Shown: positions 1 to 64,000, counted from the first letter of the stretch. The stretch is 64,000 nucleotides of DNA from Nitrosarchaeum koreense MY1 (GCF_000220175.1 NZ_AFPU01000001.1:717512-781511); one strand, 5' to 3'. Numbers and translations are program-made. Notes: a model not told the origin generated them from the letters alone.

Positions 1-104
1 ACTATGATGCCATGAATTATGTTTCTTAAATACAGAAAACTATGAATAATATTTTTAATGAGATTTTGGTAATTCTGATTTTTGATGTTTTTTACTAATT
101 ATTG

Positions 105-206
105 CTATTTAGATTCTTCATTATTTTCATTTTGTTCTGCATTGTTTGCTTTATCTCGGACTTTTTTCATAATGCAATACTTGCTCAGACTATTTAGTAA
201 TCCCAT
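105..206 (-). CDS. Possible small protein, 33 aa
   Basis: A short open frame with an ATG start runs from a hydrophobic N-terminus (MGLLNSLSKYC) into a charged, Asn/Glu-rich tail. A TATA-like stretch (tttaagttt on the minus strand, about 228-237) lies about 26 bases before the ATG, which fits the leaderless pattern of this window. No family was recognised. It could be a chance frame; conservation in relatives would decide. Confidence 0.35.
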   Translation of the reverse strand: MGLLNSLSKYCIMKKVRDKANNAEQNENNEESK

Positions 207-487
207 GATTTTTTTATCGCATGTCTAAACTTAAAGTTTTGTCATAAATATTTAGAACCCATTCATGCCTATTTTTTGATGTGTCATGTTTATGTTTTTA
301 AAATTTATTCCTAGGTTGTTTTTGTACCTTACAGTGCCAGAGTGCATTCTCTATGAACAAGATCTGTTAAACTAGTGTGGAAAATAGATAGATGACACGT
401 ATTTTGATCTTTTAACAAATAATCTTGATGATTATTGCCATCTTCATTCCTTGTATCGCTTCTTTCTAAGTCAAAAATCCGATGTTA
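207..487. other. Gap without recognised gene
   Basis: This AT-rich stretch follows the 3' end of the sensor kinase gene. I see no RNA gene, repeat or convincing open frame in it. Confidence 0.5.
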
Positions 488-2026
488 CTACAAGTCCTTT
501 TGAGAAATGTTATATTTTGGATTTTCTGGAAGCGTTATTGTAAAAATTGTTGGAGGTGATGTCACAGTTATCATCCCACCATGTGCCTCTATGATCGACT
601 TTACACTTGCCAATCCAAGTCCCGTTCCTTGTTGTTTTGTAGTAAATAATGGCTCAAATATTTTTTCCATGTTCTCTTTTGGTATGCCTTCTCCAGAATC
701 TTCAAATTCTATGATCAGATTGTTTTTTTCACTTTTTGCCCGTATGACTATGCTTCCGCCATTTTTACCGATTGCATCGACTGAATTTGATAGTAGATTT
801 CCAAATGCAGCTTCTAACTGGATTTTACTTGCCATCAACGAAAAATCATGTTTTGGTAATGTGACTTTGATGTTTTTTGGAACATTTGCATTTGTGATTG
901 ATTCATGTAATATTTGTAACAGTGAAACTAGTTTTAGATCAAGAGGGATAGTCTTAACAAAACCTAGAACCTGATTTATTTGATGATTGATTCTATATAT
1001 TGCATCATTAAGAATTGGAATGTATTCATCTAATTTTGGATCCAGCTTTTTGTTAATTCTTGACTCAATGGAGTCAACTGTGAGCTTGATCAGACCAAGC
1101 GGATTTCTCAAGTCATGAGATATTCTTGAAGTCAGCTCACCAATGGTGGAAAGTTTTTCTTTTTTTATCAGGTCATTTTGAGCCTGAATTATCAATCTTG
1201 TTTGGTTTTTTGTCTTTTCAAACAATATTGCTACTAACAATACGATAATTCCAATTACCGTAATCAATATTGGAAGTACAACGTCAAAAAAATAATAAAG
1301 TGATTTTGCAGATTTGGCGCCATTTACCAGAATTGATTCCGAGTAATCAGTTGTGTGCTTACCTCCCAGTTCCACCTGAGATCCTCTCACCCCATCATCT
1401 ACAAAATAATCGTCCCACTCTTTAGAAAAAGTTACAACTATGCCAGTCACCGGCTCGACTGACACCATGCATTTTCCATCTGAGAGTATCTTTTTTGATG
1501 GAAATTGTGGAAAAGCAGAAGACACATCGGTACCAGTGTATTTGCATGAAAAATCATATACCTCAAGATCATCTATCTTGTTTGTTTTTTCAAATACAAA
1601 TGTTGCAGATGTAAAGATCATTGGATGAAAGAATTCATAGTTTTGTTTTTGTACGTTTGGTGGAAAAGCAAAATACTCGTCTGACTGCGTGTGTTTTCGA
1701 GTATTTCTGTCAACAAAAAAAGTCTGCTCATTGTTAAAAACTACACTGTTTGTTGTCGGGTCTATTCCAACAATGGTAGCCTTGATTTCTAATATGTCGT
1801 TATTCACATCTACAACATACTGTCGCAGAGTTTCTCGGATCAAAAATGTGTCTGATAATTCTCCACCAATGCTTTCAAGTATACGATCTTCTCCCTCATG
1901 TTCGGAGATCAATTCATAGGTTAAAGGAAGTTTTTTTATTTCATATACTGATAGTTCGTATATCCCAATAACTGATACAATAATGAAAAATCCTACAACA
2001 AGTTTTGACTTGTAACTGAAATTCAT
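488..2026 (-). CDS. Membrane sensor histidine kinase
   Basis: This 512-residue kinase has one N-terminal membrane helix (about 8-26), an extracytoplasmic sensor region of about 220 residues, and a second membrane helix (about 248-270). A HisKA dimerisation domain follows, with the phospho-accepting His in ISHDLRNPLG. The HATPase domain shows an N box (FGNLLSNSVDAI), G1 (DSGEGIP) and G2 (GTGLGLASV). It should autophosphorylate on His in response to an outside signal. The sensor region matches no family I can name. The gene diverges from a response regulator gene, its likely partner. A TATA-like box on the minus strand near 2048-2056 lies about 26 bases before the ATG, so the mRNA is probably leaderless. 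Confidence 0.9.
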   Translation of the reverse strand: MNFSYKSKLVVGFFIIVSVIGIYELSVYEIKKLPLTYELISEHEGEDRILESIGGELSDTFLIRETLRQYVVDVNNDILEIKATIVGIDPTTNSVVFNNEQTFFVDRNTRKHTQSDEYFAFPPNVQKQNYEFFHPMIFTSATFVFEKTNKIDDLEVYDFSCKYTGTDVSSAFPQFPSKKILSDGKCMVSVEPVTGIVVTFSKEWDDYFVDDGVRGSQVELGGKHTTDYSESILVNGAKSAKSLYYFFDVVLPILITVIGIIVLLVAILFEKTKNQTRLIIQAQNDLIKKEKLSTIGELTSRISHDLRNPLGLIKLTVDSIESRINKKLDPKLDEYIPILNDAIYRINHQINQVLGFVKTIPLDLKLVSLLQILHESITNANVPKNIKVTLPKHDFSLMASKIQLEAAFGNLLSNSVDAIGKNGGSIVIRAKSEKNNLIIEFEDSGEGIPKENMEKIFEPLFTTKQQGTGLGLASVKSIIEAHGGMITVTSPPTIFTITLPENPKYNISQKDL

Positions 2027-2109
2027 ACAGTTTTCAGCAAGTCTTGCTTATAAAAAATGAATCCACCCTGTCCTGCTGGTGACAAACTCTTGTTTATATA
2101 ATAATACAA
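2027..2109. promoter_or_regulatory. Divergent promoters for the kinase and response regulator
   Basis: The 83-bp gap holds two TATA-like boxes facing outwards: a minus-strand one at about 2048-2056 (ttttttata) and a plus-strand one at 2093-2100 (tttatata). Each lies about 26 bases from an ATG (2026 and 2122). This indicates leaderless transcripts and room for shared control of the two-component pair. Confidence 0.6.
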
Positions 2110-2121
2110 ATGGCTACATTT

Positions 2122-2493
2122 ATGATCAATTGCATTGTAATTGATGATGACTATAACATCACAAAGGTATTTTCAGATGTTTTAGAAATTATGGGGTTGA
2201 ACATTTTAGCGTGTGGGTATAACGGCAAAGAGGCAGCTGAATTATATGAAAAGCATTGCCCTGATCTTGTCTTTACAGACATAATGATGCCAGGATATGA
2301 CGGATTTTATGGCATTGAAAAAATTAAAAAATTTGATCCTGATGCTAAGATTGTTGCAATAACTGCTGATGTATCACATGAAACTTATCAGAAACTAGAA
2401 GACCTTAACGTTACAGCAATAATTTGCAAACCATTTGATCAAAGCGAGATAAAAAAAGTATTGATGGAAAAATACCAAATTAATACCAGATGA
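2122..2493 (+). CDS. Single-domain response regulator (CheY-like)
   Basis: The protein is a bare receiver domain of 123 residues. It shows the acidic pocket (VIDDD), the phospho-acceptor Asp in FTDIMMPG and the conserved Lys in ICKPFD, with no output domain. It probably passes the signal on by protein contact. An ATG at 2110 would add four residues (MATF), but the TATA box at 2093-2100 places the transcript start near 2122, so the internal ATG is preferred. It is divergent from, and probably partnered with, the histidine kinase. Confidence 0.85.
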   Translation: MINCIVIDDDYNITKVFSDVLEIMGLNILACGYNGKEAAELYEKHCPDLVFTDIMMPGYDGFYGIEKIKKFDPDAKIVAITADVSHETYQKLEDLNVTAIICKPFDQSEIKKVLMEKYQINTR

Positions 2494-2692
2494 CCCGATT
2501 TTAGAATACATATAATGAAATCTAGAATTGCATGAATCTAGGAAATGATTTTTATAAATTCTATATTTTTAAGTATTTTATTTTTGATAACGTTATGATT
2601 CAATTTGAAAAAATATTGGCTTAATTTTAGAATAGCATTTTAGAAAATCGTCTATGTAGTTTAAAAGGGATGAAATTCTAATATTTTTTAAA

Positions 2693-3124
2693 TTGTTCAC
2701 AAATATTCTTGTTCCATTTGATCTCTCAAATCAATCCATTCATGCATTTAAAACTGCACTAGACATTGCAAAGAAATACAATTCCAGAATCACTCTTCTG
2801 ACATGTCTTGAGGGAGATGCATGGCATCACAAGTTTTATGATTCTAGTGCAGATGATGAGATTATTAAAAAACAGAAAAAGGCAATACTTGCTCATATTG
2901 CCAAGGTAGAACCACTAGCAAAAAAAGCAAACATATCAATGAAATCTCAGATTTTAAAATCCATGTCAGTTGTTAAAGATATTGTTGCATATGCGAAATC
3001 TCGAAAAATAGATTTGATAGTAATGAGTTCTCATGGAAGAACTGGAGTGGATAAATTAATTCTTGGCAGTGTTGCAAATGGTGTTGCACAGAAATCTAGC
3101 TGTCCAGTGTTGATAATAAAATAA
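2693..3124 (+). CDS. Universal stress protein (UspA family)
   Basis: This 143-residue single Usp domain starts with the typical ILVPFDLS strand and ends in the nucleotide-binding signature GRTGVDKLILGS (G-x2-G-x9-G-S) followed by SCPVLIIK. Members with this signature bind ATP and act as soluble stress-responsive dimers; the partner is not evident here. The start is TTG at 2693, which places the first strand at the usual position. The gene stands alone, with a 199-bp AT-rich gap upstream in which I see nothing else. Confidence 0.88.
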   Translation: MFTNILVPFDLSNQSIHAFKTALDIAKKYNSRITLLTCLEGDAWHHKFYDSSADDEIIKKQKKAILAHIAKVEPLAKKANISMKSQILKSMSVVKDIVAYAKSRKIDLIVMSSHGRTGVDKLILGSVANGVAQKSSCPVLIIK

Positions 3125-3247
3125 ATTTGAAAGAAGGATTCATTGCAAAGGAAATGATTAAACTTGCAAAAAAATAACAATGTACTTTTAGTTTACCTAC
3201 TTGCACTTAATAGTATAAATCATGAAGATTTGTGAGGTCTCCAAACA

Positions 3248-6200
3248 ATGAATAAAACATTTGTAATGTTGAACATTGCATTAATTTTTGTATCGTTATT
3301 GACAGTATTTGCAGATCAATTGGCCTATGCTGTGCCAACATTTGTAGGAAAAGGAGGCATATCTGACTCTGGAGGTGCTATTACCCCATCACTTCCAACC
3401 GGAATACAAAGTGGGGATGTTTTGATACTTGTTGTTGAAACAGCAAATCAACCAATAACCATTACTAATGATGGCTCTGCTGGACCTTGGACTCAATTAA
3501 CAAGTTCTCCTCAAGGTACTGGAACTGCTGCACAAGCTGATGCAACTCGAATTACTGTGTGGTATGCAACTTATGGTGGTTCTGGAACTACTGGACCAAG
3601 ACTCTCTGATTCTGGCAATCATCAAATTGCTGAAGTTTTTGCATTTCGCAACGTTGATCCAGATAATCCTATTGGAGTAAATATTGGGAGTATAGAATCT
3701 ACAGCCGATACAAGTGCTTCTATTCCAGGTGCAACTACAACCAAAGCTGATTCTCTAGTGGTGGCAATAATGGGAACTGCTCTACCTGATGCTAATGGTT
3801 CAACGCAGTATTCAGGACAATCAAATCCTGATCTAAGTGATATTACAGAAATTGAAGACATTACAAGAAACTCTGGAAACGGTGGTGGAATTTCTGTAAC
3901 AACGGGAATAAAAACAACAATAGGATCGTACGGTCCAACTTCAGTTACTACTGCTGTTAACACTGAAAAAGCCATGATAAGTTTAGCATTGAGCCCTAAA
4001 ATTTCTGTTGCCCCAACATTATCCGTTTCTCAACCTGACGGTGTGGGAGATACTATATCTGTTGGAGATTCTTACACTATCACTTACACATTATCTGATC
4101 CAGATGATGTTGTGACAGCTTCATTTTATTATGATATAAACAATAGCGGATTAGATGGAACAGCGATTTCAGGTACATGTGCTACAGCAGTAGAGGGCAG
4201 TGATGTTACATGTACGTGGGATACTACCGGTATGAGTTTGGGAAATTATTATGTATACGGTATAACTAATGATGGAACTAATCCATCTGTTAGCGCATAT
4301 TCTACAGGACAGATTACAATTACGGTTCCATCTACAACTAGGTTATATTTTTCAGCATCTACCACACCTAGCGTAAATCCAAATTTTGACAGTTGGGGTT
4401 ATACGGCAGAAGCAGGACGTTATGCATTATTATCTGCAAAAGGAGTAAGCGGTGAATCATTAGTGCTTGGAACACGAATAGGACCATCTGCTACTGGAGT
4501 GACCCAACTGGATAGACAATATGTTTCAGAACCGATGAATGCGGGACAGGTATTCACAAGCGGTAATACTTTTCTAAAAGCACAACTTCAATGCAGAGAA
4601 TTTAACAATGGAGATAACACTCGTTCAGGACTATCTGTACGTATTGTAAGTCAGGATGGAACTACAACCCGAGCAACATTATTGACAATAGATAATTATG
4701 GACTAGCGACAGGTGAATTTAGAAACAATAACGTTTTAAGAAATGCGGCATATGCTGATGGCGATACAGTTACTGCATCATATACAACAGTATCTGGAGA
4801 TAGATTGGTAGTTGAGATAGGATATACAGATAATGCAGGATCAACTGTAGAAGGACAGTGTAGGTATGGAGCGCCAACAGGTACGGACCTACCAGAAGAC
4901 GAAACAACTACCATATCTACTAACGTGCCATGGGTTGAATTTTCAAATACTATAACATTCAGAACTGGTCCAGATCAAGGATCTGAAATACCACAAGATA
5001 CATCTACTGGTACAAAAACACAAAGACGTCCGCCACAAATCTCTGGGATTGGGCTTTATAGCATAACTTCTTCTAATAGCGAAAATTCTTACTCTAAAAT
5101 AATCCAAGATGATAGTAATCAACAATTACGGTTTGAATATTTTTTTCCTTATAGCATAAACAGTGATCTTACAGACCAAAAAAACTATGGAGAGTATTTC
5201 GGATATGACAAATATGGCGGATACATTCCATTTTCCAAACGTTCAGATGCAGTATTATATTCTACAAAAATAAATGAACCCACACAGATTCAAGTTAGAA
5301 TAGATGATGAGTATGCAAGTACTAAGATTGAACATGTGTCTTTATTTATTGTAGGTAATGGACAAAAATCCGAATCGTATTCTGTGGAATTAATTTTTGA
5401 CAAGGGTAAGACAATACAGATTAAAGATCCTCAAAATTTTATCAAAGATGTCAAAGTAAATGACTTTTTAGAAGATGTCAGTTATTGGGTAAACTTTGAT
5501 CTAGTTTTTCAAAAAGAGATTAGATTGTCAGATATTCTAATAGAGACATGGCACGAGGGAAGAAATCCTGCTTATGCGTTGTTTATAGGTTCTATAAAAG
5601 CAATAGAGAACATGACCCCTCCTATAAGTAATACAACTCTTCTTACAGCAAAAATAGAGATAACTCATGATACTTCATCTCCAATATGCAAAGCAAGCAA
5701 TACTTGTTTTGTTCCAAATAATGTAACCATTCTAAAAAACGGAATTGTCACATGGCATAATCCTGATTCATTTATACATGATATCACAAGTGGAACGCCA
5801 AATAATCCGGACAATAGGTTTGACCTTCATGTGATGCCAGGAGAGACAAAACAAAAATCATTTAATACACCTGGCATCTACAAATATTTCTGTTCGTTAC
5901 ATCCTTGGGCTACAGGAAGCATTACAGTGGTAGACTCACAACAAAATACCATCAAAGAGTATGACGAAACAAAACCGCCAATAATAATCGCATCGGTAAC
6001 TCCAAAAGGTTCTGTAATGATAGAACAGAATCAAGATGTCATTAAAAATACAAAAGACATGAAAGTGGAAATTTCAGGAAACATACAAGAAGGCAGTTCA
6101 AATTCAGTCACAATTACAATAATTCGTCCTGATGGAACAAGTGATGATCTACGAGTACTTACTAATGATAGAGGATACTACTTCATCCCTACAAATTTGA

Positions 6201-6295
6201 ACAAAAAATGGCTTGAAGGTGACTATGTCATAATTACAAAATACAACGATGTAGAGATAGGACAGATAAAATTTACGGTTAAACAAAATGAGTAA
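3248..6295 (+). CDS. Large secreted multidomain protein with C-terminal cupredoxin domain
   Basis: A signal peptide (about 1-28, ending QLAYA) is followed by several beta-rich, Thr/Ser/Gly-rich modules (about 30-360 and 365-600, one resembling an Ig/cadherin-like repeat), then a mixed region and a cupredoxin domain at about 800-895. Visible type 1 copper ligands are His844, Cys882 and His885 in YFCSLHPW. Where amicyanin-type loops have Met (C+6), this protein has Ala888. A last beta domain (about 905-1015) resembles C-terminal domains of other thaumarchaeal surface proteins. Likely role: a cell-surface or extracellular copper protein. No membrane anchor is seen at the C-terminus. It is transcribed alone. 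Confidence 0.75.
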   Translation: MNKTFVMLNIALIFVSLLTVFADQLAYAVPTFVGKGGISDSGGAITPSLPTGIQSGDVLILVVETANQPITITNDGSAGPWTQLTSSPQGTGTAAQADATRITVWYATYGGSGTTGPRLSDSGNHQIAEVFAFRNVDPDNPIGVNIGSIESTADTSASIPGATTTKADSLVVAIMGTALPDANGSTQYSGQSNPDLSDITEIEDITRNSGNGGGISVTTGIKTTIGSYGPTSVTTAVNTEKAMISLALSPKISVAPTLSVSQPDGVGDTISVGDSYTITYTLSDPDDVVTASFYYDINNSGLDGTAISGTCATAVEGSDVTCTWDTTGMSLGNYYVYGITNDGTNPSVSAYSTGQITITVPSTTRLYFSASTTPSVNPNFDSWGYTAEAGRYALLSAKGVSGESLVLGTRIGPSATGVTQLDRQYVSEPMNAGQVFTSGNTFLKAQLQCREFNNGDNTRSGLSVRIVSQDGTTTRATLLTIDNYGLATGEFRNNNVLRNAAYADGDTVTASYTTVSGDRLVVEIGYTDNAGSTVEGQCRYGAPTGTDLPEDETTTISTNVPWVEFSNTITFRTGPDQGSEIPQDTSTGTKTQRRPPQISGIGLYSITSSNSENSYSKIIQDDSNQQLRFEYFFPYSINSDLTDQKNYGEYFGYDKYGGYIPFSKRSDAVLYSTKINEPTQIQVRIDDEYASTKIEHVSLFIVGNGQKSESYSVELIFDKGKTIQIKDPQNFIKDVKVNDFLEDVSYWVNFDLVFQKEIRLSDILIETWHEGRNPAYALFIGSIKAIENMTPPISNTTLLTAKIEITHDTSSPICKASNTCFVPNNVTILKNGIVTWHNPDSFIHDITSGTPNNPDNRFDLHVMPGETKQKSFNTPGIYKYFCSLHPWATGSITVVDSQQNTIKEYDETKPPIIIASVTPKGSVMIEQNQDVIKNTKDMKVEISGNIQEGSSNSVTITIIRPDGTSDDLRVLTNDRGYYFIPTNLNKKWLEGDYVIITKYNDVEIGQIKFTVKQNE

Positions 6296-6378
6296 AACTT
6301 CAATTATGCTAAATATTGATTATTTTCATTAAAAATTCTGAAATAGGCCGGTTCATATAGTCACAAAATTGAACTATA

Positions 6379-7308
6379 TTGGTCTTATTTTTGGTTCAAC
6401 AAATTATCAATACTGCTACCACTTGTGGTCGTTGCGGAAAAAAGGGAATGATGACAGACAATGTAACGGGAGAAAGATTTTGCGGAAAATGTGGATATGT
6501 AATTACCGAAATACTGTCAGATTCTGGTCCTGAATGGAGATCTTTTTCAAAAGAAGGTGGAACAGATCCGACTAGAACTGGTGCACCAACATCTCTTACC
6601 ATTCATGATAGAGGACTTGCAACAATTATCAATCCAATAAACAGAGACTCTTCTGGAAAACCACTTACATCATCAATGAAAAGTACAATTGAGCGATTAA
6701 GAACATGGGATAGTCGAAGTAAAGTCCACGAATCAGCAGATAGAAATCTCAGACAAGCATTAAGCGAACTATCTAGATTAAAGGACAAACTCTCGCTTTC
6801 TGATGCTGTAATTGAAAAAGCTGCTTACATTTACAGAAAAGCATTGGAGAAAGGATTGGTGAGAGGACGTTCAATCTCAGCACTGATTGCTTCTGCACTT
6901 TATGCAGCATGTAGAGATACCGAAACTCCTAGAACTCTAAAAGATGTTTCTGATGCGGGAAATATTAAGAAAAAAGATATTGCAAGATGTTATCGATTAT
7001 TACATCGAGAATTAGATCTAAAGATGCCTGTAGTTGACCCAATTCAATGTGTTGCAAGAATTGCAAGTAAGCTTGGAATTTCAGAAAAGACAAAACGATT
7101 TGCTGTCAAAGTTCTAAAAACAGCACAAGAACATGAGGAATCCGCAGGAAAAGATCCAATGGGTCTTGCCGCTGCAGCACTATACTTGTCATGTGTAAAT
7201 AACTGTGAAAATATGACTCAGCGTGATATTGCCGAAGCTGCAAGTGTAACTGAAGTAACAATAAGAAATAGATACAAGGGTTTAAGATTAGACCAAACTG
7301 ATCTATGA
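6379..7308 (+). CDS. tfb: Transcription initiation factor TFB (TFIIB)
   Basis: This 309-residue protein has an N-terminal zinc ribbon (CGRCGKKG..FCGKCG, about 14-36), a B-reader/linker region (PEWRSFSKEG) and two cyclin-like core repeats (about 110-200 and 205-300). TFB binds the TBP-DNA complex and the BRE and recruits RNA polymerase. The frame opens with TTG at 6379; a second TTG at 6391 would give a protein starting at the VQQI segment. A TATA-like box near 6354-6360 fits a transcript starting at about 6380. TBP follows 13 bases downstream, so both general factors appear to be co-transcribed. Confidence 0.95.
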   Translation: MVLFLVQQIINTATTCGRCGKKGMMTDNVTGERFCGKCGYVITEILSDSGPEWRSFSKEGGTDPTRTGAPTSLTIHDRGLATIINPINRDSSGKPLTSSMKSTIERLRTWDSRSKVHESADRNLRQALSELSRLKDKLSLSDAVIEKAAYIYRKALEKGLVRGRSISALIASALYAACRDTETPRTLKDVSDAGNIKKKDIARCYRLLHRELDLKMPVVDPIQCVARIASKLGISEKTKRFAVKVLKTAQEHEESAGKDPMGLAAAALYLSCVNNCENMTQRDIAEAASVTEVTIRNRYKGLRLDQTDL

Positions 7309-7321
7309 TATAGAGTAGAAT

Positions 7322-7882
7322 ATGACAGAAACAAAACCGTTAATCGCAATAGTTAATGTCGTAGCCTCTGCAACAATTGATCAAAAACTAGACCTTGTAG
7401 ATATTACAAAAAAATTTCCAGATGTGGAATATCATCCAGAACAATTTCCAGGCGCCGTCTTTAGACTCAAAAATCCAAAAACAGCGACACTTCTTTTTAG
7501 TTCTGGCAAAATGGTCTGTACTGGTGCAAAGTCACAAGAGTTGGCCGAAGATGCTGTGTCCAAAGTCGTTGAAATATTGAGAAAGGGTAAAATCAAAATT
7601 AAAAACGATGCTACAGTTACAATACAAAATATTGTTTCATCAATTAATCTTGGAGGAAGAGTAAATCTAGAACAAGCTGCAAGAACATTACCTAGAAGCA
7701 TGTATGAACCAGAACAATTTCCAGGATTGATTCATAGAATGCTTGATCCAAAAACTGTGATTCTGATTTTTGCTTCAGGTAAATTAGTCTGTGTTGGTGC
7801 TAAACTTGAAAAAGACATACACCGTTCTGTACATCAAATTCATAGCATGCTTGAAGAGAAAAATTTAATGGTTTATTCATAA
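7322..7882 (+). CDS. tbp: TATA-box-binding protein TBP
   Basis: At 186 residues this has the usual archaeal TBP length and two direct repeats of the saddle fold. The phrases YHPEQFPGAVFRL...LLFSSGKMVCTGAKS and YEPEQFPGLIHRM...LIFASGKLVCVGAKL are the paired signatures. It recognises the TATA box and bends DNA for TFB binding. It sits between tfb and bioD with almost no spacing. The acidic C-terminal tail of some archaeal TBPs is absent. Confidence 0.96.
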   Translation: MTETKPLIAIVNVVASATIDQKLDLVDITKKFPDVEYHPEQFPGAVFRLKNPKTATLLFSSGKMVCTGAKSQELAEDAVSKVVEILRKGKIKIKNDATVTIQNIVSSINLGGRVNLEQAARTLPRSMYEPEQFPGLIHRMLDPKTVILIFASGKLVCVGAKLEKDIHRSVHQIHSMLEEKNLMVYS

Positions 7883-8584
7883 TTGACTAAACTATTGCCA
7901 GAATCTCTTTTTATTACAGGAACTGATACTGATGTAGGCAAAACTTATGTTGCTGCAGGTCTTGTTGTCACACTTCGTAAGATGGGAATAGATGTTGGTG
8001 TAATGAAGCCATTTGCAGCAGGGATTCCTCAAAGAAAGGGATTCAAATCTGAAGATATAGAAATTTTAGCTACTGCAGCTCAAGTAACTGATCCTGAATT
8101 ACTTTTGAATCCACAATTTTTTCCAATAATGGCATCACCTTATACAGCATTAAAAAATTTAAAAATCAAACCAAACATTCCACTAATCTTAAAACAATTT
8201 AAAAAATTATCAAAACTTCATTCAATGTTACTTGTTGAAGGGATGGGTGGAGTGATGACTCCTATACTTCAGAATTATTTTGTCAGCAATTTGATAAAAG
8301 ATATGAAATTACCCACAATTATTGTCACTAGAACAAGAGTAGGTGCCATCAATCACGCAATAATGACCTGTAAGATGTGTGAAAAATATAAAATTCCAAT
8401 TAAGGGAATTATAATAAACAATTTCGATGTTGATGGATATCATGTTAAGGAATTAAAACGAGATTTGGAAAATTTAACTCGTGTATCTGTATTGGGCTCT
8501 GTTCCATTCATTGATGATATGAGTGATAATTCACTTTATAGAATATTTAAAAAAAATATTGATATGAAATCTTTACTGAATTAA
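7883..8584 (+). CDS. bioD: Dethiobiotin synthetase
   Basis: This 233-residue P-loop enzyme has the BioD-type motif GTDTDVGKT near the N-terminus, the substrate-side MKPFAAG segment and VEGMGGVMTP, corresponding to the VEGAGG motif. BioD carboxylates 7,8-diaminopelargonate with ATP and CO2 to form dethiobiotin. Thaumarchaea use biotin-dependent carboxylases in carbon fixation, so the function makes sense. The TTG start directly follows the TBP stop codon, which indicates one transcript with tbp. Other P-loop amidotransferase-like relatives are less likely given the GTDTDVGKT motif. No other biotin gene is in the window. Confidence 0.85.
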   Translation: MTKLLPESLFITGTDTDVGKTYVAAGLVVTLRKMGIDVGVMKPFAAGIPQRKGFKSEDIEILATAAQVTDPELLLNPQFFPIMASPYTALKNLKIKPNIPLILKQFKKLSKLHSMLLVEGMGGVMTPILQNYFVSNLIKDMKLPTIIVTRTRVGAINHAIMTCKMCEKYKIPIKGIIINNFDVDGYHVKELKRDLENLTRVSVLGSVPFIDDMSDNSLYRIFKKNIDMKSLLN

Positions 8585-8587
8585 ATT

Positions 8588-9133
8588 TCAGATACGTAGT
8601 ATTTTGAATTTATTTTGCCCTTGAACATTTATGAACTGTCCAATATCTACAATTATTTTTAAAAATGATGGATTATTCTTTTCAATGACGTATGTGTTGT
8701 TTTGAAAATCTATTTTCTTTGAAAGCACCAACCAAATATTTTTGTTGTTTGGTTGTATTTTTTTTAGACTGTCAAGTTTTTGCTTAATTTCGTTGACATC
8801 CATGGTTTTTGGTATGTGAATTATTAGAGCTTTATCTGGATCATTTTCTAGCGTTTTTAAATTTGGTACTACTATGTCTATCTCGACACCTTTGTGTTTT
8901 ATCTTTCTTTGACTTGGAATCAATGCGTTTGTCAATAGATAATGCAGTAATCCTGTTGCAAATGTTGCTATGCTCTCTTCTTTTTCTCCCATCAAAATTA
9001 CTTTGTCAAAACAATTTTCTAAAACATCATTGATCAATTCTGGAAATTTTGATTGTGATGTTACCTCTTGAATTTTTTTAGATTCTAAATACTCAAACAG
9101 ATACTCTTTGATTGGATTTGACTCTTCGGACAT
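8588..9133 (-). CDS. Conserved hypothetical protein downstream of HMG-CoA synthase
   Basis: The 181-residue product starts at an ATG four bases after the HMG-CoA synthase stop (a longer start at 9193 would overlap that gene by 56 bases and is rejected). It begins with a helical, charged region and ends in an alternating strand/helix pattern (IDIVVPNLKTL, ALIIHIPKT, NIWLVLSKK), suggesting an alpha/beta fold. A PD-(D/E)xK-like fold is conceivable from EIDIVVPN but not demonstrated. Co-transcription with HMG-CoA synthase is likely; no function can be assigned. Confidence 0.75.
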   Translation of the reverse strand: MSEESNPIKEYLFEYLESKKIQEVTSQSKFPELINDVLENCFDKVILMGEKEESIATFATGLLHYLLTNALIPSQRKIKHKGVEIDIVVPNLKTLENDPDKALIIHIPKTMDVNEIKQKLDSLKKIQPNNKNIWLVLSKKIDFQNNTYVIEKNNPSFLKIIVDIGQFINVQGQNKFKILRI

Positions 9134-9137
9134 TTGT

Positions 9138-10532
9138 TTATTCGTTGAATATGTATCGTCTTTCACCCCTTGATTCTGTAGTGGTGTTGACATCTACTAA
9201 GATGAACTCTCTTTTTGTACGAAGTATTGATTCTTCTGGGGAAAGCTTGTTTTCATGTAATGTTTCATACTCGTCTAGTGTGAGTCTTCGCCTTGGTGCA
9301 AGCTCTGCTTCCAAGTTCATGTTTTTGACAATTTCTTCGTATTGTGGTTGAATTGTACCGCTAAACACCATGGCACTACTTCCACTACCATATGACCCAA
9401 ACCCGAAACGTTTTCCATTCAAATCAATTCCCTTTTGATATTCAAATTCAAGACAACTTCTAAATCCCAAATATAACGATGCAGTATAGAGATTTCCAAT
9501 CATCTTTGATGCCACTAATGAGCTTGCCAATTTTGCTTCATAGATTTCTTGAAACTCTCGTGTTTTTGTAAATGCTTTTGTAAACTCGTGATCTTTTGCC
9601 ATGAACTCTTCATCTCCTAATACTGATTCAATTGTTCCACGCGGATCTTTTGGAATTGGCTCTTGTATCCCTATCTCTTGAATTATTTTTTTCCATCTTG
9701 GAAGTTGGCGCCACTCATGTCTTACCAAATATGCAAGAGCTTTTTTGCCCATGTTGCTGTATGGTAAGTGCATGTTAAGATAATCCATATGATCTAAAAT
9801 TGTCTCTCCTGGTTCTAGCTTCATTAGCCCTGATGATATTGCTTTTTTCTTGTAAGTTTCAAGTGCCTTTCTTACCTGAATCATGTATAGAAGATTGGAA
9901 TATTGACCGTGTACGATTGGTGTCTCTTTTCCAAATGGTCTGTAAAAATCATATTCGTCTTTAATTGATGTAGCTGTTACTTTAGGATCAAATGATAATA
10001 ATCGTGGTTCATCATTGAGTAGCATCACAACTGCCCCAGCTCCTTGTGTCATTTCGCCACTTGAACCCATATCGTATTTTGCAATGTCTGAAACAACTAC
10101 TAGTGCATGCTTTCCTTCTGCTTCTCCTGCTCTAATCCAATTTGTATTATCATAAAGTGCATACGACCCGCTTACACAAGCAAATTTTGTTTCTACTCCA
10201 CCACAATGCTCAAACGCCCCTTGACCATAAACCTGCTCTAGCATGCCAATGACATAAGAGTTCATTGCTTTTGATTCATCAAACGAAGATTCCGTGGACA
10301 CATACAGTCTTCCAATATCTTCTGGTGAAAGCTTGTTTTTTTGCATAATTTGTAAGCATGCATTTGCTGCAAGACATGCTGGGTCTTGGTTTGTATCCAC
10401 TATTGCCATTTGAGATACCCCCAATCCTTTCTGGAGTTTTTCAGGGTCTAGACCTCTGGCTTTTGCAAAATCTGCTGCATCTATGTATAGCCGTGGTATG
10501 TAAATTGCAATATCGTCTATTCCAGCTGCCAT
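9138..10532 (-). CDS. Hydroxymethylglutaryl-CoA synthase
   Basis: This 464-residue thiolase-fold enzyme condenses acetyl-CoA with acetoacetyl-CoA to HMG-CoA, the entry to mevalonate and archaeal lipid synthesis. Visible residues are the catalytic Glu region (YVSTESSFDESK), the nucleophilic Cys in KFACVSGSYAL and the His in HLPYSNMGKKA. The sequence GIDDIAIYIPRLYID is a typical N-terminus. Upstream are both an AGGAGG-like ribosome site about 9 bases before the ATG and a TATA-like box (ttatatgag) near 10552-10562. It probably shares a transcript with the downstream hypothetical gene. The thiolase and DUF35 genes often next to it in archaea are not adjacent here. Confidence 0.93.
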   Translation of the reverse strand: MAAGIDDIAIYIPRLYIDAADFAKARGLDPEKLQKGLGVSQMAIVDTNQDPACLAANACLQIMQKNKLSPEDIGRLYVSTESSFDESKAMNSYVIGMLEQVYGQGAFEHCGGVETKFACVSGSYALYDNTNWIRAGEAEGKHALVVVSDIAKYDMGSSGEMTQGAGAVVMLLNDEPRLLSFDPKVTATSIKDEYDFYRPFGKETPIVHGQYSNLLYMIQVRKALETYKKKAISSGLMKLEPGETILDHMDYLNMHLPYSNMGKKALAYLVRHEWRQLPRWKKIIQEIGIQEPIPKDPRGTIESVLGDEEFMAKDHEFTKAFTKTREFQEIYEAKLASSLVASKMIGNLYTASLYLGFRSCLEFEYQKGIDLNGKRFGFGSYGSGSSAMVFSGTIQPQYEEIVKNMNLEAELAPRRRLTLDEYETLHENKLSPEESILRTKREFILVDVNTTTESRGERRYIFNE

Positions 10533-10644
10533 GTAGCTTGCCTCCTTCTGTACTCATATAAGGATATTGAGCTAATTCTATCTTACTACTTAGGGAATTT
10601 TTATAAATTTTTATATACTTTTTACAAATTGATCGATGATTTTT

Positions 10645-11349
10645 CTATTTTTCCAACTCTGAATTGAAAATTCTCTCAAAAACATCATAGGGTTGAGCTC
10701 CGCCAATCTTTGTCACCTTGTTATCTGGTCCAATGACAAAAAATGCAGGAGTTCCAGTTAATCCCAGGTCTTTAGCGTCCTGATTGCTATTTGTTATTAC
10801 TGAGGTGTGTTTTGACTCTATCATGCATTTGGAGAACATATCGATATCCAATCCGACATCTCTTGCAAACTCAAGCAGGTTTTCAGATGAGGCCCATCCG
10901 TTATTCTCTCCTTTCCAATTGTTGTATAACGTATCATGATATTCCCAAAACATCTCTTGTTCATCAGCGCAGTGAGCTGCATGAGCTGCAGAGACTGAAT
11001 CTGGACCAATTATTGTATAATCTTTGAAGATTACTTTGACTTTTCCTGTTTCGACATAGTTTTTGAATAGCTCGGGCTCTGTCTTATGGAAAAACTGATT
11101 GCAGTAAAAACACTGATAATCGCCAAATTCTATCAATGTTACTGGGGCATTGGGATTGCCTAGAATTGGTGAACCGTTCTCAAAAAATGTTGCACTTGTA
11201 ATCTGTGCAGGTCCTGACTCTTCGATTACAGGAGTGGGTGCAATTTCTAACTCTGATTCATTATTTGATAAGTTAAATGCTAAAAACATTGCAATTATTG
11301 CAACAGACGCAATTCCAGCCCCTATTGCCAAAGATGGGATATGAATCAT
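10645..11349 (-). CDS. Membrane-anchored DsbA-like thioredoxin-fold protein
   Basis: The 234-residue product has an N-terminal membrane helix (about 5-27), a short linker and a DsbA-type thioredoxin domain. The active site is C-F-Y-C in FGDYQCFYCNQFF, near residue 80; a cis-Pro loop is seen at LTGTPAFFVIG. It faces the outside and should act in disulfide formation or isomerisation of exported proteins, several of which in this window carry Cys pairs. The gene is single, with a 112-bp gap before the HMG-CoA synthase promoter region. Confidence 0.9.
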   Translation of the reverse strand: MIHIPSLAIGAGIASVAIIAMFLAFNLSNNESELEIAPTPVIEESGPAQITSATFFENGSPILGNPNAPVTLIEFGDYQCFYCNQFFHKTEPELFKNYVETGKVKVIFKDYTIIGPDSVSAAHAAHCADEQEMFWEYHDTLYNNWKGENNGWASSENLLEFARDVGLDIDMFSKCMIESKHTSVITNSNQDAKDLGLTGTPAFFVIGPDNKVTKIGGAQPYDVFERIFNSELEK

Positions 11350-11498
11350 GAAAAATTATCAATTTTTACGACATTTAGTCTTTTGTACCCTTGATTTAAA
11401 ACCGCATCTTGGTGAATGCTTTTGAACAATTTTTTCAACATGTTAAATGAATTATTAATAACATAGATGATTATTCAAATGATTAATCAGGGTAATTC

Positions 11499-12455
11499 AT
11501 GAGTTCTAAAAACGATGTTTTGATTATTGAAGATAGTCCAGCAATAGGAATGTTGTTGAAAAACTATCTTGAAAAATTAGGATATACTCAAATTCACATT
11601 TGTTCAAATGGTGCAAGTGGCATCATGACATTCAAAGATCTGATATCAAATAAGAAAGATCCAATTGTTTTGCTTGATTACATGCTTCCAGATACTGATG
11701 CACGTTCTGTTTTAACTCAGATGTTTGAAGTAAAACCAGACATCCGAGTTCTATTGGCAACAGCTACTGAGGAAGATGATGAAGGTGTTAAAGACTTGAT
11801 TCGATTAGGTGCATATCAGTATTTACAAAAGCCAATTCGTTTTGAACACATAAAATCTGCATTTGAAACCATTGAAGAAGAAGATAATTTTTTCAAAAAA
11901 GAATCATCTCAAATCGATATGATGTCAAAACAAATTGAAGATCTTGAAAGTAAGATTCGTTATCGCGTTGACATGGTACTTCAATCAACTTCTAACTTTA
12001 GTCTTAGTTTCTTACAAAATTTATTTAATGATTCAAATGAATACATTTCCACATATCTAAAAGAATTAGAAGAAAATGGAAAGATTACCCGTCTATCGGA
12101 CAAAAAAGAAATTGCTTGTAATCAATGCGATTCTACATCAATTACTCAGATTTTCTACTGTCCTTCTTGTAAGAGTTCAAAATTTAGATCAGGCAAACTC
12201 ATCGAACATTACGAATGTGGAAATATTTCAGAAGACAATACTTATGTAAACGATCTATGTCCCAGCTGTAAAAAATTAATCAAGGCATTAGGTGTAGATT
12301 ACCGTGTGATGAAAAATCATTACATATGCAATGATTGCTCAAATTTCTTTCCACAACTATCAACGGATTATGTTTGTTTAAAATGCCAAAATAAATTCAG
12401 TCTAGATGAATGTAGATGGAAAAATAGCCCGTTTTATAAAACAACTTCCATGTAA
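11499..12455 (+). CDS. Response regulator with zinc-ribbon-rich output region
   Basis: A receiver domain (about 1-125; VLIIEDSP, phospho-Asp in VLLDYMLPD, Lys in YLQKPIRF) is followed by a helical segment (about 140-205), which may be a winged helix, and a Cys-rich C-terminus with at least six C-x2-C pairs (for example CNQCDS, CPSCKS, CPSCKK, CNDCSN, CLKCQN). I associate this output with the thaumarchaeal TackOD1 type, from memory and unverified. Role: signal-dependent regulator, perhaps contacting DNA, RNA or polymerase. No kinase gene is adjacent. Confidence 0.8.
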   Translation: MSSKNDVLIIEDSPAIGMLLKNYLEKLGYTQIHICSNGASGIMTFKDLISNKKDPIVLLDYMLPDTDARSVLTQMFEVKPDIRVLLATATEEDDEGVKDLIRLGAYQYLQKPIRFEHIKSAFETIEEEDNFFKKESSQIDMMSKQIEDLESKIRYRVDMVLQSTSNFSLSFLQNLFNDSNEYISTYLKELEENGKITRLSDKKEIACNQCDSTSITQIFYCPSCKSSKFRSGKLIEHYECGNISEDNTYVNDLCPSCKKLIKALGVDYRVMKNHYICNDCSNFFPQLSTDYVCLKCQNKFSLDECRWKNSPFYKTTSM

Positions 12456-12487
12456 TTTGAAATTAGTGTTTATTACATATACCTAAA

Positions 12488-15016
12488 CTATCGAGGAACT
12501 ACTATTGTTCTTGATGTGAGATTGTTTATTGCATTTTCTAATTCTATGTCTGTGATTTTTCCTTGTTCATGCCAAACGTAAACATGTTTAATCCATGCTG
12601 GATATTTTTCAAATAAAGATTCTTGAGGGATGTCTGTTAATGATACAACTTTGATGTTGTTTTCCTTTAGAGTGATGATTAGTTCTTTTAGTAGTTTCAT
12701 TTTGTCTTCGTTTATTTGATTTTTAAACTCACCATCACGTATTGCAAAGTCAGAAGGTTGCGTACTAATTAATGCATATCCGTATTTTTTTTGCTGGTCT
12801 TTTATTTTTAATAACATTTTTTCAATAATTGTACCTTGAAGAAATGGATCATCATCTAAAAGATTTGGCAAGTATGACGTCTCAGGAATATGACGTGGGT
12901 AAGACTTGACATTTAGCGTATCGGTTGTAATCATTGTACTAACATATGCTATGTTGTTTTGTTTTGATGCACTTATTGTGTAATTGTTGAATTTACCAAA
13001 TGGTGCTGAAAATATTTCGGATTGTATCCCTAACTTTTTAGATATTTGGTTGTTTGTTTGCTCAATGCTAGATGATTGCTCTTCTGTTTCATACAGTGAA
13101 TGATCTACCAACTCCCAACCTCTAACTGCTACATCTATTTTCTTGTCTTGAATTTGTTGCTTTAAAAAATCAACAGTCTTAATATCACTTCCAAAAAATT
13201 TACCAATAATACTTGTTGTTACTGGAACATTATTTTCTGAAAATGTGTTTATCAAATTATTTTGTACGTCATTTAACCAGAAATCTTGTACGTTGTCAAT
13301 TTTAAATGCAACACAGTTGCAATTTACATTCTCATCTGTATTTGTCTGGTTTTTTATAATCTTCTCAAAAATTACCGAAGCATATTCATCTATTTTCCCT
13401 ACAGGTAGCAAGGAATATCCTTTGGATTTTAGTGTTGAAATCACTACTTTTAATTCCTCAAATTTGGTTTGATTTACTTCATTTGTGTATGCTCCGTTGT
13501 CATAATTTGAAAACTCGTATGGATGCATCATTACTACAGCATAACCATAATCGAAAAGGCTGTCATCTATCGATTCTAATATTTTTTCCTTTGAATTGTG
13601 ATTCCAATACGATGTGACTGGATCTAATTTTGCAGTAGACACTGCTGTGTTAAAGTGATAAAAATCAGATTTGACAAATTTTGATGGAATATCTGTTTGA
13701 ACTGACGCACTAAGATTATCATAATCGTATTTTTTCAAATACGATATTGTCTCATCCTCAAAAATATTTTCTGGAGGAATAAACGTGTGTGGTTTTACTT
13801 GAAATAATTCTTGAATTTTTGTGTCTGTGGTTTTAATTAATTCTTCTTGTGACTCTGAAGATAAACTAGTCAATACCCTATTATTCCAACTGTGATTTGC
13901 AATCTCAAATCGTGGATTTGTTTGCAATTGTTCTTTGATTGCATTGACTATTCTAGGATCATTGCCTGTTACTCCGCCAATTACTCCCACTGTAAGTCCT
14001 GCTTCTTCTTCTTCAAACACTTTCATCATTTGAATTTGGGAATTGCTCAAAAAATAATCTTGTACGTCATCTAATCTAAATGCAACACAGTTGCAATACG
14101 ACCCTTCAAAATTCAGCTGCGGATCGTTTGTGAATATCTTTATTGGTTCATGACTTCCAGATAGGGTTACTTTTTTTGATGCTATGACATCACCGGTGTT
14201 TTTTGAAACAACATGAAATGCATATGTCCCTACAGGAATGTTAGATATTACGGCATCTCCTTTGTATGATACTGGAGAATCCAGTACCTTTGATTTCTTT
14301 TTATCGTTTACTTGTATTGTCAGTGACCCATCAGATTCGGATACCTTTGTCTTTTCATCTTTGTAAACTTCCACTGTTATTGCTGAATTGATTATCTTTG
14401 GCCATTTTGTTACTATTTTGATGTCTTTGGAAAGTGATGACTGTATTTGTAATGGAGTGTATGTGTATTTTAATTGAGGATCTATTACAACTTCTACAGT
14501 GTAATAATCATTATTGATGGTTTGTGGAAGCCAAAAGCGTACAGTGTCTCCATTAAAGTCAGTTTGATCAAATCCTACTATTTTTCCACTCATTGTTTTA
14601 AAAAATATGCTGGCATTTGGTATTGGCGTCTGCCCATCTTGGTAAAAAACTCCCAGCTTTATTCCGCCGGGTAATTTCACATTCATCTCAAAATTGTTAG
14701 TTGTCTTTTTTAGATCATAATAGTCTACACTCTGAAAATGATCATTGTAATACAGTTCAATTTTGTATTTGTGGTTTAATGGCAGATTTGTTATTTGTAC
14801 TGGATTGCTTTGTACTTGGATTTCTGTTATTGGATTTTTATCAAAATCTTTGTAGATTTTTAATGAGGTTGATTCGATGCTTGCCTTGTTTCCATTATCG
14901 TATTTTAATAACAGATCAATATTTCCAGTGCTTTCTGCAAATGATTGCCCAATAAATATTGAAAATGATAGCAAAAATATTGTTAATGATAATAAAATTT
15001 TCATATTGATCTGCAT
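12488..15016 (-). CDS. Secreted protein with two polysaccharide-deacetylase-like domains
   Basis: The 842-residue protein has a signal peptide (to about residue 27), beta-rich carboxypeptidase-regulatory-like repeats (about 30-290), and two NodB-like domains, each opening with CNCVAF (about 309 and 567). The first keeps Asp316/Asp317, His375 (ANHSWNN) and His498 (MMHPYEF), although the second His of the usual H-x3-H is missing. The second has Asn575, Arg632 and Gln753 at the matching places and is probably inactive. It ends in a Trp-rich helical motif (WIKHVYVWHEQGKI) shared with the protein at 17254-18000. Likely location: outside the membrane; substrate unknown. It is convergent with the response regulator gene. 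Confidence 0.75.
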   Translation of the reverse strand: MQINMKILLSLTIFLLSFSIFIGQSFAESTGNIDLLLKYDNGNKASIESTSLKIYKDFDKNPITEIQVQSNPVQITNLPLNHKYKIELYYNDHFQSVDYYDLKKTTNNFEMNVKLPGGIKLGVFYQDGQTPIPNASIFFKTMSGKIVGFDQTDFNGDTVRFWLPQTINNDYYTVEVVIDPQLKYTYTPLQIQSSLSKDIKIVTKWPKIINSAITVEVYKDEKTKVSESDGSLTIQVNDKKKSKVLDSPVSYKGDAVISNIPVGTYAFHVVSKNTGDVIASKKVTLSGSHEPIKIFTNDPQLNFEGSYCNCVAFRLDDVQDYFLSNSQIQMMKVFEEEEAGLTVGVIGGVTGNDPRIVNAIKEQLQTNPRFEIANHSWNNRVLTSLSSESQEELIKTTDTKIQELFQVKPHTFIPPENIFEDETISYLKKYDYDNLSASVQTDIPSKFVKSDFYHFNTAVSTAKLDPVTSYWNHNSKEKILESIDDSLFDYGYAVVMMHPYEFSNYDNGAYTNEVNQTKFEELKVVISTLKSKGYSLLPVGKIDEYASVIFEKIIKNQTNTDENVNCNCVAFKIDNVQDFWLNDVQNNLINTFSENNVPVTTSIIGKFFGSDIKTVDFLKQQIQDKKIDVAVRGWELVDHSLYETEEQSSSIEQTNNQISKKLGIQSEIFSAPFGKFNNYTISASKQNNIAYVSTMITTDTLNVKSYPRHIPETSYLPNLLDDDPFLQGTIIEKMLLKIKDQQKKYGYALISTQPSDFAIRDGEFKNQINEDKMKLLKELIITLKENNIKVVSLTDIPQESLFEKYPAWIKHVYVWHEQGKITDIELENAINNLTSRTIVVPR

Positions 15017-15145
15017 GGATACTGATTATTTGTTTAATGTTTTGTATTAATATAGTTGTAAATTAATTTCACCATGCATTAGATATATTTTCAATAACTC
15101 ATAGTATTGCATTGTCATTTTGGTTTGCAAAATATGCTGTATCTT

Positions 15146-16993
15146 TTACACACCTATTCTTTTAGCACTCGTCCATGTAGCTTTTTTCTTTCTTAGTTGC
15201 TCTAGGATTGCTTTTAGCAGCAAAAAGTCTATTATCTGTTTAAATCCAAAAACCAAAAAGCCTGCATGCCATAACAATTTAGGATCTTCCCCATCTATCC
15301 TAATAGCTAACGCAGACATCATATAGTGAACTACGACAAAAATCAAAGACACCTGTAAAACATACAATCCGTCCCCCAAAATTATTCCCAAAATTGCATT
15401 TGCGGTAGCTGTAAATCCAATAATTGGAGTAATTACCATTCCCAAAAACAGATAGGGTAATGACAATCTTTGCAGATAACCAAATCGTGGATTAAACAAC
15501 GCATCTGAATGTCTTTTTAATACCTGAATGTTTCCACGATACCATCTTTTTCTTTGAGCTACAAAGTCATGTAGTGTGTTTGGTGCTTCTGTATATGCAG
15601 TAGCTTTTGAGCTTCCCTGAGTAATCAACCCAGCCTTTAGCAATTTAATTGTCTGATCAAAGTCTTCAACAATTGTTTCTTTGCCATAGACTCCAGCTTC
15701 TGTAATATATGATTTTTTAAAAGCACCTAGCGCTCCTGGAACAATAGTAATTGATCCAAATACATCAAAAGCTCGTCGAACTATTTGAATTCCTGTGATG
15801 TATTCTAATGCTTGACATTTTGTAATCCAGTTAACTCTATTTCTTACTTTGATATTACCTGCAACAGCTGCAACATGTTCATTAATTTCAAACCCTTTTA
15901 CAATTTCTTTTAAGGAATGCCTTCCAATAATTGTATCTGCATCTACTATTACAATGATCTCTCCAGTTGCATACACTAGACCATAATTTAACGCAGATGC
16001 CTTTCCGCCATTTTCTTTATGTAATACTTTAATTTTATCTTTGTATTCCATCGCAATTGATAATGTCTTGTCTTTGCTTCCATCATCTACAAATATGATT
16101 TCTTTTTTTGGATAGATTGTTTCTAGCAGTCCTTCTATTGTGTGTGCAATCACTTTTTCTTCATTGTACGCAGGAATTATTATGGAAATAGTTGGAAATT
16201 CCTTTATGTCTACCTGTCTATCTTCTCTATGCTTACTTAAAACTGCCATTGGTACAAACAACATTGTTGACCAAAATGAAATTGTCATTGCCCAAAGTAG
16301 GATGATTCTGACGGGGGATTCTAGTAACGTGTATCCTTCATAAGCAATTAACGTTGCAATAATAAACGGAGAACCAAGTAAAAATATTAAAAATATCGAT
16401 GGTGCACGCGTTCCTGAAATATTTTTAGAGTATAACTTTTTACTTGCCCCAAGAACATGATACATTGTAATGAATCCACCCAATCCCATTGCAATCATAC
16501 TTATTGGTCCTAGAAGAAAATAAACTGTCACAATTAAGAAAATAAAGATTGTAGCTGTTAGTAGAATTTGTACAGGATCTTTTTTTATCTTAGATGTTAC
16601 ATTAGATGTGTTCTCTGCATTCTCATATGTATTTTTTATGCGTGATTTTTCCTCTTTACCTTTAGAGAGCGTATTGAAACAATCTAAGTGAAACCAGTTT
16701 TTGTCTTGTCTTGTAGATTTTTCATTTAATTGAATATCTCTATTGCATAGCGAGCATTTGATTAGATTTGGATTTAGGAATATGGATAATTCTTTTTTTG
16801 ACATATCTGTTTGTTTATCTTTTTTTATCTCAATATTGTCTAGTCCTAAAATTTTTTTCAAATATTTTTTATCTGATTCAAAAAGAATTTCCTGTTCTTT
16901 AATTCTTTTTAGAAGATATTGGTTTCTTCCAAAATCTCCTATGTTATTTGTAATGGCATAGCTAAGTTTTGAAATAATGTAATTTTTGTCCAA
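15146..16993 (-). CDS. Membrane glycosyltransferase family 2 with N-terminal zinc-finger module
   Basis: The 615-residue protein has an N-terminal helical domain (1-70), a zinc-finger-like motif CSLCNRDI...WFHLDCF (about 80-110), and a membrane hairpin (about 145-190). A further pair of helices precedes a GT2 domain (about 270-510) with IIPAYNEE, the VDADT metal site, EDFDQTI and the QRKRWYRG motif of processive synthases; membrane helices close the protein. It should transfer sugar from a nucleotide donor to a polymer or lipid at the cytoplasmic membrane face, possibly with the adjacent deacetylase-like protein. The first 190 residues are clearly related to the KaiC protein at 39323-40645. 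Confidence 0.85.
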   Translation of the reverse strand: MDKNYIISKLSYAITNNIGDFGRNQYLLKRIKEQEILFESDKKYLKKILGLDNIEIKKDKQTDMSKKELSIFLNPNLIKCSLCNRDIQLNEKSTRQDKNWFHLDCFNTLSKGKEEKSRIKNTYENAENTSNVTSKIKKDPVQILLTATIFIFLIVTVYFLLGPISMIAMGLGGFITMYHVLGASKKLYSKNISGTRAPSIFLIFLLGSPFIIATLIAYEGYTLLESPVRIILLWAMTISFWSTMLFVPMAVLSKHREDRQVDIKEFPTISIIIPAYNEEKVIAHTIEGLLETIYPKKEIIFVDDGSKDKTLSIAMEYKDKIKVLHKENGGKASALNYGLVYATGEIIVIVDADTIIGRHSLKEIVKGFEINEHVAAVAGNIKVRNRVNWITKCQALEYITGIQIVRRAFDVFGSITIVPGALGAFKKSYITEAGVYGKETIVEDFDQTIKLLKAGLITQGSSKATAYTEAPNTLHDFVAQRKRWYRGNIQVLKRHSDALFNPRFGYLQRLSLPYLFLGMVITPIIGFTATANAILGIILGDGLYVLQVSLIFVVVHYMMSALAIRIDGEDPKLLWHAGFLVFGFKQIIDFLLLKAILEQLRKKKATWTSAKRIGV

Positions 16994-17253
16994 ATCTGTA
17001 ATTTGTTTGGACTATTTTTGCTCTTAAATGTAAACTTGTCATGTTTATTCTCTAAACTGTCTATTTTTTTAGTTAATTTCTTATTCTATGGCAGCCTAAC
17101 ATCTAAACTAGATTTAAGAAGCTTTTTGGCAATAAAAAATATTTTTACAAATAATAAAAAATCTCGCCATATCAACCGTGCATGAGTCTTGGATATTTTT
17201 CATGTCAGTCTCAATAATTTTAATAATAAAGTCAGTTATCCAAATTCAATCTA

Positions 17254-18000
17254 ATGCAAGTTATTTTTACATCATTATTGGCTGCTTTAATTATAATTTC
17301 AATTATACCTGCATCTTTTTCACAATATGCTTTATTACAAGATGAATCTTTACAAATTCAAACGGAGAATTGTACTGACGGTTGGTATGTAACAGGATAT
17401 TTTCTTCCATTAGAATCTGATTATTCATCAAATGTCGCTCCTGTCAACATTGATGGAGAATGGTATGGATTTTCAATTGATTTTTTAAATGAAGTAAAGA
17501 TTCAAGGGTGGGGTAAAACATCTTTTGGAGATTTTTTAGGTTGGGATGAACAAAAATACTATCTAAATTCTGTTCCTTTGGATGCAAATGACAATGAGTT
17601 GATTATTGGAACTATAGCAGTTGATCCTAAAATTATAAAAATGAATTCAAAAATCACAATTCCTAATTCTCCTCCACCTTGGAATGAAATTATATTTAGT
17701 TCAAATGATGTTGGCCCTGCAATAATTGGAAAACATATTGATGTGTATACAGGTGTCGGACTAGACGCTAGAAAAGAAGCGTTTAGAATCACAAGTAATG
17801 ATTATTCTATATGCATCATAGATGAGACGTTGTATTTGCGACAAAAAAATATTCTTAAAGATTCTAATTTCAATATGACAAAAAACCAAGAATGGATACA
17901 AAATATTTTTTTATGGTATGAACAAAATAGAATTTCTGAAATAGAGGCATTAAACGCTTTAAAGTTCTTAATTGAGCAACAAATTCTAAAAGTAAAGTAA
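17254..18000 (+). CDS. Secreted 3D-domain (double-psi barrel) protein
   Basis: The 248-residue protein has a signal peptide (about 1-24, ending ASFS) and a segment WYVTGYFLPLESDY resembling the entry strand of 3D/MltA-type barrels. Further on, GTIAVDPKIIKMNSKITIP and NDVGPAIIGKHIDVYTGVG match the 3D domain pattern, with Asp residues in VDP, ND and HIDVY. In bacteria this domain belongs to murein lytic transglycosylases and related cell-wall proteins; archaea lack murein, so the substrate must differ. The C-terminus (WIQNIFLWYEQNRIS...LIEQQILKVK) is a Trp-containing helical motif found also in the deacetylase-like protein. It is transcribed alone. Confidence 0.75.
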   Translation: MQVIFTSLLAALIIISIIPASFSQYALLQDESLQIQTENCTDGWYVTGYFLPLESDYSSNVAPVNIDGEWYGFSIDFLNEVKIQGWGKTSFGDFLGWDEQKYYLNSVPLDANDNELIIGTIAVDPKIIKMNSKITIPNSPPPWNEIIFSSNDVGPAIIGKHIDVYTGVGLDARKEAFRITSNDYSICIIDETLYLRQKNILKDSNFNMTKNQEWIQNIFLWYEQNRISEIEALNALKFLIEQQILKVK

Positions 18001-18148
18001 TTTTCTTGTGATTTTATGATGTATAATATGATCAAATCTAATAATGTGGTCAAAATATTATTTATTTTGAATCTTGATTATGCGGTATTTGATATTTGAG
18101 TGCATTGTAATCCTACTACTTAAGATATACTGTTAATATTCATATTTC

Positions 18149-18295
18149 ATGGAAACAGCTAAAATTCCAAAATTCAAATGGGGTGAAATATCTGAACTTA
18201 ATTCCGGACATACTCCTGACGAATGGGGAATAGCCCAAAAACCAAAGTCTAAACATACATCGATTGTAGCTTATGATGTTTCTTGGAATGATTGA
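18149..18295 (+). CDS. Small conserved-looking protein, 48 aa
   Basis: The frame begins METAKIPKFKWGEI and ends in SWND; it is Pro/Trp-containing and soluble. A TATA-like box (agatatact, about 18123-18131) lies about 25 bases before the ATG, as expected for a leaderless gene. No family was recognised. It occupies most of the otherwise empty 384-bp gap before GAPDH. Confidence 0.5.
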   Translation: METAKIPKFKWGEISELNSGHTPDEWGIAQKPKSKHTSIVAYDVSWND

Positions 18296-18384
18296 AATAT
18301 TGTAATTCTTATTATAATTATAAAATTAGTTTCAGGAACAAGAACTTTTAGAATCTAAATAAATGGGTCATTCTTAGAAAAAAT

Positions 18385-19437
18385 ATGAAGAAAATTTTTG
18401 TTAATGGTTATGGCTCTATTGGAAGCAGAATTACATCATTTCTAAAAGATGATCCTGAAATCTCAGTAATTGGCGTGGGAAAGTATTCCCCAGATGATGA
18501 TGTTAACGTAGCTATATCTCGTGGATTAAATGTCTATGTACCAGAAAGAAAATTAAATGATTTTAAAGATTTCAAAATTGCCGGAACCATCGAGTCTGCT
18601 CTTGATGACTGTGATCTAGTAATAGATGCGTCTCCCGGGGGTCATGGATACAAGAATAAGAAAAACATCTACGACCCAAAAAATCTGTCTGTAATTTACC
18701 AAGGAGGGGAGACTACTATGGGTGATGAGGCAGTTTCTGATTTGTTGTTTAACTCAAGGGCAAATTATGACTTGGCCATTGGAAAAAAGCATGTCATGCA
18801 AGGTAGCTGCAATGTTACTGGCATGGGACGCATTTTAGAGCCGTTAAGAATCAAGTTTTCAAACAGACTAGTTAGATTTGATGTTACGTTAGTTAGAAGA
18901 TGGGCAGACATTGAACAAACAGATAAACAAGTAACTGATACTATCGAAATGACTGAAAAACCACATCATGGTGATGATGTAAAGATGTATTTTGGAAAAG
19001 ATGCACCATTATTTGTCCGTGCAATTAAAGTTCCAACTAGACAAATGCATCTTCATATCATGGATATTCGTTTTAGTGGTAAAGCACCAACTCCTTCAGA
19101 AATTCATGAGATTTTTACAAATGAATTCGGCGTAGCTATTTTGTGGACAGCAAAGGGAACAAAAGACATTAGAGATTATGCTAAGAACATGGGATTTAAT
19201 TTCACTGACACAAACATGATTCACATTCATGCAAACATGACAGTGTCAATTGACGATACTGTCCAAATGATGTATTCTGATGATCAAACTGGTATTGTCA
19301 TTCCTGAAAACCATATGCTGATGCAGGCAATGTTGTTTGGAAAATCATACAAAGATGCATTCTCTCATACGGAATCAATATTTAACATGAAAGAAAGAAA
19401 ACAAAAACTAGAATCATATTTTGCAAGAAAAAATTAA
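18385..19437 (+). CDS. gap: Type II glyceraldehyde-3-phosphate dehydrogenase
   Basis: The 350-residue product has the Rossmann start VNGYGSIGSRI and the catalytic Cys in QGSCNVTGMGR, matching the archaeal type II GAPDH pattern rather than the bacterial SCTTN. It oxidises glyceraldehyde-3-phosphate to 1,3-bisphosphoglycerate or runs in reverse in gluconeogenesis, the likely direction in an autotroph. The ATG start gives the dinucleotide-binding strand at once. It is convergent with the CorC-like gene, with only two bases between stops. Confidence 0.9.
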   Translation: MKKIFVNGYGSIGSRITSFLKDDPEISVIGVGKYSPDDDVNVAISRGLNVYVPERKLNDFKDFKIAGTIESALDDCDLVIDASPGGHGYKNKKNIYDPKNLSVIYQGGETTMGDEAVSDLLFNSRANYDLAIGKKHVMQGSCNVTGMGRILEPLRIKFSNRLVRFDVTLVRRWADIEQTDKQVTDTIEMTEKPHHGDDVKMYFGKDAPLFVRAIKVPTRQMHLHIMDIRFSGKAPTPSEIHEIFTNEFGVAILWTAKGTKDIRDYAKNMGFNFTDTNMIHIHANMTVSIDDTVQMMYSDDQTGIVIPENHMLMQAMLFGKSYKDAFSHTESIFNMKERKQKLESYFARKN

Positions 19438-19439
19438 TT

Positions 19440-20693
19440 TTATTTCTTTATTCTTTCTATTCTGATTTTTACAGGCTTGTTTTTAATTACTTTTTCAACA
19501 ACTATTCTAACATCGTCTAACTCAAGTTTATCCCCTTCTCTAGGAATGTCTTGTAATCTTTCATGTAAAAGCCCGTTAAGTGTAGAATAATCATCTCCTT
19601 CAGGTAATTCTGATTTGAAAATTTGATTTAGTCTGTAAATTTCAATATCTCCATTTGTGATTATCGTGTCTTTGTCAATTGATTCAAATTCTTTTGGAGG
19701 TATTTTGTCTGTTTCATCTTCAATATCGCCTACTATTTCTTCGATTAGATCTTCAAATGTTACCAGTCCTTCTACTCCTCCATGTTCGTCAATTACAATT
19801 GCCATGTGTGTTTTTCGACCTTTCATTTCTTTTAGTAAAGCACTTACCATTTTTTCTTGAGAAGCAAATACCGGCTTTCTTGCAACTTTGTCAAGGGTGA
19901 CCATTCTTTCTTCTTTTTCAATGTGCGTTAGTATGTCTCTAACATGTACAAATCCAACAATATCATCTTGAGATTCTCCAAAAATAGGTATTCTTGAATG
20001 TGGATTTTCATTAATTAAAGGAAGAGCATCAACAAGCAGCATTTTTGCAGGAAGTGTGAACATTTTTGTTCGAGGGGTCATCACTGATCTAATTACAGTA
20101 TCATGAAAATCTAATGCACTGTGAACCAAATCACTTTCATCTTTTTCTAATGCTTTATCTGCAAATCCTTGTTCAACTATGCCTCTAATTTCTTCTTCTG
20201 TGATTAATGGACTGTGGTGACTACTTCCAGTTAATTTTACTATGGATATTGTAATTATTTCCAATATTTTAACAACTGGCCAAAACGCATAGCTAAAAAT
20301 CAACAATACAGGTGCAAACCTGATCGCTATTTTTGTTGCATTTGCATTACAATATGTTTTTGGGGTAATCTCGCCAAATATCAAAATAAGAAAGGTCATA
20401 ATTCCAACAGCTATTGCTAGACCATTATCCCCGAATACTCTTATTGCAATACTAGTTGCAAATGCTGAAGATCCTACATTTACTATATTATTTCCAAGAT
20501 TTACACTTGCCATCATCCATCCTGGATTAGATTTTAGTTTGTGAAGTGCATTGGCTCCCTTTACTTTTTGTTTTAGAAGCTGGTTAACCGTTGATTTTCT
20601 AGTTCCTATCAACGCAACTTCCAAACCACTGAAAAATGCAGATAATCCTATTAGCGCAGCTAACGCTGTAAGTTCAAGCCAAAGTTCTACCAT
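19440..20693 (-). CDS. CNNM/CorC-family membrane protein
   Basis: The 417-residue protein has an N-terminal DUF21 domain with four membrane helices (about 5-165), a pair of CBS domains (about 195-325; VMTPRTKMFTLP, FVHVRDILTH, VVIDEHGGVEGLVTFEDLIEEIVG), and a C-terminal CorC_HlyC domain (about 340-415). Members are linked to magnesium or other divalent-cation export and homeostasis, with CBS domains sensing nucleotides; older annotation calls them hemolysin-related. The start ATG precedes the first helix directly. It appears to be a single gene. Confidence 0.9.
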   Translation of the reverse strand: MVELWLELTALAALIGLSAFFSGLEVALIGTRKSTVNQLLKQKVKGANALHKLKSNPGWMMASVNLGNNIVNVGSSAFATSIAIRVFGDNGLAIAVGIMTFLILIFGEITPKTYCNANATKIAIRFAPVLLIFSYAFWPVVKILEIITISIVKLTGSSHHSPLITEEEIRGIVEQGFADKALEKDESDLVHSALDFHDTVIRSVMTPRTKMFTLPAKMLLVDALPLINENPHSRIPIFGESQDDIVGFVHVRDILTHIEKEERMVTLDKVARKPVFASQEKMVSALLKEMKGRKTHMAIVIDEHGGVEGLVTFEDLIEEIVGDIEDETDKIPPKEFESIDKDTIITNGDIEIYRLNQIFKSELPEGDDYSTLNGLLHERLQDIPREGDKLELDDVRIVVEKVIKNKPVKIRIERIKK

Positions 20694-20841
20694 GTTATCC
20701 CTCGTAAAATCTTGTTAGAACAAAATTTGTTCTTCATTTTATTTTTTATGCACCATCTCTTGGTTGATAATATTTTGTAACCCCCTCTTTTAAGGATTAA
20801 TATCTAAACAGCACAAATAATAAAAAATTGTTTAATTGAGG

Positions 20842-22179
20842 CTAGTTTTTAGGCGGAATTGCAAATTTATTTTTTGGATTATTGTGATACTCTACTGGAA
20901 GCATCGCATCTTTTTGTCTACCTGTAAGAATGCCTACTACAACATCATCTTTTTTGATAATTTCTTCATTTACTAATTTTTTAATTCCAACAACTGATGC
21001 TCCGGAGGCCATTTCACAATCAAATCCATTCAAACCAACTACTGCCATGCCATCTAACATCTCAGAATCAGACACTGTCGTCACAACACCGTTTGTAAAT
21101 TCTAGTGCACGTAATCCTTTTAGAATATTTGCAGGTCTTCCAATCTGAATTGCAGTAGCTTTTGTTTTTGGTCTAATTCCCTCTTTGTCTAAATGATCAT
21201 AGTATCTTGATATTAATTCGGTATTTGTATTTCCTTTATTCCAGCGTAGTTCTTCGCCTTCAAATTCCCCATTATACAAATCAGATAGTGTGCTTGCGCC
21301 TTCAGAATTAATTACTGCAATTCTTGGTATTTTTTTAATCCATCCCCATTCGTATAACTCCATCAATGCTTTTCCGCAACTAGACGTATTTCCAAGTGCA
21401 CCACCAGGATATACAATCCAATCAGGAGATTCCCATCTCAAATATTCTAAAGCTCTAAACGGAATTGTTTTTTGTCCTTCTATTCTAAATGGATTTATCG
21501 AATTAACCGTGTATCCATTATGATTTTTTGCATCATCAAGGGATTGTTTTAATGCATCATCAAAATTTCCATCAACTTGAATAATTTGAGCTCCAAATTG
21601 ATACGCTTGGCTTAGCTTACCTGGAGCAATTTGACCTGATGGAATGTATACATCACAGTTTATTCCTTCATTTGCAGCAAACATGCCAGCAGATGCAGAT
21701 GTATTTCCAGTTGATGCGCAAACAATTTTTTTTGCTCCAACCATTTTTGCATGTGTTACTGCAGTTGCCATCCCGTTATCTTTGAATGAGCCGCTTGGGT
21801 TGTATCCTTCTGGTTGCAACCATAATTTGTTATTTGAAATGCCTATGAATTCAGCTGCTTTTGACATCTGATAAGGTTTTGACTGCCTTCCTTCTGAACC
21901 ATCTAGAGAAACCAAATACTTTGAACACTCTGCAACATTTTCAGTATCTATTTGGCAAAAATTAAGTAGTTCTCTAAATCGCCAAACTCCGCTTTCATTA
22001 AATATATTTTCTTGAGAGTCTCGTCTTTGGTAAAATGTTTTTTTTAGTTTATCTGAAGGTTTATTTTTATATTTTACATCTAACAGGTGACCTTTTTCAC
22101 ATTCTACATTAGTGCTCATTATAGGATATTCTAATCCACAATGAGGGTCAATACACTTGAGATATGCGTCATCTTGCAT
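20842..22179 (-). CDS. thrC: Threonine synthase
   Basis: This 445-residue fold-type II PLP enzyme converts O-phosphohomoserine to threonine. The PLP Lys lies in NPSGSFKDNG; the phosphate-binding segment is GGALGNTSS; the N-terminus has a Cys pair region (CIDPHCGLEYP..CEKGH) typical of threonine synthases with a small zinc-ribbon-like leader. The length fits the family. The alternative, a threonine dehydratase, is less likely because a separate dehydratase is encoded at 33599-34807. Confidence 0.88.
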   Translation of the reverse strand: MQDDAYLKCIDPHCGLEYPIMSTNVECEKGHLLDVKYKNKPSDKLKKTFYQRRDSQENIFNESGVWRFRELLNFCQIDTENVAECSKYLVSLDGSEGRQSKPYQMSKAAEFIGISNNKLWLQPEGYNPSGSFKDNGMATAVTHAKMVGAKKIVCASTGNTSASAGMFAANEGINCDVYIPSGQIAPGKLSQAYQFGAQIIQVDGNFDDALKQSLDDAKNHNGYTVNSINPFRIEGQKTIPFRALEYLRWESPDWIVYPGGALGNTSSCGKALMELYEWGWIKKIPRIAVINSEGASTLSDLYNGEFEGEELRWNKGNTNTELISRYYDHLDKEGIRPKTKATAIQIGRPANILKGLRALEFTNGVVTTVSDSEMLDGMAVVGLNGFDCEMASGASVVGIKKLVNEEIIKKDDVVVGILTGRQKDAMLPVEYHNNPKNKFAIPPKN

Positions 22180-22265
22180 TGTCAGTTAGCGGAATCAGTG
22201 ATAATTTAAAGTTAAGAATAAATTTCATAATATGAATTAATTTAATTTCTGAATTTTTAGGCAAT

Positions 22266-22538
22266 ATGATACGATCTAGTCTAAACCAAAAATTACCTGT
22301 TATTATTAGGCAAAAACAAAGAAGAGGATCAAAGCACAGAGATAAACGAGAATGTCTAAAATATCTAAAACAACATAGGAGAATAGAGAATATGAAGAAT
22401 CAAAAGAATATGAAACACACTATAAAGTGCAAATACTGCGGAAAGACAGATAATGTACAATACTTGGGAGGTCTTGACTGGTTCTGCAATAAAAGATGCC
22501 ATTACAATTACAGACACATAAACGACAAACATGAGTAA
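22266..22538 (+). CDS. Small basic zinc-finger protein
   Basis: The frame encodes 90 residues with a strongly basic first half (KQRRGSKHRDKRE) and a C-terminal C-x2-C...C-x3-C-H zinc site (CKYCGK...WFCNKRCHYNYRH). ATG codons at residues 43 and 49 would leave only the zinc module, so the start is uncertain. It could bind nucleic acid or protein. It opens a run of Cys-rich small genes. Confidence 0.55.
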   Translation: MIRSSLNQKLPVIIRQKQRRGSKHRDKRECLKYLKQHRRIENMKNQKNMKHTIKCKYCGKTDNVQYLGGLDWFCNKRCHYNYRHINDKHE

Positions 22539-22694
22539 ATTTATCACATTTTTTAGGTAATTACATGGGTTGTACCTAAATCCGGAACAAATACTATTTT
22601 ACAATACGTATTCTCTTTGTTAGGAAAAATCGTATATGATAAAATGGATTTTAAACTCCAACAAACTTAAGTTTGTAGATTTTAGATTGAAATC

Positions 22695-22799
22695 ATGACA
22701 CGAAAGAAAAAGGAGTTGAAACAACGCCAGAATCTTCAGTGCCATTGGCATTGTCCATGTGAGGATTGTAGAAATGATGAACGTCAGCAAAATTATTAA
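22695..22799 (+). CDS. Cys/His-rich microprotein, 34 aa
   Basis: A basic N-terminus (MTRKKKELKQRQN) is followed by CHWHCPCEDC, giving four Cys and two His within ten residues, enough for a zinc site. A TM-like open frame on the opposite strand overlaps it and lacks independent support. Function unknown. Confidence 0.5.
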   Translation: MTRKKKELKQRQNLQCHWHCPCEDCRNDERQQNY

Positions 22800-22854
22800 A
22801 AACACGGTTAGATTCTAAACTTTTAGATTAGATTAATCCAATCGAAAATTAATC

Positions 22855-23229
22855 ATGGTAACTTATAATGACTATTTGAAAGGAATACTGGAAAAGGTCC
22901 AAATTGCATATAACACACTAGAAAAACTTGAGGACAAACCTGGTGACCTTGACACTATTAAAAAAGAAATATCAAAGATAAAGGGATTCTTTCAAGTCTT
23001 CATCACAAAAACTGATAATGATAATAATCCATTATCTGATTTTTCTGAACTAAAATCCAAGTTTGAGCATTATTTGGATATGTATTCGTTTGAAAAGGAG
23101 ATAGAGACGATGGCTCCATTATATGCTAATGATTCTAATCGATTAAAAAACATACGACTGAAGATTTTGGAATCGCTATCTGATAAAAAATTAATGAATG
23201 ATATAAAGTACATACTTGATAAACTCTAA
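22855..23229 (+). CDS. Hypothetical helical protein, 124 aa
   Basis: The product is rich in Lys, Glu, Asp and Leu with heptad-like helices (YLKGILEKVQIAYNTLEKLED; LKNIRLKILESLSDKK) and no signal peptide, Cys or membrane segment. It is probably a soluble helical bundle. No family was recognised. The Cys-rich microgene at 23234 follows after four bases and may be co-transcribed. Confidence 0.7.
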   Translation: MVTYNDYLKGILEKVQIAYNTLEKLEDKPGDLDTIKKEISKIKGFFQVFITKTDNDNNPLSDFSELKSKFEHYLDMYSFEKEIETMAPLYANDSNRLKNIRLKILESLSDKKLMNDIKYILDKL

Positions 23230-23233
23230 AAAC

Positions 23234-23341
23234 ATGGAGAAAAAAGATAAAAAATGTATTTTATGTGGGTGTAAGGATCACCGCTTAATTGGATGCTCAC
23301 GCCATATTGCAAAAAAATGCAGTTGTCATGTTAAAAGCTGA
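23234..23341 (+). CDS. Cys-rich microprotein, 35 aa
   Basis: The 35 residues contain CILCGCKDH, GCSRH and KCSCH, i.e. six Cys and three His, suggesting one or two zinc or other metal sites. The ATG lies four bases after the preceding stop, so it is likely part of the same transcript. Its layout resembles the minus-strand microprotein at 23360-23476. Confidence 0.55.
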   Translation: MEKKDKKCILCGCKDHRLIGCSRHIAKKCSCHVKS

Positions 23342-23359
23342 ATTAAAAATAATTAATTG

Positions 23360-23476
23360 CTATTTTCTTTTGGGGCCTGATCTTTCATGGAAATTTAAGC
23401 AACATTTGCATTCTTTTTTTCTACATTCTTCTTCTGTTCTGTGATCACAGATGCCACACTCACAACCGTTTGCCAT
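23360..23476 (-). CDS. Cys-rich microprotein, 38 aa
   Basis: On the minus strand an ATG opens MANGCECGICDHRTEEEC followed by KKECKCCLNFHERSGPKRK. Seven Cys and two His in 38 residues make metal binding very likely. It faces the microgene at 23234-23341 tail to tail, 18 bases apart, and the two may be paralogous inverted copies. Function unknown. Confidence 0.55.
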   Translation of the reverse strand: MANGCECGICDHRTEEECRKKECKCCLNFHERSGPKRK

Positions 23477-23544
23477 ACATTTCTGTTACATATTTACAAT
23501 ATAACTAATACTGCAAATTTTTCTGATTTTCAGGTCAAATGACC

Positions 23545-23868
23545 TTATTTTTTTGACTTTTGTTTTTTTGTTGTGGGCTTGTCTGGTTTGCCTTCCAACT
23601 CTTTTTCCATCTCTGCGGCTTTGTTGTCAACCACCTTTATGATCTCTTGAATTAACCCATCAAGATCACTATCTGAAGGTTCAGGGTCAACAGCAGTTGC
23701 AATATCGTTTATTGTACTTGAAATTTCAGCGCTAACTTCCTCAAAACTCTCTGGATCTTCATAAGCTGCATTATACAGGCTTTTGAGATTATTTACATGA
23801 TTTACTACTTGATCAGTTAATGTGAGTCTAAACTCTGTTCCATTAACCTCGATAATCTTAGTAATCAT
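23545..23868 (-). CDS. Hypothetical acidic helical protein, 107 aa
   Basis: The protein starts MITKIIEVNGTEFRLTLTDQ, continues as acidic helices and ends with a basic, low-complexity tail (KPTTKKQKSKK). No Cys, signal peptide or membrane segment is seen. No family was recognised. Confidence 0.7.
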   Translation of the reverse strand: MITKIIEVNGTEFRLTLTDQVVNHVNNLKSLYNAAYEDPESFEEVSAEISSTINDIATAVDPEPSDSDLDGLIQEIIKVVDNKAAEMEKELEGKPDKPTTKKQKSKK

Positions 23869-23944
23869 ATTTCAGATTTCAATTTCTGTTCCTTAAAGGT
23901 TTTTAGTTGAAATATGTTGATGTTAGATGCGTCAACTAATCAAA

Positions 23945-24406
23945 CTAGAATACAATATAGTCCAAAGCGGCCGCATCGCTAATCAGTGTGGTGTGTCTTG
24001 AACCTAAAACATAACCGTTTTTGATATCGTTTGCTGGAACCCATCTGTTTGTCGAAGTATAGTGTCTTTTCTCAGCTAATTCCCGCTCTATTGCTTCAAT
24101 GTCAAACTCCCCTTCTTCTACTTCTTGAGAAGATAGGTGTTTTATTGTGACTAGTATTTTACTAACTTTTACTCGATCACCAAATTTCCACTTTGATGGA
24201 GGATTTTCATCAGATACTTCCAAAACTTTAATCTTCATCTGTTTGTTTCCAAATGCATCATAACTGATCAAAGTTCTTTCATCGGTAAATTCTTCAAAAC
24301 TTACCCGTGATTTTGTTCCCTTTGCTTCAGATACAGTCTCCAATAATGATTTTGATTGAATTTCACTTTCATCATGTTCTGATTTTTCAGCACTGTTCTC
24401 GGTCAT
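23945..24406 (-). CDS. Hypothetical protein, 153 aa
   Basis: The acidic N-terminus (to about residue 35) looks disordered; the rest has a beta-rich pattern (RTLISYDAFGNKQMKIKVLEVS, WKFGDRVKVSKILVTIKHL), which might be an OB-like barrel, though this is only a guess. The ATG at 24406 is chosen over 24424 because a TATA-like box at about 24428-24438 is centred 26 bases upstream. The Hjc-like gene lies 5' of it on the same strand. Confidence 0.7.
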   Translation of the reverse strand: MTENSAEKSEHDESEIQSKSLLETVSEAKGTKSRVSFEEFTDERTLISYDAFGNKQMKIKVLEVSDENPPSKWKFGDRVKVSKILVTIKHLSSQEVEEGEFDIEAIERELAEKRHYTSTNRWVPANDIKNGYVLGSRHTTLISDAAALDYIVF

Positions 24407-24458
24407 GCTATGATTTAGCATCAATCATTAAAAAACGCTATGTTACTAAATCTATTAT

Positions 24459-25013
24459 TTAGGCACTAGTTCTATGTTTGTTCTTAAATGGCATCTTTTG
24501 TTCTTCAAGATGGAGATTTGTTCTTTTACCATCAATTTTTGCAAATATTTCCCCGTCGTATGTACAAACACAATCTGTTATTTTTTTTGACTCGTCCCAA
24601 ATCTTGTAAAACTCTCTCAATTCTCTATTTTCATACAGTCCTTGCCCGATCCTTTTTTTTGAAAGAAATTTGAATGCAAGTATGACTTTTCTTTCTTTGT
24701 ATATGTCAAACGTTGTAATCCATTTTTGACATCTTTCGATCTGATCTGCAGGTACAGGAAGTGATGTGCTTGTTCCAGATTTTGCCTCTATGCTAAAAAT
24801 CATGCTAGATTGAGTGTTTACTGCCAAAACATCTGGTAATGCTATGCTGGGGGACCCTAGCCTGAACGCTTTCCAAGTGTCTACAGAATTGAATCTTTTT
24901 ACCAGAGTATCTTCCCAATTGTACCCGCGCTGTCTGCGTGTACGTGCAATTTTTTTATTGTCTTTGACTGGTTTTTGTCGGATTATGGAAATTGAGGTCA
25001 ATTTATTGCTCAT
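24459..25013 (-). CDS. Holliday-junction-resolvase-like nuclease (Hjc family)
   Basis: The 184-residue protein has the Hjc/PD-(D/E)xK layout: RRQRGYNWED with Glu34, AFRLGSPS with Arg51, PDVLAV with Asp61 and SIEAKSG with Glu76-x-Lys78, all in order and spaced as in Hjc. The basic leader (residues 12-29) fits DNA binding. A C-terminal extension of about 50 residues (from YKIWDESKK) is longer than the classic enzyme of about 120-140 residues. Predicted role: cutting four-way junctions during recombination or fork repair. A different archaeal endonuclease of the same fold cannot be excluded. Confidence 0.7.
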   Translation of the reverse strand: MSNKLTSISIIRQKPVKDNKKIARTRRQRGYNWEDTLVKRFNSVDTWKAFRLGSPSIALPDVLAVNTQSSMIFSIEAKSGTSTSLPVPADQIERCQKWITTFDIYKERKVILAFKFLSKKRIGQGLYENRELREFYKIWDESKKITDCVCTYDGEIFAKIDGKRTNLHLEEQKMPFKNKHRTSA

Positions 25014-25204
25014 ATTTCTTCATATGTGACTTGGATATAGTAAAGTGGGTAATTACAGAATAACCGTTACAAAGTACCATGCTACTAATTTACATAATAA
25101 ATTATTGAACTCGTATGCTAAAGAAGAATGAAACATTTGATGAATATTTTCAAACAAGATTTTTTTAGATTCCGAATTTGTTTAATCTTTAATTAAGAAT
25201 TTTC

Positions 25205-25759
25205 CTAGTTGTCTTTTGATTCTTTTTCTCGTAGTTGATTATAATCTAACATTATTTTTGGCAATTTATCGTCAGGGTTTGGGGTTATGCTGTGTTTTTG
25301 GCAATACGTGAAATAATTTGGCCAGTTATTTTTTGCAATTCTTTTGAAATCTTCACCGATCATATGATCATACCAATCAATTATTGTCAAACCATATGCA
25401 AAGAATCGATTAAGATATTGGGCAATTCCTACAGGGATTTTTTTCTGTAGTGCTAAAAATGCAATCTCATCAACCGTATTTAGATAATCATTAGCATACC
25501 TGTGGCAGTCTTCCGTAGTTTTTAGAATTGAATTTTTATCCAGTCTGTTTGTGAGATCCTCGTGAAATCCTCTTAATAATTGAGAATATGACACTTTAGT
25601 GTTTTCTCTAAGGTTTCTCCAAGTTAAAATCAGTGTAATTACAAATATTGTTGCAGTAATTGAGCTAATTATTACTGCCAATGTCGGAGTATCGATTTTT
25701 TGGGTTGATTGTAAAATTACTCCGTAAAGATTAAGGAACATACCGTTAATTATTTTCAC
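25205..25759 (-). CDS. Hypothetical protein with one membrane helix
   Basis: The 184-residue product has one membrane helix (about 25-47, LAVIISSITATIFVITLILTW) followed by a cytoplasmic-type helical domain containing many aromatic and His residues (YANDYLNTVDEIAFLALQKK; WPNYFTYCQKH). It resembles small membrane proteins of the DUF4760 kind, but this is not firm. It diverges from the methyltransferase gene. Confidence 0.7.
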   Translation of the reverse strand: MKIINGMFLNLYGVILQSTQKIDTPTLAVIISSITATIFVITLILTWRNLRENTKVSYSQLLRGFHEDLTNRLDKNSILKTTEDCHRYANDYLNTVDEIAFLALQKKIPVGIAQYLNRFFAYGLTIIDWYDHMIGEDFKRIAKNNWPNYFTYCQKHSITPNPDDKLPKIMLDYNQLREKESKDN

Positions 25760-25883
25760 GCATATTATAAGATGACTAGATAAATTATTTGAAAATTAGT
25801 AAACATCACATATTTTGAGCAATAGTGATTTATTTTTAGATGAGTCACAATGAGTTTAAGAATCCCATTTTCGAGTTATTTGT

Positions 25884-26708
25884 ATGTTGGATAGGCTTGC
25901 CGAAAATTTAGGCACATTAAAACAAGAATTTGTAAAAACATATGATGGCCACGCTCACATTCAAGAAATAATCCCTAGTTGTTCTTCAGAGTTTTTTCCA
26001 ATTAATGAATCACATTTGAAATTACTACACGAATTTATTAAAAAAAATCCAATCTATCACAATTCTTATGAAAAAAAAATTGCAGGTACTTTATGTACAG
26101 TTTATGAAGGAGACATTAACGAGTATTGGCTTAATAGCATAAAACACGGTTCTAGCTGTCAGCCGTTTTATCCAACATGGGTTATTTCAGCATACATTGC
26201 GGCATCAATTGCAAAAAGTCTCGATTACAAAGAACTAATTGATATCGGTTCGGGGGATGGTAGAATTGCATACTGCTCAAAAATTTTAGATTTACAATCA
26301 ACAAGTATTGAAATCGATGATGTGTTGGTGGAATTACAAAATAACATTGTATCTACGACAAATATTAATTTCAATCCAATATGTGCAGATGCAATCGAAT
26401 TTGATTATTCTACATTAAATTTGTCATTTCCTGTGTTTTTTATCGGAGGATTGCCTCAGATGGGAGGCGATGTATTGGCAAAAAACATCATTGATAAAAT
26501 ATCAAATACGAATCTTAAAAAAAATACATGCATTGTTTTTGCAGGAACACACTCAAAAAGACAACTTTCTGGAAATCAATCGGTGGGAGGATGGAGTTCA
26601 TTGATTGACAGCCACTGCTTGCAAGTGATTAAAACATCTTTACTTCCTACCATTTGGACTTTTGATCAGATATCTGACACTCCGTATATCTATACAAAAT
26701 TCAATTGA
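25884..26708 (+). CDS. Putative SAM-dependent methyltransferase
   Basis: In this 274-residue protein the SAM-binding motif I is LIDIGSGDGRIAYCSKIL (about 117-134), followed by an acidic post-strand residue in SIEIDDVLVE and a CADAIEFD segment, as in class I methyltransferases. The family-specific N-terminus (about 1-100) is not recognised, and the substrate is unknown. The catalytic NPPY-type motif of N-methyltransferases is not seen; FIGGLPQMGG is in its place. It is convergent with the DUF35 gene, touching at 26708/26709. Confidence 0.75.
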   Translation: MLDRLAENLGTLKQEFVKTYDGHAHIQEIIPSCSSEFFPINESHLKLLHEFIKKNPIYHNSYEKKIAGTLCTVYEGDINEYWLNSIKHGSSCQPFYPTWVISAYIAASIAKSLDYKELIDIGSGDGRIAYCSKILDLQSTSIEIDDVLVELQNNIVSTTNINFNPICADAIEFDYSTLNLSFPVFFIGGLPQMGGDVLAKNIIDKISNTNLKKNTCIVFAGTHSKRQLSGNQSVGGWSSLIDSHCLQVIKTSLLPTIWTFDQISDTPYIYTKFN

Positions 26709-27026
26709 TTACACTAAAGAAATTTCAAAATTATAATTCTTATTTTCAATTCCGCATTTTTCTATCTTGACTTGTTGACCCTCAATAGGAATTCCTTTAG
26801 ATAATTTTCCGATTATTCTGATACTGTTTTCTATTTCGATTAGACAAAAATAAGAATCATTTTTCCTTGAAAATTCTATGATTTTACCCTCATGAGATCC
26901 CTTTCGCCATGAAACATTCCTAAAACACTTGTTGCAAAAATCAGACGGCGGCCATACAATTTTCTGACAATGCTTACATTCTGCTACTATAAAATGTCCA
27001 TTTTCTAACTCTGTCTCAAAATTCAT
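26709..27026 (-). CDS. DUF35 zinc-ribbon/OB-fold acyl-CoA-associated protein
   Basis: The 105-residue product has a rubredoxin-like zinc ribbon (CKHCQKIVWPPSDFCNKC, residues about 17-34) and a following OB-like barrel, the standard DUF35 layout. In archaea such proteins bind thiolase and hand intermediates between acyl-CoA enzymes. It overlaps the end of the thiolase gene by four bases, so the pair is translationally coupled and probably forms a complex. Confidence 0.88.
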   Translation of the reverse strand: MNFETELENGHFIVAECKHCQKIVWPPSDFCNKCFRNVSWRKGSHEGKIIEFSRKNDSYFCLIEIENSIRIIGKLSKGIPIEGQQVKIEKCGIENKNYNFEISLV

Positions 27027-28132
27027 CTTTCCAATACCAACACAGTCGAAGATGTTGACGCTGCAGACATGTTGTGAATTAGACCTATCTTTGCATTGCT
27101 TACCTGTCTTTTATCAGCAGATGATTGCAATTGTTGTGTTATTTCAATTGTTTGGGCTATCCCTGTTGCACCTAATGGATGCCCTGCTCCAATCAAGCCA
27201 CCTCGTGGATTTATTTTAAAATTGTCTGTTGTATGAAGTTCCTTTATCAAATCCATTCCTTTTCCTTTATCTGTAAAACCTAGTGATTCTAAAGCCATCG
27301 GTTCACAAACGGAAAATGCATCGTGAACTTCTGCTACATCTACATCACTTATACTTCGTTTTGACATTTGAAATGCCGATGTTGCAGCAATTCTTGATGA
27401 TTCCATTGAACTAAATGTGATATTTTTTGTAAATCCAGCTGAAGTTGTTTTTTGTCCAATCCCTGAAATCCATATGGGAGTATCGGTGTATTTTTTACAT
27501 GCATGTTCTGATGCAAGTAAAATTGATGCACCTCCGGTACAGGGTCTTGAGCAATCATGTAACCTAAGATCATCAGTTAATTTTTTAGAATTTATTACTT
27601 CATCTAACGAGTATGTTTTTTCAGAAAGTGCATTTGGGTTATTCTTTGACTGTTTGTGATTTTTGACAGGTACAATTGCCAGATCGTCATCCGTAATAGA
27701 AAATTCTCTTTTGTATGCTTTTGTAAATATACTTGCCCAAAAAATTGGATGTTTGAATTCTCCTCTTGAATTATCCCATTCCAAAATTTGTCCAGGGCTG
27801 TCATATCTTTCAGCTCCGCACACTAACACCACATCTGCCAATCCTGCCGAGATGTACGAATATGCAGATACTATTGCATTTGTTCCAGAATTACACAAAC
27901 TCTCTACAGAATGAGCAATTTTAGGCTCAATTCCAGACATTTCAGATAAAACCGCAGAAAGATATTTTGAGTTATTATTGGTGGAAACCAAAACCGCATC
28001 AATGTCATTTCTACTCAAATTAGGGCTGGCATCAAATAGTTTTTTTGTAGACTGTAAAAGCACTGATTCAATCTTCGAGTCATCTTTTGAGAATTTTGTT
28101 AATCCGTATGACACAATTCCGACTTTGGACAT
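27023..28132 (-). CDS. Thiolase-family protein (archaeal/SCP2-like type)
   Basis: The 369-residue product shows the nucleophile Cys in ESLCNSGTNAI (near residue 84), E-x-H-DAF and GAGHPLGATG. The C-terminal motif is LIHNMSAASTSS rather than the CxG of biosynthetic thiolases, as in the SCP2-like/archaeal group. It probably catalyses a Claisen condensation or cleavage of 3-ketoacyl-CoA; in thaumarchaea acetoacetyl-CoA formation is one candidate. It shares its stop with the DUF35 start and its start with the oxidoreductase stop, so the three genes form a tight operon. Confidence 0.87.
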   Translation of the reverse strand: MSKVGIVSYGLTKFSKDDSKIESVLLQSTKKLFDASPNLSRNDIDAVLVSTNNNSKYLSAVLSEMSGIEPKIAHSVESLCNSGTNAIVSAYSYISAGLADVVLVCGAERYDSPGQILEWDNSRGEFKHPIFWASIFTKAYKREFSITDDDLAIVPVKNHKQSKNNPNALSEKTYSLDEVINSKKLTDDLRLHDCSRPCTGGASILLASEHACKKYTDTPIWISGIGQKTTSAGFTKNITFSSMESSRIAATSAFQMSKRSISDVDVAEVHDAFSVCEPMALESLGFTDKGKGMDLIKELHTTDNFKINPRGGLIGAGHPLGATGIAQTIEITQQLQSSADKRQVSNAKIGLIHNMSAASTSSTVLVLER

Positions 28133-29100
28133 TATTTTTCCTCTGAAAATGTAGTTGTGAATAATTTAAAAGAATCAATCACATCACCAACAGGATTGAA
28201 TTGTATTGTTGGTAAATCAATTCCAGTATCTTTGAATTTTTGCAGTTGTGAGAGACATTGATCAGGAGTACCTGCAATAGTTAATGATTTTAGCATGTTA
28301 TCTGATATTAACTCATGATTTGTTTTAAATCCAGATTGTTTAAACTCCTCGTATACATTCTTTGTTTCACTCTCAAATCCATTTTTTGATAAAAATTCTC
28401 GATAAATTTTTCCAACAGATATGTAAAATGCTAGAGTTTGTTTAGCACGATTTATTGCAATTTCCTCATCATGAGATACACAAGTAATAATTTGACATGT
28501 TACATCAATTTTTCTTTTTGATTGCATTTTTTGGATTGTTTTTTTCATCTCATTTAATGGTCTTAAATAAAAAATTACCCCATCTGAAATCTCCCATGTC
28601 AACTCTACCATTTTTTGATTAACTGCTGCCAAGTATATTGGAATTTTATTTCTCTGAGGTGTTATCAGCAAAGAAAAATTTTTCAAATTAAATATTTTTC
28701 CCGAATAATTAATTTGCTTTCCAGATAAAACAAGTCTTATAATTTCGACATATTCTTTCATTCTTAAAACAGGATTTTCAAATTTGTATCCGTGAAAATC
28801 TTCTACAATTGATGTGCTGCTTGTTCCAAGACCCAAAATCAAACGTCCTTTTGATAGTATGTCTACAGTTGCAGCACCCATGGCAATAGACGATGGGCTC
28901 CTAGAAAAAATATTAATTATTGATGAGCCTATTTTTGGTTCCAGTGCTTTTTGTGATACTGCACCTAACATGGAATAATTTTCCATCCCCCATGTTTCTG
29001 GAATCCATATTGTATCTACATTAGTATGAGATAGGATTTCTGAGCATTCTAAGACTTGATTTACAGTAAGAAGAGAGCCTAAACTATATGCTATACGCAT
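28132..29100 (-). CDS. Luciferase-like (F420/flavin-dependent) oxidoreductase
   Basis: This 322-residue TIM-barrel protein of the LLM class starts MRIAYSLGSLLT and shows DTIWIPETWGMENYSMLG, SRSPSSIAMGAATVDILSKGRLILGLGTS and GTPDQCLSQLQKFKDTGID, all family hallmarks. Archaeal members usually use F420, as in methylenetetrahydromethanopterin reductase relatives, but cofactor and substrate cannot be read from sequence alone. It is the first gene of an operon with thiolase and DUF35, suggesting a reaction on an acyl-CoA or related small metabolite. Confidence 0.87.
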   Translation of the reverse strand: MRIAYSLGSLLTVNQVLECSEILSHTNVDTIWIPETWGMENYSMLGAVSQKALEPKIGSSIINIFSRSPSSIAMGAATVDILSKGRLILGLGTSSTSIVEDFHGYKFENPVLRMKEYVEIIRLVLSGKQINYSGKIFNLKNFSLLITPQRNKIPIYLAAVNQKMVELTWEISDGVIFYLRPLNEMKKTIQKMQSKRKIDVTCQIITCVSHDEEIAINRAKQTLAFYISVGKIYREFLSKNGFESETKNVYEEFKQSGFKTNHELISDNMLKSLTIAGTPDQCLSQLQKFKDTGIDLPTIQFNPVGDVIDSFKLFTTTFSEEK

Positions 29101-29157
29101 GAATTAATTCAGACTATTGGATATTCTAGTGTTTCCGATATCTTTTAGAAAATTTGG

Positions 29158-29235
29158 TCACTCTTCGTATTCAGATGCTTCTAGGAACTCTCTTTTTGAG
29201 TTTTCCAGCTCACTGCAAAACGGACAATTGCACAT
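29158..29235 (-). CDS. Possible Cys-containing microprotein, 25 aa
   Basis: The frame reads MCNCPFCSELENSKREFLEAS and ends EYEE. Three Cys in the first seven residues followed by an acidic helix recall the other zinc microproteins. It is very short, and no second half of a metal site is present. It lies upstream of the LLM oxidoreductase gene on the same strand. Confidence 0.35.
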   Translation of the reverse strand: MCNCPFCSELENSKREFLEASEYEE

Positions 29236-29395
29236 AATCTACAATGATTATTGCATAATTTGGATTTAAGCACAACAGTTAACACAATATTCATGAGCCT
29301 AAAGTTTTACGATCAGGGTTTTGTCTAACTCTTTTAGCATTGTGTTAATTATGATTGAGGTTGTTTATTATGAAATTAATTTCTAATCCTAATCG

Positions 29396-29545
29396 TTGAG
29401 TGAGCAAATTTTCGAAGAAAAACCTAGTTCAGAAGGAACATTTTGGGATGATGCCACAAAATATGCTGCGTCTGCAAATGCAGATGAGTCATTTGTAAGT
29501 GAGATGGCATACATGATGGTAACACTTCACAGAACTGGGGCATAA
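29396..29545 (+). CDS. Small acidic protein, 49 aa
   Basis: The frame with a TTG start encodes MSEQIFEEKPSSEGTFWDDA followed by a helical, Ala- and Met-rich C-terminus. A TATA-like stretch (ttgtttatta, about 29371-29380) lies 20-25 bases before the TTG, consistent with a leaderless gene. No family was recognised. It ends ten bases before the convergent nucleotidyltransferase gene. Confidence 0.5.
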   Translation: MSEQIFEEKPSSEGTFWDDATKYAASANADESFVSEMAYMMVTLHRTGA

Positions 29546-29554
29546 AGAAACTAA

Positions 29555-30226
29555 TTATTTTATTATTTTGTTTAGTTCTAATGAACATTCTTCAATATCT
29601 TTGAATGAATCAATAGAGTGCCACATTGCATTTTTGAATTTTACGGTAGATAGTTTTCCTTTTTTTGCATAATCTGGAAAAACTGTTTTTTCTATATCTC
29701 CTTTTTTTGGTAAATCTTGTAGTATTTCTTTTTGTAAATGGTATACCCCTGCATTCATCCATACATTTGGAATTTCCTTTTTTTCTTTGAACTGCATTAT
29801 TTTATCTCCTTCTATCTCCACAACTCCAAATTTTGTTTTTAATTCAATTGATGCAATTAAATTTTGTTTTTTTACTAATTTTCCAAGATCAATATTTGTG
29901 ATTGTATCACCATTTAAAACAAAAAATGATTTATCTTTTATTGATAATCCTGCTTGTTTAATTGCCCCGCCTGTACCTAATGGGGTCTTTTCTACTGAAA
30001 ATTTTATCTTTACACCTAAATTATTTTTTACTGCAAGAAAATTTTGAATCATTTCTGTCTTGTAACCTGTACAAATCGTAATTTCCTTAACCCCGAATTT
30101 TTTGAGGTATGATATTTGCCATTCTATAATGGGGATGTTATTTAGAGGCACAAGGGGTTTTGGAACATAATCAGTAATAGGTCGTAAACGTTTTCCTCGT
30201 CCACCAGCCAAAATTATTGCATGCAT
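29555..30226 (-). CDS. Sugar-phosphate nucleotidyltransferase
   Basis: The 223-residue product has the nucleotide-binding signature ILAGGRGKRLRPIT with KPLVPLNNIPIIEW, and an FVLNGDTITN metal/sugar site. It activates a sugar-1-phosphate with NTP, supplying donors for glycosyltransferases such as those of S-layer and glycolipid synthesis. It lacks the C-terminal left-handed beta helix of the longer bifunctional type and stops after the catalytic domain. The exact sugar is unknown; mannose-1-phosphate guanylyltransferase and glucose-1-phosphate transferases are both possible. Confidence 0.88.
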   Translation of the reverse strand: MHAIILAGGRGKRLRPITDYVPKPLVPLNNIPIIEWQISYLKKFGVKEITICTGYKTEMIQNFLAVKNNLGVKIKFSVEKTPLGTGGAIKQAGLSIKDKSFFVLNGDTITNIDLGKLVKKQNLIASIELKTKFGVVEIEGDKIMQFKEKKEIPNVWMNAGVYHLQKEILQDLPKKGDIEKTVFPDYAKKGKLSTVKFKNAMWHSIDSFKDIEECSLELNKIIK

Positions 30227-30275
30227 TGAAGTGTCATGATAAGATAGACGTTATAACTTTAATTGAGTTGCTAGA

Positions 30276-30395
30276 TCATTTTTTTGAAATTTTTCTTGAT
30301 GTAGAATCTTGTTTCTTTTTACAAATTCCACAAAAAAGATACCCGTCTTTATGTCTAATCCAATAATGACGTGTGTGATTTTTGGATTTTTCCAT
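30276..30395 (-). CDS. Small basic Cys-pair protein, 39 aa
   Basis: The frame encodes MEKSKNHTRHYWIRHKDGYL, then FCGICKKKQD and a basic tail. One C-x2-C pair plus three His could hold one zinc. It lies 49 bases upstream of the nucleotidyltransferase gene on the same strand. Confidence 0.5.
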   Translation of the reverse strand: MEKSKNHTRHYWIRHKDGYLFCGICKKKQDSTSRKISKK

Positions 30396-30459
30396 AACTA
30401 TAATGTTTTTAGAATTTTGGTTATTTTATTTAATTCACATGGTTTTATATTGTCATATA

Positions 30460-30987
30460 CTAGAAAAAATCAAACGTAGCCATTCCAAAATAATACCCGA
30501 CTGCAGTTAATACAGTACTCCATATGCATGACCCAATCAAGGTGAAAATAAGGAATTTTAATGGATGCATATTAAAAATTCCAGCCGGAATCGATACTAG
30601 TTCACGAATCCCCGGAATCAATCTCCCTATGATGACCGATTTATCACCATATTTTGCAAACCAATGATCAGCTTTTTCTAAACTTTTTTCTTTGATTCTT
30701 GCATATTTGAGATATTTTATCAATCCAGTTCGCCCTAATTTTTTTGATATCATGTAAATTACAAAAGCACCAACTGTTGCACCACATCCTCCTGTTATCC
30801 CGGCTCCCAAAATATGAAATACATTCATGCCATTTTTTAGTATACTATATCCTGCCAAAGGAAATATTGCCTCACTTGGAATTGGTGGAAAAACTGTTTC
30901 TAACAATGCAGCTAAAAATACACCTGGGTAAAGATTCTCAGCTACTAATGAAACCACCCATTGAATGAATGCGTCTATTTCACTCAA
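30460..30987 (-). CDS. DedA/VTT-family membrane protein
   Basis: The 175-residue product has the DedA signature: an N-terminal re-entrant/helical region with ETVFPPIPSEAIFPLAGY, GAGITGGCGATVG, and the motif GRLIPGIRELVSIPAGIFNM, then a closing helix. Family members are implicated in lipid scrambling or undecaprenyl/phospholipid transport. The start is TTG at 30987, one base after the stop of the zinc microgene at 30989-31114, so the two are probably translated from one mRNA. Confidence 0.88.
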   Translation of the reverse strand: MSEIDAFIQWVVSLVAENLYPGVFLAALLETVFPPIPSEAIFPLAGYSILKNGMNVFHILGAGITGGCGATVGAFVIYMISKKLGRTGLIKYLKYARIKEKSLEKADHWFAKYGDKSVIIGRLIPGIRELVSIPAGIFNMHPLKFLIFTLIGSCIWSTVLTAVGYYFGMATFDFF

Positions 30988-30988
30988 A

Positions 30989-31114
30989 TTATTTTTCTTC
31001 CGTCAAATAATAATGCAGTTCAGTATAGCATTCAGTACAATATTCTTGATCATTTGTATGATCACAATCATAAACTTTTGATACATCGTTATTGCATTTT
31101 GCACAAATTGGCAT
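30989..31114 (-). CDS. Zinc-ribbon microprotein, 41 aa
   Basis: The frame encodes MPICAKCNNDVSKVYDCDH, then CTECYTELHYYLTEEK, a clean C-x2-C...C-x2-C zinc ribbon with an acidic C-terminus. It lies between the four-helix membrane protein gene and dedA, 12 and 1 bases away, which supports a three-gene operon. Confidence 0.65.
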   Translation of the reverse strand: MPICAKCNNDVSKVYDCDHTNDQEYCTECYTELHYYLTEEK

Positions 31115-31126
31115 AATTATAATCCT

Positions 31127-31513
31127 CTAGTTTTTCACTATCTTAATTGCACCTAATGCAATTTGAATAATTGCTGGTGCAAATAGCATAAGAGGATTTC
31201 TTTCTACTCCTTCAGGAGCAGGAGTAAATATCATTGCCAATCCACCAATTAGAATTAAAATTCCTGAGATAATTATTAGACCTCCCAACCCTTTTGATTT
31301 TTCTCTAAGAGTAATGAAAAATGCTATGATAGGTAAAATTATTGCTGGACCACCTAGCCCCATACCTCGTTGCATGTCATTTAATGGTAAAAATCCATCA
31401 TGGTCTGCATTACTCATCGAAACTGCAACGTCTGCACCGTATAACGCCAATAATGCAATAGATATTCCAGTTATTATCATTGCTACTTTTATTGCCATGT
31501 TGGAAATCGTCAT
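31127..31513 (-). CDS. Hypothetical membrane protein, four helices
   Basis: The 128-residue protein has four predicted membrane helices (about 5-27, 50-70, 77-95, 105-122) and short loops. The first loop, ADVAVSMSNADHDGFLP, is polar and probably faces outside. No family was recognised. It is the first gene of a presumed operon with the zinc microprotein and DedA, and lies 18 bases after purK in the same direction. Confidence 0.75.
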   Translation of the reverse strand: MTISNMAIKVAMIITGISIALLALYGADVAVSMSNADHDGFLPLNDMQRGMGLGGPAIILPIIAFFITLREKSKGLGGLIIISGILILIGGLAMIFTPAPEGVERNPLMLFAPAIIQIALGAIKIVKN

Positions 31514-31531
31514 TTACAACATTTAAACCAA

Positions 31532-32674
31532 TCAGATAGATTTTACTTTTACTTTGTCTTTGATCTGAGATAATTCATTCAATAGTTGATCAATAGTTTG
31601 ATTATCCGTTCCAACGATATTCAAATGACCTAGTTTTCTTAACGGTTTAGAAATTTTTTTGCCATACATTTTAAGAAAAACGTTTTCTTCAGAAATATTC
31701 AATATGCTGTATTCACCCTCAAAATTTTTTGGACCTAAAATATTATACATAATAGTAGGATGTAAAAGTACAGTATCTCCCAATTCTAAACCCAAAATCG
31801 CTCTAAGATGCTGTTCAAACTGAGACACTTTGCTTGATTGCAATGTATGATGCCCCGAATTATGCACACGTGGTGCAATTTCATTAATTAGAATTTCATC
31901 TGTTTTTGTAACAAACATCTCGATTCCGAAAATACCTGCTCCTTTTAGAACATTCATAGTTGTTTGTGCAATCTCTTCTGCTTTTTTTGCAACCTTTTCA
32001 GTTACTCTTGCTGGAGCAATTGTTTGACGAAGAATGTTCTCTTCATGAATATTTTCCACTAGAGGATATGTTTTGATTTGACCTTTAGTGTTTCTTGCAG
32101 CAATTATTGAGACTTCCATTTTAAAAGGAACAAATCTTTCAAGCATGAGATTTTTTTTATCAAAATAATCAAATGCTTCTTGGATTTGAGATGATGAGTC
32201 TATTTTGAAATTACCTCGTCCATCATATGCATCACGTCTTGCCTTTAATAATGATGGATATCCAAATTTTTCAAGGCCTTGTTTTAAATCTGAAATTGAA
32301 TCTATCTGTAAAAATTCAGGAACTGGAATATTATTTTGGGCTAAAAATGATTTTTGTAAAAACTTGTCTTGAATTATTTTTAATGTTTCTGGAGATGGAT
32401 TAATCTCTGCATCTTTTTCAACTAATTTTAATACCTCGCTGTCTCCCGATTCAATCTCATATGTTATAATATCTGATTTTTTGGCAAGTTCAATTATTGC
32501 ATTTTTATCTTTAAAATCTGCCAATATTTGCTCAGCACCAACTTGGGATGCAGAACAATTTGCTACAGGGTCCAAAACTATTATCTTTGAAATGTGTTCT
32601 GGCATCTTCTTGGCAGCTTCTGTGATCATCATACCAAGCTGTCCACCGCCTATTATCCCAAGAACCTTACCCAT
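31532..32674 (-). CDS. purK: N5-carboxyaminoimidazole ribonucleotide synthase
   Basis: The 380-residue ATP-grasp enzyme starts GIIGGGQLGMMITEAA and contains YEIESGD, KARRDAYDGRGN and INEIAPRVHNSGHHT, the PurK signatures. It carboxylates AIR to N5-CAIR with ATP and bicarbonate in purine synthesis. purE, which uses its product, lies divergently about 350 bases away instead of in the same operon. Confidence 0.95.
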   Translation of the reverse strand: MGKVLGIIGGGQLGMMITEAAKKMPEHISKIIVLDPVANCSASQVGAEQILADFKDKNAIIELAKKSDIITYEIESGDSEVLKLVEKDAEINPSPETLKIIQDKFLQKSFLAQNNIPVPEFLQIDSISDLKQGLEKFGYPSLLKARRDAYDGRGNFKIDSSSQIQEAFDYFDKKNLMLERFVPFKMEVSIIAARNTKGQIKTYPLVENIHEENILRQTIAPARVTEKVAKKAEEIAQTTMNVLKGAGIFGIEMFVTKTDEILINEIAPRVHNSGHHTLQSSKVSQFEQHLRAILGLELGDTVLLHPTIMYNILGPKNFEGEYSILNISEENVFLKMYGKKISKPLRKLGHLNIVGTDNQTIDQLLNELSQIKDKVKVKSI

Positions 32675-33021
32675 GCTTTTTTCTTGAATATCGATTAAAA
32701 ATATCTAATGCTATTTTTTAGATTCATCTTTATCTTGTAATACAGGCTCAATTCATCTGAGTGTTATTAGAGATAACATACTTCTGATTAACTGTAAACG
32801 CAACAAACATACATTATGATTCAGAGTATTGCAAATGATTCAGAAATGGATTATTTATTAAAAATTACAGATTCATTGCTAATCAAATTAAAACAACAAG
32901 TGTCATAATCTGAAAATCTGATTTATGGATATTATTAAAAGTAATTGAAAATAATAATTTTTCTTAGTCAAGCCTACGATACGCCATTATAGATAATAAC
33001 TTGCTTTATTTTTCTATAATT
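32675..33021. other. Divergent purK-purE gap
   Basis: The gap serves both pur genes. A TATA-like box (ttatagata, about 32987-32995) is well placed for a transcript starting near the purE ATG at 33022. A 30-codon frame at 32816-32908 (MIQSIANDSEMDYLLKITDS...) is possible but unsupported. I see no riboswitch structure that I can name. Confidence 0.45.
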
Positions 33022-33597
33022 ATGAGCTACACAAAAAAACCACTAGTTGGAATCATCATGGGTTCAAGTTCGGATAGTAGAATCATGAAAGACGCAGCAG
33101 AAATTTTAGATAAATTCAAAATTAAACATGAAGATCAAATAGTATCTGCACACAGAACCCCTACCAGATTAGAAGAATATGGCAAACATGCCGAAAAGAT
33201 GGGGTTTAAAATAATAATTGCAGGTGCAGGAGGAGCAGCACATCTACCTGGAATGATTGCATCACATACAATTATTCCAGTAATCGGAGTGCCAATTATG
33301 GTGTATAATGATAAACAAACCAAAAGCGCAGATAATTCCAAGTTCTCTTCTTTTGGTGGATTAGATTCTCTTCTTTCAATATCTGAAATGCCAACAGGAT
33401 CTCCTGTAGTAGCAGTAGGAATTAACAAAGCAGGAAATGCTGGAATATATGCTCTTAAAATTTTGGCAAATGAATTTCCAGAATTAAAAAAGAAATTAAA
33501 ACTACACAAATCCGAACAACATAATTCAGTTCTTAAAGAATCTGACATTCTAAAAAAACAAGGCCTTAGTAAATTTGTTCAAAAGAAATTCAAATAG
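33022..33597 (+). CDS. purE: N5-CAIR mutase
   Basis: The 191-residue product contains GIIMGSSSDSRIMKDAAEIL, VSAHRTP and GAGGAAHLPGMIAS, the class I PurE signatures. It converts N5-CAIR to CAIR. The ATG at 33022 fits the TATA box at about 32990 better than the TTG at 33001. A C-terminal extension (about residues 165-191, rich in Lys) goes beyond the compact bacterial enzyme. It is convergent with the threonine dehydratase gene, one base between stops. Confidence 0.94.
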   Translation: MSYTKKPLVGIIMGSSSDSRIMKDAAEILDKFKIKHEDQIVSAHRTPTRLEEYGKHAEKMGFKIIIAGAGGAAHLPGMIASHTIIPVIGVPIMVYNDKQTKSADNSKFSSFGGLDSLLSISEMPTGSPVVAVGINKAGNAGIYALKILANEFPELKKKLKLHKSEQHNSVLKESDILKKQGLSKFVQKKFK

Positions 33598-33598
33598 A

Positions 33599-34807
33599 TT
33601 ATGTCAATAATCTAAATTGAATATTTTTCTTTTTTAATGTCTCAATTAGTTTATCTGCTTGTTCTTTTCCCTGTGTTTCTAAGCTTAGTGTAACTCCAGC
33701 AGAGCCTGCATTTATGTTGGAACTTAATCTGTCATGTACTACTTCGACAATGTTTGCATTTGCTGCACTGATTTCATCTACTATTTCTTTAAATGCTCCG
33801 GGTCTGTCTGGTAACAAAATAGATAATTTGAGTAAACGTCCCATAGTTGCCAACCCTTTATCTACAATTTGTCCTAAAAGATACATGTCAACATTGCCTC
33901 CCGTTAGTATAGGAACAACTTTTTTTCCGGGTGATGGTTTTGCAGATATTAAATAGGCCAAACCTACTACCCCTGCTGGTTCTACTACAAATTTCATTCT
34001 CTCCATGAGTAAGAACATTGCTTTGATGATATCTGAATCATCAACCAATACTATCTCATCAATTAGTTCTTTGATTATTGAAAAAGTTGTTTGCCCCGGC
34101 ACTTTGACAGATATTCCATCTGCAATAGTTCTTTCACCGCCACTTGATGTTAAAGACCCGTTTTTTACTGATTCATACATCGATGGAAACGAGCTGGATT
34201 GAACACCTACTACTTTGATCTTTGGATTTTTTTCTTTTATGGCAATTAAAACTCCTGCCGCAAGTCCGCCCCCACCTATTGGCACATACACTTCATCTAC
34301 ATCTGGCAAATCTTCTAGAATTTCCAATCCAATTACTCCTTGAGCAGCTATGATCTGTGGATCATCAAAAGCATGTATCATTGTTGCACCTGTTTTTTGT
34401 GAAATCTCTTTTGCTTTAGCAGATGACTCTTCATAGTTGATGCCCTCCAAGATTACATTTGCACCATAACCTCTAGTTGCAGCTACTTTTGATGGTGATG
34501 CATTTTTTGGCATGACAATAGTGCATGGTATTTTTTCCAATGAAGATGCAAATGCAACTCCTTGAGCATGATTCCCAGCAGATGCTGCAACCACTCCATG
34601 TTTTTTTCCATCATGTGGTAATTGACTTATTTTATAATATGCGCCACGAAGTTTAAACGATCCAGTTTTTTGTTGAAACTCTGCTTTTAAATAAACTTCA
34701 GAACCTGTAAGATTGCTAAATGTAGGTGAATACACTAATGGTGTTTTTCGTACGTCTTTTCCTCGTAATGAGTTTGCGTTTTGTATTTCATCGTATGATG
34801 GGTTCAT
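33599..34807 (-). CDS. ilvA: Threonine dehydratase with ACT domain
   Basis: The 402-residue fold-type II PLP enzyme has the PLP Lys in KTGSFKLRGAYYK, SAGNHAQGVAFA and the phosphate loop PIGGGGLAAG, then a C-terminal ACT domain (about 325-402; SILLPDRPGAFKEIVDEIS). It deaminates threonine to 2-oxobutyrate for isoleucine synthesis; the ACT domain suggests feedback control. The ATG at 34807 is preferred over 34849 because a TATA-like element (ttttatct, near 34823-34832) lies about 20-25 bases upstream. Confidence 0.9.
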   Translation of the reverse strand: MNPSYDEIQNANSLRGKDVRKTPLVYSPTFSNLTGSEVYLKAEFQQKTGSFKLRGAYYKISQLPHDGKKHGVVAASAGNHAQGVAFASSLEKIPCTIVMPKNASPSKVAATRGYGANVILEGINYEESSAKAKEISQKTGATMIHAFDDPQIIAAQGVIGLEILEDLPDVDEVYVPIGGGGLAAGVLIAIKEKNPKIKVVGVQSSSFPSMYESVKNGSLTSSGGERTIADGISVKVPGQTTFSIIKELIDEIVLVDDSDIIKAMFLLMERMKFVVEPAGVVGLAYLISAKPSPGKKVVPILTGGNVDMYLLGQIVDKGLATMGRLLKLSILLPDRPGAFKEIVDEISAANANIVEVVHDRLSSNINAGSAGVTLSLETQGKEQADKLIETLKKKNIQFRLLT

Positions 34808-34975
34808 TAGAAATTCTGCTAGATAAAAGAGATATTTGACTTCTTCCATTGAATGATCGAATGTTTATTCCAATTTTATGCACGAATTTTGAGAATATGA
34901 CCAATAACCACGATAATGACACAAATTCATTCCCAATGTAGTTAAGAGTAGGATTTTTTTAAATTAAATGATAAA

Positions 34976-35815
34976 TTAATTTTGCAATAATTTTGAAAAC
35001 TCGTCTAATCGCTTTATGATGCTGTCTTTTACAGACTCTGACATCTTACGAGGATCAAATAGTCCTTCCTTTGTTTTATTTTTAATAAATTCGATATCAA
35101 ATGTACATAAACATCCTTCTTCCCCTGTTATTAATCGAGTATCATCAATAAGAACAGGACTAGTCTGATAAGTTTCAACTAGTAAATTATCTAAATCCTT
35201 GATCAATTTTGTTTTTTTATTTGACATCTCTTGAAAATCAACTTCAATTTCATTTTCGATTTCTTTGTATATTTTTTCTCTAAACTCATCATTTTCATAA
35301 AATATTTCAAATAATTTTTGATGATCAAAATCTTTGTAGCCTTTTTCTTTTAATTTATTTAATACAAATTGATCACTGTTATCAGACATTTGTTTTTCCT
35401 TGTTTTTTGTCAAATCAATTATGTCAGATAATTCCTTTTGTAATTTGATTACTTGTTGATCTGGCTTATAATATAACAAAACATGGTATTGCAGAGACAT
35501 ATGTCCAGAAATTAGATAGTTTCCTTCTCTTATCTCAAACTTTGTAAAAATCCTTCTAACATCCTCGTTATTTGAAATAGAAATTTCTTGAACTGACCAG
35601 TCTTTCAAGTTTTTAATTATTGTTTGATAAAAATCGTTTACTAGTGCTGGATCAAATGTTTTTTGTTCTGTAATTGTTGCATCACCTAACATAACTTGGA
35701 CATTTTTTAATTTTGTAAGATGTAGTATTTTTTCAAGAAATTGTTGTTGAATATCATCATTTTTCTTATTTAGAAGTTGAATGTACTCATTTGATGATCT
35801 AGATCCTAATCGCAC
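34976..35815 (-). CDS. Hypothetical coiled-coil-containing protein
   Basis: The 279-residue product starts with GTG. A first alpha/beta segment (about 30-120, with VQVMLGDATIT and YLISGHMSLQYHVLLYY) is followed by long charged helices (about 125-215) likely to form a coiled coil, and a small C-terminal segment with CLCTFDIEF. No signal peptide or membrane helix is seen. No family was recognised. It diverges from the zinc-ribbon/cyclase operon. Confidence 0.7.
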   Translation of the reverse strand: MRLGSRSSNEYIQLLNKKNDDIQQQFLEKILHLTKLKNVQVMLGDATITEQKTFDPALVNDFYQTIIKNLKDWSVQEISISNNEDVRRIFTKFEIREGNYLISGHMSLQYHVLLYYKPDQQVIKLQKELSDIIDLTKNKEKQMSDNSDQFVLNKLKEKGYKDFDHQKLFEIFYENDEFREKIYKEIENEIEVDFQEMSNKKTKLIKDLDNLLVETYQTSPVLIDDTRLITGEEGCLCTFDIEFIKNKTKEGLFDPRKMSESVKDSIIKRLDEFSKLLQN

Positions 35816-35892
35816 AATAAATAATAAATTTTTACAGTCATTAAACCTTAAGATTTTGTAGGTTTTAAATACAAAAATAAGCTATTTCCTTC

Positions 35893-36015
35893 ATGTCCAA
35901 ACCTAAAATAATCTGCAATCAGTGTGGATCTACCATCGTGCAATACTATAATGAAGGTTATAAGGGGAATAGAGGAAAATGCCTTATCTGTAATACGGAT
36001 TTTCCGTTAGAATAG
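35893..36015 (+). CDS. Zinc-ribbon microprotein, 40 aa
   Basis: The frame encodes MSKPKIICNQCGSTIVQYYN, then GNRGKCLICNTDFPLE, a complete C-x2-C...C-x2-C ribbon. It ends nine bases before the nucleotide cyclase gene, with a GAGGGA ribosome site overlapping the stop region, so the two are likely co-transcribed. Confidence 0.65.
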   Translation: MSKPKIICNQCGSTIVQYYNEGYKGNRGKCLICNTDFPLE

Positions 36016-36024
36016 AGGGATAAA

Positions 36025-36846
36025 ATGTCAAAAATTAACGAATCGGATAAACCAAAAATGAGTCAAAAAGATACTGTTTCAAATGAACAGTCAAATCCAA
36101 ATGTATTAGATGTGCTACTAGGTAAAAATGAGCAAAAAATAGTGGATTTTGATTCAATGATCTTAGAAACCCAGAAACGAATTTGGGGGGCATTGAAACA
36201 AGGTTATGAATATGTCGGAATAACTGATGATTCTGAAAAATTTCTCAGAAAAAACGTTTTTGCCAAATTTGACATGATTGCTCTATATGTTGATTTAGTA
36301 GGGTCTACCACTATGACCTTAGAACTACCTGAAGAAAAACTTGCAATAATAATTAGTTCATTTGCTCAAGAGATGGCATCAGTAATTAACTTGCATAACG
36401 GTTATGTTTTAAAATTTGTCGGGGATGCAGTCATTGGATATTTTGTTGCATCAAATAATGGACTACTAGCTGCAGATAATGCACTAAGCTGTGCAAAATC
36501 AATGCTTGCAGTAATACAAAAAGGCATCAATCCAATTTTGAATCAATATGATTATCCTGATTTAATGGTAAAAATTGGGGCTGACTTTGGACAAAGTATT
36601 GTTGTGAGATATGGTTCCAATCCAGATGTGTCACATGTAGATTTAATGGGACCTGCAATGAATATTGCATCCAAAATTCAATCGCTTGCAAAACCAAATC
36701 AAATTTTATTTGGAGACGATGTCTATCGCAAATTACATCCTAACAATCAAATTTTGTTTAAAGAAGTAGTATGGAAAAATAATGAATGGAAATACCGTTC
36801 AAGATTATCTGGGGAAATTTACAAAGTTTATGAGTATATTGGTTAA
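36025..36846 (+). CDS. Class III adenylate/guanylate cyclase domain protein
   Basis: The 273-residue soluble protein has a variable leader (about 1-75) and a class III cyclase domain (about 80-270). The metal Asp pair lies in IALYVDLVGST and KFVGDAVIGYF; the transition-state region is visible as DLMGPAMNIASKIQ. It would make cAMP or cGMP, or act as a binding domain if a catalytic residue is missing; substrate residues cannot be settled by eye. A GAGGGA ribosome site precedes the ATG. No cyclic-nucleotide-binding protein is recognisable nearby. Confidence 0.85.
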   Translation: MSKINESDKPKMSQKDTVSNEQSNPNVLDVLLGKNEQKIVDFDSMILETQKRIWGALKQGYEYVGITDDSEKFLRKNVFAKFDMIALYVDLVGSTTMTLELPEEKLAIIISSFAQEMASVINLHNGYVLKFVGDAVIGYFVASNNGLLAADNALSCAKSMLAVIQKGINPILNQYDYPDLMVKIGADFGQSIVVRYGSNPDVSHVDLMGPAMNIASKIQSLAKPNQILFGDDVYRKLHPNNQILFKEVVWKNNEWKYRSRLSGEIYKVYEYIG

Positions 36847-36989
36847 ACAGTAAATTTACCAGGACACTCAACGTGTTCATAATGATGTTCAGTGAATTTT
36901 TCTTGAATTACATAAATTACAATTTTATGCAGATCTCCATCTATGATGTTTTTATTACATCGTATACACGTCTTAGTTATTTCTGTCAT
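36843..36989 (-). CDS. Small zinc-site protein, 48 aa
   Basis: The minus-strand frame encodes MTEITKTCIRCNKNIIDGDL, a strand/helix segment, and HHYEHVECPGKFTV. Ligands C-x2-C and H..H-x2-C suggest one zinc. Its stop overlaps the cyclase stop by four bases tail to tail. Confidence 0.55.
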   Translation of the reverse strand: MTEITKTCIRCNKNIIDGDLHKIVIYVIQEKFTEHHYEHVECPGKFTV

Positions 36990-37127
36990 GCCTATTTGCG
37001 ATCTAAAATTGGAATCTATAAGGATCAGCGATCAGCTCAAATTGAGCTAAAATGACTGTAAATTAGCTTTATTGCATATCAAACGCCTAAAGACAAGGCA
37101 AAAATATGGCAAAAATAGCGAATTATC

Positions 37128-37514
37128 ATGGAAGATTTGCCAATAAGACATCTCAGAGACCTGTATGGACTAAATCCAAACATCCCTCATCTAGCATTAC
37201 AATTTCCAAGACTACCTCCAGGATTGACAAACCAGATGTTCAAAATTTTTGAAAATCCCATGAAAGAAAAATTTGCAGAAGATAACGCTACTATTAATAA
37301 AAAATTGCAAGGGTTTCAGCAATCATATCAGAGATATGCCTCAGGTTTATTGACAATGAATTCTAATGGAATCATTCCTCCAGGACACCCATTGTTTAAT
37401 CGAGTAAATTCTGTCAATACACTAAAAGCAGAAAATGACAAACTGTTAAAAGAAAACCTAGAATTAAAGAAAAAACTAGACGAGAAAAAAGACTCTCATT
37501 CAAAAATGAATTAG
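37128..37514 (+). CDS. Hypothetical protein with C-terminal coiled coil
   Basis: The 128-residue product has a Pro/Leu-rich N-terminus (HLRDLYGLNPNIPHLALQFP), a middle helical region and a C-terminal coiled coil (about 98-122, LKAENDKLLKENLELKKKLD). No Cys, signal peptide or membrane segment. No family was recognised. Confidence 0.7.
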   Translation: MEDLPIRHLRDLYGLNPNIPHLALQFPRLPPGLTNQMFKIFENPMKEKFAEDNATINKKLQGFQQSYQRYASGLLTMNSNGIIPPGHPLFNRVNSVNTLKAENDKLLKENLELKKKLDEKKDSHSKMN

Positions 37515-37607
37515 CAAGGTTTAGTTAAGATTTTCAAACAAACCTATTTTGAAAAAGTCTATTCTACCAAGTAAGAATGCTTATTAATTTCAAATTTAAT
37601 TTTTAAT

Positions 37608-37994
37608 ATGGCAAAAACTCCATCTGAAATTTGGAAAGATAAAATCATTCAATACAGAAAAAAATGTCAAGGCATTATCGGATTATCAAAGAGCATACGA
37701 TATGTAGGTATTGTAAATTCATACGGTCGAACTTTAACTGGAATTGTAAGACCAAACGTAAAACCATTATTAAAATCAGAACAAGTCAAAAATGAATTTT
37801 TCATAATATCTACATTAATGACACTAAGAAAAGATACAGTAAGTGCAGTAGGGAAATTAGATTATGTTTTATTACAACATCAAAAAGTATCTATAGTCAT
37901 TTTTCAAAAAGATGAAATGACATATTACATTTCAATTGATAGATCTGCAAAAAACATTGATAAGATAATCAATATAATTAAAAAAACAATCTAG
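37608..37994 (+). CDS. Hypothetical protein, possibly DUF6659/roadblock-like
   Basis: The 128-residue product begins with helix IWKDKIIQYRKKC and continues with IRYVGIVNSYGRTLTGIVRPNVKPLL and a later strand pair (YVLLQHQKVSIVIFQKDEMTYYISID). This helix-strand-strand layout is like the small thaumarchaeal family I know as DUF6659, related in pattern to roadblock/profilin-like sensors. The assignment is from memory. It is convergent with the VOC gene, overlapping four bases at the stops. Confidence 0.65.
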   Translation: MAKTPSEIWKDKIIQYRKKCQGIIGLSKSIRYVGIVNSYGRTLTGIVRPNVKPLLKSEQVKNEFFIISTLMTLRKDTVSAVGKLDYVLLQHQKVSIVIFQKDEMTYYISIDRSAKNIDKIINIIKKTI

Positions 37995-38404
37995 GCGGGA
38001 GTAAATCCGTGATATCCAGTTGTTTGTTCTGTTTTATCATCAAATGATGGTTCAAATAATGAAATTAAATAATCATCAGGATCCAAAATAACTGCATTTT
38101 TTCCAGCATCTCTATCTACAATTTCACGGTGAATTTTAACACCTTTTGATCTTAATTCTTCAACTGCAGACGAGACATCACCTACCAAAAATCCAATTGT
38201 AATGCCATTTTCAATTGAGCTTCCTATATGCTGAGCTGTAAGTGATGCAGGATGTAAACTCAACAAAGCTCCAGAAGTGCCCAAATCTACCCATGATCGT
38301 CTCTGTCTTTTTATTGGCAATCCGATAATTTCATGGTAAAATTTCAGTGATTTATCAATGTCTTTAACTGCTAAAATGACATTTCCAACTTTTTTGATAT
38401 TCAC
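37991..38404 (-). CDS. VOC/glyoxalase-superfamily protein
   Basis: The product starts near VGNVILAVKDIDKSLKFYHEIIGLP, shows GALLSLHPAS and ends with ILDPDDYLISLFEP, the two beta-alpha-beta-beta-beta halves of a VOC domain with possible metal ligands His and Glu. Substrate unknown. The GTG at 38404 is chosen because it lies about 26 bases after a TATA-like element (ttaacata, near 38428-38436); a TTG at 38452 would add 16 residues and overlap the upstream gene. Confidence 0.75.
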   Translation of the reverse strand: MNIKKVGNVILAVKDIDKSLKFYHEIIGLPIKRQRRSWVDLGTSGALLSLHPASLTAQHIGSSIENGITIGFLVGDVSSAVEELRSKGVKIHREIVDRDAGKNAVILDPDDYLISLFEPSFDDKTEQTTGYHGFTPA

Positions 38405-38438
38405 ACAAACCCTACTCCAAAGTATGTTAAATTCTTTG

Positions 38439-38657
38439 TTATTGAACTTCAATCATGGTTTCAGTTCTTTCTACTCCGTTTATTTTTTGAATTTGATTGG
38501 TAATCTCTTTAATTTTTCCAAGGTTTTCAACCTCAATAATGGCCACTGCATCAAATTGGCCACTTGTGGGAAATGAATCATAAACAGAATTTACTTTACG
38601 TAGTCTTGCGGCAATTAATTTCTTAGGGGATTTTACCAATACTATAGCTCTTACCAA
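38439..38657 (-). CDS. Stand-alone Lrp/AsnC ligand-binding domain
   Basis: The 72-residue product is a RAM-type ferredoxin-like fold without a DNA-binding helix-turn-helix (VRAIVLVKSPKKLIAARLRKV; DAVAIIEVENLGKIKEITNQI; GVERTETMIEV). Such proteins assemble as oligomers and bind amino acids. It overlaps the next such gene by seven bases, giving a co-translated pair. Confidence 0.85.
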   Translation of the reverse strand: MVRAIVLVKSPKKLIAARLRKVNSVYDSFPTSGQFDAVAIIEVENLGKIKEITNQIQKINGVERTETMIEVQ

Positions 38658-38890
38658 CCCATATTCACCTCTACTTCAATTAGTGTCTCAGTAGTTACAA
38701 TCTCTTTGATTTTTTTAAAATCAATTACAGTATTGTTAATCTCGTCAATACTTCCATGTAATACTGCAGCAATATCTGCCCTACCTGAAACTACCATAGT
38801 AGTTTTTACTATTTTACGTTTTTTCTTTACAATGTCAACAACTACATCCACTTTACCTGGTTTTACGGTAATCAGGCATAATGCTTTCAT
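38651..38890 (-). CDS. Stand-alone Lrp/AsnC ligand-binding domain
   Basis: The 79-residue paralogue of the downstream gene has strands KALCLITVKPGKVD and TMVVSGRADIAAVLHG and ends TTETLIEVEVNMGW. The helix-turn-helix is again missing. Together with its neighbour it may form a hetero-oligomeric amino-acid sensor or a partner of a full-length Lrp elsewhere. Confidence 0.85.
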   Translation of the reverse strand: MKALCLITVKPGKVDVVVDIVKKKRKIVKTTMVVSGRADIAAVLHGSIDEINNTVIDFKKIKEIVTTETLIEVEVNMGW

Positions 38891-38926
38891 ATTGATTATA
38901 TGATCTTAGAACGAATAAAGATTGCT

Positions 38927-39184
38927 TTAGTCATATGCGTCTTGAGACCTAGATTCTTCAAGATATGCCCTTCTTTCTTCGTTTACTTTTTCCTGATCAA
39001 TGACAATGTCGTCATCTACAATAACAATTCCCATATCGTCGCTTTCTTCTTTTGATTTTTTGGGCTTTGATTTTGTTGCTTTTGCCTTTGATGTAGAAGG
39101 TTTTGCCTTTGGAGTGATTTTTATCTTTGATTTTACTGCTTTAGTCTTTGAGGCAGTCTTCTTTACGGTCTTTTTTTCAGCCAT
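38927..39184 (-). CDS. Lys-rich tail plus acidic protein, 85 aa
   Basis: The protein starts at MAEKKTVKK (the ATG at 39184 lies about 30 bases after a TATA-like tttaaaaa stretch near 39211-39220; a start at 39253 is rejected). Residues 3-50 are Lys/Ala/Ser/Thr/Pro repeats like linker-histone tails, followed by an acidic segment (DDMGIVIVDDDIVID) and a charged helix. It may bind nucleic acid or a polyanion; no family was recognised. Confidence 0.7.
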   Translation of the reverse strand: MAEKKTVKKTASKTKAVKSKIKITPKAKPSTSKAKATKSKPKKSKEESDDMGIVIVDDDIVIDQEKVNEERRAYLEESRSQDAYD

Positions 39185-39322
39185 TAATGTCGAAAAACAA
39201 GAGGTTGCCTTGTTTTTAAATATTATGCAGAATATTTTTTTTAAAAAGTACAAATATTTGACCTATAGACAAATTTTGACAGCCCATATATGATTACTAA
39301 AAATCAAAAATAACCATAATTA

Positions 39323-40645
39323 TTGAACGATGATGAACTTGTCGCAAAATTAGAAGAAAGCATGCAACATAATTTAGGGGATTGGGGAAGAACCCAGTAC
39401 CTAATAGAGAGAATTCAAAAAAGACAGGAGATTTTTCAATCGGATAAAAAATACCTAGATCGAATGCTAAATGAAATTCAAAAAATCCATCAGAGGGATT
39501 TAGAGGTTGAAAAAACAGAAAGAACAAAACAAAGAATTTTTGTTCAAGATTTAATTAAATGTGATAGATGTGAATCAGAAATCGGTTTGAATCAAAGGGC
39601 AATAAGGAAAAAAGATTTTTGGTTTCATGAATTATGTTATGATGACATTCCAATATCCAAACAAATTGAAATTACAAAACAGCCCCTAGATAAACAGACA
39701 ATAAAATATGACGATTATTTCAAAATTGAAGATAAATCCTCAGTGAATCAATTTTATCCTTTTCAGATTATTTTTACATCGGCTATTCTGATTTCATTAA
39801 TTGCATCAATTTATTTTCTTTTTGATAAATTTTTTTCAATTGTCATCGCCATTGTTTGTACTGCTCTTTTTATCGTAATCTATAAATCCCAATTCAAAAT
39901 GTTTAACAACAAAAAATATAATCAAACGCACACATCACTAATCAAAACAGGTATTCCTGGACTAGATTCTATGATTTCTGGCGGATTAAAAAAGAACAGG
40001 TCGGTCATAATATCAGGCCCACCTGGTAGTGGAAAAACAACATTTGGATTGCAATTCCTGTATTCAGGTGCACGTGACTTTGATGAGCCAGGCGTATACG
40101 TAACAATGTCACAAAATATTGATGAGATAAAAAATGACTGCAAATCATTTGGCTGGGATTTTGATGATCTAATCAACAAAGACAAAATCATGATGATTGA
40201 TGCAAGACCGTTTAAGATTCAAGACGAGATGATTGGCAAAGATGATTCCCTATACAGGGGGGAGCAGATGCCATTTGAGCACTTGACAAAATTGTTGCTA
40301 AGCAGCATCAAAAGAATCGAAGCAAAAAGGGTAGTAATTGACTCTGTTACAATTCTTGCAATGCAGTATTTGGATAAATTTTACATGAGACAGGGTTTGC
40401 AAGGAATGATTCAGGCATTAGAAAATTATGGCGTAACTTCGCTGATAATATCAGAGCATTCAGAAAACAACGAGATTCCTTTGGAATGGTTTGTCACATC
40501 TGGGATTATTCAAATGAATAACCAAATAATAGCAAATACCCCAAGACAAACTATTCAGATCAAAAAACTTCGTGGAGTCAAACACAGTCAACAGATTCAT
40601 CCAATCAGGCTAGAAGTTGATGGTTTACATATCTTAGAAGCATGA
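39323..40645 (+). CDS. KaiC-like ATPase with N-terminal zinc-finger and membrane hairpin
   Basis: The 440-residue protein has a helical N-terminal domain (1-65), a zinc-finger-like motif CDRCESEI...WFHELCY (about 80-110), a membrane hairpin (about 148-190) and a RecA/KaiC domain (about 205-440) with Walker A GPPGSGKTT (near 230) and a Walker B strand ending in VVIDSV. The first 190 residues match those of the glycosyltransferase at 15146-16993, while the KaiC part matches the protein at 46528-47265 almost base for base. It is probably a membrane-tethered signalling ATPase. The start is TTG at 39323. Confidence 0.85.
   Translation: MNDDELVAKLEESMQHNLGDWGRTQYLIERIQKRQEIFQSDKKYLDRMLNEIQKIHQRDLEVEKTERTKQRIFVQDLIKCDRCESEIGLNQRAIRKKDFWFHELCYDDIPISKQIEITKQPLDKQTIKYDDYFKIEDKSSVNQFYPFQIIFTSAILISLIASIYFLFDKFFSIVIAIVCTALFIVIYKSQFKMFNNKKYNQTHTSLIKTGIPGLDSMISGGLKKNRSVIISGPPGSGKTTFGLQFLYSGARDFDEPGVYVTMSQNIDEIKNDCKSFGWDFDDLINKDKIMMIDARPFKIQDEMIGKDDSLYRGEQMPFEHLTKLLLSSIKRIEAKRVVIDSVTILAMQYLDKFYMRQGLQGMIQALENYGVTSLIISEHSENNEIPLEWFVTSGIIQMNNQIIANTPRQTIQIKKLRGVKHSQQIHPIRLEVDGLHILEA
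39942..40512 (+). repeat. 571-bp inverted repeat, copy 1 (KaiC core)
   Basis: This segment equals the reverse complement of 46673-47243 with only one base difference that I could find (A at 40229, a Met/Leu change). Outside it the two genes diverge sharply on both sides, including synonymous positions. This points to recent duplication or gene conversion. Confidence 0.9.
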
Positions 40646-40766
40646 TAAAATATCAAAATATAATATTTAAAAAATGCCAGTTGTCAGATTTATCTTTTCA
40701 TATGAGTTCCCACATGAATTATGCTCATTCATATGTATAGTATAATTTTTTAAAATACGTTTTGAT

Positions 40767-41390
40767 TTAGATTCTGTATACGGTCTGAAGTATTGGACTT
40801 TGGTCAATAACGTTTTGCGTAAACTGGACATTTACTGTAACCTTGTTGTTTTTGATGTCAATTTCCACATTGTCAAACAATGACTTGTATTTGTCAGTCT
40901 TGCGTCCGCTTGTAGATATCTCGTGTCCATCTTTTATCAAGAGTCCGTCTTCGATTAGTGAATTGACTTTTCTGTATCCTGATGTCTGTGGAATCTGTAA
41001 TTTTTCTAGCATTTCCAAAATTGTCCATGACTCACCAATTGACGCATTTAGTATTTTTGATGCTTCATCATCACTGTATGCTTTTAGGATTGATTGTCCA
41101 ATTGATGGCTCGGATATTGTAAATCTCTTTTGCGTCTGGTCTTTTTTTGATTTAATGCTGCACAGACTTTCAAGGAATTTTCTTTCTAGTCCCTCAGCTC
41201 CTGCTCCAAAAAATTCCCTCAATACAGAATCTAGTTTTTCAAACTCTTCCATGGACTGGGTTATGGATATACCATATCTCTCAAATAATCTATCCTGTAT
41301 CTTGTGAACCGTATTTTCACCAAGATTTTTCAGCATTGTTTTTTCAAGTGACTTTGCCAATAGTTGGGTAACGCCAGTCATGATATTCAT
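40767..41390 (-). CDS. Winged-helix regulator with thaumarchaeal N-terminal domain
   Basis: The 207-residue product has an N-terminal helical domain (about 1-80; LAKSLEKTMLKNLGENTVHK and LREFFGAGAEGLERKFLE), which I associate from memory with the thaumarchaeal output domain NitrOD5. A winged helix-turn-helix follows (about 105-175; SWTILEMLEKLQIPQTSGYRKVNSLIEDGLL) with an ArsR/HVO_A0114-like wing. It is likely a DNA-binding regulator. A response regulator gene lies immediately upstream in the same direction. Confidence 0.75.
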   Translation of the reverse strand: MNIMTGVTQLLAKSLEKTMLKNLGENTVHKIQDRLFERYGISITQSMEEFEKLDSVLREFFGAGAEGLERKFLESLCSIKSKKDQTQKRFTISEPSIGQSILKAYSDDEASKILNASIGESWTILEMLEKLQIPQTSGYRKVNSLIEDGLLIKDGHEISTSGRKTDKYKSLFDNVEIDIKNNKVTVNVQFTQNVIDQSPILQTVYRI

Positions 41391-41426
41391 TAGTTCATAC
41401 TTTCATATTAATATTTTTTGGTTTAA

Positions 41427-42029
41427 TCAGGTTACCATCTCAGATAGTCTACGAATGTGACTGGTATCATTTCTGATTGCCAGATTGATGGCTTTACGCA
41501 TCTCATCAGCATACTTGTCAAATTGTTTTTTACTTTTTTTGATTATTTCACATTTTTCTACGACTGGCAATGTTTTGAAGTTCTTGTATTGCTCATAGTT
41601 AACTGTGCATGAATATGACTTGGTTTCCCCCTTGAATTGATATTTGATGTCAAATGATATCTGCTCTGAATTTCCAATCAGACAGTTAGTTATTGCTTTT
41701 TTTATTGCTTGAACAGCAAATGGCTTTTGAATTACCTGTACATTTAACGAGTTTAGAAACGGATGCATGTATGCATTAGAATCGCCCGTGATTACTATTA
41801 TCCTAGCATCAGGATTTATGTCCTTGATCTTCTCAATTGCATACAATCCATCATATCTGGGCATATTCAAATCTGTAAAAACAATATCAGGATGATGCTT
41901 TTTGTACATACTTACTGCATGGCTGCCATCGTTGGCAGTTGCAAGAACATCTACTTCGATCATACATAGCATATCACAAAATACGCTAATAATGTCTGGA
42001 TCATCATCTACTACAATACAACTTGCCAT
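41427..42029 (-). CDS. Response regulator with unknown C-terminal domain
   Basis: The receiver domain (about 1-118; IVVDDDPD, phospho-Asp in VFTDLNMPR, Lys in VIQKPFA) is followed by an approximately 75-residue alpha/beta segment (FDIKYQFKGETKSYSCTVNYEQYKNF...) and a short helix. The C-terminal part is not recognised; it carries no helix-turn-helix that I can see. It sits 36 bases before the winged-helix regulator and they probably share a transcript and pathway. Confidence 0.85.
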   Translation of the reverse strand: MASCIVVDDDPDIISVFCDMLCMIEVDVLATANDGSHAVSMYKKHHPDIVFTDLNMPRYDGLYAIEKIKDINPDARIIVITGDSNAYMHPFLNSLNVQVIQKPFAVQAIKKAITNCLIGNSEQISFDIKYQFKGETKSYSCTVNYEQYKNFKTLPVVEKCEIIKKSKKQFDKYADEMRKAINLAIRNDTSHIRRLSEMVT

Positions 42030-42094
42030 ATTGCATATAGAACTTCATGACATAATAACTTATAATATATTCATACTTTTTATGAATATAAGAA

Positions 42095-42199
42095 ATGGTC
42101 AAAAAAGTTCAATGCCCTCATTGCTCAAAACGACTGTCTGGGGAAGGTAATCTAAAAAGACATTTACGAACCATTCATAGATCAATAAAGCAGAACTAG
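42095..42199 (+). CDS. C2H2 zinc-finger microprotein, 34 aa
   Basis: The whole protein is one classical C2H2 finger: CPHCSKRLSGEGNLKRHLRTIH has C-x2-C-x12-H-x4-H, flanked by short basic ends. A TATA-like box (tataatatat, 42061-42070) lies about 28 bases before the ATG. It could bind DNA or a protein. It ends two bases before the convergent ribbon-helix-helix gene. Confidence 0.7.
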   Translation: MVKKVQCPHCSKRLSGEGNLKRHLRTIHRSIKQN

Positions 42200-42201
42200 C
42201 A

Positions 42202-42345
42202 TTACTTTAGTCCCTTTTCTAGGATCTCATTTATGATTCGTGAAAAGCTGACAGAGGATGCAGATTCTCGCAATTTTTTAGCTTGTAAATTTCGCAGTTT
42301 TTTTGCAATGTCGCTGTTTAGCATTATAGTTATTCTTTCTGCCAT
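42202..42345 (-). CDS. Ribbon-helix-helix (CopG/Arc-like) protein, 47 aa
   Basis: The product MAERITIMLNSDIAKKLRNL followed by RESASSVSFSRIINEILEKGLK shows the N-terminal strand (RITIML) and two helices of RHH DNA-binding proteins. Members dimerise to bind operators, often their own promoter. No toxin partner is visible next to it. The frame on the opposite strand (42233-42418) is its shadow. Confidence 0.75.
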   Translation of the reverse strand: MAERITIMLNSDIAKKLRNLQAKKLRESASSVSFSRIINEILEKGLK

Positions 42346-42531
42346 TGCAAACCATACAATTGTATATTATTTTGAATTATGTAAACTCACTTGTTTACTA
42401 AAATGTCAAAGAAATTAGAATATTTCCAAATATGGAAATACATGTATGAAATATTACGATAAATAATTATTTAGAATAGTCTCAGGACGGATTGATTTAC
42501 GATTAATTTGTTGTTGAATGTGAATAGTAAA

Positions 42532-42605
42532 TGCCAGCGGGGGGATTTGAACGCCCGACGGCCCGGTCTTCAGCCGAGTGCTCTCCCAGGCTGAGCTACG
42601 CTGGC
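42532..42605 (-). tRNA. tRNA-Phe (GAA)
   Basis: The minus strand folds as a cloverleaf: a 7-bp acceptor (GCCAGCG/CGCTGGC), D stem GCTC/GAGC, anticodon stem CTCGG/CCGGG with loop CTGAAGA giving anticodon GAA, T loop TTCAAAT and discriminator A. The T stem GGGCG/CCCCC has one C-C opposition, and the anticodon stem a T-G pair. No intron is present and the CCA end is not encoded. Confidence 0.93.
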
Positions 42606-42748
42606 ACAACAAATTTGCTTTAGCTTGAGGAATTAAAAGTTGTCTTTATCACCAAGTATAGTAAAAATACACAAGATTATGACGGAATGATCTAGAATTA
42701 AACAATTAATCAAGATACAGATGCAACTAAAATCAATAATATGTAAAT

Positions 42749-42868
42749 TTAATCAGAGGATAATTTTTTCAGCTTATTTTGAACTGCTTCTTGTATTTCC
42801 TTTTCCAATTTTTCTTGTTCTTCTACCAATATTTTCTTCATTGCTTTTTCGACATAATTTTTACCCAT
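42749..42868 (-). CDS. Small coiled-coil protein, 39 aa
   Basis: The frame encodes MGKNYVEKAMKKILVEEQEK and a continuing Glu/Lys/Leu helix (LEKEIQEAVQNKLKKLSSD). It is a single amphipathic helix with heptads, no Cys. Function unknown. The remaining gap to 43021 holds nothing recognised. Confidence 0.45.
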   Translation of the reverse strand: MGKNYVEKAMKKILVEEQEKLEKEIQEAVQNKLKKLSSD

Positions 42869-43021
42869 TTAGCTTCAACATACTATGAAATAAGTAAGAA
42901 ATAAGGACATCGAATTTTTCATGAGAATTTTAATGCCGTTGTGGCAATTTATGCGATACGCATGATTGATGTCTATTGATTTAATCATAAATGAGAATAT
43001 TATTGATTAGATGATTACTAA

Positions 43022-43558
43022 TCAAACTTTCCAAATTATGTCTTTTTTTCCACTTCTTTTATTTAAAACACGACCCAACACAAAAAAAAGATCAGATAAA
43101 CGATTTACATACTTGATACAGTTCTCGTTGATTTTTTCTTCCTCGCTTAACATTATGATGAATGTTTCAGCTCTTCGTGTTACAGTTCGAATATGATGTA
43201 GTTGTGATGCTAAAATTGTTCCACCAGGCAAGATAAAATTGGTCAGAGGAACCAATTCGGATTCATATTTATCAATATTTTTTTCTAAATTTGATATCAT
43301 GTCTGTGGTAACTCTATTTTTTTTATCTTCCAATTTTGGATTAGAAAGATCAGCCCCAATTACAAATAATTCGTTTTGAATTAAATTTAGCAAAACAGCA
43401 ATGTCCTTATCGATTTCATATGATTGTATAATGCCCAACAGTGCATTTGTTTCATCAATTGCACCATACGCTATGATTCGTGGGTTTGATTTTGATACCC
43501 TCAAATTACCTTGTAACCCGGTAGTTCCATCGTCACCAGTCTTTGTATATATTTTCAA
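43022..43558 (-). CDS. Cob(I)alamin adenosyltransferase, PduO type
   Basis: The 178-residue product starts MKIYTKTGDDGTTGLQGN, with the ATP-binding TGDxGxT signature, and contains RVSKSNPRIIAYGAIDETNA and HHIRTVTRRAE. It transfers the adenosyl group from ATP to cob(I)alamin, giving coenzyme B12. Thaumarchaea make and use cobalamin, for example for methylmalonyl-CoA mutase. It is a single gene. Confidence 0.93.
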   Translation of the reverse strand: MKIYTKTGDDGTTGLQGNLRVSKSNPRIIAYGAIDETNALLGIIQSYEIDKDIAVLLNLIQNELFVIGADLSNPKLEDKKNRVTTDMISNLEKNIDKYESELVPLTNFILPGGTILASQLHHIRTVTRRAETFIIMLSEEEKINENCIKYVNRLSDLFFVLGRVLNKRSGKKDIIWKV

Positions 43559-43722
43559 TAACGTATGAAAAATCGATTAAACTATTATGTTGTTCGAATT
43601 ATTTATTATGGCATACTTGTAAATGCAATCGTTGTACCGATTTTTCACATGTCATGATTCAGAATTTAATAAAAATCACAAAATAATTCAAATCACTATT
43701 GCGGATCTTAAAATCTACCATC

Positions 43723-44274
43723 ATGTCAAACGATTTTAAAGCCTTGATTATTGATTTTTTTAACACATCTGCAAAATTAAAAAAAATACCTCGTCAGGGA
43801 TGGATTGATAAATTATTGATAAATGATCCAGAATCTGTAGCAGATCACACTTTTTCAATGGCAATCATTGGAATGATTTTTGCAGATTTAGAAGGACATA
43901 ACACAGAAAAAATTTTAAAAATTATTCTATTACATGACATAGCAGAGGCTTTAATTGGAGACATCACTCCAGAAAAAATGTCAATACAAAGAAAAACAGA
44001 GTTAGAAAATAATGCGATGGAAAAAATTCTCAGTAATTTACCAAAGAAATTACAAAAACAATACAATGATCTTTGGATTGAATATCAATTAAATCACTCT
44101 AAAGAAGCTCAATTAGTTCATCAAATAGACAAATTAGAAATGGCGTTACAGGCAAAAATCTATTCAAATGAAGGATATTCTGAAAAATCGTTGGCCTCAT
44201 TTTTTAAGACTGCAAAAAATGAAATCACAGATCCAAAGTTAATGGAGATATTTAAAAAAATAGCATCCAAATAA
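43723..44274 (+). CDS. HD-domain nucleotidase (YfbR/HDDC2-like)
   Basis: The 183-residue protein has metal ligands in VADHTFSMA, ILLHDIAEALIGDI and HQIDKLEMALQ, in the order H...HD...D of the HDDC2/5'-deoxynucleotidase family. It probably dephosphorylates deoxynucleoside monophosphates. The ATG at 43723 gives the usual N-terminus; a TTG at 43699 is 25 to 30 bases after a TATA-like box and remains possible. A coiled-coil gene follows after four bases. Confidence 0.85.
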   Translation: MSNDFKALIIDFFNTSAKLKKIPRQGWIDKLLINDPESVADHTFSMAIIGMIFADLEGHNTEKILKIILLHDIAEALIGDITPEKMSIQRKTELENNAMEKILSNLPKKLQKQYNDLWIEYQLNHSKEAQLVHQIDKLEMALQAKIYSNEGYSEKSLASFFKTAKNEITDPKLMEIFKKIASK

Positions 44275-44278
44275 TGAC

Positions 44279-44506
44279 ATGTCTGAAAAAAGCAAAGATG
44301 AATTAATTGAAGCGCAAAAACAAATCATAGGAATACTTTTTGAGGTAATCAAACGATTGCAAGCAAATAATGATCTTGATGATGAGTATTTCCAAATTAT
44401 CTCATCTGAAGATAAATCAAAAAAAGAAAGACTAGAAAAAATCCTAATTGAGAGAGAAGAGAATGCAAAAATTGTGGGGCGTTTATTAGAACAATTAGAA
44501 ATTTGA
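44279..44506 (+). CDS. Hypothetical helical protein, 75 aa
   Basis: An acidic/basic helical protein (LIEAQKQIIGILFEVIKRLQ; RLEKILIEREENAKIVGRLLEQLEI) with coiled-coil character and no motif. It follows the HD nucleotidase gene after four bases and is likely in its operon. Confidence 0.6.
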   Translation: MSEKSKDELIEAQKQIIGILFEVIKRLQANNDLDDEYFQIISSEDKSKKERLEKILIEREENAKIVGRLLEQLEI

Positions 44507-44522
44507 TATTGATTTTAAAATA

Positions 44523-44804
44523 CTAATCATCTGAAATAATTTTTAGTCGTGCTGTTTGTTCAAACTTGTCTTGAATATAGTGAGAAAGGTTGATCACTCT
44601 AACTCTTGTCTGTTTGTTTGTCCAACTACCCTCATTTTCAAACCATGATTCAATATCATCAACATCATATCTTTCACCGTTTTTTAGAATGGTTTTGAAA
44701 ATTAATTTTATCTCTTCTATGTCTTGCTCTTTTAGATTATTTTTATTCTCAACTAATGTAGTAATTTCATTTAATTTTATAATTACATTGTTTGTAAGAG
44801 GCAT
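44523..44804 (-). CDS. Hypothetical protein, 93 aa
   Basis: The product is helical with a central segment YDVDDIESWFENEGSWTNKQTRVRVINLSHYIQ that looks like a small folded domain. The WFENEGSW part recalls thaumarchaeal genes of unknown function. It diverges from the gene at 44879. Confidence 0.65.
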   Translation of the reverse strand: MPLTNNVIIKLNEITTLVENKNNLKEQDIEEIKLIFKTILKNGERYDVDDIESWFENEGSWTNKQTRVRVINLSHYIQDKFEQTARLKIISDD

Positions 44805-44878
44805 GATTCTATCAAATTAAGAAGATATAACAGTCTTTTGAGATATTGTTTTTATAACAATCAAATCTTCTTTGAGTC

Positions 44879-45226
44879 GTGCAGTATTTTCAAGCCTTAA
44901 AAACAGGACAAAAAAGAGTAGCAGAAGCCAGAGAATATCTTAACAAATTGACTAATGGAAAAGCAATGCCTGCATTGGCATTACGGGATAACAAATCAAA
45001 CGTCTGGGACCCAGTTGGGGAAGAAAATCTTTATGCATTTGTTGATGAATCTGCAGGATTTGTGTTAACAGATAACAGCGGGTACATACTTGCTTTGGTT
45101 GACAAATATGGTATTTCTAAAACAATTGTTCAGGGAGTAACTAAAACACAAAAAGAAATCTTGGAGCAATCATTTCAAAAAGACAACATTCCAGAATACA
45201 AAGGCAAGGTAACTCTCCCAGTATAA
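44879..45226 (+). CDS. Conserved hypothetical protein, 115 aa
   Basis: The GTG start at 44879 lies 26 bases after the TATA box (tttttataac, about 44848-44857), a clear leaderless layout. The protein has a helical start (ALKTGQKRVAEAREYLNKL) and a beta segment (LYAFVDESAGFVLTDNSGYILALVDKYG), but no known signature. Function unknown. Confidence 0.7.
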   Translation: MQYFQALKTGQKRVAEAREYLNKLTNGKAMPALALRDNKSNVWDPVGEENLYAFVDESAGFVLTDNSGYILALVDKYGISKTIVQGVTKTQKEILEQSFQKDNIPEYKGKVTLPV

Positions 45227-45301
45227 TTGAAATTTTTTTACCAAAAATAGTCAAATAAAATCAGCGTAAAGCTTTTGTTATCATCAGATTTAGAATAACA
45301 A

Positions 45302-46531
45302 TTGGCAAAATATACACAAGAAATTGAAGTAGATGGGCATCTTATCGACTCATCAATTTTAACAAAAATATTTGACAAGATAATGGATCTTCATGGAGAA
45401 TTTCAAGTAGAAGAAATCAACATAGGAAAAAAGAAAAAAGATCCATCATATGCACGATTATCAGTTACCGGCAAAAATCAAAAACATCTAGATGAAATTT
45501 TAGAAACAATTTATCGCGAAGGAGCAGTCTCAAAAATACAAAAAGGAATTTCATTAAAAAAAGCACCAAAAGACATGGTGATGCCAGAGGACTTTTACAG
45601 TACCACCAATAACCATACTCGAGTTTTTCACAATAAACAATGGATTCAAGTTGAAAATATGATGATGGACAAATGCATTGTAGTAAAAAACAACAGAGCA
45701 TTTTGTGTCCCTGTAAGAGATGTTAAAAAAGGAGACAGCATCATTGTTGGAGAAAACGGAATAAAGATTACTCCACCTGAGCGTCCAAGAGAAGGTGTTA
45801 ATGTTTTTGAATTTATGGGAAGCTCAAGTTCTAGTGAAAGACCAACTCAGCATATTGCAAAAAAAGTAGCAGAGGACATTTACAAGACAAAAAAGAACGG
45901 CGGGAAAATTGTAATTGTAGGCGGTCCTGCAATAGTACATACCGGTGCAGCTGATGCCGTTGCAGAGTTGATCAAACTAGGGTTTATTGACGGAGTTTTA
46001 GCTGGAAACGCTTTAGCGGTTCACGATATAGAATATGCCACACTTGGAACATCACTAGGAATGAATGTTCATGATGCGACTTTGGCATATCGTGGACATC
46101 GAAATCATATGGAGACCATAAATGCTGTTTTTCGTGCAGGGTCTATTGCAAATATGGTTAAGACAAAAAAATTAACACGTGGAATAATGTACCAATGTGT
46201 AAAAAATAAAATTCCATTTGTATTGGCTGGATCTATTAGAGACGACGGACCATTACCAGATGTAATTACAGATGTTGCAGAGGCACAAAGAGAGTACAAA
46301 AAAGTTCTCAAAGATGCAAGCATGGTAATTATGATCTCTACAATGTTGCACTCTATTGCGACTGGTAACATGTTACCTGCAAACGTCAAAGTTGTTGTAG
46401 TTGATATCAATCAGCCAACAGTTACCAAGCTAATGGATAGGGGTACTTGGCAGGCATTAGGAATTGTTACTGATGTTGGTGCATTTTTGCCAATGGTGTT
46501 GCAACAAATTAAAAAACAGAAAAAAATCTAA
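45302..46531 (+). CDS. TIGR00300-type enzyme (archaeal ornithine cyclodeaminase/LOR-SDH family)
   Basis: The 409-residue product has an N-terminal LOR/SDH-like domain (YTQEIEVDGHLIDSSILTKI...LDEILETIYREGA, about 1-100) and a Rossmann-type domain with IVIVGGPAIVHTGAADAVAEL and GVLAGNALAVHDIEYA. Relatives in methanogens and cyanobacteria convert ornithine to proline, releasing ammonia; that function is taken from family knowledge. The start is TTG at 45302. It is convergent with the KaiC gene, overlapping four bases. Confidence 0.85.
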   Translation: MAKYTQEIEVDGHLIDSSILTKIFDKIMDLHGEFQVEEINIGKKKKDPSYARLSVTGKNQKHLDEILETIYREGAVSKIQKGISLKKAPKDMVMPEDFYSTTNNHTRVFHNKQWIQVENMMMDKCIVVKNNRAFCVPVRDVKKGDSIIVGENGIKITPPERPREGVNVFEFMGSSSSSERPTQHIAKKVAEDIYKTKKNGGKIVIVGGPAIVHTGAADAVAELIKLGFIDGVLAGNALAVHDIEYATLGTSLGMNVHDATLAYRGHRNHMETINAVFRAGSIANMVKTKKLTRGIMYQCVKNKIPFVLAGSIRDDGPLPDVITDVAEAQREYKKVLKDASMVIMISTMLHSIATGNMLPANVKVVVVDINQPTVTKLMDRGTWQALGIVTDVGAFLPMVLQQIKKQKKI

Positions 46532-47265
46532 GGAGTCAATCTAGGATGCTGAATATGCATTCCATCGCCATCTAAAATGATTGGATGAATTTGCTGACTG
46601 TGTTTGATTCCACGCATCTTTGTTACCTGGATGGTTCTTTCCATGGTGTCTTCTTTTCTTGTATGTCTAAGCTGAATAATCCCAGATGTGACAAACCATT
46701 CCAAAGGAATCTCGTTGTTTTCTGAATGCTCTGATATTATCAGCGAAGTTACGCCATAATTTTCTAATGCCTGAATCATTCCTTGCAAACCCTGTCTCAT
46801 GTAAAATTTATCCAAATACTGCATTGCAAGAATTGTAACAGAGTCAATTACTACCCTTTTTGCTTCGATTCTTTTGATGCTGCTTAGCAACAATTTTGTC
46901 AAGTGCTCAAATGGCATCTGCTCCCCCCTGTATAGGGAATCATCTTTGCCAATCAGCTCGTCTTGAATCTTAAACGGTCTTGCATCAATCATCATGATTT
47001 TGTCTTTGTTGATTAGATCATCAAAATCCCAGCCAAATGATTTGCAGTCATTTTTTATCTCATCAATATTTTGTGACATTGTTACGTATACGCCTGGCTC
47101 ATCAAAGTCACGTGCACCTGAATACAGGAATTGCAATCCAAATGTTGTTTTTCCACTACCAGGTGGGCCTGATATTATGACCGACCTGTTCTTTTTTAAT
47201 CCGCCAGAAATCATAGAATCTAGTCCAGGAATACCTGTTTTGACTTTGGGATAAGTGGAATCCAT
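46528..47265 (-). CDS. KaiC-like ATPase, single domain
   Basis: The 245-residue RecA/KaiC domain has GIPGLDSMISGGL, Walker A GPPGSGKTTFG and the Walker B strand VVIDSV. It lacks the zinc/membrane module of its twin at 39323-40645 but shares 571 nearly identical bases with it; the last 50 residues differ. It might act as ArlH beside a motor ATPase, but it lies apart from the motor genes on the other strand, so I call it only KaiC-like. Confidence 0.88.
   Translation of the reverse strand: MDSTYPKVKTGIPGLDSMISGGLKKNRSVIISGPPGSGKTTFGLQFLYSGARDFDEPGVYVTMSQNIDEIKNDCKSFGWDFDDLINKDKIMMIDARPFKIQDELIGKDDSLYRGEQMPFEHLTKLLLSSIKRIEAKRVVIDSVTILAMQYLDKFYMRQGLQGMIQALENYGVTSLIISEHSENNEIPLEWFVTSGIIQLRHTRKEDTMERTIQVTKMRGIKHSQQIHPIILDGDGMHIQHPRLTP
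46673..47243 (-). repeat. 571-bp inverted repeat, copy 2 (KaiC core)
   Basis: Reverse-complement partner of 39942-40512, with the same length and one base difference. The inverted orientation, 6.1 kb apart, could support inversion of the segment between by homologous recombination. Confidence 0.9.
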
Positions 47266-47346
47266 ATCTACAAAGAGAGAAGATAGAATTTTCTATATAA
47301 AGAGAGAGACTAGTTTGATTCTAACAAATAAAATCAACACAAACTA

Positions 47347-48195
47347 TTACAAATGAATGTTCTTTGAATTTGTCCAAAGAGATTCAAAGAGTAATTTCAT
47401 TGAATATACTAGTGATTTTGAATTAGTCCACATTGCAAATGGCTCTGTCGTAGAGTTTGCATTCTTTGTAAAGAAAAGTAATTCAGAATCGTCTTTTAGA
47501 ATAAAGCACAAGTGATTTTGAATGTCTTTGTCTAGTTTTTTGATATTTTTTCTTTCCAGATTATCAAATATGTAGGTAGTTTTATCTGAACATGCACTTA
47601 GTAATCTAAACTGTTGTTTTGATTTTACAAAGGATTCTAAAAATTCACCATGATATAATTTGATATAGTCTTTTTCAGAACCAAGGATTAAAAATTCATC
47701 TTTAAAGTTATCAGTCATTTCAGTGATTTTTGATTGAATTTGATTTGCACCTTGAAGCATTTGGAATTTTTCTTCAACCTCATCATGTAATGAGTCAAAA
47801 GTAGGAATGTTGTCCCATAATTCAGATAATCCTTTTTCCATATGCTCTAAAGATTTGACTCTTTCTTTTTCAGCATTTACTAAAATCCATATTGCTTTGT
47901 TTAATGGTGATGCTGTAAATTGAATCGGATGTTGAAACGTTGCAGAAACAATTCCTTTGTTTTGTAATGCTGATAGTAAATGATATGTTTCAGTTCTAGG
48001 TAATTTAAGGGCCTTGCATACTTCAGGTGCTGTCTTTGCACCATATTTTCCAAGATAAATAAACACTTTACTTTGATTTGATGTCAAACCATATTGCAAG
48101 AGTTCTGCCTGAACTTTATCAAGGGATAGCTTGTACTCATACAACTGGGTGTCTGGTGTAGAGTCAAATATCGAAGTTTGTATTTCTGTGGTCAT
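47347..48195 (-). CDS. TrmB-family transcription regulator
   Basis: The 282-residue product has an N-terminal winged helix (about 28-95; LLQYGLTSNQSKVFIYLGKYGAKTAPEVCKAL and RTETYHLLSALQNKGIV), a coiled-coil linker and a C-terminal sensor region (about 150-280; DEFLILGSEKDYIKLYHGEF), as in TrmB/TrmBL proteins without the sugar-binding end. It could regulate the adjacent pilus operons or the KaiC gene downstream. Confidence 0.82.
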   Translation of the reverse strand: MTTEIQTSIFDSTPDTQLYEYKLSLDKVQAELLQYGLTSNQSKVFIYLGKYGAKTAPEVCKALKLPRTETYHLLSALQNKGIVSATFQHPIQFTASPLNKAIWILVNAEKERVKSLEHMEKGLSELWDNIPTFDSLHDEVEEKFQMLQGANQIQSKITEMTDNFKDEFLILGSEKDYIKLYHGEFLESFVKSKQQFRLLSACSDKTTYIFDNLERKNIKKLDKDIQNHLCFILKDDSELLFFTKNANSTTEPFAMWTNSKSLVYSMKLLFESLWTNSKNIHL

Positions 48196-48336
48196 GTTTT
48201 TGCTGGATCCTCAATAAGAAAAGACTAGACTATATTGTGATATAGCTAAGAAGTTTTGATCGGATCGATCGTATTTCTTAATATCTTTAAACATAAAATT
48301 ATTATATAATTTTAGACTATTTAACATAAAAATTCA

Positions 48337-48954
48337 CTATATTCCTATTTTTATGATACTTTCCTGAGAAATTGCAATTCCAGAGTAGATCGATTTGAAT
48401 GAAAAGTTTTTCCTAATATCACTTGTTTTTAGAAAGGATATTTGAAGTGGTCCATTTGAGCCATGAAATGCAATGCATGCCATATCTTCTTTAAGTCCCT
48501 TTTCAATAATGTTGTTCAATGCAGATAATGTTCTTTGAAGCATTTCTAGTTTTGATTTTAGGTCATCTATTGCCTTGAAATATAATTCTAATTCCCCTTT
48601 GAGTCCAATTCCATTATACACCATTATTTGATCCAAATTATACCAATGCTCACTATTTTTTTTGGATTGTTTTTTTGGTTTTTCAACCATCTTTTTTTCA
48701 GATTTTTTTTTATCGTTGTTTTTGAGATCCTCTGTTTTTGTATCTGTTTTCTTTTTGTCCGCAGGATTGTTTTCTAGTTTTGATTTTAGTTCTAAAAACT
48801 CAGGATCGTCTTTTGAGAATTCTTCATTTAATCTAATTTTATTACCTAAAACATTAGAGTATTCATTTATTGATTGCTCGGTTTCATCAATCTCTTTTTC
48901 AAGATTTGACTTTAAATCTTTGACTGTATTATATCTGCGAATTAATTTATTCAA
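48337..48954 (-). CDS. Pilus-locus coiled-coil protein, unknown
   Basis: The 205-residue product has two helical coiled-coil parts (about 1-45 and 120-150) separated by a Lys/Asp-rich low-complexity linker (about 60-100), and a C-terminal beta region (ACIAFHGSNGPLQISFLKTS). No signal peptide or membrane helix, so probably cytoplasmic. It overlaps the upstream gene by eight bases. Confidence 0.7.
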   Translation of the reverse strand: MNKLIRRYNTVKDLKSNLEKEIDETEQSINEYSNVLGNKIRLNEEFSKDDPEFLELKSKLENNPADKKKTDTKTEDLKNNDKKKSEKKMVEKPKKQSKKNSEHWYNLDQIMVYNGIGLKGELELYFKAIDDLKSKLEMLQRTLSALNNIIEKGLKEDMACIAFHGSNGPLQISFLKTSDIRKNFSFKSIYSGIAISQESIIKIGI

Positions 48955-49486
48955 TATTTTCCGGAATCTCCGTTACAGGAATTTTATTTGGCAGGTTTTC
49001 TTTTAATTGAGAAAGTACGTTTAGTTGTTTTGTGGCAGCTCTTAAGAAAGTAATCTTTTCTGTCAGATACGTCTTTTGTGTTTGGATTAATCCTATTAAT
49101 TGTGGTGTGATGTATTCAATTATTTTTGTGATTGTTTCAGGGGAATAATCTATGAATTTTTTAGTCTCTGTTTTACCATTTGATAGTTTAATGTTTAATT
49201 CTAAATTAGGTAACAAAACTATGTTGGCATCTGAAGGAAGATTGAATATTTCAGGATGAATGTTAACTGAAAAACTTAAAAATTCTGTAATTATTTTTAA
49301 TGCATTATGCAGATCCTCTATGATGTTTGTTTTTTGGTCTTCTAGTTCATAGATTTGCATAGATTCCTCAATCAGCGTGTTTAGCTGAGTCAAGGTACCT
49401 GCGTTAGATGTCAAAGGGTCAACAGGCATAGTAACAGATTCACTAGATACAGGATTGTTAGGATCGGCAGATTCGCTAGATTGCAT
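48947..49486 (-). CDS. Pilus-locus helical protein, unknown
   Basis: The 179-residue product has a disordered Ser/Pro-rich N-terminus (to about 35), then helices, a beta hairpin (NIVLLPNLELNIKLSNGKTETKKF) and a C-terminal helix pair. No membrane segment. It is co-transcribed with the next coiled-coil protein and lies in the same direction as the prepilin operon. No family was recognised. Confidence 0.7.
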   Translation of the reverse strand: MQSSESADPNNPVSSESVTMPVDPLTSNAGTLTQLNTLIEESMQIYELEDQKTNIIEDLHNALKIITEFLSFSVNIHPEIFNLPSDANIVLLPNLELNIKLSNGKTETKKFIDYSPETITKIIEYITPQLIGLIQTQKTYLTEKITFLRAATKQLNVLSQLKENLPNKIPVTEIPENIE

Positions 49487-49658
49487 TGATTTTATAATAC
49501 TTGAAAATTACATTAAAAGTTGTATGTACCTTAATGTTACAGAATTATCTTAGGCTCAGACATGAACAGAAGAATAAAAGACATTTCAAGACGTAAAACA
49601 GATGCAATTAACATAGAATATTTTAGTAAAGACAGATATAGAATTTAGAATAGATTGA

Positions 49659-52289
49659 CTAATCACTAACCGTAATTCTGCCAATGTCAATTTTCCTAAG
49701 AAATGAGGCCCCTTTTTCATCATATCCGCTAATGAAAACATACATGTGATAATCTCCAGCAGGTATTATAGTACCACATGTTGGATTACAGCTAATATTA
49801 CGATCAGGTCTATCCTGTGCTTGAAAAAAATACAGGTATATGATATTATTTGCATCTATAAAGATACTGTCCCTATCTTCATCTAGTCTCCATGTGTTTG
49901 AACCGCCAGTATTACACTCATCATTAGTTAATGTAGAGTTAGCAGAGCAAACGATTGCTGCATAAGAATTCCCCGTAGATAAATTTTCAAATATCGCACG
50001 TGTTCCTTGATATGTAAACCAAGCACCAACATCACCAGTATTTTCAGCAACAACCTGCAGTATATCATCATTATCGTATTGATAAAATGATAAAAATGAA
50101 ATATTGGGTATAGGGAATTGTATAAATGAAGATTTTTGATTTGTCATTGTACTATCATCGATTCTCATAATTGTATCCAACCCTGTTTTATACGCAAGTG
50201 TGACGTTTAGTCTGTTTTGTCCATCTATAACAGATTCAGGAACTGCAGATAGGGTAAAATTAAAGTTTTTGTAAAAAGAATCTGTAGCATAGTCACTTGT
50301 ATCAATAAGATCTCCTGAATCAATGAATTTCATTGGTTGATTTATCAATACTGCGATTGGAGGTTCTATGTTAACACCATTAACATCAGTTTCATAGATG
50401 GTAACATCTACTATGCTAGATGTGTCACCAAATCTAGCGTTATACAAATCAGATATTTGATTTGTTGGAGAAGTTGTTAATGCATAATCATTCCAATGCA
50501 TTATCTGATCAATATGACCTTCAAAATATTCTGATGCGCCATTATAACCAATATGAATTTCAGTGTCTACACCACCCGTATCAACATTATTGCCAGATCC
50601 GCCGGTATTATCATGATCATTAAACACACCATCAATATACAGATCACATTGTTTAGCACCATTTCTTACAGCAACAACATGGTGCCATGTGTTATCATCC
50701 AATCTGTTAGTGCTGATACATTGTGCAACATTACTACTACCAGAACCACTAGAATCTACTTCAAAGAATATCTTACCACGATTTCCAGATGTAGACCCAT
50801 CACCCATATGAATCTGATAGCGTTCCACGTTAGAGTATGAAGAATCATTATCATCCCAACGGATTATAACATTTCTTGAATTATCCGCATATTGGGTTGG
50901 CACTCTAAACCATAAAGCAGTAGAATCTGGGAAATCTTCAATATCAGAATAATCCTCACAGTCACTATCAGGACCAGGGCAATTATCATTGTCCATGTCC
51001 CAGACACTATCTATGCAATCATTTCCATCAAAACTATAGTACGGAGAATTGTCAGGGCCTCCTAATGAAACATATGTTGGGGAGGCATTACCAGAACATT
51101 TGTCTAGACCGTTTGTATTTCCAGTAGAATCTACCAATGGATTAGTATTGGAATCTAGATGAAATATCATATCCACAGAATTATCATGATTATCATCGCT
51201 GACATACATTAAAGAATCAGGCAAATTTTCATGAAATGTTCGAGTGGCAACATACCATGTGCCAGTTGGAATAGTCACAGTAGATGTAGAATTGTTTGAA
51301 AAAAAACTCGGATCTATCTCATCAAGATCTAGATATGTTCCAGAACCTTCTGGCGAGGTGCCTGATAATTGATATGTGGTAGATGGTACGTTGTTAGTTT
51401 CCATATGGAAATATAGAACGTCATTCTGCCCTGGTGGGTCATCTAACCCTAAGGATGAAAGAGCAGTCCCAGATGTCAATGCAGATTCAACCTCTTTTAT
51501 TCGCACATTAGATGTTGCAATGTTTGAAGTAATTCCGTTTGCAAGTGATGCCTCAAATGTAATCTGATCAGCATTGTTTCCTGAAATTGTGTATACCCAT
51601 GAAAAAATTGCAGTCTCGCCAGATTTTAAACTTGGGTAAGAAGTTGGAGTAGGTCCAGAAACCTTAACTGCCGAACAACCAGTAAATGCACACAAAGAAG
51701 TATCAACATCTAGATCTGAAGGTGTCAAATTTAAGATTGGTGCATTGTTTGTAGAATTGTTTGTAACTGTAAAGAGTATAGTAGTATCAAAAGCAGTTGA
51801 AACCGTTTCAGGAATGGTATAGCTATTCAGATAGAGACTTCGGTCTCCAACGGCATTAATATAAAATGATTGTACTTCTCCTCTGCCTGAAATTAATTTT
51901 AGTTTATAACCTTTAAGAGGATCCATAACATAATCCACACCGTTAATCAAATCAAACTGATCACCAGGAGCAATTACAGTGTTAATATCAAATTTTTTAG
52001 TAGTATCAGGTATACCATCTTCTTCAATCCAAATAGATTTTATTTCTAACGGAACCTGGCCTGTGTTTAAAACAACTCCATCTAATCTGTTGCTAGGATT
52101 TATCGTTACAGATTCAATTTCAAATGCCTCATTTTGTTTATCTTTTTGTCTTTTTTCTTCTATTATTAATGATTCAGAGAAATTTCCTAATAAGTTCATA
52201 CTATAAGTGACATAAGAAAGTGAGCTGATGACTACAGCTACAAGAAACACAGAACCAACTAGGGCACTTAGACCACGATGTTTTTTCAT
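49659..52289 (-). CDS. Giant prepilin-like protein with LamG-type domain
   Basis: The 876-residue protein opens with a class III (type IV prepilin) signal: MKKHRG, then LSALVGSVFLVAVVISSLSYV, cleaved before Leu7. Beta-rich domains follow (about 50-290), then a LamG/concanavalin-like domain (about 380-610; FRVPTQYADNSRNVIIRWDD, TWHHVVAVRNGAKQCDLYIDGVF, YNGASEYFEGHIDQIMHWNDYAL) and further beta domains. Pilins are usually 120-250 residues, so this is probably a tip or minor adhesin carried on the pilus. Its ATG overlaps the stop of the upstream prepilin in ATGA fashion, showing translational coupling. Confidence 0.82.
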   Translation of the reverse strand: MKKHRGLSALVGSVFLVAVVISSLSYVTYSMNLLGNFSESLIIEEKRQKDKQNEAFEIESVTINPSNRLDGVVLNTGQVPLEIKSIWIEEDGIPDTTKKFDINTVIAPGDQFDLINGVDYVMDPLKGYKLKLISGRGEVQSFYINAVGDRSLYLNSYTIPETVSTAFDTTILFTVTNNSTNNAPILNLTPSDLDVDTSLCAFTGCSAVKVSGPTPTSYPSLKSGETAIFSWVYTISGNNADQITFEASLANGITSNIATSNVRIKEVESALTSGTALSSLGLDDPPGQNDVLYFHMETNNVPSTTYQLSGTSPEGSGTYLDLDEIDPSFFSNNSTSTVTIPTGTWYVATRTFHENLPDSLMYVSDDNHDNSVDMIFHLDSNTNPLVDSTGNTNGLDKCSGNASPTYVSLGGPDNSPYYSFDGNDCIDSVWDMDNDNCPGPDSDCEDYSDIEDFPDSTALWFRVPTQYADNSRNVIIRWDDNDSSYSNVERYQIHMGDGSTSGNRGKIFFEVDSSGSGSSNVAQCISTNRLDDNTWHHVVAVRNGAKQCDLYIDGVFNDHDNTGGSGNNVDTGGVDTEIHIGYNGASEYFEGHIDQIMHWNDYALTTSPTNQISDLYNARFGDTSSIVDVTIYETDVNGVNIEPPIAVLINQPMKFIDSGDLIDTSDYATDSFYKNFNFTLSAVPESVIDGQNRLNVTLAYKTGLDTIMRIDDSTMTNQKSSFIQFPIPNISFLSFYQYDNDDILQVVAENTGDVGAWFTYQGTRAIFENLSTGNSYAAIVCSANSTLTNDECNTGGSNTWRLDEDRDSIFIDANNIIYLYFFQAQDRPDRNISCNPTCGTIIPAGDYHMYVFISGYDEKGASFLRKIDIGRITVSD

Positions 52290-52828
52290 GGAGCTATCTC
52301 CTGTGTGATGAATTGATTTCCTCTTTCTGTAAACACAACAATATTGATGTCATCACCAGAATTCCATGCATATGTTGCATTAATGGAAAAAGTACTTGAT
52401 GGGATAATTCCTCCATCAGTATAAGAAAAAATCTGCAATTCTGCCAGAGTTATTCCATCAATAAATTTCATCTCAGTTACGTTTAGTCCCAATGGTCCAA
52501 CATTGGTCATTGTAACATTAACACATTTTCCTGGACAAGTATTAGAAAACCATACATTATCAAATATTAGATCTTCATTTATTTTGTTTGTCTGGGTAGA
52601 AAATGTTTCTTCCATTGCTTGTTTTTGTGTAGTCAAGCTGCTATTTGACCATCCAAGCATCGCCACGCCCATGATACTCACTGCAGATAGGATTATGGCA
52701 CTAGTTACAACATTTGCAAGTGCTCGTCTGGAATTAAAATGAAATCGTTTATTATTTCTAAGAGAAATTTTAGACATTATCAAATTTAGATCTGGTATTA
52801 TTGATAGTGTAGAAGAGATCATAATCAC
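52286..52828 (-). CDS. Prepilin-like protein
   Basis: The protein carries the class III signal RRA-LANVVTSAIILSAVSIMGVAMLGW, a pilin N-terminal helix, and a C-terminal beta domain with a Cys pair (TCPGKCVNVTMTNVG). The ATG at 52828 overlaps the upstream stop as ATGA; an internal ATG at 52777 would give a more typical short leader. Role: minor pilin or ArlF/G-like subunit, undecided. Confidence 0.75.
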   Translation of the reverse strand: MIMISSTLSIIPDLNLIMSKISLRNNKRFHFNSRRALANVVTSAIILSAVSIMGVAMLGWSNSSLTTQKQAMEETFSTQTNKINEDLIFDNVWFSNTCPGKCVNVTMTNVGPLGLNVTEMKFIDGITLAELQIFSYTDGGIIPSSTFSINATYAWNSGDDINIVVFTERGNQFITQEIAP

Positions 52829-53280
52829 AAGTTTGGTTGAATAATGTCTGGGTTTTCTAATTCTGATTCATCTACAGGTTCTGCAACTTCGGTCATGTTT
52901 TCTTGTGTTGTGGAGACATCTTCGATCTCCTCAATTGCTTCAGATACGTTACCTGCGCCCATTCCACCAATTTGGATAGGAGGACATGAAACATTGAGAC
53001 TTTTTGAAAGCAAAAAAAATGTTGGAAATAGTTCCTGATAAATCACAGATAAAATCTTGGGAACATCGTTTTCATCCTTGGTGAGAATGTCGTCTCTTTC
53101 TTTTGCATCCCCCGCTATTTTGGTCATGCCTTCAATTGTTAGGTGGACGTTTTTTGGGTTTGATAAAATTGTAAATCCGTACTTGAAAGTAGAATGTGTC
53201 TCAGCGTTTTCGATTTCATCAATTGTTGCCTCTACATCATATTTATGAAATACATTATTTTTTGGGTCGTTTTTACTCAT
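52825..53280 (-). CDS. Pilus-locus soluble protein, unknown
   Basis: The 151-residue product starts at MSKNDPKNNVFHKY (53280); a start at 53388 would add an unlikely leader. A first segment with strands and helices (KYGFTILSNPKNVHLTIEGM) precedes a helix (VIYQELFPTFFLLSK) and an acidic, probably disordered tail. The tail has the Glu/Val/Pro-rich pattern seen in some adaptor proteins. It heads the prepilin operon and diverges from the MoxR gene. Confidence 0.7.
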   Translation of the reverse strand: MSKNDPKNNVFHKYDVEATIDEIENAETHSTFKYGFTILSNPKNVHLTIEGMTKIAGDAKERDDILTKDENDVPKILSVIYQELFPTFFLLSKSLNVSCPPIQIGGMGAGNVSEAIEEIEDVSTTQENMTEVAEPVDESELENPDIIQPNL

Positions 53281-53411
53281 GGATATAGAATTCAAGTCAA
53301 CTTGTATGTTCAATTTGATTAATTGTATCTTGAAATTCATTAAACAATGTGTATGTAATATCAGCACACACATAACAGCATTAACCATATCACCACATAG
53401 ATAATCTACGC

Positions 53412-54434
53412 ATGGAGCAAAATAGAGTTATATCATCAGTTAATCATTCAAAAATAAATTCGGACAAGGTAAATCTCTCAGTATCAATATCCAAGATAAA
53501 AAAAGACACGCATAAACTATCAAAAATGTATGATTTTAAAAAATACATGGATTCTTCAGACATGATATTTCCTCCAGAAATGGATGACATGATACCAAAA
53601 GATACGCCACCATATCTAGATAATGGAGAACATTATGTGGAGCGAATTGGAAGAGCATTAAAGTTTTTCAAACAATGCGCATTAATTGGTCCCAGTGGAA
53701 CTGGAAAAACACACATCGTATACTTGGTGGCAGAATTGGCCGGACTTCCAATGTGGGAAATTAACTGTGGTTTGGCAACATCTGTCTTTGATCTTTTTGG
53801 AAGATATGTTGGATTGGGAAAAGAGAATTGGATTGATGGATTAATTACTGGATGGTGTAGAAAGGGCGGAATATTATATCTTGATGAGGCAAACATGATG
53901 AAACAAGACGTTGCAACAAAGCTAAACCCATTGCTAGACCAGAGAGGACACATGGTACTTACAGAAAAAGATAGTGAAATTATCCACAGACACAAACATG
54001 CATACATGATAATTAGCATGAACCCAGTATCATCTGAATTTGCAGGTACAAAACCAATCAACGCAGCTATGAGGAGAAGAATGAGTGTCTGGTTGAATTT
54101 TGATTATATGAGCGTAGGAGATAATATTGATGAAAAAGAATTCAAGATGGTCTCTGAAAGAGGCGGAATTTCTCTAGAAGATGCTGAAATAATTGTAAGA
54201 ATAGGTGCAAAATTAAGACAAGAATACAAAATGGGAGATCTTCCTTATGGACCATCAGTGGGAGATTTAGTAAATTGGGCAAAGATCTGTTCAGATGGAG
54301 TTGATATTCTACAAGGTGGAAATGAAACTCTGGTTCCAATGACTAGCGATGATCCAGAAATACAAGACGAAGTAAGACAAATAATTAAAAAAGTAATTGA
54401 AGGAAAAATAGCACAGCGAAATCGAAAAGTGTGA
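53412..54434 (+). CDS. MoxR-type AAA+ ATPase
   Basis: The 340-residue protein has Walker A GPSGTGKTH (residues 93-101), Walker B ILYLDEAN (about 152-160), sensor 1 in YMIISMNPVSSE and the arginine region MRRRMSVW, the CbbQ/NorQ/GvpN-like layout. Such ATPases remodel protein complexes with a VWA-domain partner, which is the next gene, four bases downstream. In a pilus locus it may serve assembly or maturation of the machine. The start is ATG. Confidence 0.88.
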   Translation: MEQNRVISSVNHSKINSDKVNLSVSISKIKKDTHKLSKMYDFKKYMDSSDMIFPPEMDDMIPKDTPPYLDNGEHYVERIGRALKFFKQCALIGPSGTGKTHIVYLVAELAGLPMWEINCGLATSVFDLFGRYVGLGKENWIDGLITGWCRKGGILYLDEANMMKQDVATKLNPLLDQRGHMVLTEKDSEIIHRHKHAYMIISMNPVSSEFAGTKPINAAMRRRMSVWLNFDYMSVGDNIDEKEFKMVSERGGISLEDAEIIVRIGAKLRQEYKMGDLPYGPSVGDLVNWAKICSDGVDILQGGNETLVPMTSDDPEIQDEVRQIIKKVIEGKIAQRNRKV

Positions 54435-54438
54435 TTAA

Positions 54439-56004
54439 ATGAAAGAAAGAGTAGAGGATGTAGCACATAAAATCTTTTTTGACATATGTGGAAAAAAACC
54501 GACGGAGATAGATCTATTTTTTTTAGATACAATTCATTTTCCAAAAATAGATTATTTGCCAATAATAACCGTATATTTACCCATGCCACGAAAAATTAAT
54601 GGGCATAGTGTCTACGAAGGAATTGTCTTTTCAAAATACGAGTCTGGAGCGCAAACAATATGGAATTTATTTTTTGCTACTGTTTGTCATGCTGCAGCAC
54701 ATGCAAATGTAACAGATTTTAGCAAATACCAAAATTGGATTAAGGATAAAGATGAAGAAAAAGCATACAAAACAATAGAAAAAATAGAAGACATTAAAGT
54801 AAATCATTTCTTAAAGACATTTTTTCCGGAATATTATCAAGAAATAAACAAAATTAATAGTACATTTAAAATGATTAATGAAAAAAGCATTCAAGACAAA
54901 TTAACATATAAAAGAAATAAATTTATGGATAGGTTTGGTTCAAAGAAAAAAATTGAGGATGTAATTAAAAATAACATTATAAAACTAGACTCTAATGATA
55001 AAAATAAGATAATTGAAATTGCAGATAAATTATATTTTAATCAAGATATCATTGAAGAAGAAAATGCACCCTATGTTGATCATCATACTCAACAAAATAA
55101 TGCAATCAATTGGAAACAAAATATTACAATAAATCCATCGGGCATAGTAGAGAAGAATGTACAGAATTTTATAGATATTTGGTTTGAACAGCAAAAACGC
55201 AGAGATAAAACGAGGAAAAAATATGGTGGTTTGACACATGATCTAAATTTTGACAAAATTGAATTTGCTCCAGAAAATATTGGAGAGTATTTGAGACTAA
55301 GAAATGCGACCCATATGTTTTTGAAAAAGATGAGCAGCCAAATGAAATTGGTTCCAAACATAATGGATGAAGGCATGCCGGAAGATATGGGACTGTTGCA
55401 AATGCAGGCAGCAATTCAGGCAGTTGCAGCTCAAAATAACAGCATTCAGATCTTTGAGCAAGATGATTATAGGAAAATAGAAGAAGAATGGGCAGTAGTT
55501 TTAGATACAAGTTCTAGCATGAGACTAAAATTTGATGAGATGAAAAAATTTGCAATAGCACTTGGAGAAGCTGCCAATGATGTAAACTCAAAAAACGGCA
55601 AGTGGGGTTTTTTTACTTTTAATAATAATTTCAGAATAGTAAAAGATCATTATGAAAAATATGATCAAACTGCAAGATCAAGAGTTGGAGGAATAGAAAT
55701 TACAGGATTGTCTTTTATAGGAGATGCGGTAAAACTATGCACAAGAATTTTAGAAAGGGAAAACATTGAAAAAAAATTTATTTTTTTAATTACAGATGGT
55801 CAACAAGTTGGAACGCTAGGAAACAATAAAGATATGGAAGATGCGATATTGGAAGCAAGAAAGAAAGGAATCACAGTGATTGCAATAGGATTGCCAGAAG
55901 GAATCACAAAGGTGTTTAATCTTTGCATTCCTTATGAAAGTCTTCGTAAAACAGTGGCAAAATTTATTTCTGCATATGCTAGAATATCAGGCGAAGATAC
56001 ATAA
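54439..56004 (+). CDS. VWA-domain protein, partner of MoxR ATPase
   Basis: The 521-residue protein has a long helical N-terminal half and a C-terminal VWA domain (about 350-510) with MIDAS elements: VVLDTSSSMRLKF (D-x-S-x-S), a Thr in EITGLSF and ITDGQQVG. This is the NorD/CbbO-like companion of MoxR ATPases. The helical part contains a CHAAAHANV segment in place of a metal-site HExxH, so protease activity is not supported. It probably binds and presents a client protein to the ATPase. Confidence 0.86.
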   Translation: MKERVEDVAHKIFFDICGKKPTEIDLFFLDTIHFPKIDYLPIITVYLPMPRKINGHSVYEGIVFSKYESGAQTIWNLFFATVCHAAAHANVTDFSKYQNWIKDKDEEKAYKTIEKIEDIKVNHFLKTFFPEYYQEINKINSTFKMINEKSIQDKLTYKRNKFMDRFGSKKKIEDVIKNNIIKLDSNDKNKIIEIADKLYFNQDIIEEENAPYVDHHTQQNNAINWKQNITINPSGIVEKNVQNFIDIWFEQQKRRDKTRKKYGGLTHDLNFDKIEFAPENIGEYLRLRNATHMFLKKMSSQMKLVPNIMDEGMPEDMGLLQMQAAIQAVAAQNNSIQIFEQDDYRKIEEEWAVVLDTSSSMRLKFDEMKKFAIALGEAANDVNSKNGKWGFFTFNNNFRIVKDHYEKYDQTARSRVGGIEITGLSFIGDAVKLCTRILERENIEKKFIFLITDGQQVGTLGNNKDMEDAILEARKKGITVIAIGLPEGITKVFNLCIPYESLRKTVAKFISAYARISGEDT

Positions 56005-56117
56005 GATTAATAAAAATAATACTTACACATTGTATGTAATTTACATTTACATATAGAATATACAAAATTCCAATGTTGGGAAGTTAGGACAATACCTAAA
56101 TGGATGAAGAAAAGTTC

Positions 56118-56765
56118 AATTAACAAAATGAAACCAAAGCTAAACAAAAGTCGTGCATTAAGTACAGTACTTACAACAGTCATCATATTGGTGGCATCAG
56201 TTGTACTTGGTTCAGGAGTTGTTCTTTATGGTGCCAGTCTTTTCCAAGGCGGTACTCAAACAGAATCAATTTCAGTATCAGGGGTAAAAGTATGGGTACA
56301 CAGCACTGATACAAACGGTATAGCTATTGGTGCAGCTAAAATAAGAAATACGGGGGATAAAGTCGTTTCAGTAGACAAAATCCAAATCAGAGGTACAGAC
56401 GTGCCATTTACCCAATGGTTCGCAGACACCACAATAAGTTCAGCAACATTCCAACAATCATTAAACCATACGGGGTGGGCAGCAACTAGTGGAACTGGAA
56501 GTATGGCTAGACAGGTAAATAACCCAGTATGTCCTGCAGGTGCAGATTTCATATCAATTGATCTTGTATCAACAGAGACAACAACTGAAGGAATATGTGC
56601 AGATCCAGGTAATGGACCAGTAGCATTAACACCAGGTCAAGCAGCAGTTATTTACTTCAAATTAAATAACGGCACTCTGACATCACTGGATTCTGGTGCA
56701 AGTGCTAGTGTCAACATATTTGCAGGTAAAACAGGTGCACCACAAAGCATTACTGTAGAAGGAAA
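56118..56765 (+). repeat. 648-bp tandem repeat, copy 1 (pilin gene)
   Basis: Matches 56875-57522 with about six base differences (one at 56422; the rest in the last 80 bases). The repeat starts ten bases before the MKPK ATG, so the promoter regions are unlike. Confidence 0.9.
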
Positions 56766-56772
56766 AGAATAA
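56128..56772 (+). CDS. Pilin/archaellin-like protein, copy 1
   Basis: The 214-residue protein has a class III signal (KLNKSRA cleaved before LSTVLTTVIILVASVVLGSGVVLYG) and a Thr/Ser-rich beta domain with two Cys (PVCPAG and GICADPG) able to form a disulfide. It is the likely major subunit, nearly identical to the next gene. An ATG at 56104 is also open, but the second copy has only the MKPK start, so that is chosen here. A TATA-like stretch (catatagaatata, near 56052-56065) lies upstream. Confidence 0.87.
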   Translation: MKPKLNKSRALSTVLTTVIILVASVVLGSGVVLYGASLFQGGTQTESISVSGVKVWVHSTDTNGIAIGAAKIRNTGDKVVSVDKIQIRGTDVPFTQWFADTTISSATFQQSLNHTGWAATSGTGSMARQVNNPVCPAGADFISIDLVSTETTTEGICADPGNGPVALTPGQAAVIYFKLNNGTLTSLDSGASASVNIFAGKTGAPQSITVEGKE

Positions 56773-56874
56773 CAAACAGAATTCATTAAAATAGGATTTT
56801 TTAGGTAAATATTTCTAATCTGTAATTCAAAAAAATTACATACTCGCCTACATAACTAACAAAATAAGATATAA

Positions 56875-57522
56875 AATTAACAAAATGAAACCAAAGCTAA
56901 ACAAAAGTCGTGCATTAAGTACAGTACTTACAACAGTCATCATATTGGTGGCATCAGTTGTACTTGGTTCAGGAGTTGTTCTTTATGGTGCCAGTCTTTT
57001 CCAAGGCGGTACTCAAACAGAATCAATTTCAGTATCAGGGGTAAAAGTATGGGTACACAGCACTGATACAAACGGTATAGCTATTGGTGCAGCTAAAATA
57101 AGAAATACGGGGGATAAAGTCGTTTCAGTAGACAAAATCCAAATCAGAGGTACAGACGTGCCATTTACCCAATGGTTCCCAGACACCACAATAAGTTCAG
57201 CAACATTCCAACAATCATTAAACCATACGGGGTGGGCAGCAACTAGTGGAACTGGAAGTATGGCTAGACAGGTAAATAACCCAGTATGTCCTGCAGGTGC
57301 AGATTTCATATCAATTGATCTTGTATCAACAGAGACAACAACTGAAGGAATATGTGCAGATCCAGGTAATGGACCAGTAGCATTAACACCAGGTCAAGCA
57401 GCAGTTATTTACTTCAAATTAAATAACGGCACTCTGACATCACTGGATTCTGGTGCAAATACTAGTGTCAACATATTTGCAGGTAAAACAGGTGCACCAC
57501 AAAGCGTAACCGTAGAAGGAAA
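56875..57522 (+). repeat. 648-bp tandem repeat, copy 2 (pilin gene)
   Basis: Second copy of the pilin gene repeat, offset by exactly 757 bases with no gap in the match. Confidence 0.9.
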
Positions 57523-57529
57523 GTCCTAG
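56885..57529 (+). CDS. Pilin/archaellin-like protein, copy 2
   Basis: Another 214-residue prepilin, identical to the first except a Pro for an Ala, a Ser-Ala to Asn-Thr change, an Ile/Val change and the last residue. Signal peptide, Cys pair and domain layout are as in copy 1. It begins at MKPKLNKS, 112 bases after the first stop, with a TATA-like stretch too close to the ATG to be its own promoter, so it may depend on upstream transcription. Confidence 0.88.
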   Translation: MKPKLNKSRALSTVLTTVIILVASVVLGSGVVLYGASLFQGGTQTESISVSGVKVWVHSTDTNGIAIGAAKIRNTGDKVVSVDKIQIRGTDVPFTQWFPDTTISSATFQQSLNHTGWAATSGTGSMARQVNNPVCPAGADFISIDLVSTETTTEGICADPGNGPVALTPGQAAVIYFKLNNGTLTSLDSGANTSVNIFAGKTGAPQSVTVEGKS

Positions 57530-57606
57530 GGTAAGGGGAATTTTTTCAAATCTTATCCAATTCGTATTTTTAAATTATAATAAAAAGAAAGACATTTTTT
57601 GCCAAT

Positions 57607-57648
57607 AGTATGTATTGTAATGTTTCACACTGGTTGATATATCAAAAA
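57607..57648 (+). promoter_or_regulatory. 42-bp repeated promoter element, copy 1
   Basis: This sequence is repeated exactly at 60664-60705. It contains the TATA-like palindrome gatatatc (57636-57643), about 24 bases before the first possible start of the ATPase gene, and an upstream part tgtattgtaatgtttcacac that is a candidate factor site. Confidence 0.75.
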
Positions 57649-57662
57649 ATTAAGAATAAAAA

Positions 57663-59207
57663 TTGAATATAATGGGCAAAAACAAAGAAGAGCAGAGTTT
57701 AGAAACATTTCTTAAAAGTGATTTTCTAAGTGAATTAAAGAATGAAACTCCAAAGGGAACAACATTAATTGAAAACTATCCATTAAAAGCGCCATTTAGC
57801 TATGCAAATATTTTACAAGACCAAGAAAATGGAAGCATATCGTATCAAGTAGACGAAACAAAACTAAATCAACAAGAAGAAATAATTTACAATCAATTAT
57901 ACAGATTAATAGAAGAAAACCTAGATTCTCCAGAAAATATTGAAAAAGATTTTGGGTTCATGTCATTTGTAAATAAGACCATTAAAGACAATACAAAATT
58001 ATTTCAAGATTATCCCCTTGCAAGTATGGAAAAGGTAAAATATTATCTAGAACGAGATATTGCAGGTTTTGGATTAATCGATCCAATTATGCATGATCCA
58101 AATATAGAAGATGTAAGTTGTAGTGGAATAGATGCTCCAATCTATGTATGGCATAGAAAATATGACAGTATTCCATGTAACATAAAATTTCAAGATGCAA
58201 AACTCAATTCATTTGTATCCAGAATAGTATTCAGAGCAGGAAAACACATTAGTTCAGCATACCCAATTTCAGATTTAGCATTAGAAGGAAATCATAGAAT
58301 TTCAGTATTGTATCAAAAAGAGGTCACTCCAAAGGGAACAAGCTTTACAATAAGAAAATTCAAACAAGATCCATATTCGGTTGTGGATCTAATATCGTTT
58401 GGAACTATCAGTGTAGATGTTGCAGCATATTTGTGGATGTTAATGGAAGCAAAAATGTCAATTATGGTCATAGGATCTACAGGCAGCGGAAAAACTACTA
58501 TTTTAAACGCAATAACGGGACTAGTCAATCCAGACTACAAAATATTTTCTGTTGAGGACGTAGCTGAAATCAACATTAAACATGAAAACTGGTTTAGCCT
58601 AGTTGCTAGAACAGGATTTGGTCCAAGTGGCGAAGGTGAAATTGGACTATATGATCTTATAAAATCAGGTGTAAGACACAGACCGGACTATATTGTGGTA
58701 GGAGAAATTAGAGGTGCAGAAGCATATGTGATGTTTCAGGCTATGGCAACAGGACACGGTGGTCTTTGTACAATGCACGCAGACAGTTTAGAATCAGCAG
58801 GTAAAAGATTACAACAGAAACCGATGGACATTCCAGCATCATATCTATCTTTGATGAATTGTGCAATAGTAATTAGAAGAGTAAAAGGACATGATGGAAA
58901 AAGCACTAGAAAAGCAATATCAGTTCAGGAACTCAACACTGCAGATGTTTATCATTCAGCATTCAAATGGGATCCAAAATCAGATTATTTTGATGTACGA
59001 TTAGAAGATAGTGTAATGTTACATAGAATTGCAGAGCAAACAGGAAGAGACATGGAACAAATATCAGAAGAATATGAAAAAAGAAAGAGGGTCATAAAAT
59101 GGCTATTACAACGTGGAATTAGAAGTTATGCCAAAGTAGCAGAAAACATTGGAAAATATTATAGAGACCCAGAAGCGTTGATGAAAAAAATTGAGTATGG
59201 TGGATAG
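57663..59207 (+). CDS. Pilus/archaellum assembly ATPase (ArlI/GspE family)
   Basis: The 514-residue protein has an N-terminal helical domain, an AGFGLIDPIMHDPNIEDVSCSG segment, Walker A GSTGSGKTT (271-279), an Asp-box region (FSVEDVAEI) and Walker B VVGEIRGAEA, then the His box GHGGLCTMHAD. It is a hexameric motor powering pilin assembly or rotation at the cytoplasmic membrane face. TTG at 57663 and ATG at 57672 are both possible starts. Its stop is directly followed by the platform gene. A plain pilus ATPase is as likely as an archaellum motor. Confidence 0.9.
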   Translation: MNIMGKNKEEQSLETFLKSDFLSELKNETPKGTTLIENYPLKAPFSYANILQDQENGSISYQVDETKLNQQEEIIYNQLYRLIEENLDSPENIEKDFGFMSFVNKTIKDNTKLFQDYPLASMEKVKYYLERDIAGFGLIDPIMHDPNIEDVSCSGIDAPIYVWHRKYDSIPCNIKFQDAKLNSFVSRIVFRAGKHISSAYPISDLALEGNHRISVLYQKEVTPKGTSFTIRKFKQDPYSVVDLISFGTISVDVAAYLWMLMEAKMSIMVIGSTGSGKTTILNAITGLVNPDYKIFSVEDVAEINIKHENWFSLVARTGFGPSGEGEIGLYDLIKSGVRHRPDYIVVGEIRGAEAYVMFQAMATGHGGLCTMHADSLESAGKRLQQKPMDIPASYLSLMNCAIVIRRVKGHDGKSTRKAISVQELNTADVYHSAFKWDPKSDYFDVRLEDSVMLHRIAEQTGRDMEQISEEYEKRKRVIKWLLQRGIRSYAKVAENIGKYYRDPEALMKKIEYGG

Positions 59208-60659
59208 ATGTCTTTTTTAAAAAGCTTTGAGCAAAAAGATAAGCAAAAAAAATTAAATAAAAAAATAGATTCTGAACTACCCTTTTTCATTACAATAGTT
59301 ACGTTGCTTTCAACAAGTGGGTTTGGGCCATATTCAATTTTTATTAAAATCAAAGATATGGAACTTTTACCACATGTTAGAAAAGAAGCAATGAAGATTT
59401 TAAAAAAGATCGATATTTTAGGCATGGACCCATTAACTGTAATGACAGAAGTAAAAGACAGGGGGCCTTCAAATTTTGGAGAGTTTCTTAGTGGATATGT
59501 ATCTGCCATTCAAAGTGGAGGAGACGTGGTAAATTATCTTAAAACTAAAATGACTAGTGCTTTTGATCTTTATGAGAATGCCCAAAAAGGGTTAGTGGAT
59601 CAGGTCAAAGCACTTGTAGATACATATCTAACAATGCAAATCGTCATTTTAGCAGTATACATCATAGTCACTGCTACAACTACGGGAGGCATAACAGGAG
59701 CACCTCCATTGGAGACAGATATTGATCCAATTTATTTTGTAATTTTAATGCCTCCAATAATTTCTGGATTATTTTTGTTTCTTGCAAAATCAATAAACAA
59801 ATCAAAGATTGACGAGATAGACTTGAAAAAAATCATAATGTTTGGAATTCCAGGGATTATTGCAGCAACTGCAATAATTTTTCTAAAAATAATACCAGAT
59901 TATAATTTGTATATTTTAGGAGGGGCATTAATTGTATCTGCAGTATGGCCCGCAATAAAATTCCAGAGCAGATACCAATTCTCCCTTGATGCAGAATCGG
60001 CAGCAGCGATAATTCTCAGAGATGTTGCAGAAGCAAGAAAAGCAGGTCTAGGTCCTGAAAAATGTGTTATTCGAGCAACAAAAAGAAAGGACTACGGATT
60101 ATTCAATAAAGTGGCAAATGGTATTTCAAACAAACTAGAGTGGGGCATGACACTAGAGAACATTTTCCAATTTATTAAAAAAGAAACTACAGACTTTCAG
60201 ATTTTAATTAATTTCAGAGTTTTGTTTGAAATAATTTCATCTGGCGGAGGTAATGTCAACACATTGGATACATTAGCAAGTATTTCAGAAAAAATTCGAA
60301 ACATAGAAAAATCAAAAAGAGATATGTTAAAACCATATGTACTAGTAGGGTTTATGCTCGTAGGAATTACCAGTTTTACAACATTGCTAGTGATTGATTC
60401 ACTTACGGGCATAGGGACAGGCCTAGAAGCAGATGAAGTAAAGAAAAACACACTCCAAATGGAATCAAATGCCCGTTTTGAATTATTAGGAATAGCCATC
60501 TTGGTTCAAGCATGGTTATCTGGGTTATTTTTAGGTAAAATCACTACAGGATCGTATTCTGCAGGATTCAGACATTCTATTATTCTAATAATAATTTCAA
60601 TGATATCAATAGCAGTAATTCAATCAAAAATATTCAGTGTCGGCACGATATTTGGTTAG
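59208..60659 (+). CDS. Pilus/archaellum membrane platform protein (ArlJ/TadC family)
   Basis: The 483-residue product has two T2SSF-type domains (about 20-140 and 270-380), each with the helical pattern ending in a Gly-rich turn (GEFLSGYVSAIQSGGDVV; FRVLFEIISSGGGNVN). Membrane helices lie at about 144-168, 178-197, 207-225, 380-400 and 425-480. It anchors the motor ATPase. Its ATG starts directly at the ATPase stop, showing coupling. Confidence 0.9.
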   Translation: MSFLKSFEQKDKQKKLNKKIDSELPFFITIVTLLSTSGFGPYSIFIKIKDMELLPHVRKEAMKILKKIDILGMDPLTVMTEVKDRGPSNFGEFLSGYVSAIQSGGDVVNYLKTKMTSAFDLYENAQKGLVDQVKALVDTYLTMQIVILAVYIIVTATTTGGITGAPPLETDIDPIYFVILMPPIISGLFLFLAKSINKSKIDEIDLKKIIMFGIPGIIAATAIIFLKIIPDYNLYILGGALIVSAVWPAIKFQSRYQFSLDAESAAAIILRDVAEARKAGLGPEKCVIRATKRKDYGLFNKVANGISNKLEWGMTLENIFQFIKKETTDFQILINFRVLFEIISSGGGNVNTLDTLASISEKIRNIEKSKRDMLKPYVLVGFMLVGITSFTTLLVIDSLTGIGTGLEADEVKKNTLQMESNARFELLGIAILVQAWLSGLFLGKITTGSYSAGFRHSIILIIISMISIAVIQSKIFSVGTIFG

Positions 60660-60663
60660 AATC

Positions 60664-60705
60664 AGTATGTATTGTAATGTTTCACACTGGTTGATATATC
60701 AAAAA
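60664..60705 (+). promoter_or_regulatory. 42-bp repeated promoter element, copy 2
   Basis: Exact copy of 57607-57648. The TATA-like gatatatc (60692-60699) is about 28 bases before the TTG start of the downstream surface protein gene. It lies within six bases of the platform gene's stop codon. Confidence 0.75.
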
Positions 60706-60724
60706 TGTAACCATTTTCCATAGA

Positions 60725-63313
60725 TTGAAAGCAATTTTTTTGATATTAGTAGTATTTTGCAGTATGGTTATCATGCCAGCTTATGCTCAAACAACAGCGG
60801 AATTTGGATATCAACTACATCCTGAAAAATTATTAGAAAATACGGTAGGCACATTACAGATTTTTGTTGCTTCAAATGGAATGATGGTGCCAAAATCAAT
60901 AGATAATCTCAAAGTGACAAGTTCAGATAATTCAATCATACAAATAATTAATGTGGAAGAAAATAATAACGGATATACAAAGAATGTACAAATTAAAGCA
61001 ATGAAACCAGGAATTGCAAATATTGCGTTGGCAGCACCAGGGTTTTCATCAAAAGAAATAACTTTGGAAGTATTCAACAACAATAATCATCCAACTCAGA
61101 TATTAATGAAAATCACTCCAAATGATTTTCCAATAGATGGACCAAGATTTGGTTATGTAACTGTAGAATTAGCAACAACTGGTGGGTTACCTACAATTGC
61201 ACCAGAGGATATAACAATAAAAATAGAAACTCCAAATAAAGATACAATAAGCATAAGAAATCAAGAACTGACAATTAAGAAAGGAGAATACTTTGCCATA
61301 ACAGAATTTGATTTAATAAATTCAGGTGATGCAATTATTTTTGCAAGTGCTGAAAATATGAAAAAAGTTAGTGAATTTGTGAAAGTACGTAAACCAACAG
61401 ACCCATTACAAGTTAAATTGTTTGTAATTCCCGAAACATATAGTAGTTACAGTGGTGCCAAAGGGTATGCAATAGTACAATTACATGATGGTGATGGATC
61501 TCCCGTAAAAGCTGAGGAAGATATTCATATGAAATTAGGAGTAGAAAATCCAGATGTATCAATTAACACAAGTCATGACTTTGAGGAAATTCAATTCAGC
61601 AATCAAGAATTAGTAATCAAAAAAGGAACGTATTCAGCATATACGACATTCACTCCTAGACCAAATCTAGGAGAATTTACCACATCTGATGCACAGACAT
61701 TTGAAATGTTTATTTCAACTAATAACTATCTTACAGAGGGAGCTTCATTTACTGTAACTCATGATGAGGTTGGTGCTTTAGAAGGAGAGGGGCCATCAAT
61801 TACAACTGCACTCCCATTTTTAACTACTGGAGAAAAAGAGCTTATTGCTGTAACTTATTTTGAGACAGACACGGTAGTTTCAAGAAAGACAGGAAGTAGC
61901 ACGTTAGGTACATCAGACAGAGAACTGGTAACAGTTACAGTACCAGTAACCGCTAAACAAGATTATGAGATAAATTTTGCGTCTTCAAAATCAAGTACAG
62001 TTAACCCAATTAATCCAATTATGAAAAAAGGGGATAATATTGCATTAGTTTTTGGAAATACTGGAACTGTTGCTCATGATGAACCAATATCATTTTACAT
62101 TACAGATAATCAAGGAGTAAAAACAGTACCAGGCAACCCGATAGGACCGATCAAAGAAGATATCAGTTTAACTGTTGAGCCATTAGTTCCAGTGATTTTA
62201 GTAGGAAGTGAATTTCCGACAATAGCATATTTGCTAGAAACAGAAGGAGAATCAGATACAACTACAACTGATGAAGAAGATGAGGAAGAAGAGAATGGAA
62301 GAATTGGCGTAACTCCATTTATTGAGGATTCGGTTCTAACTTTATCTGCAAATGATTTTGTAAATACTGAACCCGAAATAATCAAAAAGAACCAACCATA
62401 TGTGTTGTTAAATTTATTAACTGATGAAATTGGAGATGCTACATTATCGTTTCAAGCAGGTCAGTTTGAAGGAACCATGACAGCAACTAGTCACACTACA
62501 GATCCTGCAGAAATGCACATGTCATTTGCAGAAAATCTTTTGGCAAACTCTGAAAGCTTAGCTACAATTCAATTGCTAGATTCAGCAGGGAATCCGGTAT
62601 ATGCAAAAAATGATATTTTAATAAAAATAGTATCAAATGATGAATCAGTTTTAGAAATTCCAGAAGAGATTACAATAAAAAAAGGAGAATACTTTAACAC
62701 AATAAAACTAGAATCACGTGATGAGGGTTTGATTGAAATTGCGTTATTATCGGAAGATTTACCTTTATCAAAATACAATATCAATATTGTAGATATTAGT
62801 CCAATAGTATCTTTAGATTTACTTGGAGGTATGAATTGGAATGAACGTGTAGAAGCAAAACTGTCTGTAACAATTCCCGAAATTAATACAGCGTTAGGTG
62901 GATTTGATGTGGAATGGGTTGCAACTGGGGGAGAAATACTACAATCAGATGACAGCACCAATAATGAAGGGATAGCAATAATGAACATTCTTGCCAATGA
63001 TAAAGATACAATATCTATCTCTGCAACAGTTTCAGGAAATGGTTTTAGTTCATCTACAATTTCAAAAACTGCACAAATACTAAACATACCGATAGTTGAA
63101 ACGCCTGTAGAACAGGAACAAGGGTTTATGATAAATGATTCAAATATGATCTACATAATAATTCCTGCGGCGATTGGAGTTGTAGTGTTTATTTTAAAGC
63201 GTACGGAGAAATTGGAAATTATAACTGAAAAGTTAGGCATTGCAGACAAGCTAAACATTGGTGAGAAATTTGAAGGGATTAAAGAAAAAATATCAGAGAT
63301 AAGAAATCGTTGA
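60725..63313 (+). CDS. Large anchored surface protein, pilus-locus
   Basis: The 862-residue protein has a signal peptide (MKAIFLILVVF...AYAQT), many beta-sandwich (Big/Ig-like) repeats with the recurring phrase ITIKKGEYF or VIKKGTYSAYTTF, an acidic Thr/Asp/Glu stretch (about 515-527), one C-terminal membrane helix (MIYIIIPAAIGVVVFIL) and a basic/amphipathic cytoplasmic tail. It is a probable cell-envelope receptor or stator-like partner of the pilus. The repeat phrase at about residues 180, 300 and 660 marks related domains. Confidence 0.8.
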   Translation: MKAIFLILVVFCSMVIMPAYAQTTAEFGYQLHPEKLLENTVGTLQIFVASNGMMVPKSIDNLKVTSSDNSIIQIINVEENNNGYTKNVQIKAMKPGIANIALAAPGFSSKEITLEVFNNNNHPTQILMKITPNDFPIDGPRFGYVTVELATTGGLPTIAPEDITIKIETPNKDTISIRNQELTIKKGEYFAITEFDLINSGDAIIFASAENMKKVSEFVKVRKPTDPLQVKLFVIPETYSSYSGAKGYAIVQLHDGDGSPVKAEEDIHMKLGVENPDVSINTSHDFEEIQFSNQELVIKKGTYSAYTTFTPRPNLGEFTTSDAQTFEMFISTNNYLTEGASFTVTHDEVGALEGEGPSITTALPFLTTGEKELIAVTYFETDTVVSRKTGSSTLGTSDRELVTVTVPVTAKQDYEINFASSKSSTVNPINPIMKKGDNIALVFGNTGTVAHDEPISFYITDNQGVKTVPGNPIGPIKEDISLTVEPLVPVILVGSEFPTIAYLLETEGESDTTTTDEEDEEEENGRIGVTPFIEDSVLTLSANDFVNTEPEIIKKNQPYVLLNLLTDEIGDATLSFQAGQFEGTMTATSHTTDPAEMHMSFAENLLANSESLATIQLLDSAGNPVYAKNDILIKIVSNDESVLEIPEEITIKKGEYFNTIKLESRDEGLIEIALLSEDLPLSKYNINIVDISPIVSLDLLGGMNWNERVEAKLSVTIPEINTALGGFDVEWVATGGEILQSDDSTNNEGIAIMNILANDKDTISISATVSGNGFSSSTISKTAQILNIPIVETPVEQEQGFMINDSNMIYIIIPAAIGVVVFILKRTEKLEIITEKLGIADKLNIGEKFEGIKEKISEIRNR

Positions 63314-63404
63314 ACATAAATTTATTTTAAAGATATGAAATATCAAAATAATATTTTGCCTAGAAATATAAAAGAAATCAGAGGATGATAAAGAGAATAA
63401 CAAC

Positions 63405-64000
63405 TTGTTTGAATTATTGAATTACGATAACATCGGAATTGGATTAGCACTCGTTATGCTAATAGTAGGATCCATAATTGATATTTGGAAAAGAGAAATT
63501 CATGATTATTTTTGGATGGTGTTTGGGAGTATTGGATTTTTACTAGTTTTTATAAATTCAGATATCTTACCGCATTTACTTTATCTCGGAATAGCGTTAA
63601 TCATAGCACCGTTTGTGATTTTCATTTGGAGAATTGGCTTATTTGGAGGGGCAGATGCATTTGCGTTAATTGCATTAGCAGTAATTGCACCAATGGCCAC
63701 ATTTTCTGAAAATCCAGTAACACCATTTACAACATTATCAAATGCTGCAGTGCTGTTTATCTTACCATTTATCATTAACTTGATTAGAAATTTAGCAGCA
63801 CTCATAAAACATGAAAATATTTTTGAGGGATTTGAAGAAACAGAATTTAAAAAAATTTGTGCAATGTTAATCGGATATAAAGCCAAAAACCCTAAATTTT
63901 GTTTTTCAATTGAAAAAATTGAAAAAGGTAAAAAAAAGATAAACCTTACAATCCATCATGCAGAAAACGAAGAATATTGTACAGAACCAAATACATGGAT
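63405..64000 (+). CDS. Archaeal prepilin peptidase (A24 family), 3' end outside window
   Basis: The open frame runs off the window. From the TTG at 63405, a hydrophobic protein shows the catalytic Asp26 in GSIIDIWKREIHDYFW and Asp84 in GLFGGADAFALIAL, matching the archaeal G-x-hydrophobic-D motif. Predicted function: cleavage of class III signal peptides, as on the four prepilin-like proteins here. A cytoplasmic/soluble C-terminal extension starts at about residue 140. A TATA-like stretch (gaaatataaa) lies 30 bases upstream. Confidence 0.85.
   Translation, partial: MFELLNYDNIGIGLALVMLIVGSIIDIWKREIHDYFWMVFGSIGFLLVFINSDILPHLLYLGIALIIAPFVIFIWRIGLFGGADAFALIALAVIAPMATFSENPVTPFTTLSNAAVLFILPFIINLIRNLAALIKHENIFEGFEETEFKKICAMLIGYKAKNPKFCFSIEKIEKGKKKINLTIHHAENEEYCTEPNTW

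Follow-up and report, generated by a model that had tools for sequence, protein, structure and literature searches.

Shared upstream elements at archaeal filament promoters are already known from the ups pili, whose promoters they coordinate, and from EarA sites, which drive archaella. In the Sulfolobus ups operon, which encodes UV-inducible pili, the hexanucleotide A(N)TTTC occurs at the upsX, upsE and upsA promoters, so that several promoters of a single pilus locus have a common element just ahead of BRE/TATA (PMC5817253). In euryarchaeal archaellum operons, EarA sites (TACATA) lie upstream of the BRE as short tandem units, and EarA probably helps TFB (PMC10665913, PMC5512572); archaeal activators usually sit directly upstream of the BRE (PMC5512572). 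TrmB-family operators are inverted repeats, with activator sites upstream of BRE/TATA and the regulator gene beside the target locus, and auto-regulation has been reported or proposed for some members (PMC4158304). In 2016, Makarova et al. surveyed the subclade 4A type IV pilus loci of thaumarchaea, which include vWA and MoxR/GvpN genes; that survey covers genes and possible regulators, and the word 'promoter' is absent from its main text (PMC4858521).

Here we describe a locus with the same constituents (secretion ATPase, TadC and pilin, with linked vWA and MoxR/GvpN genes) in a window of 64 kb, the whole stretch of DNA analysed, from a genome whose nearest named relatives are Nitrosarchaeum (Nitrosopumilaceae). 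Its TadC and its pilin match Ups proteins as distant relatives, and as in ups an element directly upstream of BRE/TATA recurs at separate promoters. The elements themselves differ: the ups motif is non-palindromic, six bases long, UV-linked and present at many genes (PMC5817253), whereas here we find a 23-base dyad that in this genome hardly occurs outside the locus. In the alignment of relatives' promoters, the conserved columns are the palindromic arms and not an ups-type A(N)TTTC at -44 to -39. Neither the dyad with its 13-base spacing, nor its sequence, nor its use at pilus loci throughout the Nitrosopumilaceae was found in the literature searched.

The 42-base repeat and its setting

The features of the locus are collected in Table 1. 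Past the end of the window, the prepilin peptidase gene is followed by genes for a TrmB-family regulator (PF01978; C1:781699-782655), a response regulator and a histidine kinase. The gene order of the locus is retained in many Nitrosopumilaceae. The 862-aa protein has no family match.

Table 1. Genes, promoter elements and hairpin of the pilus locus (window positions).
Feature	Position	Strand	Remarks
179-aa ORF	48947..49486	-	no assigned function; promoter with relaxed dyad
Relaxed dyad TTCTG-N13-CATAC	49522..49544	-	upstream of 179-aa ORF; TAAT box 6 bases further
187-aa ORF	52825..53388	-	divergent from MoxR; no assigned function; true start probably near 53279
Dyad GTATG-N13-CACAT	53351..53373	+	between divergent 187-aa ORF and MoxR gene
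MoxR/GvpN-type AAA ATPase	53412..54434	+	
vWA-domain protein	54439..56004	+	
Dyad GTATG-N13-CATAT	56032..56054	+	upstream of first pilin gene
Pilin copy 1	56104..56772	+	
Variant site TCTGTAATTCAAAAAAATTACATAC	56819..56843	+	arms 16 apart; upstream of second pilin gene; variant also in Nitrosopumilus pilin promoters
Pilin copy 2	56885..57529	+	weak UpsA-like match
T-rich hairpin	57529..57558	+	separates pilin from ATPase genes; stem of 7 bp including one G-U
Putative promoter module, copy 1 (dyad + BRE/TATA)	57607..57648	+	upstream of secretion-ATPase gene
Dyad GTATG-N13-CACAC, copy 1	57608..57630	+	
TATA-like GATATATC, copy 1	57636..57643	+	from sequence; TATA columns conserved in relatives
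Type IV pilus secretion ATPase (T2SSE; PF00437)	57672..59207	+	
TadC/UpsF-like membrane protein (T2SSF; PF00482)	59208..60659	+	
Putative promoter module, copy 2 (dyad + BRE/TATA)	60664..60705	+	upstream of 862-aa secreted protein gene
Dyad GTATG-N13-CACAC, copy 2	60665..60687	+	
TATA-like GATATATC, copy 2	60693..60700	+	from sequence; TATA columns conserved in relatives
862-aa secreted protein	60725..63313	+	signal peptide-like start, C-terminal membrane segment; syntenic in most relatives examined
Prepilin peptidase (A24/FlaK-like)	63405..64000	+	continues past window end

A reading of the sequence alone had pointed to an exact 42-base repeat amid unrelated flanks, each copy ahead of a gene start with a TATA-like box at the expected distance, and this description holds in every part. 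The two copies are identical at 42 of 42 positions (AGTATGTATTGTAATGTTTCACACTGGTTGATATATCAAAAA); stretched to 47 nt they are 96% identical, and the flanks fall to background (8/30 identical upstream, 8/20 downstream). The centre of GATATATC lies about 33 bases before the ATG at 57672 in copy 1 and about 28 before the TTG at 60725 in copy 2. No third copy of the 20-base core exists at three or fewer mismatches in the whole 1,607,695-base genome, and shuffled windows give an expectation of 0.03 for this core in the window.

Each copy contains the inverted repeat GTATG-N13-CAYAC, which ends six bases ahead of the TATA box and has its left arm about 30 bases upstream of it. The spacing from arm to TATA box is fixed at about 6-7 bases, placing the site directly upstream of BRE/TATA. 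Among 31 diverged representatives of the promoter of the 862-aa gene, the informative columns are mainly those of the two arms, the TATA box and a few positions just inside the arms; the flanks contribute little. The repeat is very probably a single archaeal promoter module, an inverted repeat joined to a TATA box, present twice.

The tandem pilin genes are nearly identical and share another repeat, of 300 identical bases (56118-56417 and 56875-57174), and the promoters of the two copies differ; relatives carry one or two pilin copies. A second inverted repeat, TTCCAATGTTGGGAA / CCCCAATATTGGGAA, lies between the TATA box and the start of one pilin copy (about 56069-56085 in the window) and recurs in the pilin upstream regions of several species (L150, L153, L092).

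Distribution of the dyad

Alignment with the promoters of relatives, a check proposed on first reading, finds the module at 60664 conserved family-wide and that at 57607 conserved in Nitrosopumilus. Upstream of the 862-aa gene, whose products share 28-81% protein identity, TNTGT-N12-CAYAY is present in 39 of 46 regions and the stricter GTNTG-N13-CAYAY in 38 of 45; nearly all of these regions read GTATG-N13-CATAC, with a TATA box six or seven bases later. Copy 2 is an old promoter, conserved across the family. Both promoters, about 3.05 kb apart, occur in all eight complete Nitrosopumilus loci found (among them L065, L066, L067 and L092), and we therefore dropped the idea that copy 1 is an insertion unique to this genome. 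The ATPase-promoter element is absent, and the spacer between pilin and ATPase genes short, in Nitrosarchaeum genomes G004, G007 and G011 and in the more distant G001 and G020. Dyads stand at MoxR and after TadC even in a locus from outside the family (L053).

Some loci are incomplete. In one (L154; G122:C1:768000-787000), the ATPase gene with its dyad promoter is present and no TadC or 862-aa gene was detected downstream in the stretch examined. In four others (L182 in G146:C64, L176 in G002, L177 in G009 and L183 in G016), the flanking TrmB genes lie close together and the downstream one is fragmentary or lacks its HTH; these are apparent scars of pilus-locus loss, and G146 retains a pilin fragment with a dyad promoter.

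Within the window, GTNTG-N13-CAYAY occurs at exactly four places (53351, 56032, 57608 and 60665), all of them pilus-locus promoters; counted by strand there are seven matches against 1.8 expected, a number reached by none of 100 shuffles. Two of the four are the sites near 56031 and 53350 that had been suspected as weaker versions of the repeat. Genome-wide, GTATGT-N12-CAYAY is found at five places, four in the locus (the MoxR site being counted in a shorter, overlapping form), so that the motif is not spread over many unrelated promoters here, an outcome that would have refuted the first reading, although G022 has more sites elsewhere. The genome's other pilus locus (850-880 kb) lacks the strict dyad. 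A genome scan allowing a single mismatch is no richer than its reversed control, and weak sites are for this reason not callable genome-wide.

Promoters that had no part in defining the spacing were scored with the left arm relaxed. A spacing of 13 occurs upstream of TrmB in 23 of 32 regions, MoxR in 18/31, pilin in 22/48, the 179-aa ORF in 5/6 and the ATPase in 8/44, with other spacings rare at the first four, and the dyad is missing upstream of the operon-internal control genes TadC (0/51) and vWA (0/32). As relatives share descent, these counts are not independent; thinning to representatives, after which the peak at 13 persists, eases this dependence and does not remove it. The relaxed dyad of the 179-aa ORF is almost perfectly conserved in Nitrosopumilus. 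Many pilin promoters in Nitrosarchaeum and Nitrosopumilus, including second-pilin promoters, have a 16-base spacing instead, and the sites at TrmB and the 179-aa ORF have a weaker left arm (TCTG). Given the spacing of 16 at the second pilin and these weaker arms, it is not certain that one factor serves all sites.

Instead of the promoter pair first proposed, then, the site is carried by five or more window promoters and by that of the TrmB gene just outside. Its occurrence before nearly every transcription unit of the locus across Nitrosopumilaceae points to a pilus regulon. The genome G022 has about 20 GTNTGT-N12-CAYAC sites (contigs C6, C9 and C13; L185-L188), many of which precede the starts of genes for small membrane proteins by 42-58 bases, while one precedes a TrmB paralog; its regulon has apparently expanded, and the motif there also precedes several non-pilus membrane-protein genes.

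Origin of the identity between the copies

We interpret the 42/42 identity as reflecting strong constraint together with recent copying, or short gene conversion (homogenisation), between the two promoters. Pairs within a genome differ at a mean of 4.6 of 42 positions compared to 6.9 between genomes, a result driven largely by two identical pairs (permutation p 0.005, not corrected for phylogeny). In one Nitrosopumilus genome (G169, L067) the pair is likewise identical, in letters private to that genome.

In its core, copy 1 reads like the downstream promoter of Nitrosarchaeum (first base A, TTGATATA). Its 3' flank looks like the ATPase promoters of Nitrosopumilus (alignment z 1.3 to 4.6) and unlike the spacers of unpaired Nitrosarchaeum (z -1.3 to -2.5), the stretches compared being short and AT-rich. 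This mosaic of core and flank suggests that an old ATPase promoter was overwritten by short gene conversion. Of the earlier proposal that the promoter was copied as a cassette, the part that stands is that the core looks copied from the downstream promoter; the 3' flank, which looks like an old ATPase promoter, does not fit it, and we consider gene conversion at least as likely.

Alternatively, the ATPase promoter could be a recent duplication of the downstream promoter, by cassette copying in this genome only, with no wider regulon. Arguing for this are the complete identity amid unrelated flanks, the private letters CACTGG common to both copies, and four genomes assigned to the same genus and with a spacer available (G001, G004, G007 and G011), which have a short spacer and no ATPase copy. 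Counter to this, an ATPase promoter occupies the same place in Nitrosopumilus loci, the dyad also stands at other promoters of the locus, and the 3' flank has the affinity described above. We regard such a duplication as possible but unlikely, and grant it this much in view of the short, AT-rich flanks and of a tree in which the genome has no settled place among its sisters. With a support of only 0.1 for its placement within Nitrosarchaeum, the tree gives no order for gains and losses of the ATPase promoter.

Proposed mode of action and candidate factors

What was observed is the sequence, its conserved spacing and footprint, its restriction to promoters, and the presence or absence of the site in relatives. 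On this basis, a dimeric factor acting on the dyad probably coordinates the pilus locus, most likely by activation through TFB/TBP. The factor would bind the inverted repeat GTATG-N13-CAYAC and help TFB/TBP to load, and the activated promoters would yield leaderless or short-leader transcripts; one factor could in this way coordinate the pilins, the assembly ATPase and TadC, the large surface protein and the MoxR/vWA pair. The conserved dyad, whose spacing of 13 bases and distance to the TATA box do not vary, supports the factor-binding site that the sequence-only reading had placed at co-regulated promoters; the co-regulation itself we infer.

Activation is the most likely mode because the dyad lies directly upstream of BRE/TATA. 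The dyad could instead be a repressor operator, used for example in auto-repression by the flanking TrmB protein. Its closeness to BRE/TATA, its presence at the TrmB gene's own promoter, which fits auto-regulation, and the ability of known TrmB proteins to repress (PMC4158304) would all accord with repression. However, the dyad ends about six bases before the TATA box without overlapping it, whereas the repressor sites of TrmBL1 and Tgr lie at or downstream of the TATA box or start, and their activator sites upstream (PMC4158304); we think repression rather improbable.

As to the identity of the factor, the TrmB-family protein at the edge of the locus is the best candidate because its gene is adjacent in many relatives, carries a dyad in its own promoter and has decayed in several genomes that lack the pilus (G002, G009 and G016). 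We put it forward as the leading candidate, in a role that it may have but that we consider somewhat short of probable. The co-occurrence of gene and site is mixed, and two genomes speak against the candidate: G001 has a perfect dyad without a locus-edge TrmB ortholog, and G008 has an intact TrmB gene with no pilus ATPase ortholog found. The dyad of the TrmB paralog in G022 lies 52 bases before the start, and the TrmB upstream regions of L069 and G022 read GTATG-N13-CAYGC. Described TrmB operators, TACT-N3-AGTA and TATCAC-N5-GTGATA, differ from GTATG-N13-CAYAC, and the known members sense sugars (PMC4158304).

The promoter of a TrmB paralog that flanks the locus on its upstream side (47347-48195, minus strand) contains a different palindrome, GATCGATCCGATC, which is strongly conserved; the dyad is missing from this promoter in Nitrosarchaeum and Nitrosopumilus. 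Auto-regulation by the dyad is thus less likely there, and the GATCGATCCGATC palindrome likely marks a different regulon. EarA shares with the present system a surface-filament locus and related half-site letters (TATGTA/TACATA), but its tandem units contrast with an inverted repeat of 13-base spacing (PMC10665913, PMC5512572). It is excluded as the factor by the absence of an EarA homologue from the genome: the Pfam model PF07381 gave no match here and did match its M. jannaschii control. A 207-aa protein (40767-41390), also considered as a regulator, has no linkage to the pilus locus and was set aside.

Two further explanations dispense with a factor. Conservation of the TATA box and surrounding bases could reflect a strong basal promoter only, an extended BRE/TATA; with a left arm some 30 bases upstream of the TATA box, both arms among the most informative columns, and strict matches nearly confined to the pilus locus, this is very improbable. 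An exact direct repeat flanking two genes might also be a mobile-element end, a recombination site or a chance repeat, but promoter positions and distances to gene starts are fixed and conserved in dozens of species, with no insertion pattern and no third genome copy, so that a mobile element finds no support and the whole group of explanations is highly improbable.

The hairpin between the pilin and ATPase genes

The stem of this hairpin varies in sequence yet stays complementary (GGATAAG/CTTATCC, GGCAAG/CTTGCC, GAGTAAG/CTTACTC, GGTAG/CTACC and GAGAG/CTCTC in the window and the spacers of relatives), and it separates the pilin and ATPase genes in most close relatives. The hairpin lies 22-28 bases ahead of the ATPase start in close relatives without the promoter pair and about 93-110 bases ahead of it in genomes that have the pair. 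By analogy with the Pyrococcus archaellum operon, which has intergenic terminators (PMC10665913), the hairpin may be a partial terminator, possibly setting the ratio of pilin to ATPase. If so, the extra ATPase promoter would restore expression of the ATPase and TadC.

Discussion

Joining these elements gives a tentative picture, which we hold as a possibility rather than an expectation: a dedicated pilus regulon throughout the Nitrosopumilaceae, with GTNTG-N13-CAYAY at all units of the locus and run by the TrmB protein at its edge, in which short gene conversion keeps copies alike and the ATPase promoter has been gained or lost between genera. The dyad offers a rule for predicting targets of the factor in any genome of the family. 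As a cis-element of fixed spacing, conserved from Nitrosotalea to Nitrosopumilus, it is also a precise bait for isolating that factor.

If the picture is true, gain and loss of the ATPase promoter between genera would let the expression of pilin and motor be uncoupled. The comparison of relatives shows promoters being gained or lost, and made alike, while the rest of the operon stays fixed; this may be how control of a surface structure is rewired.
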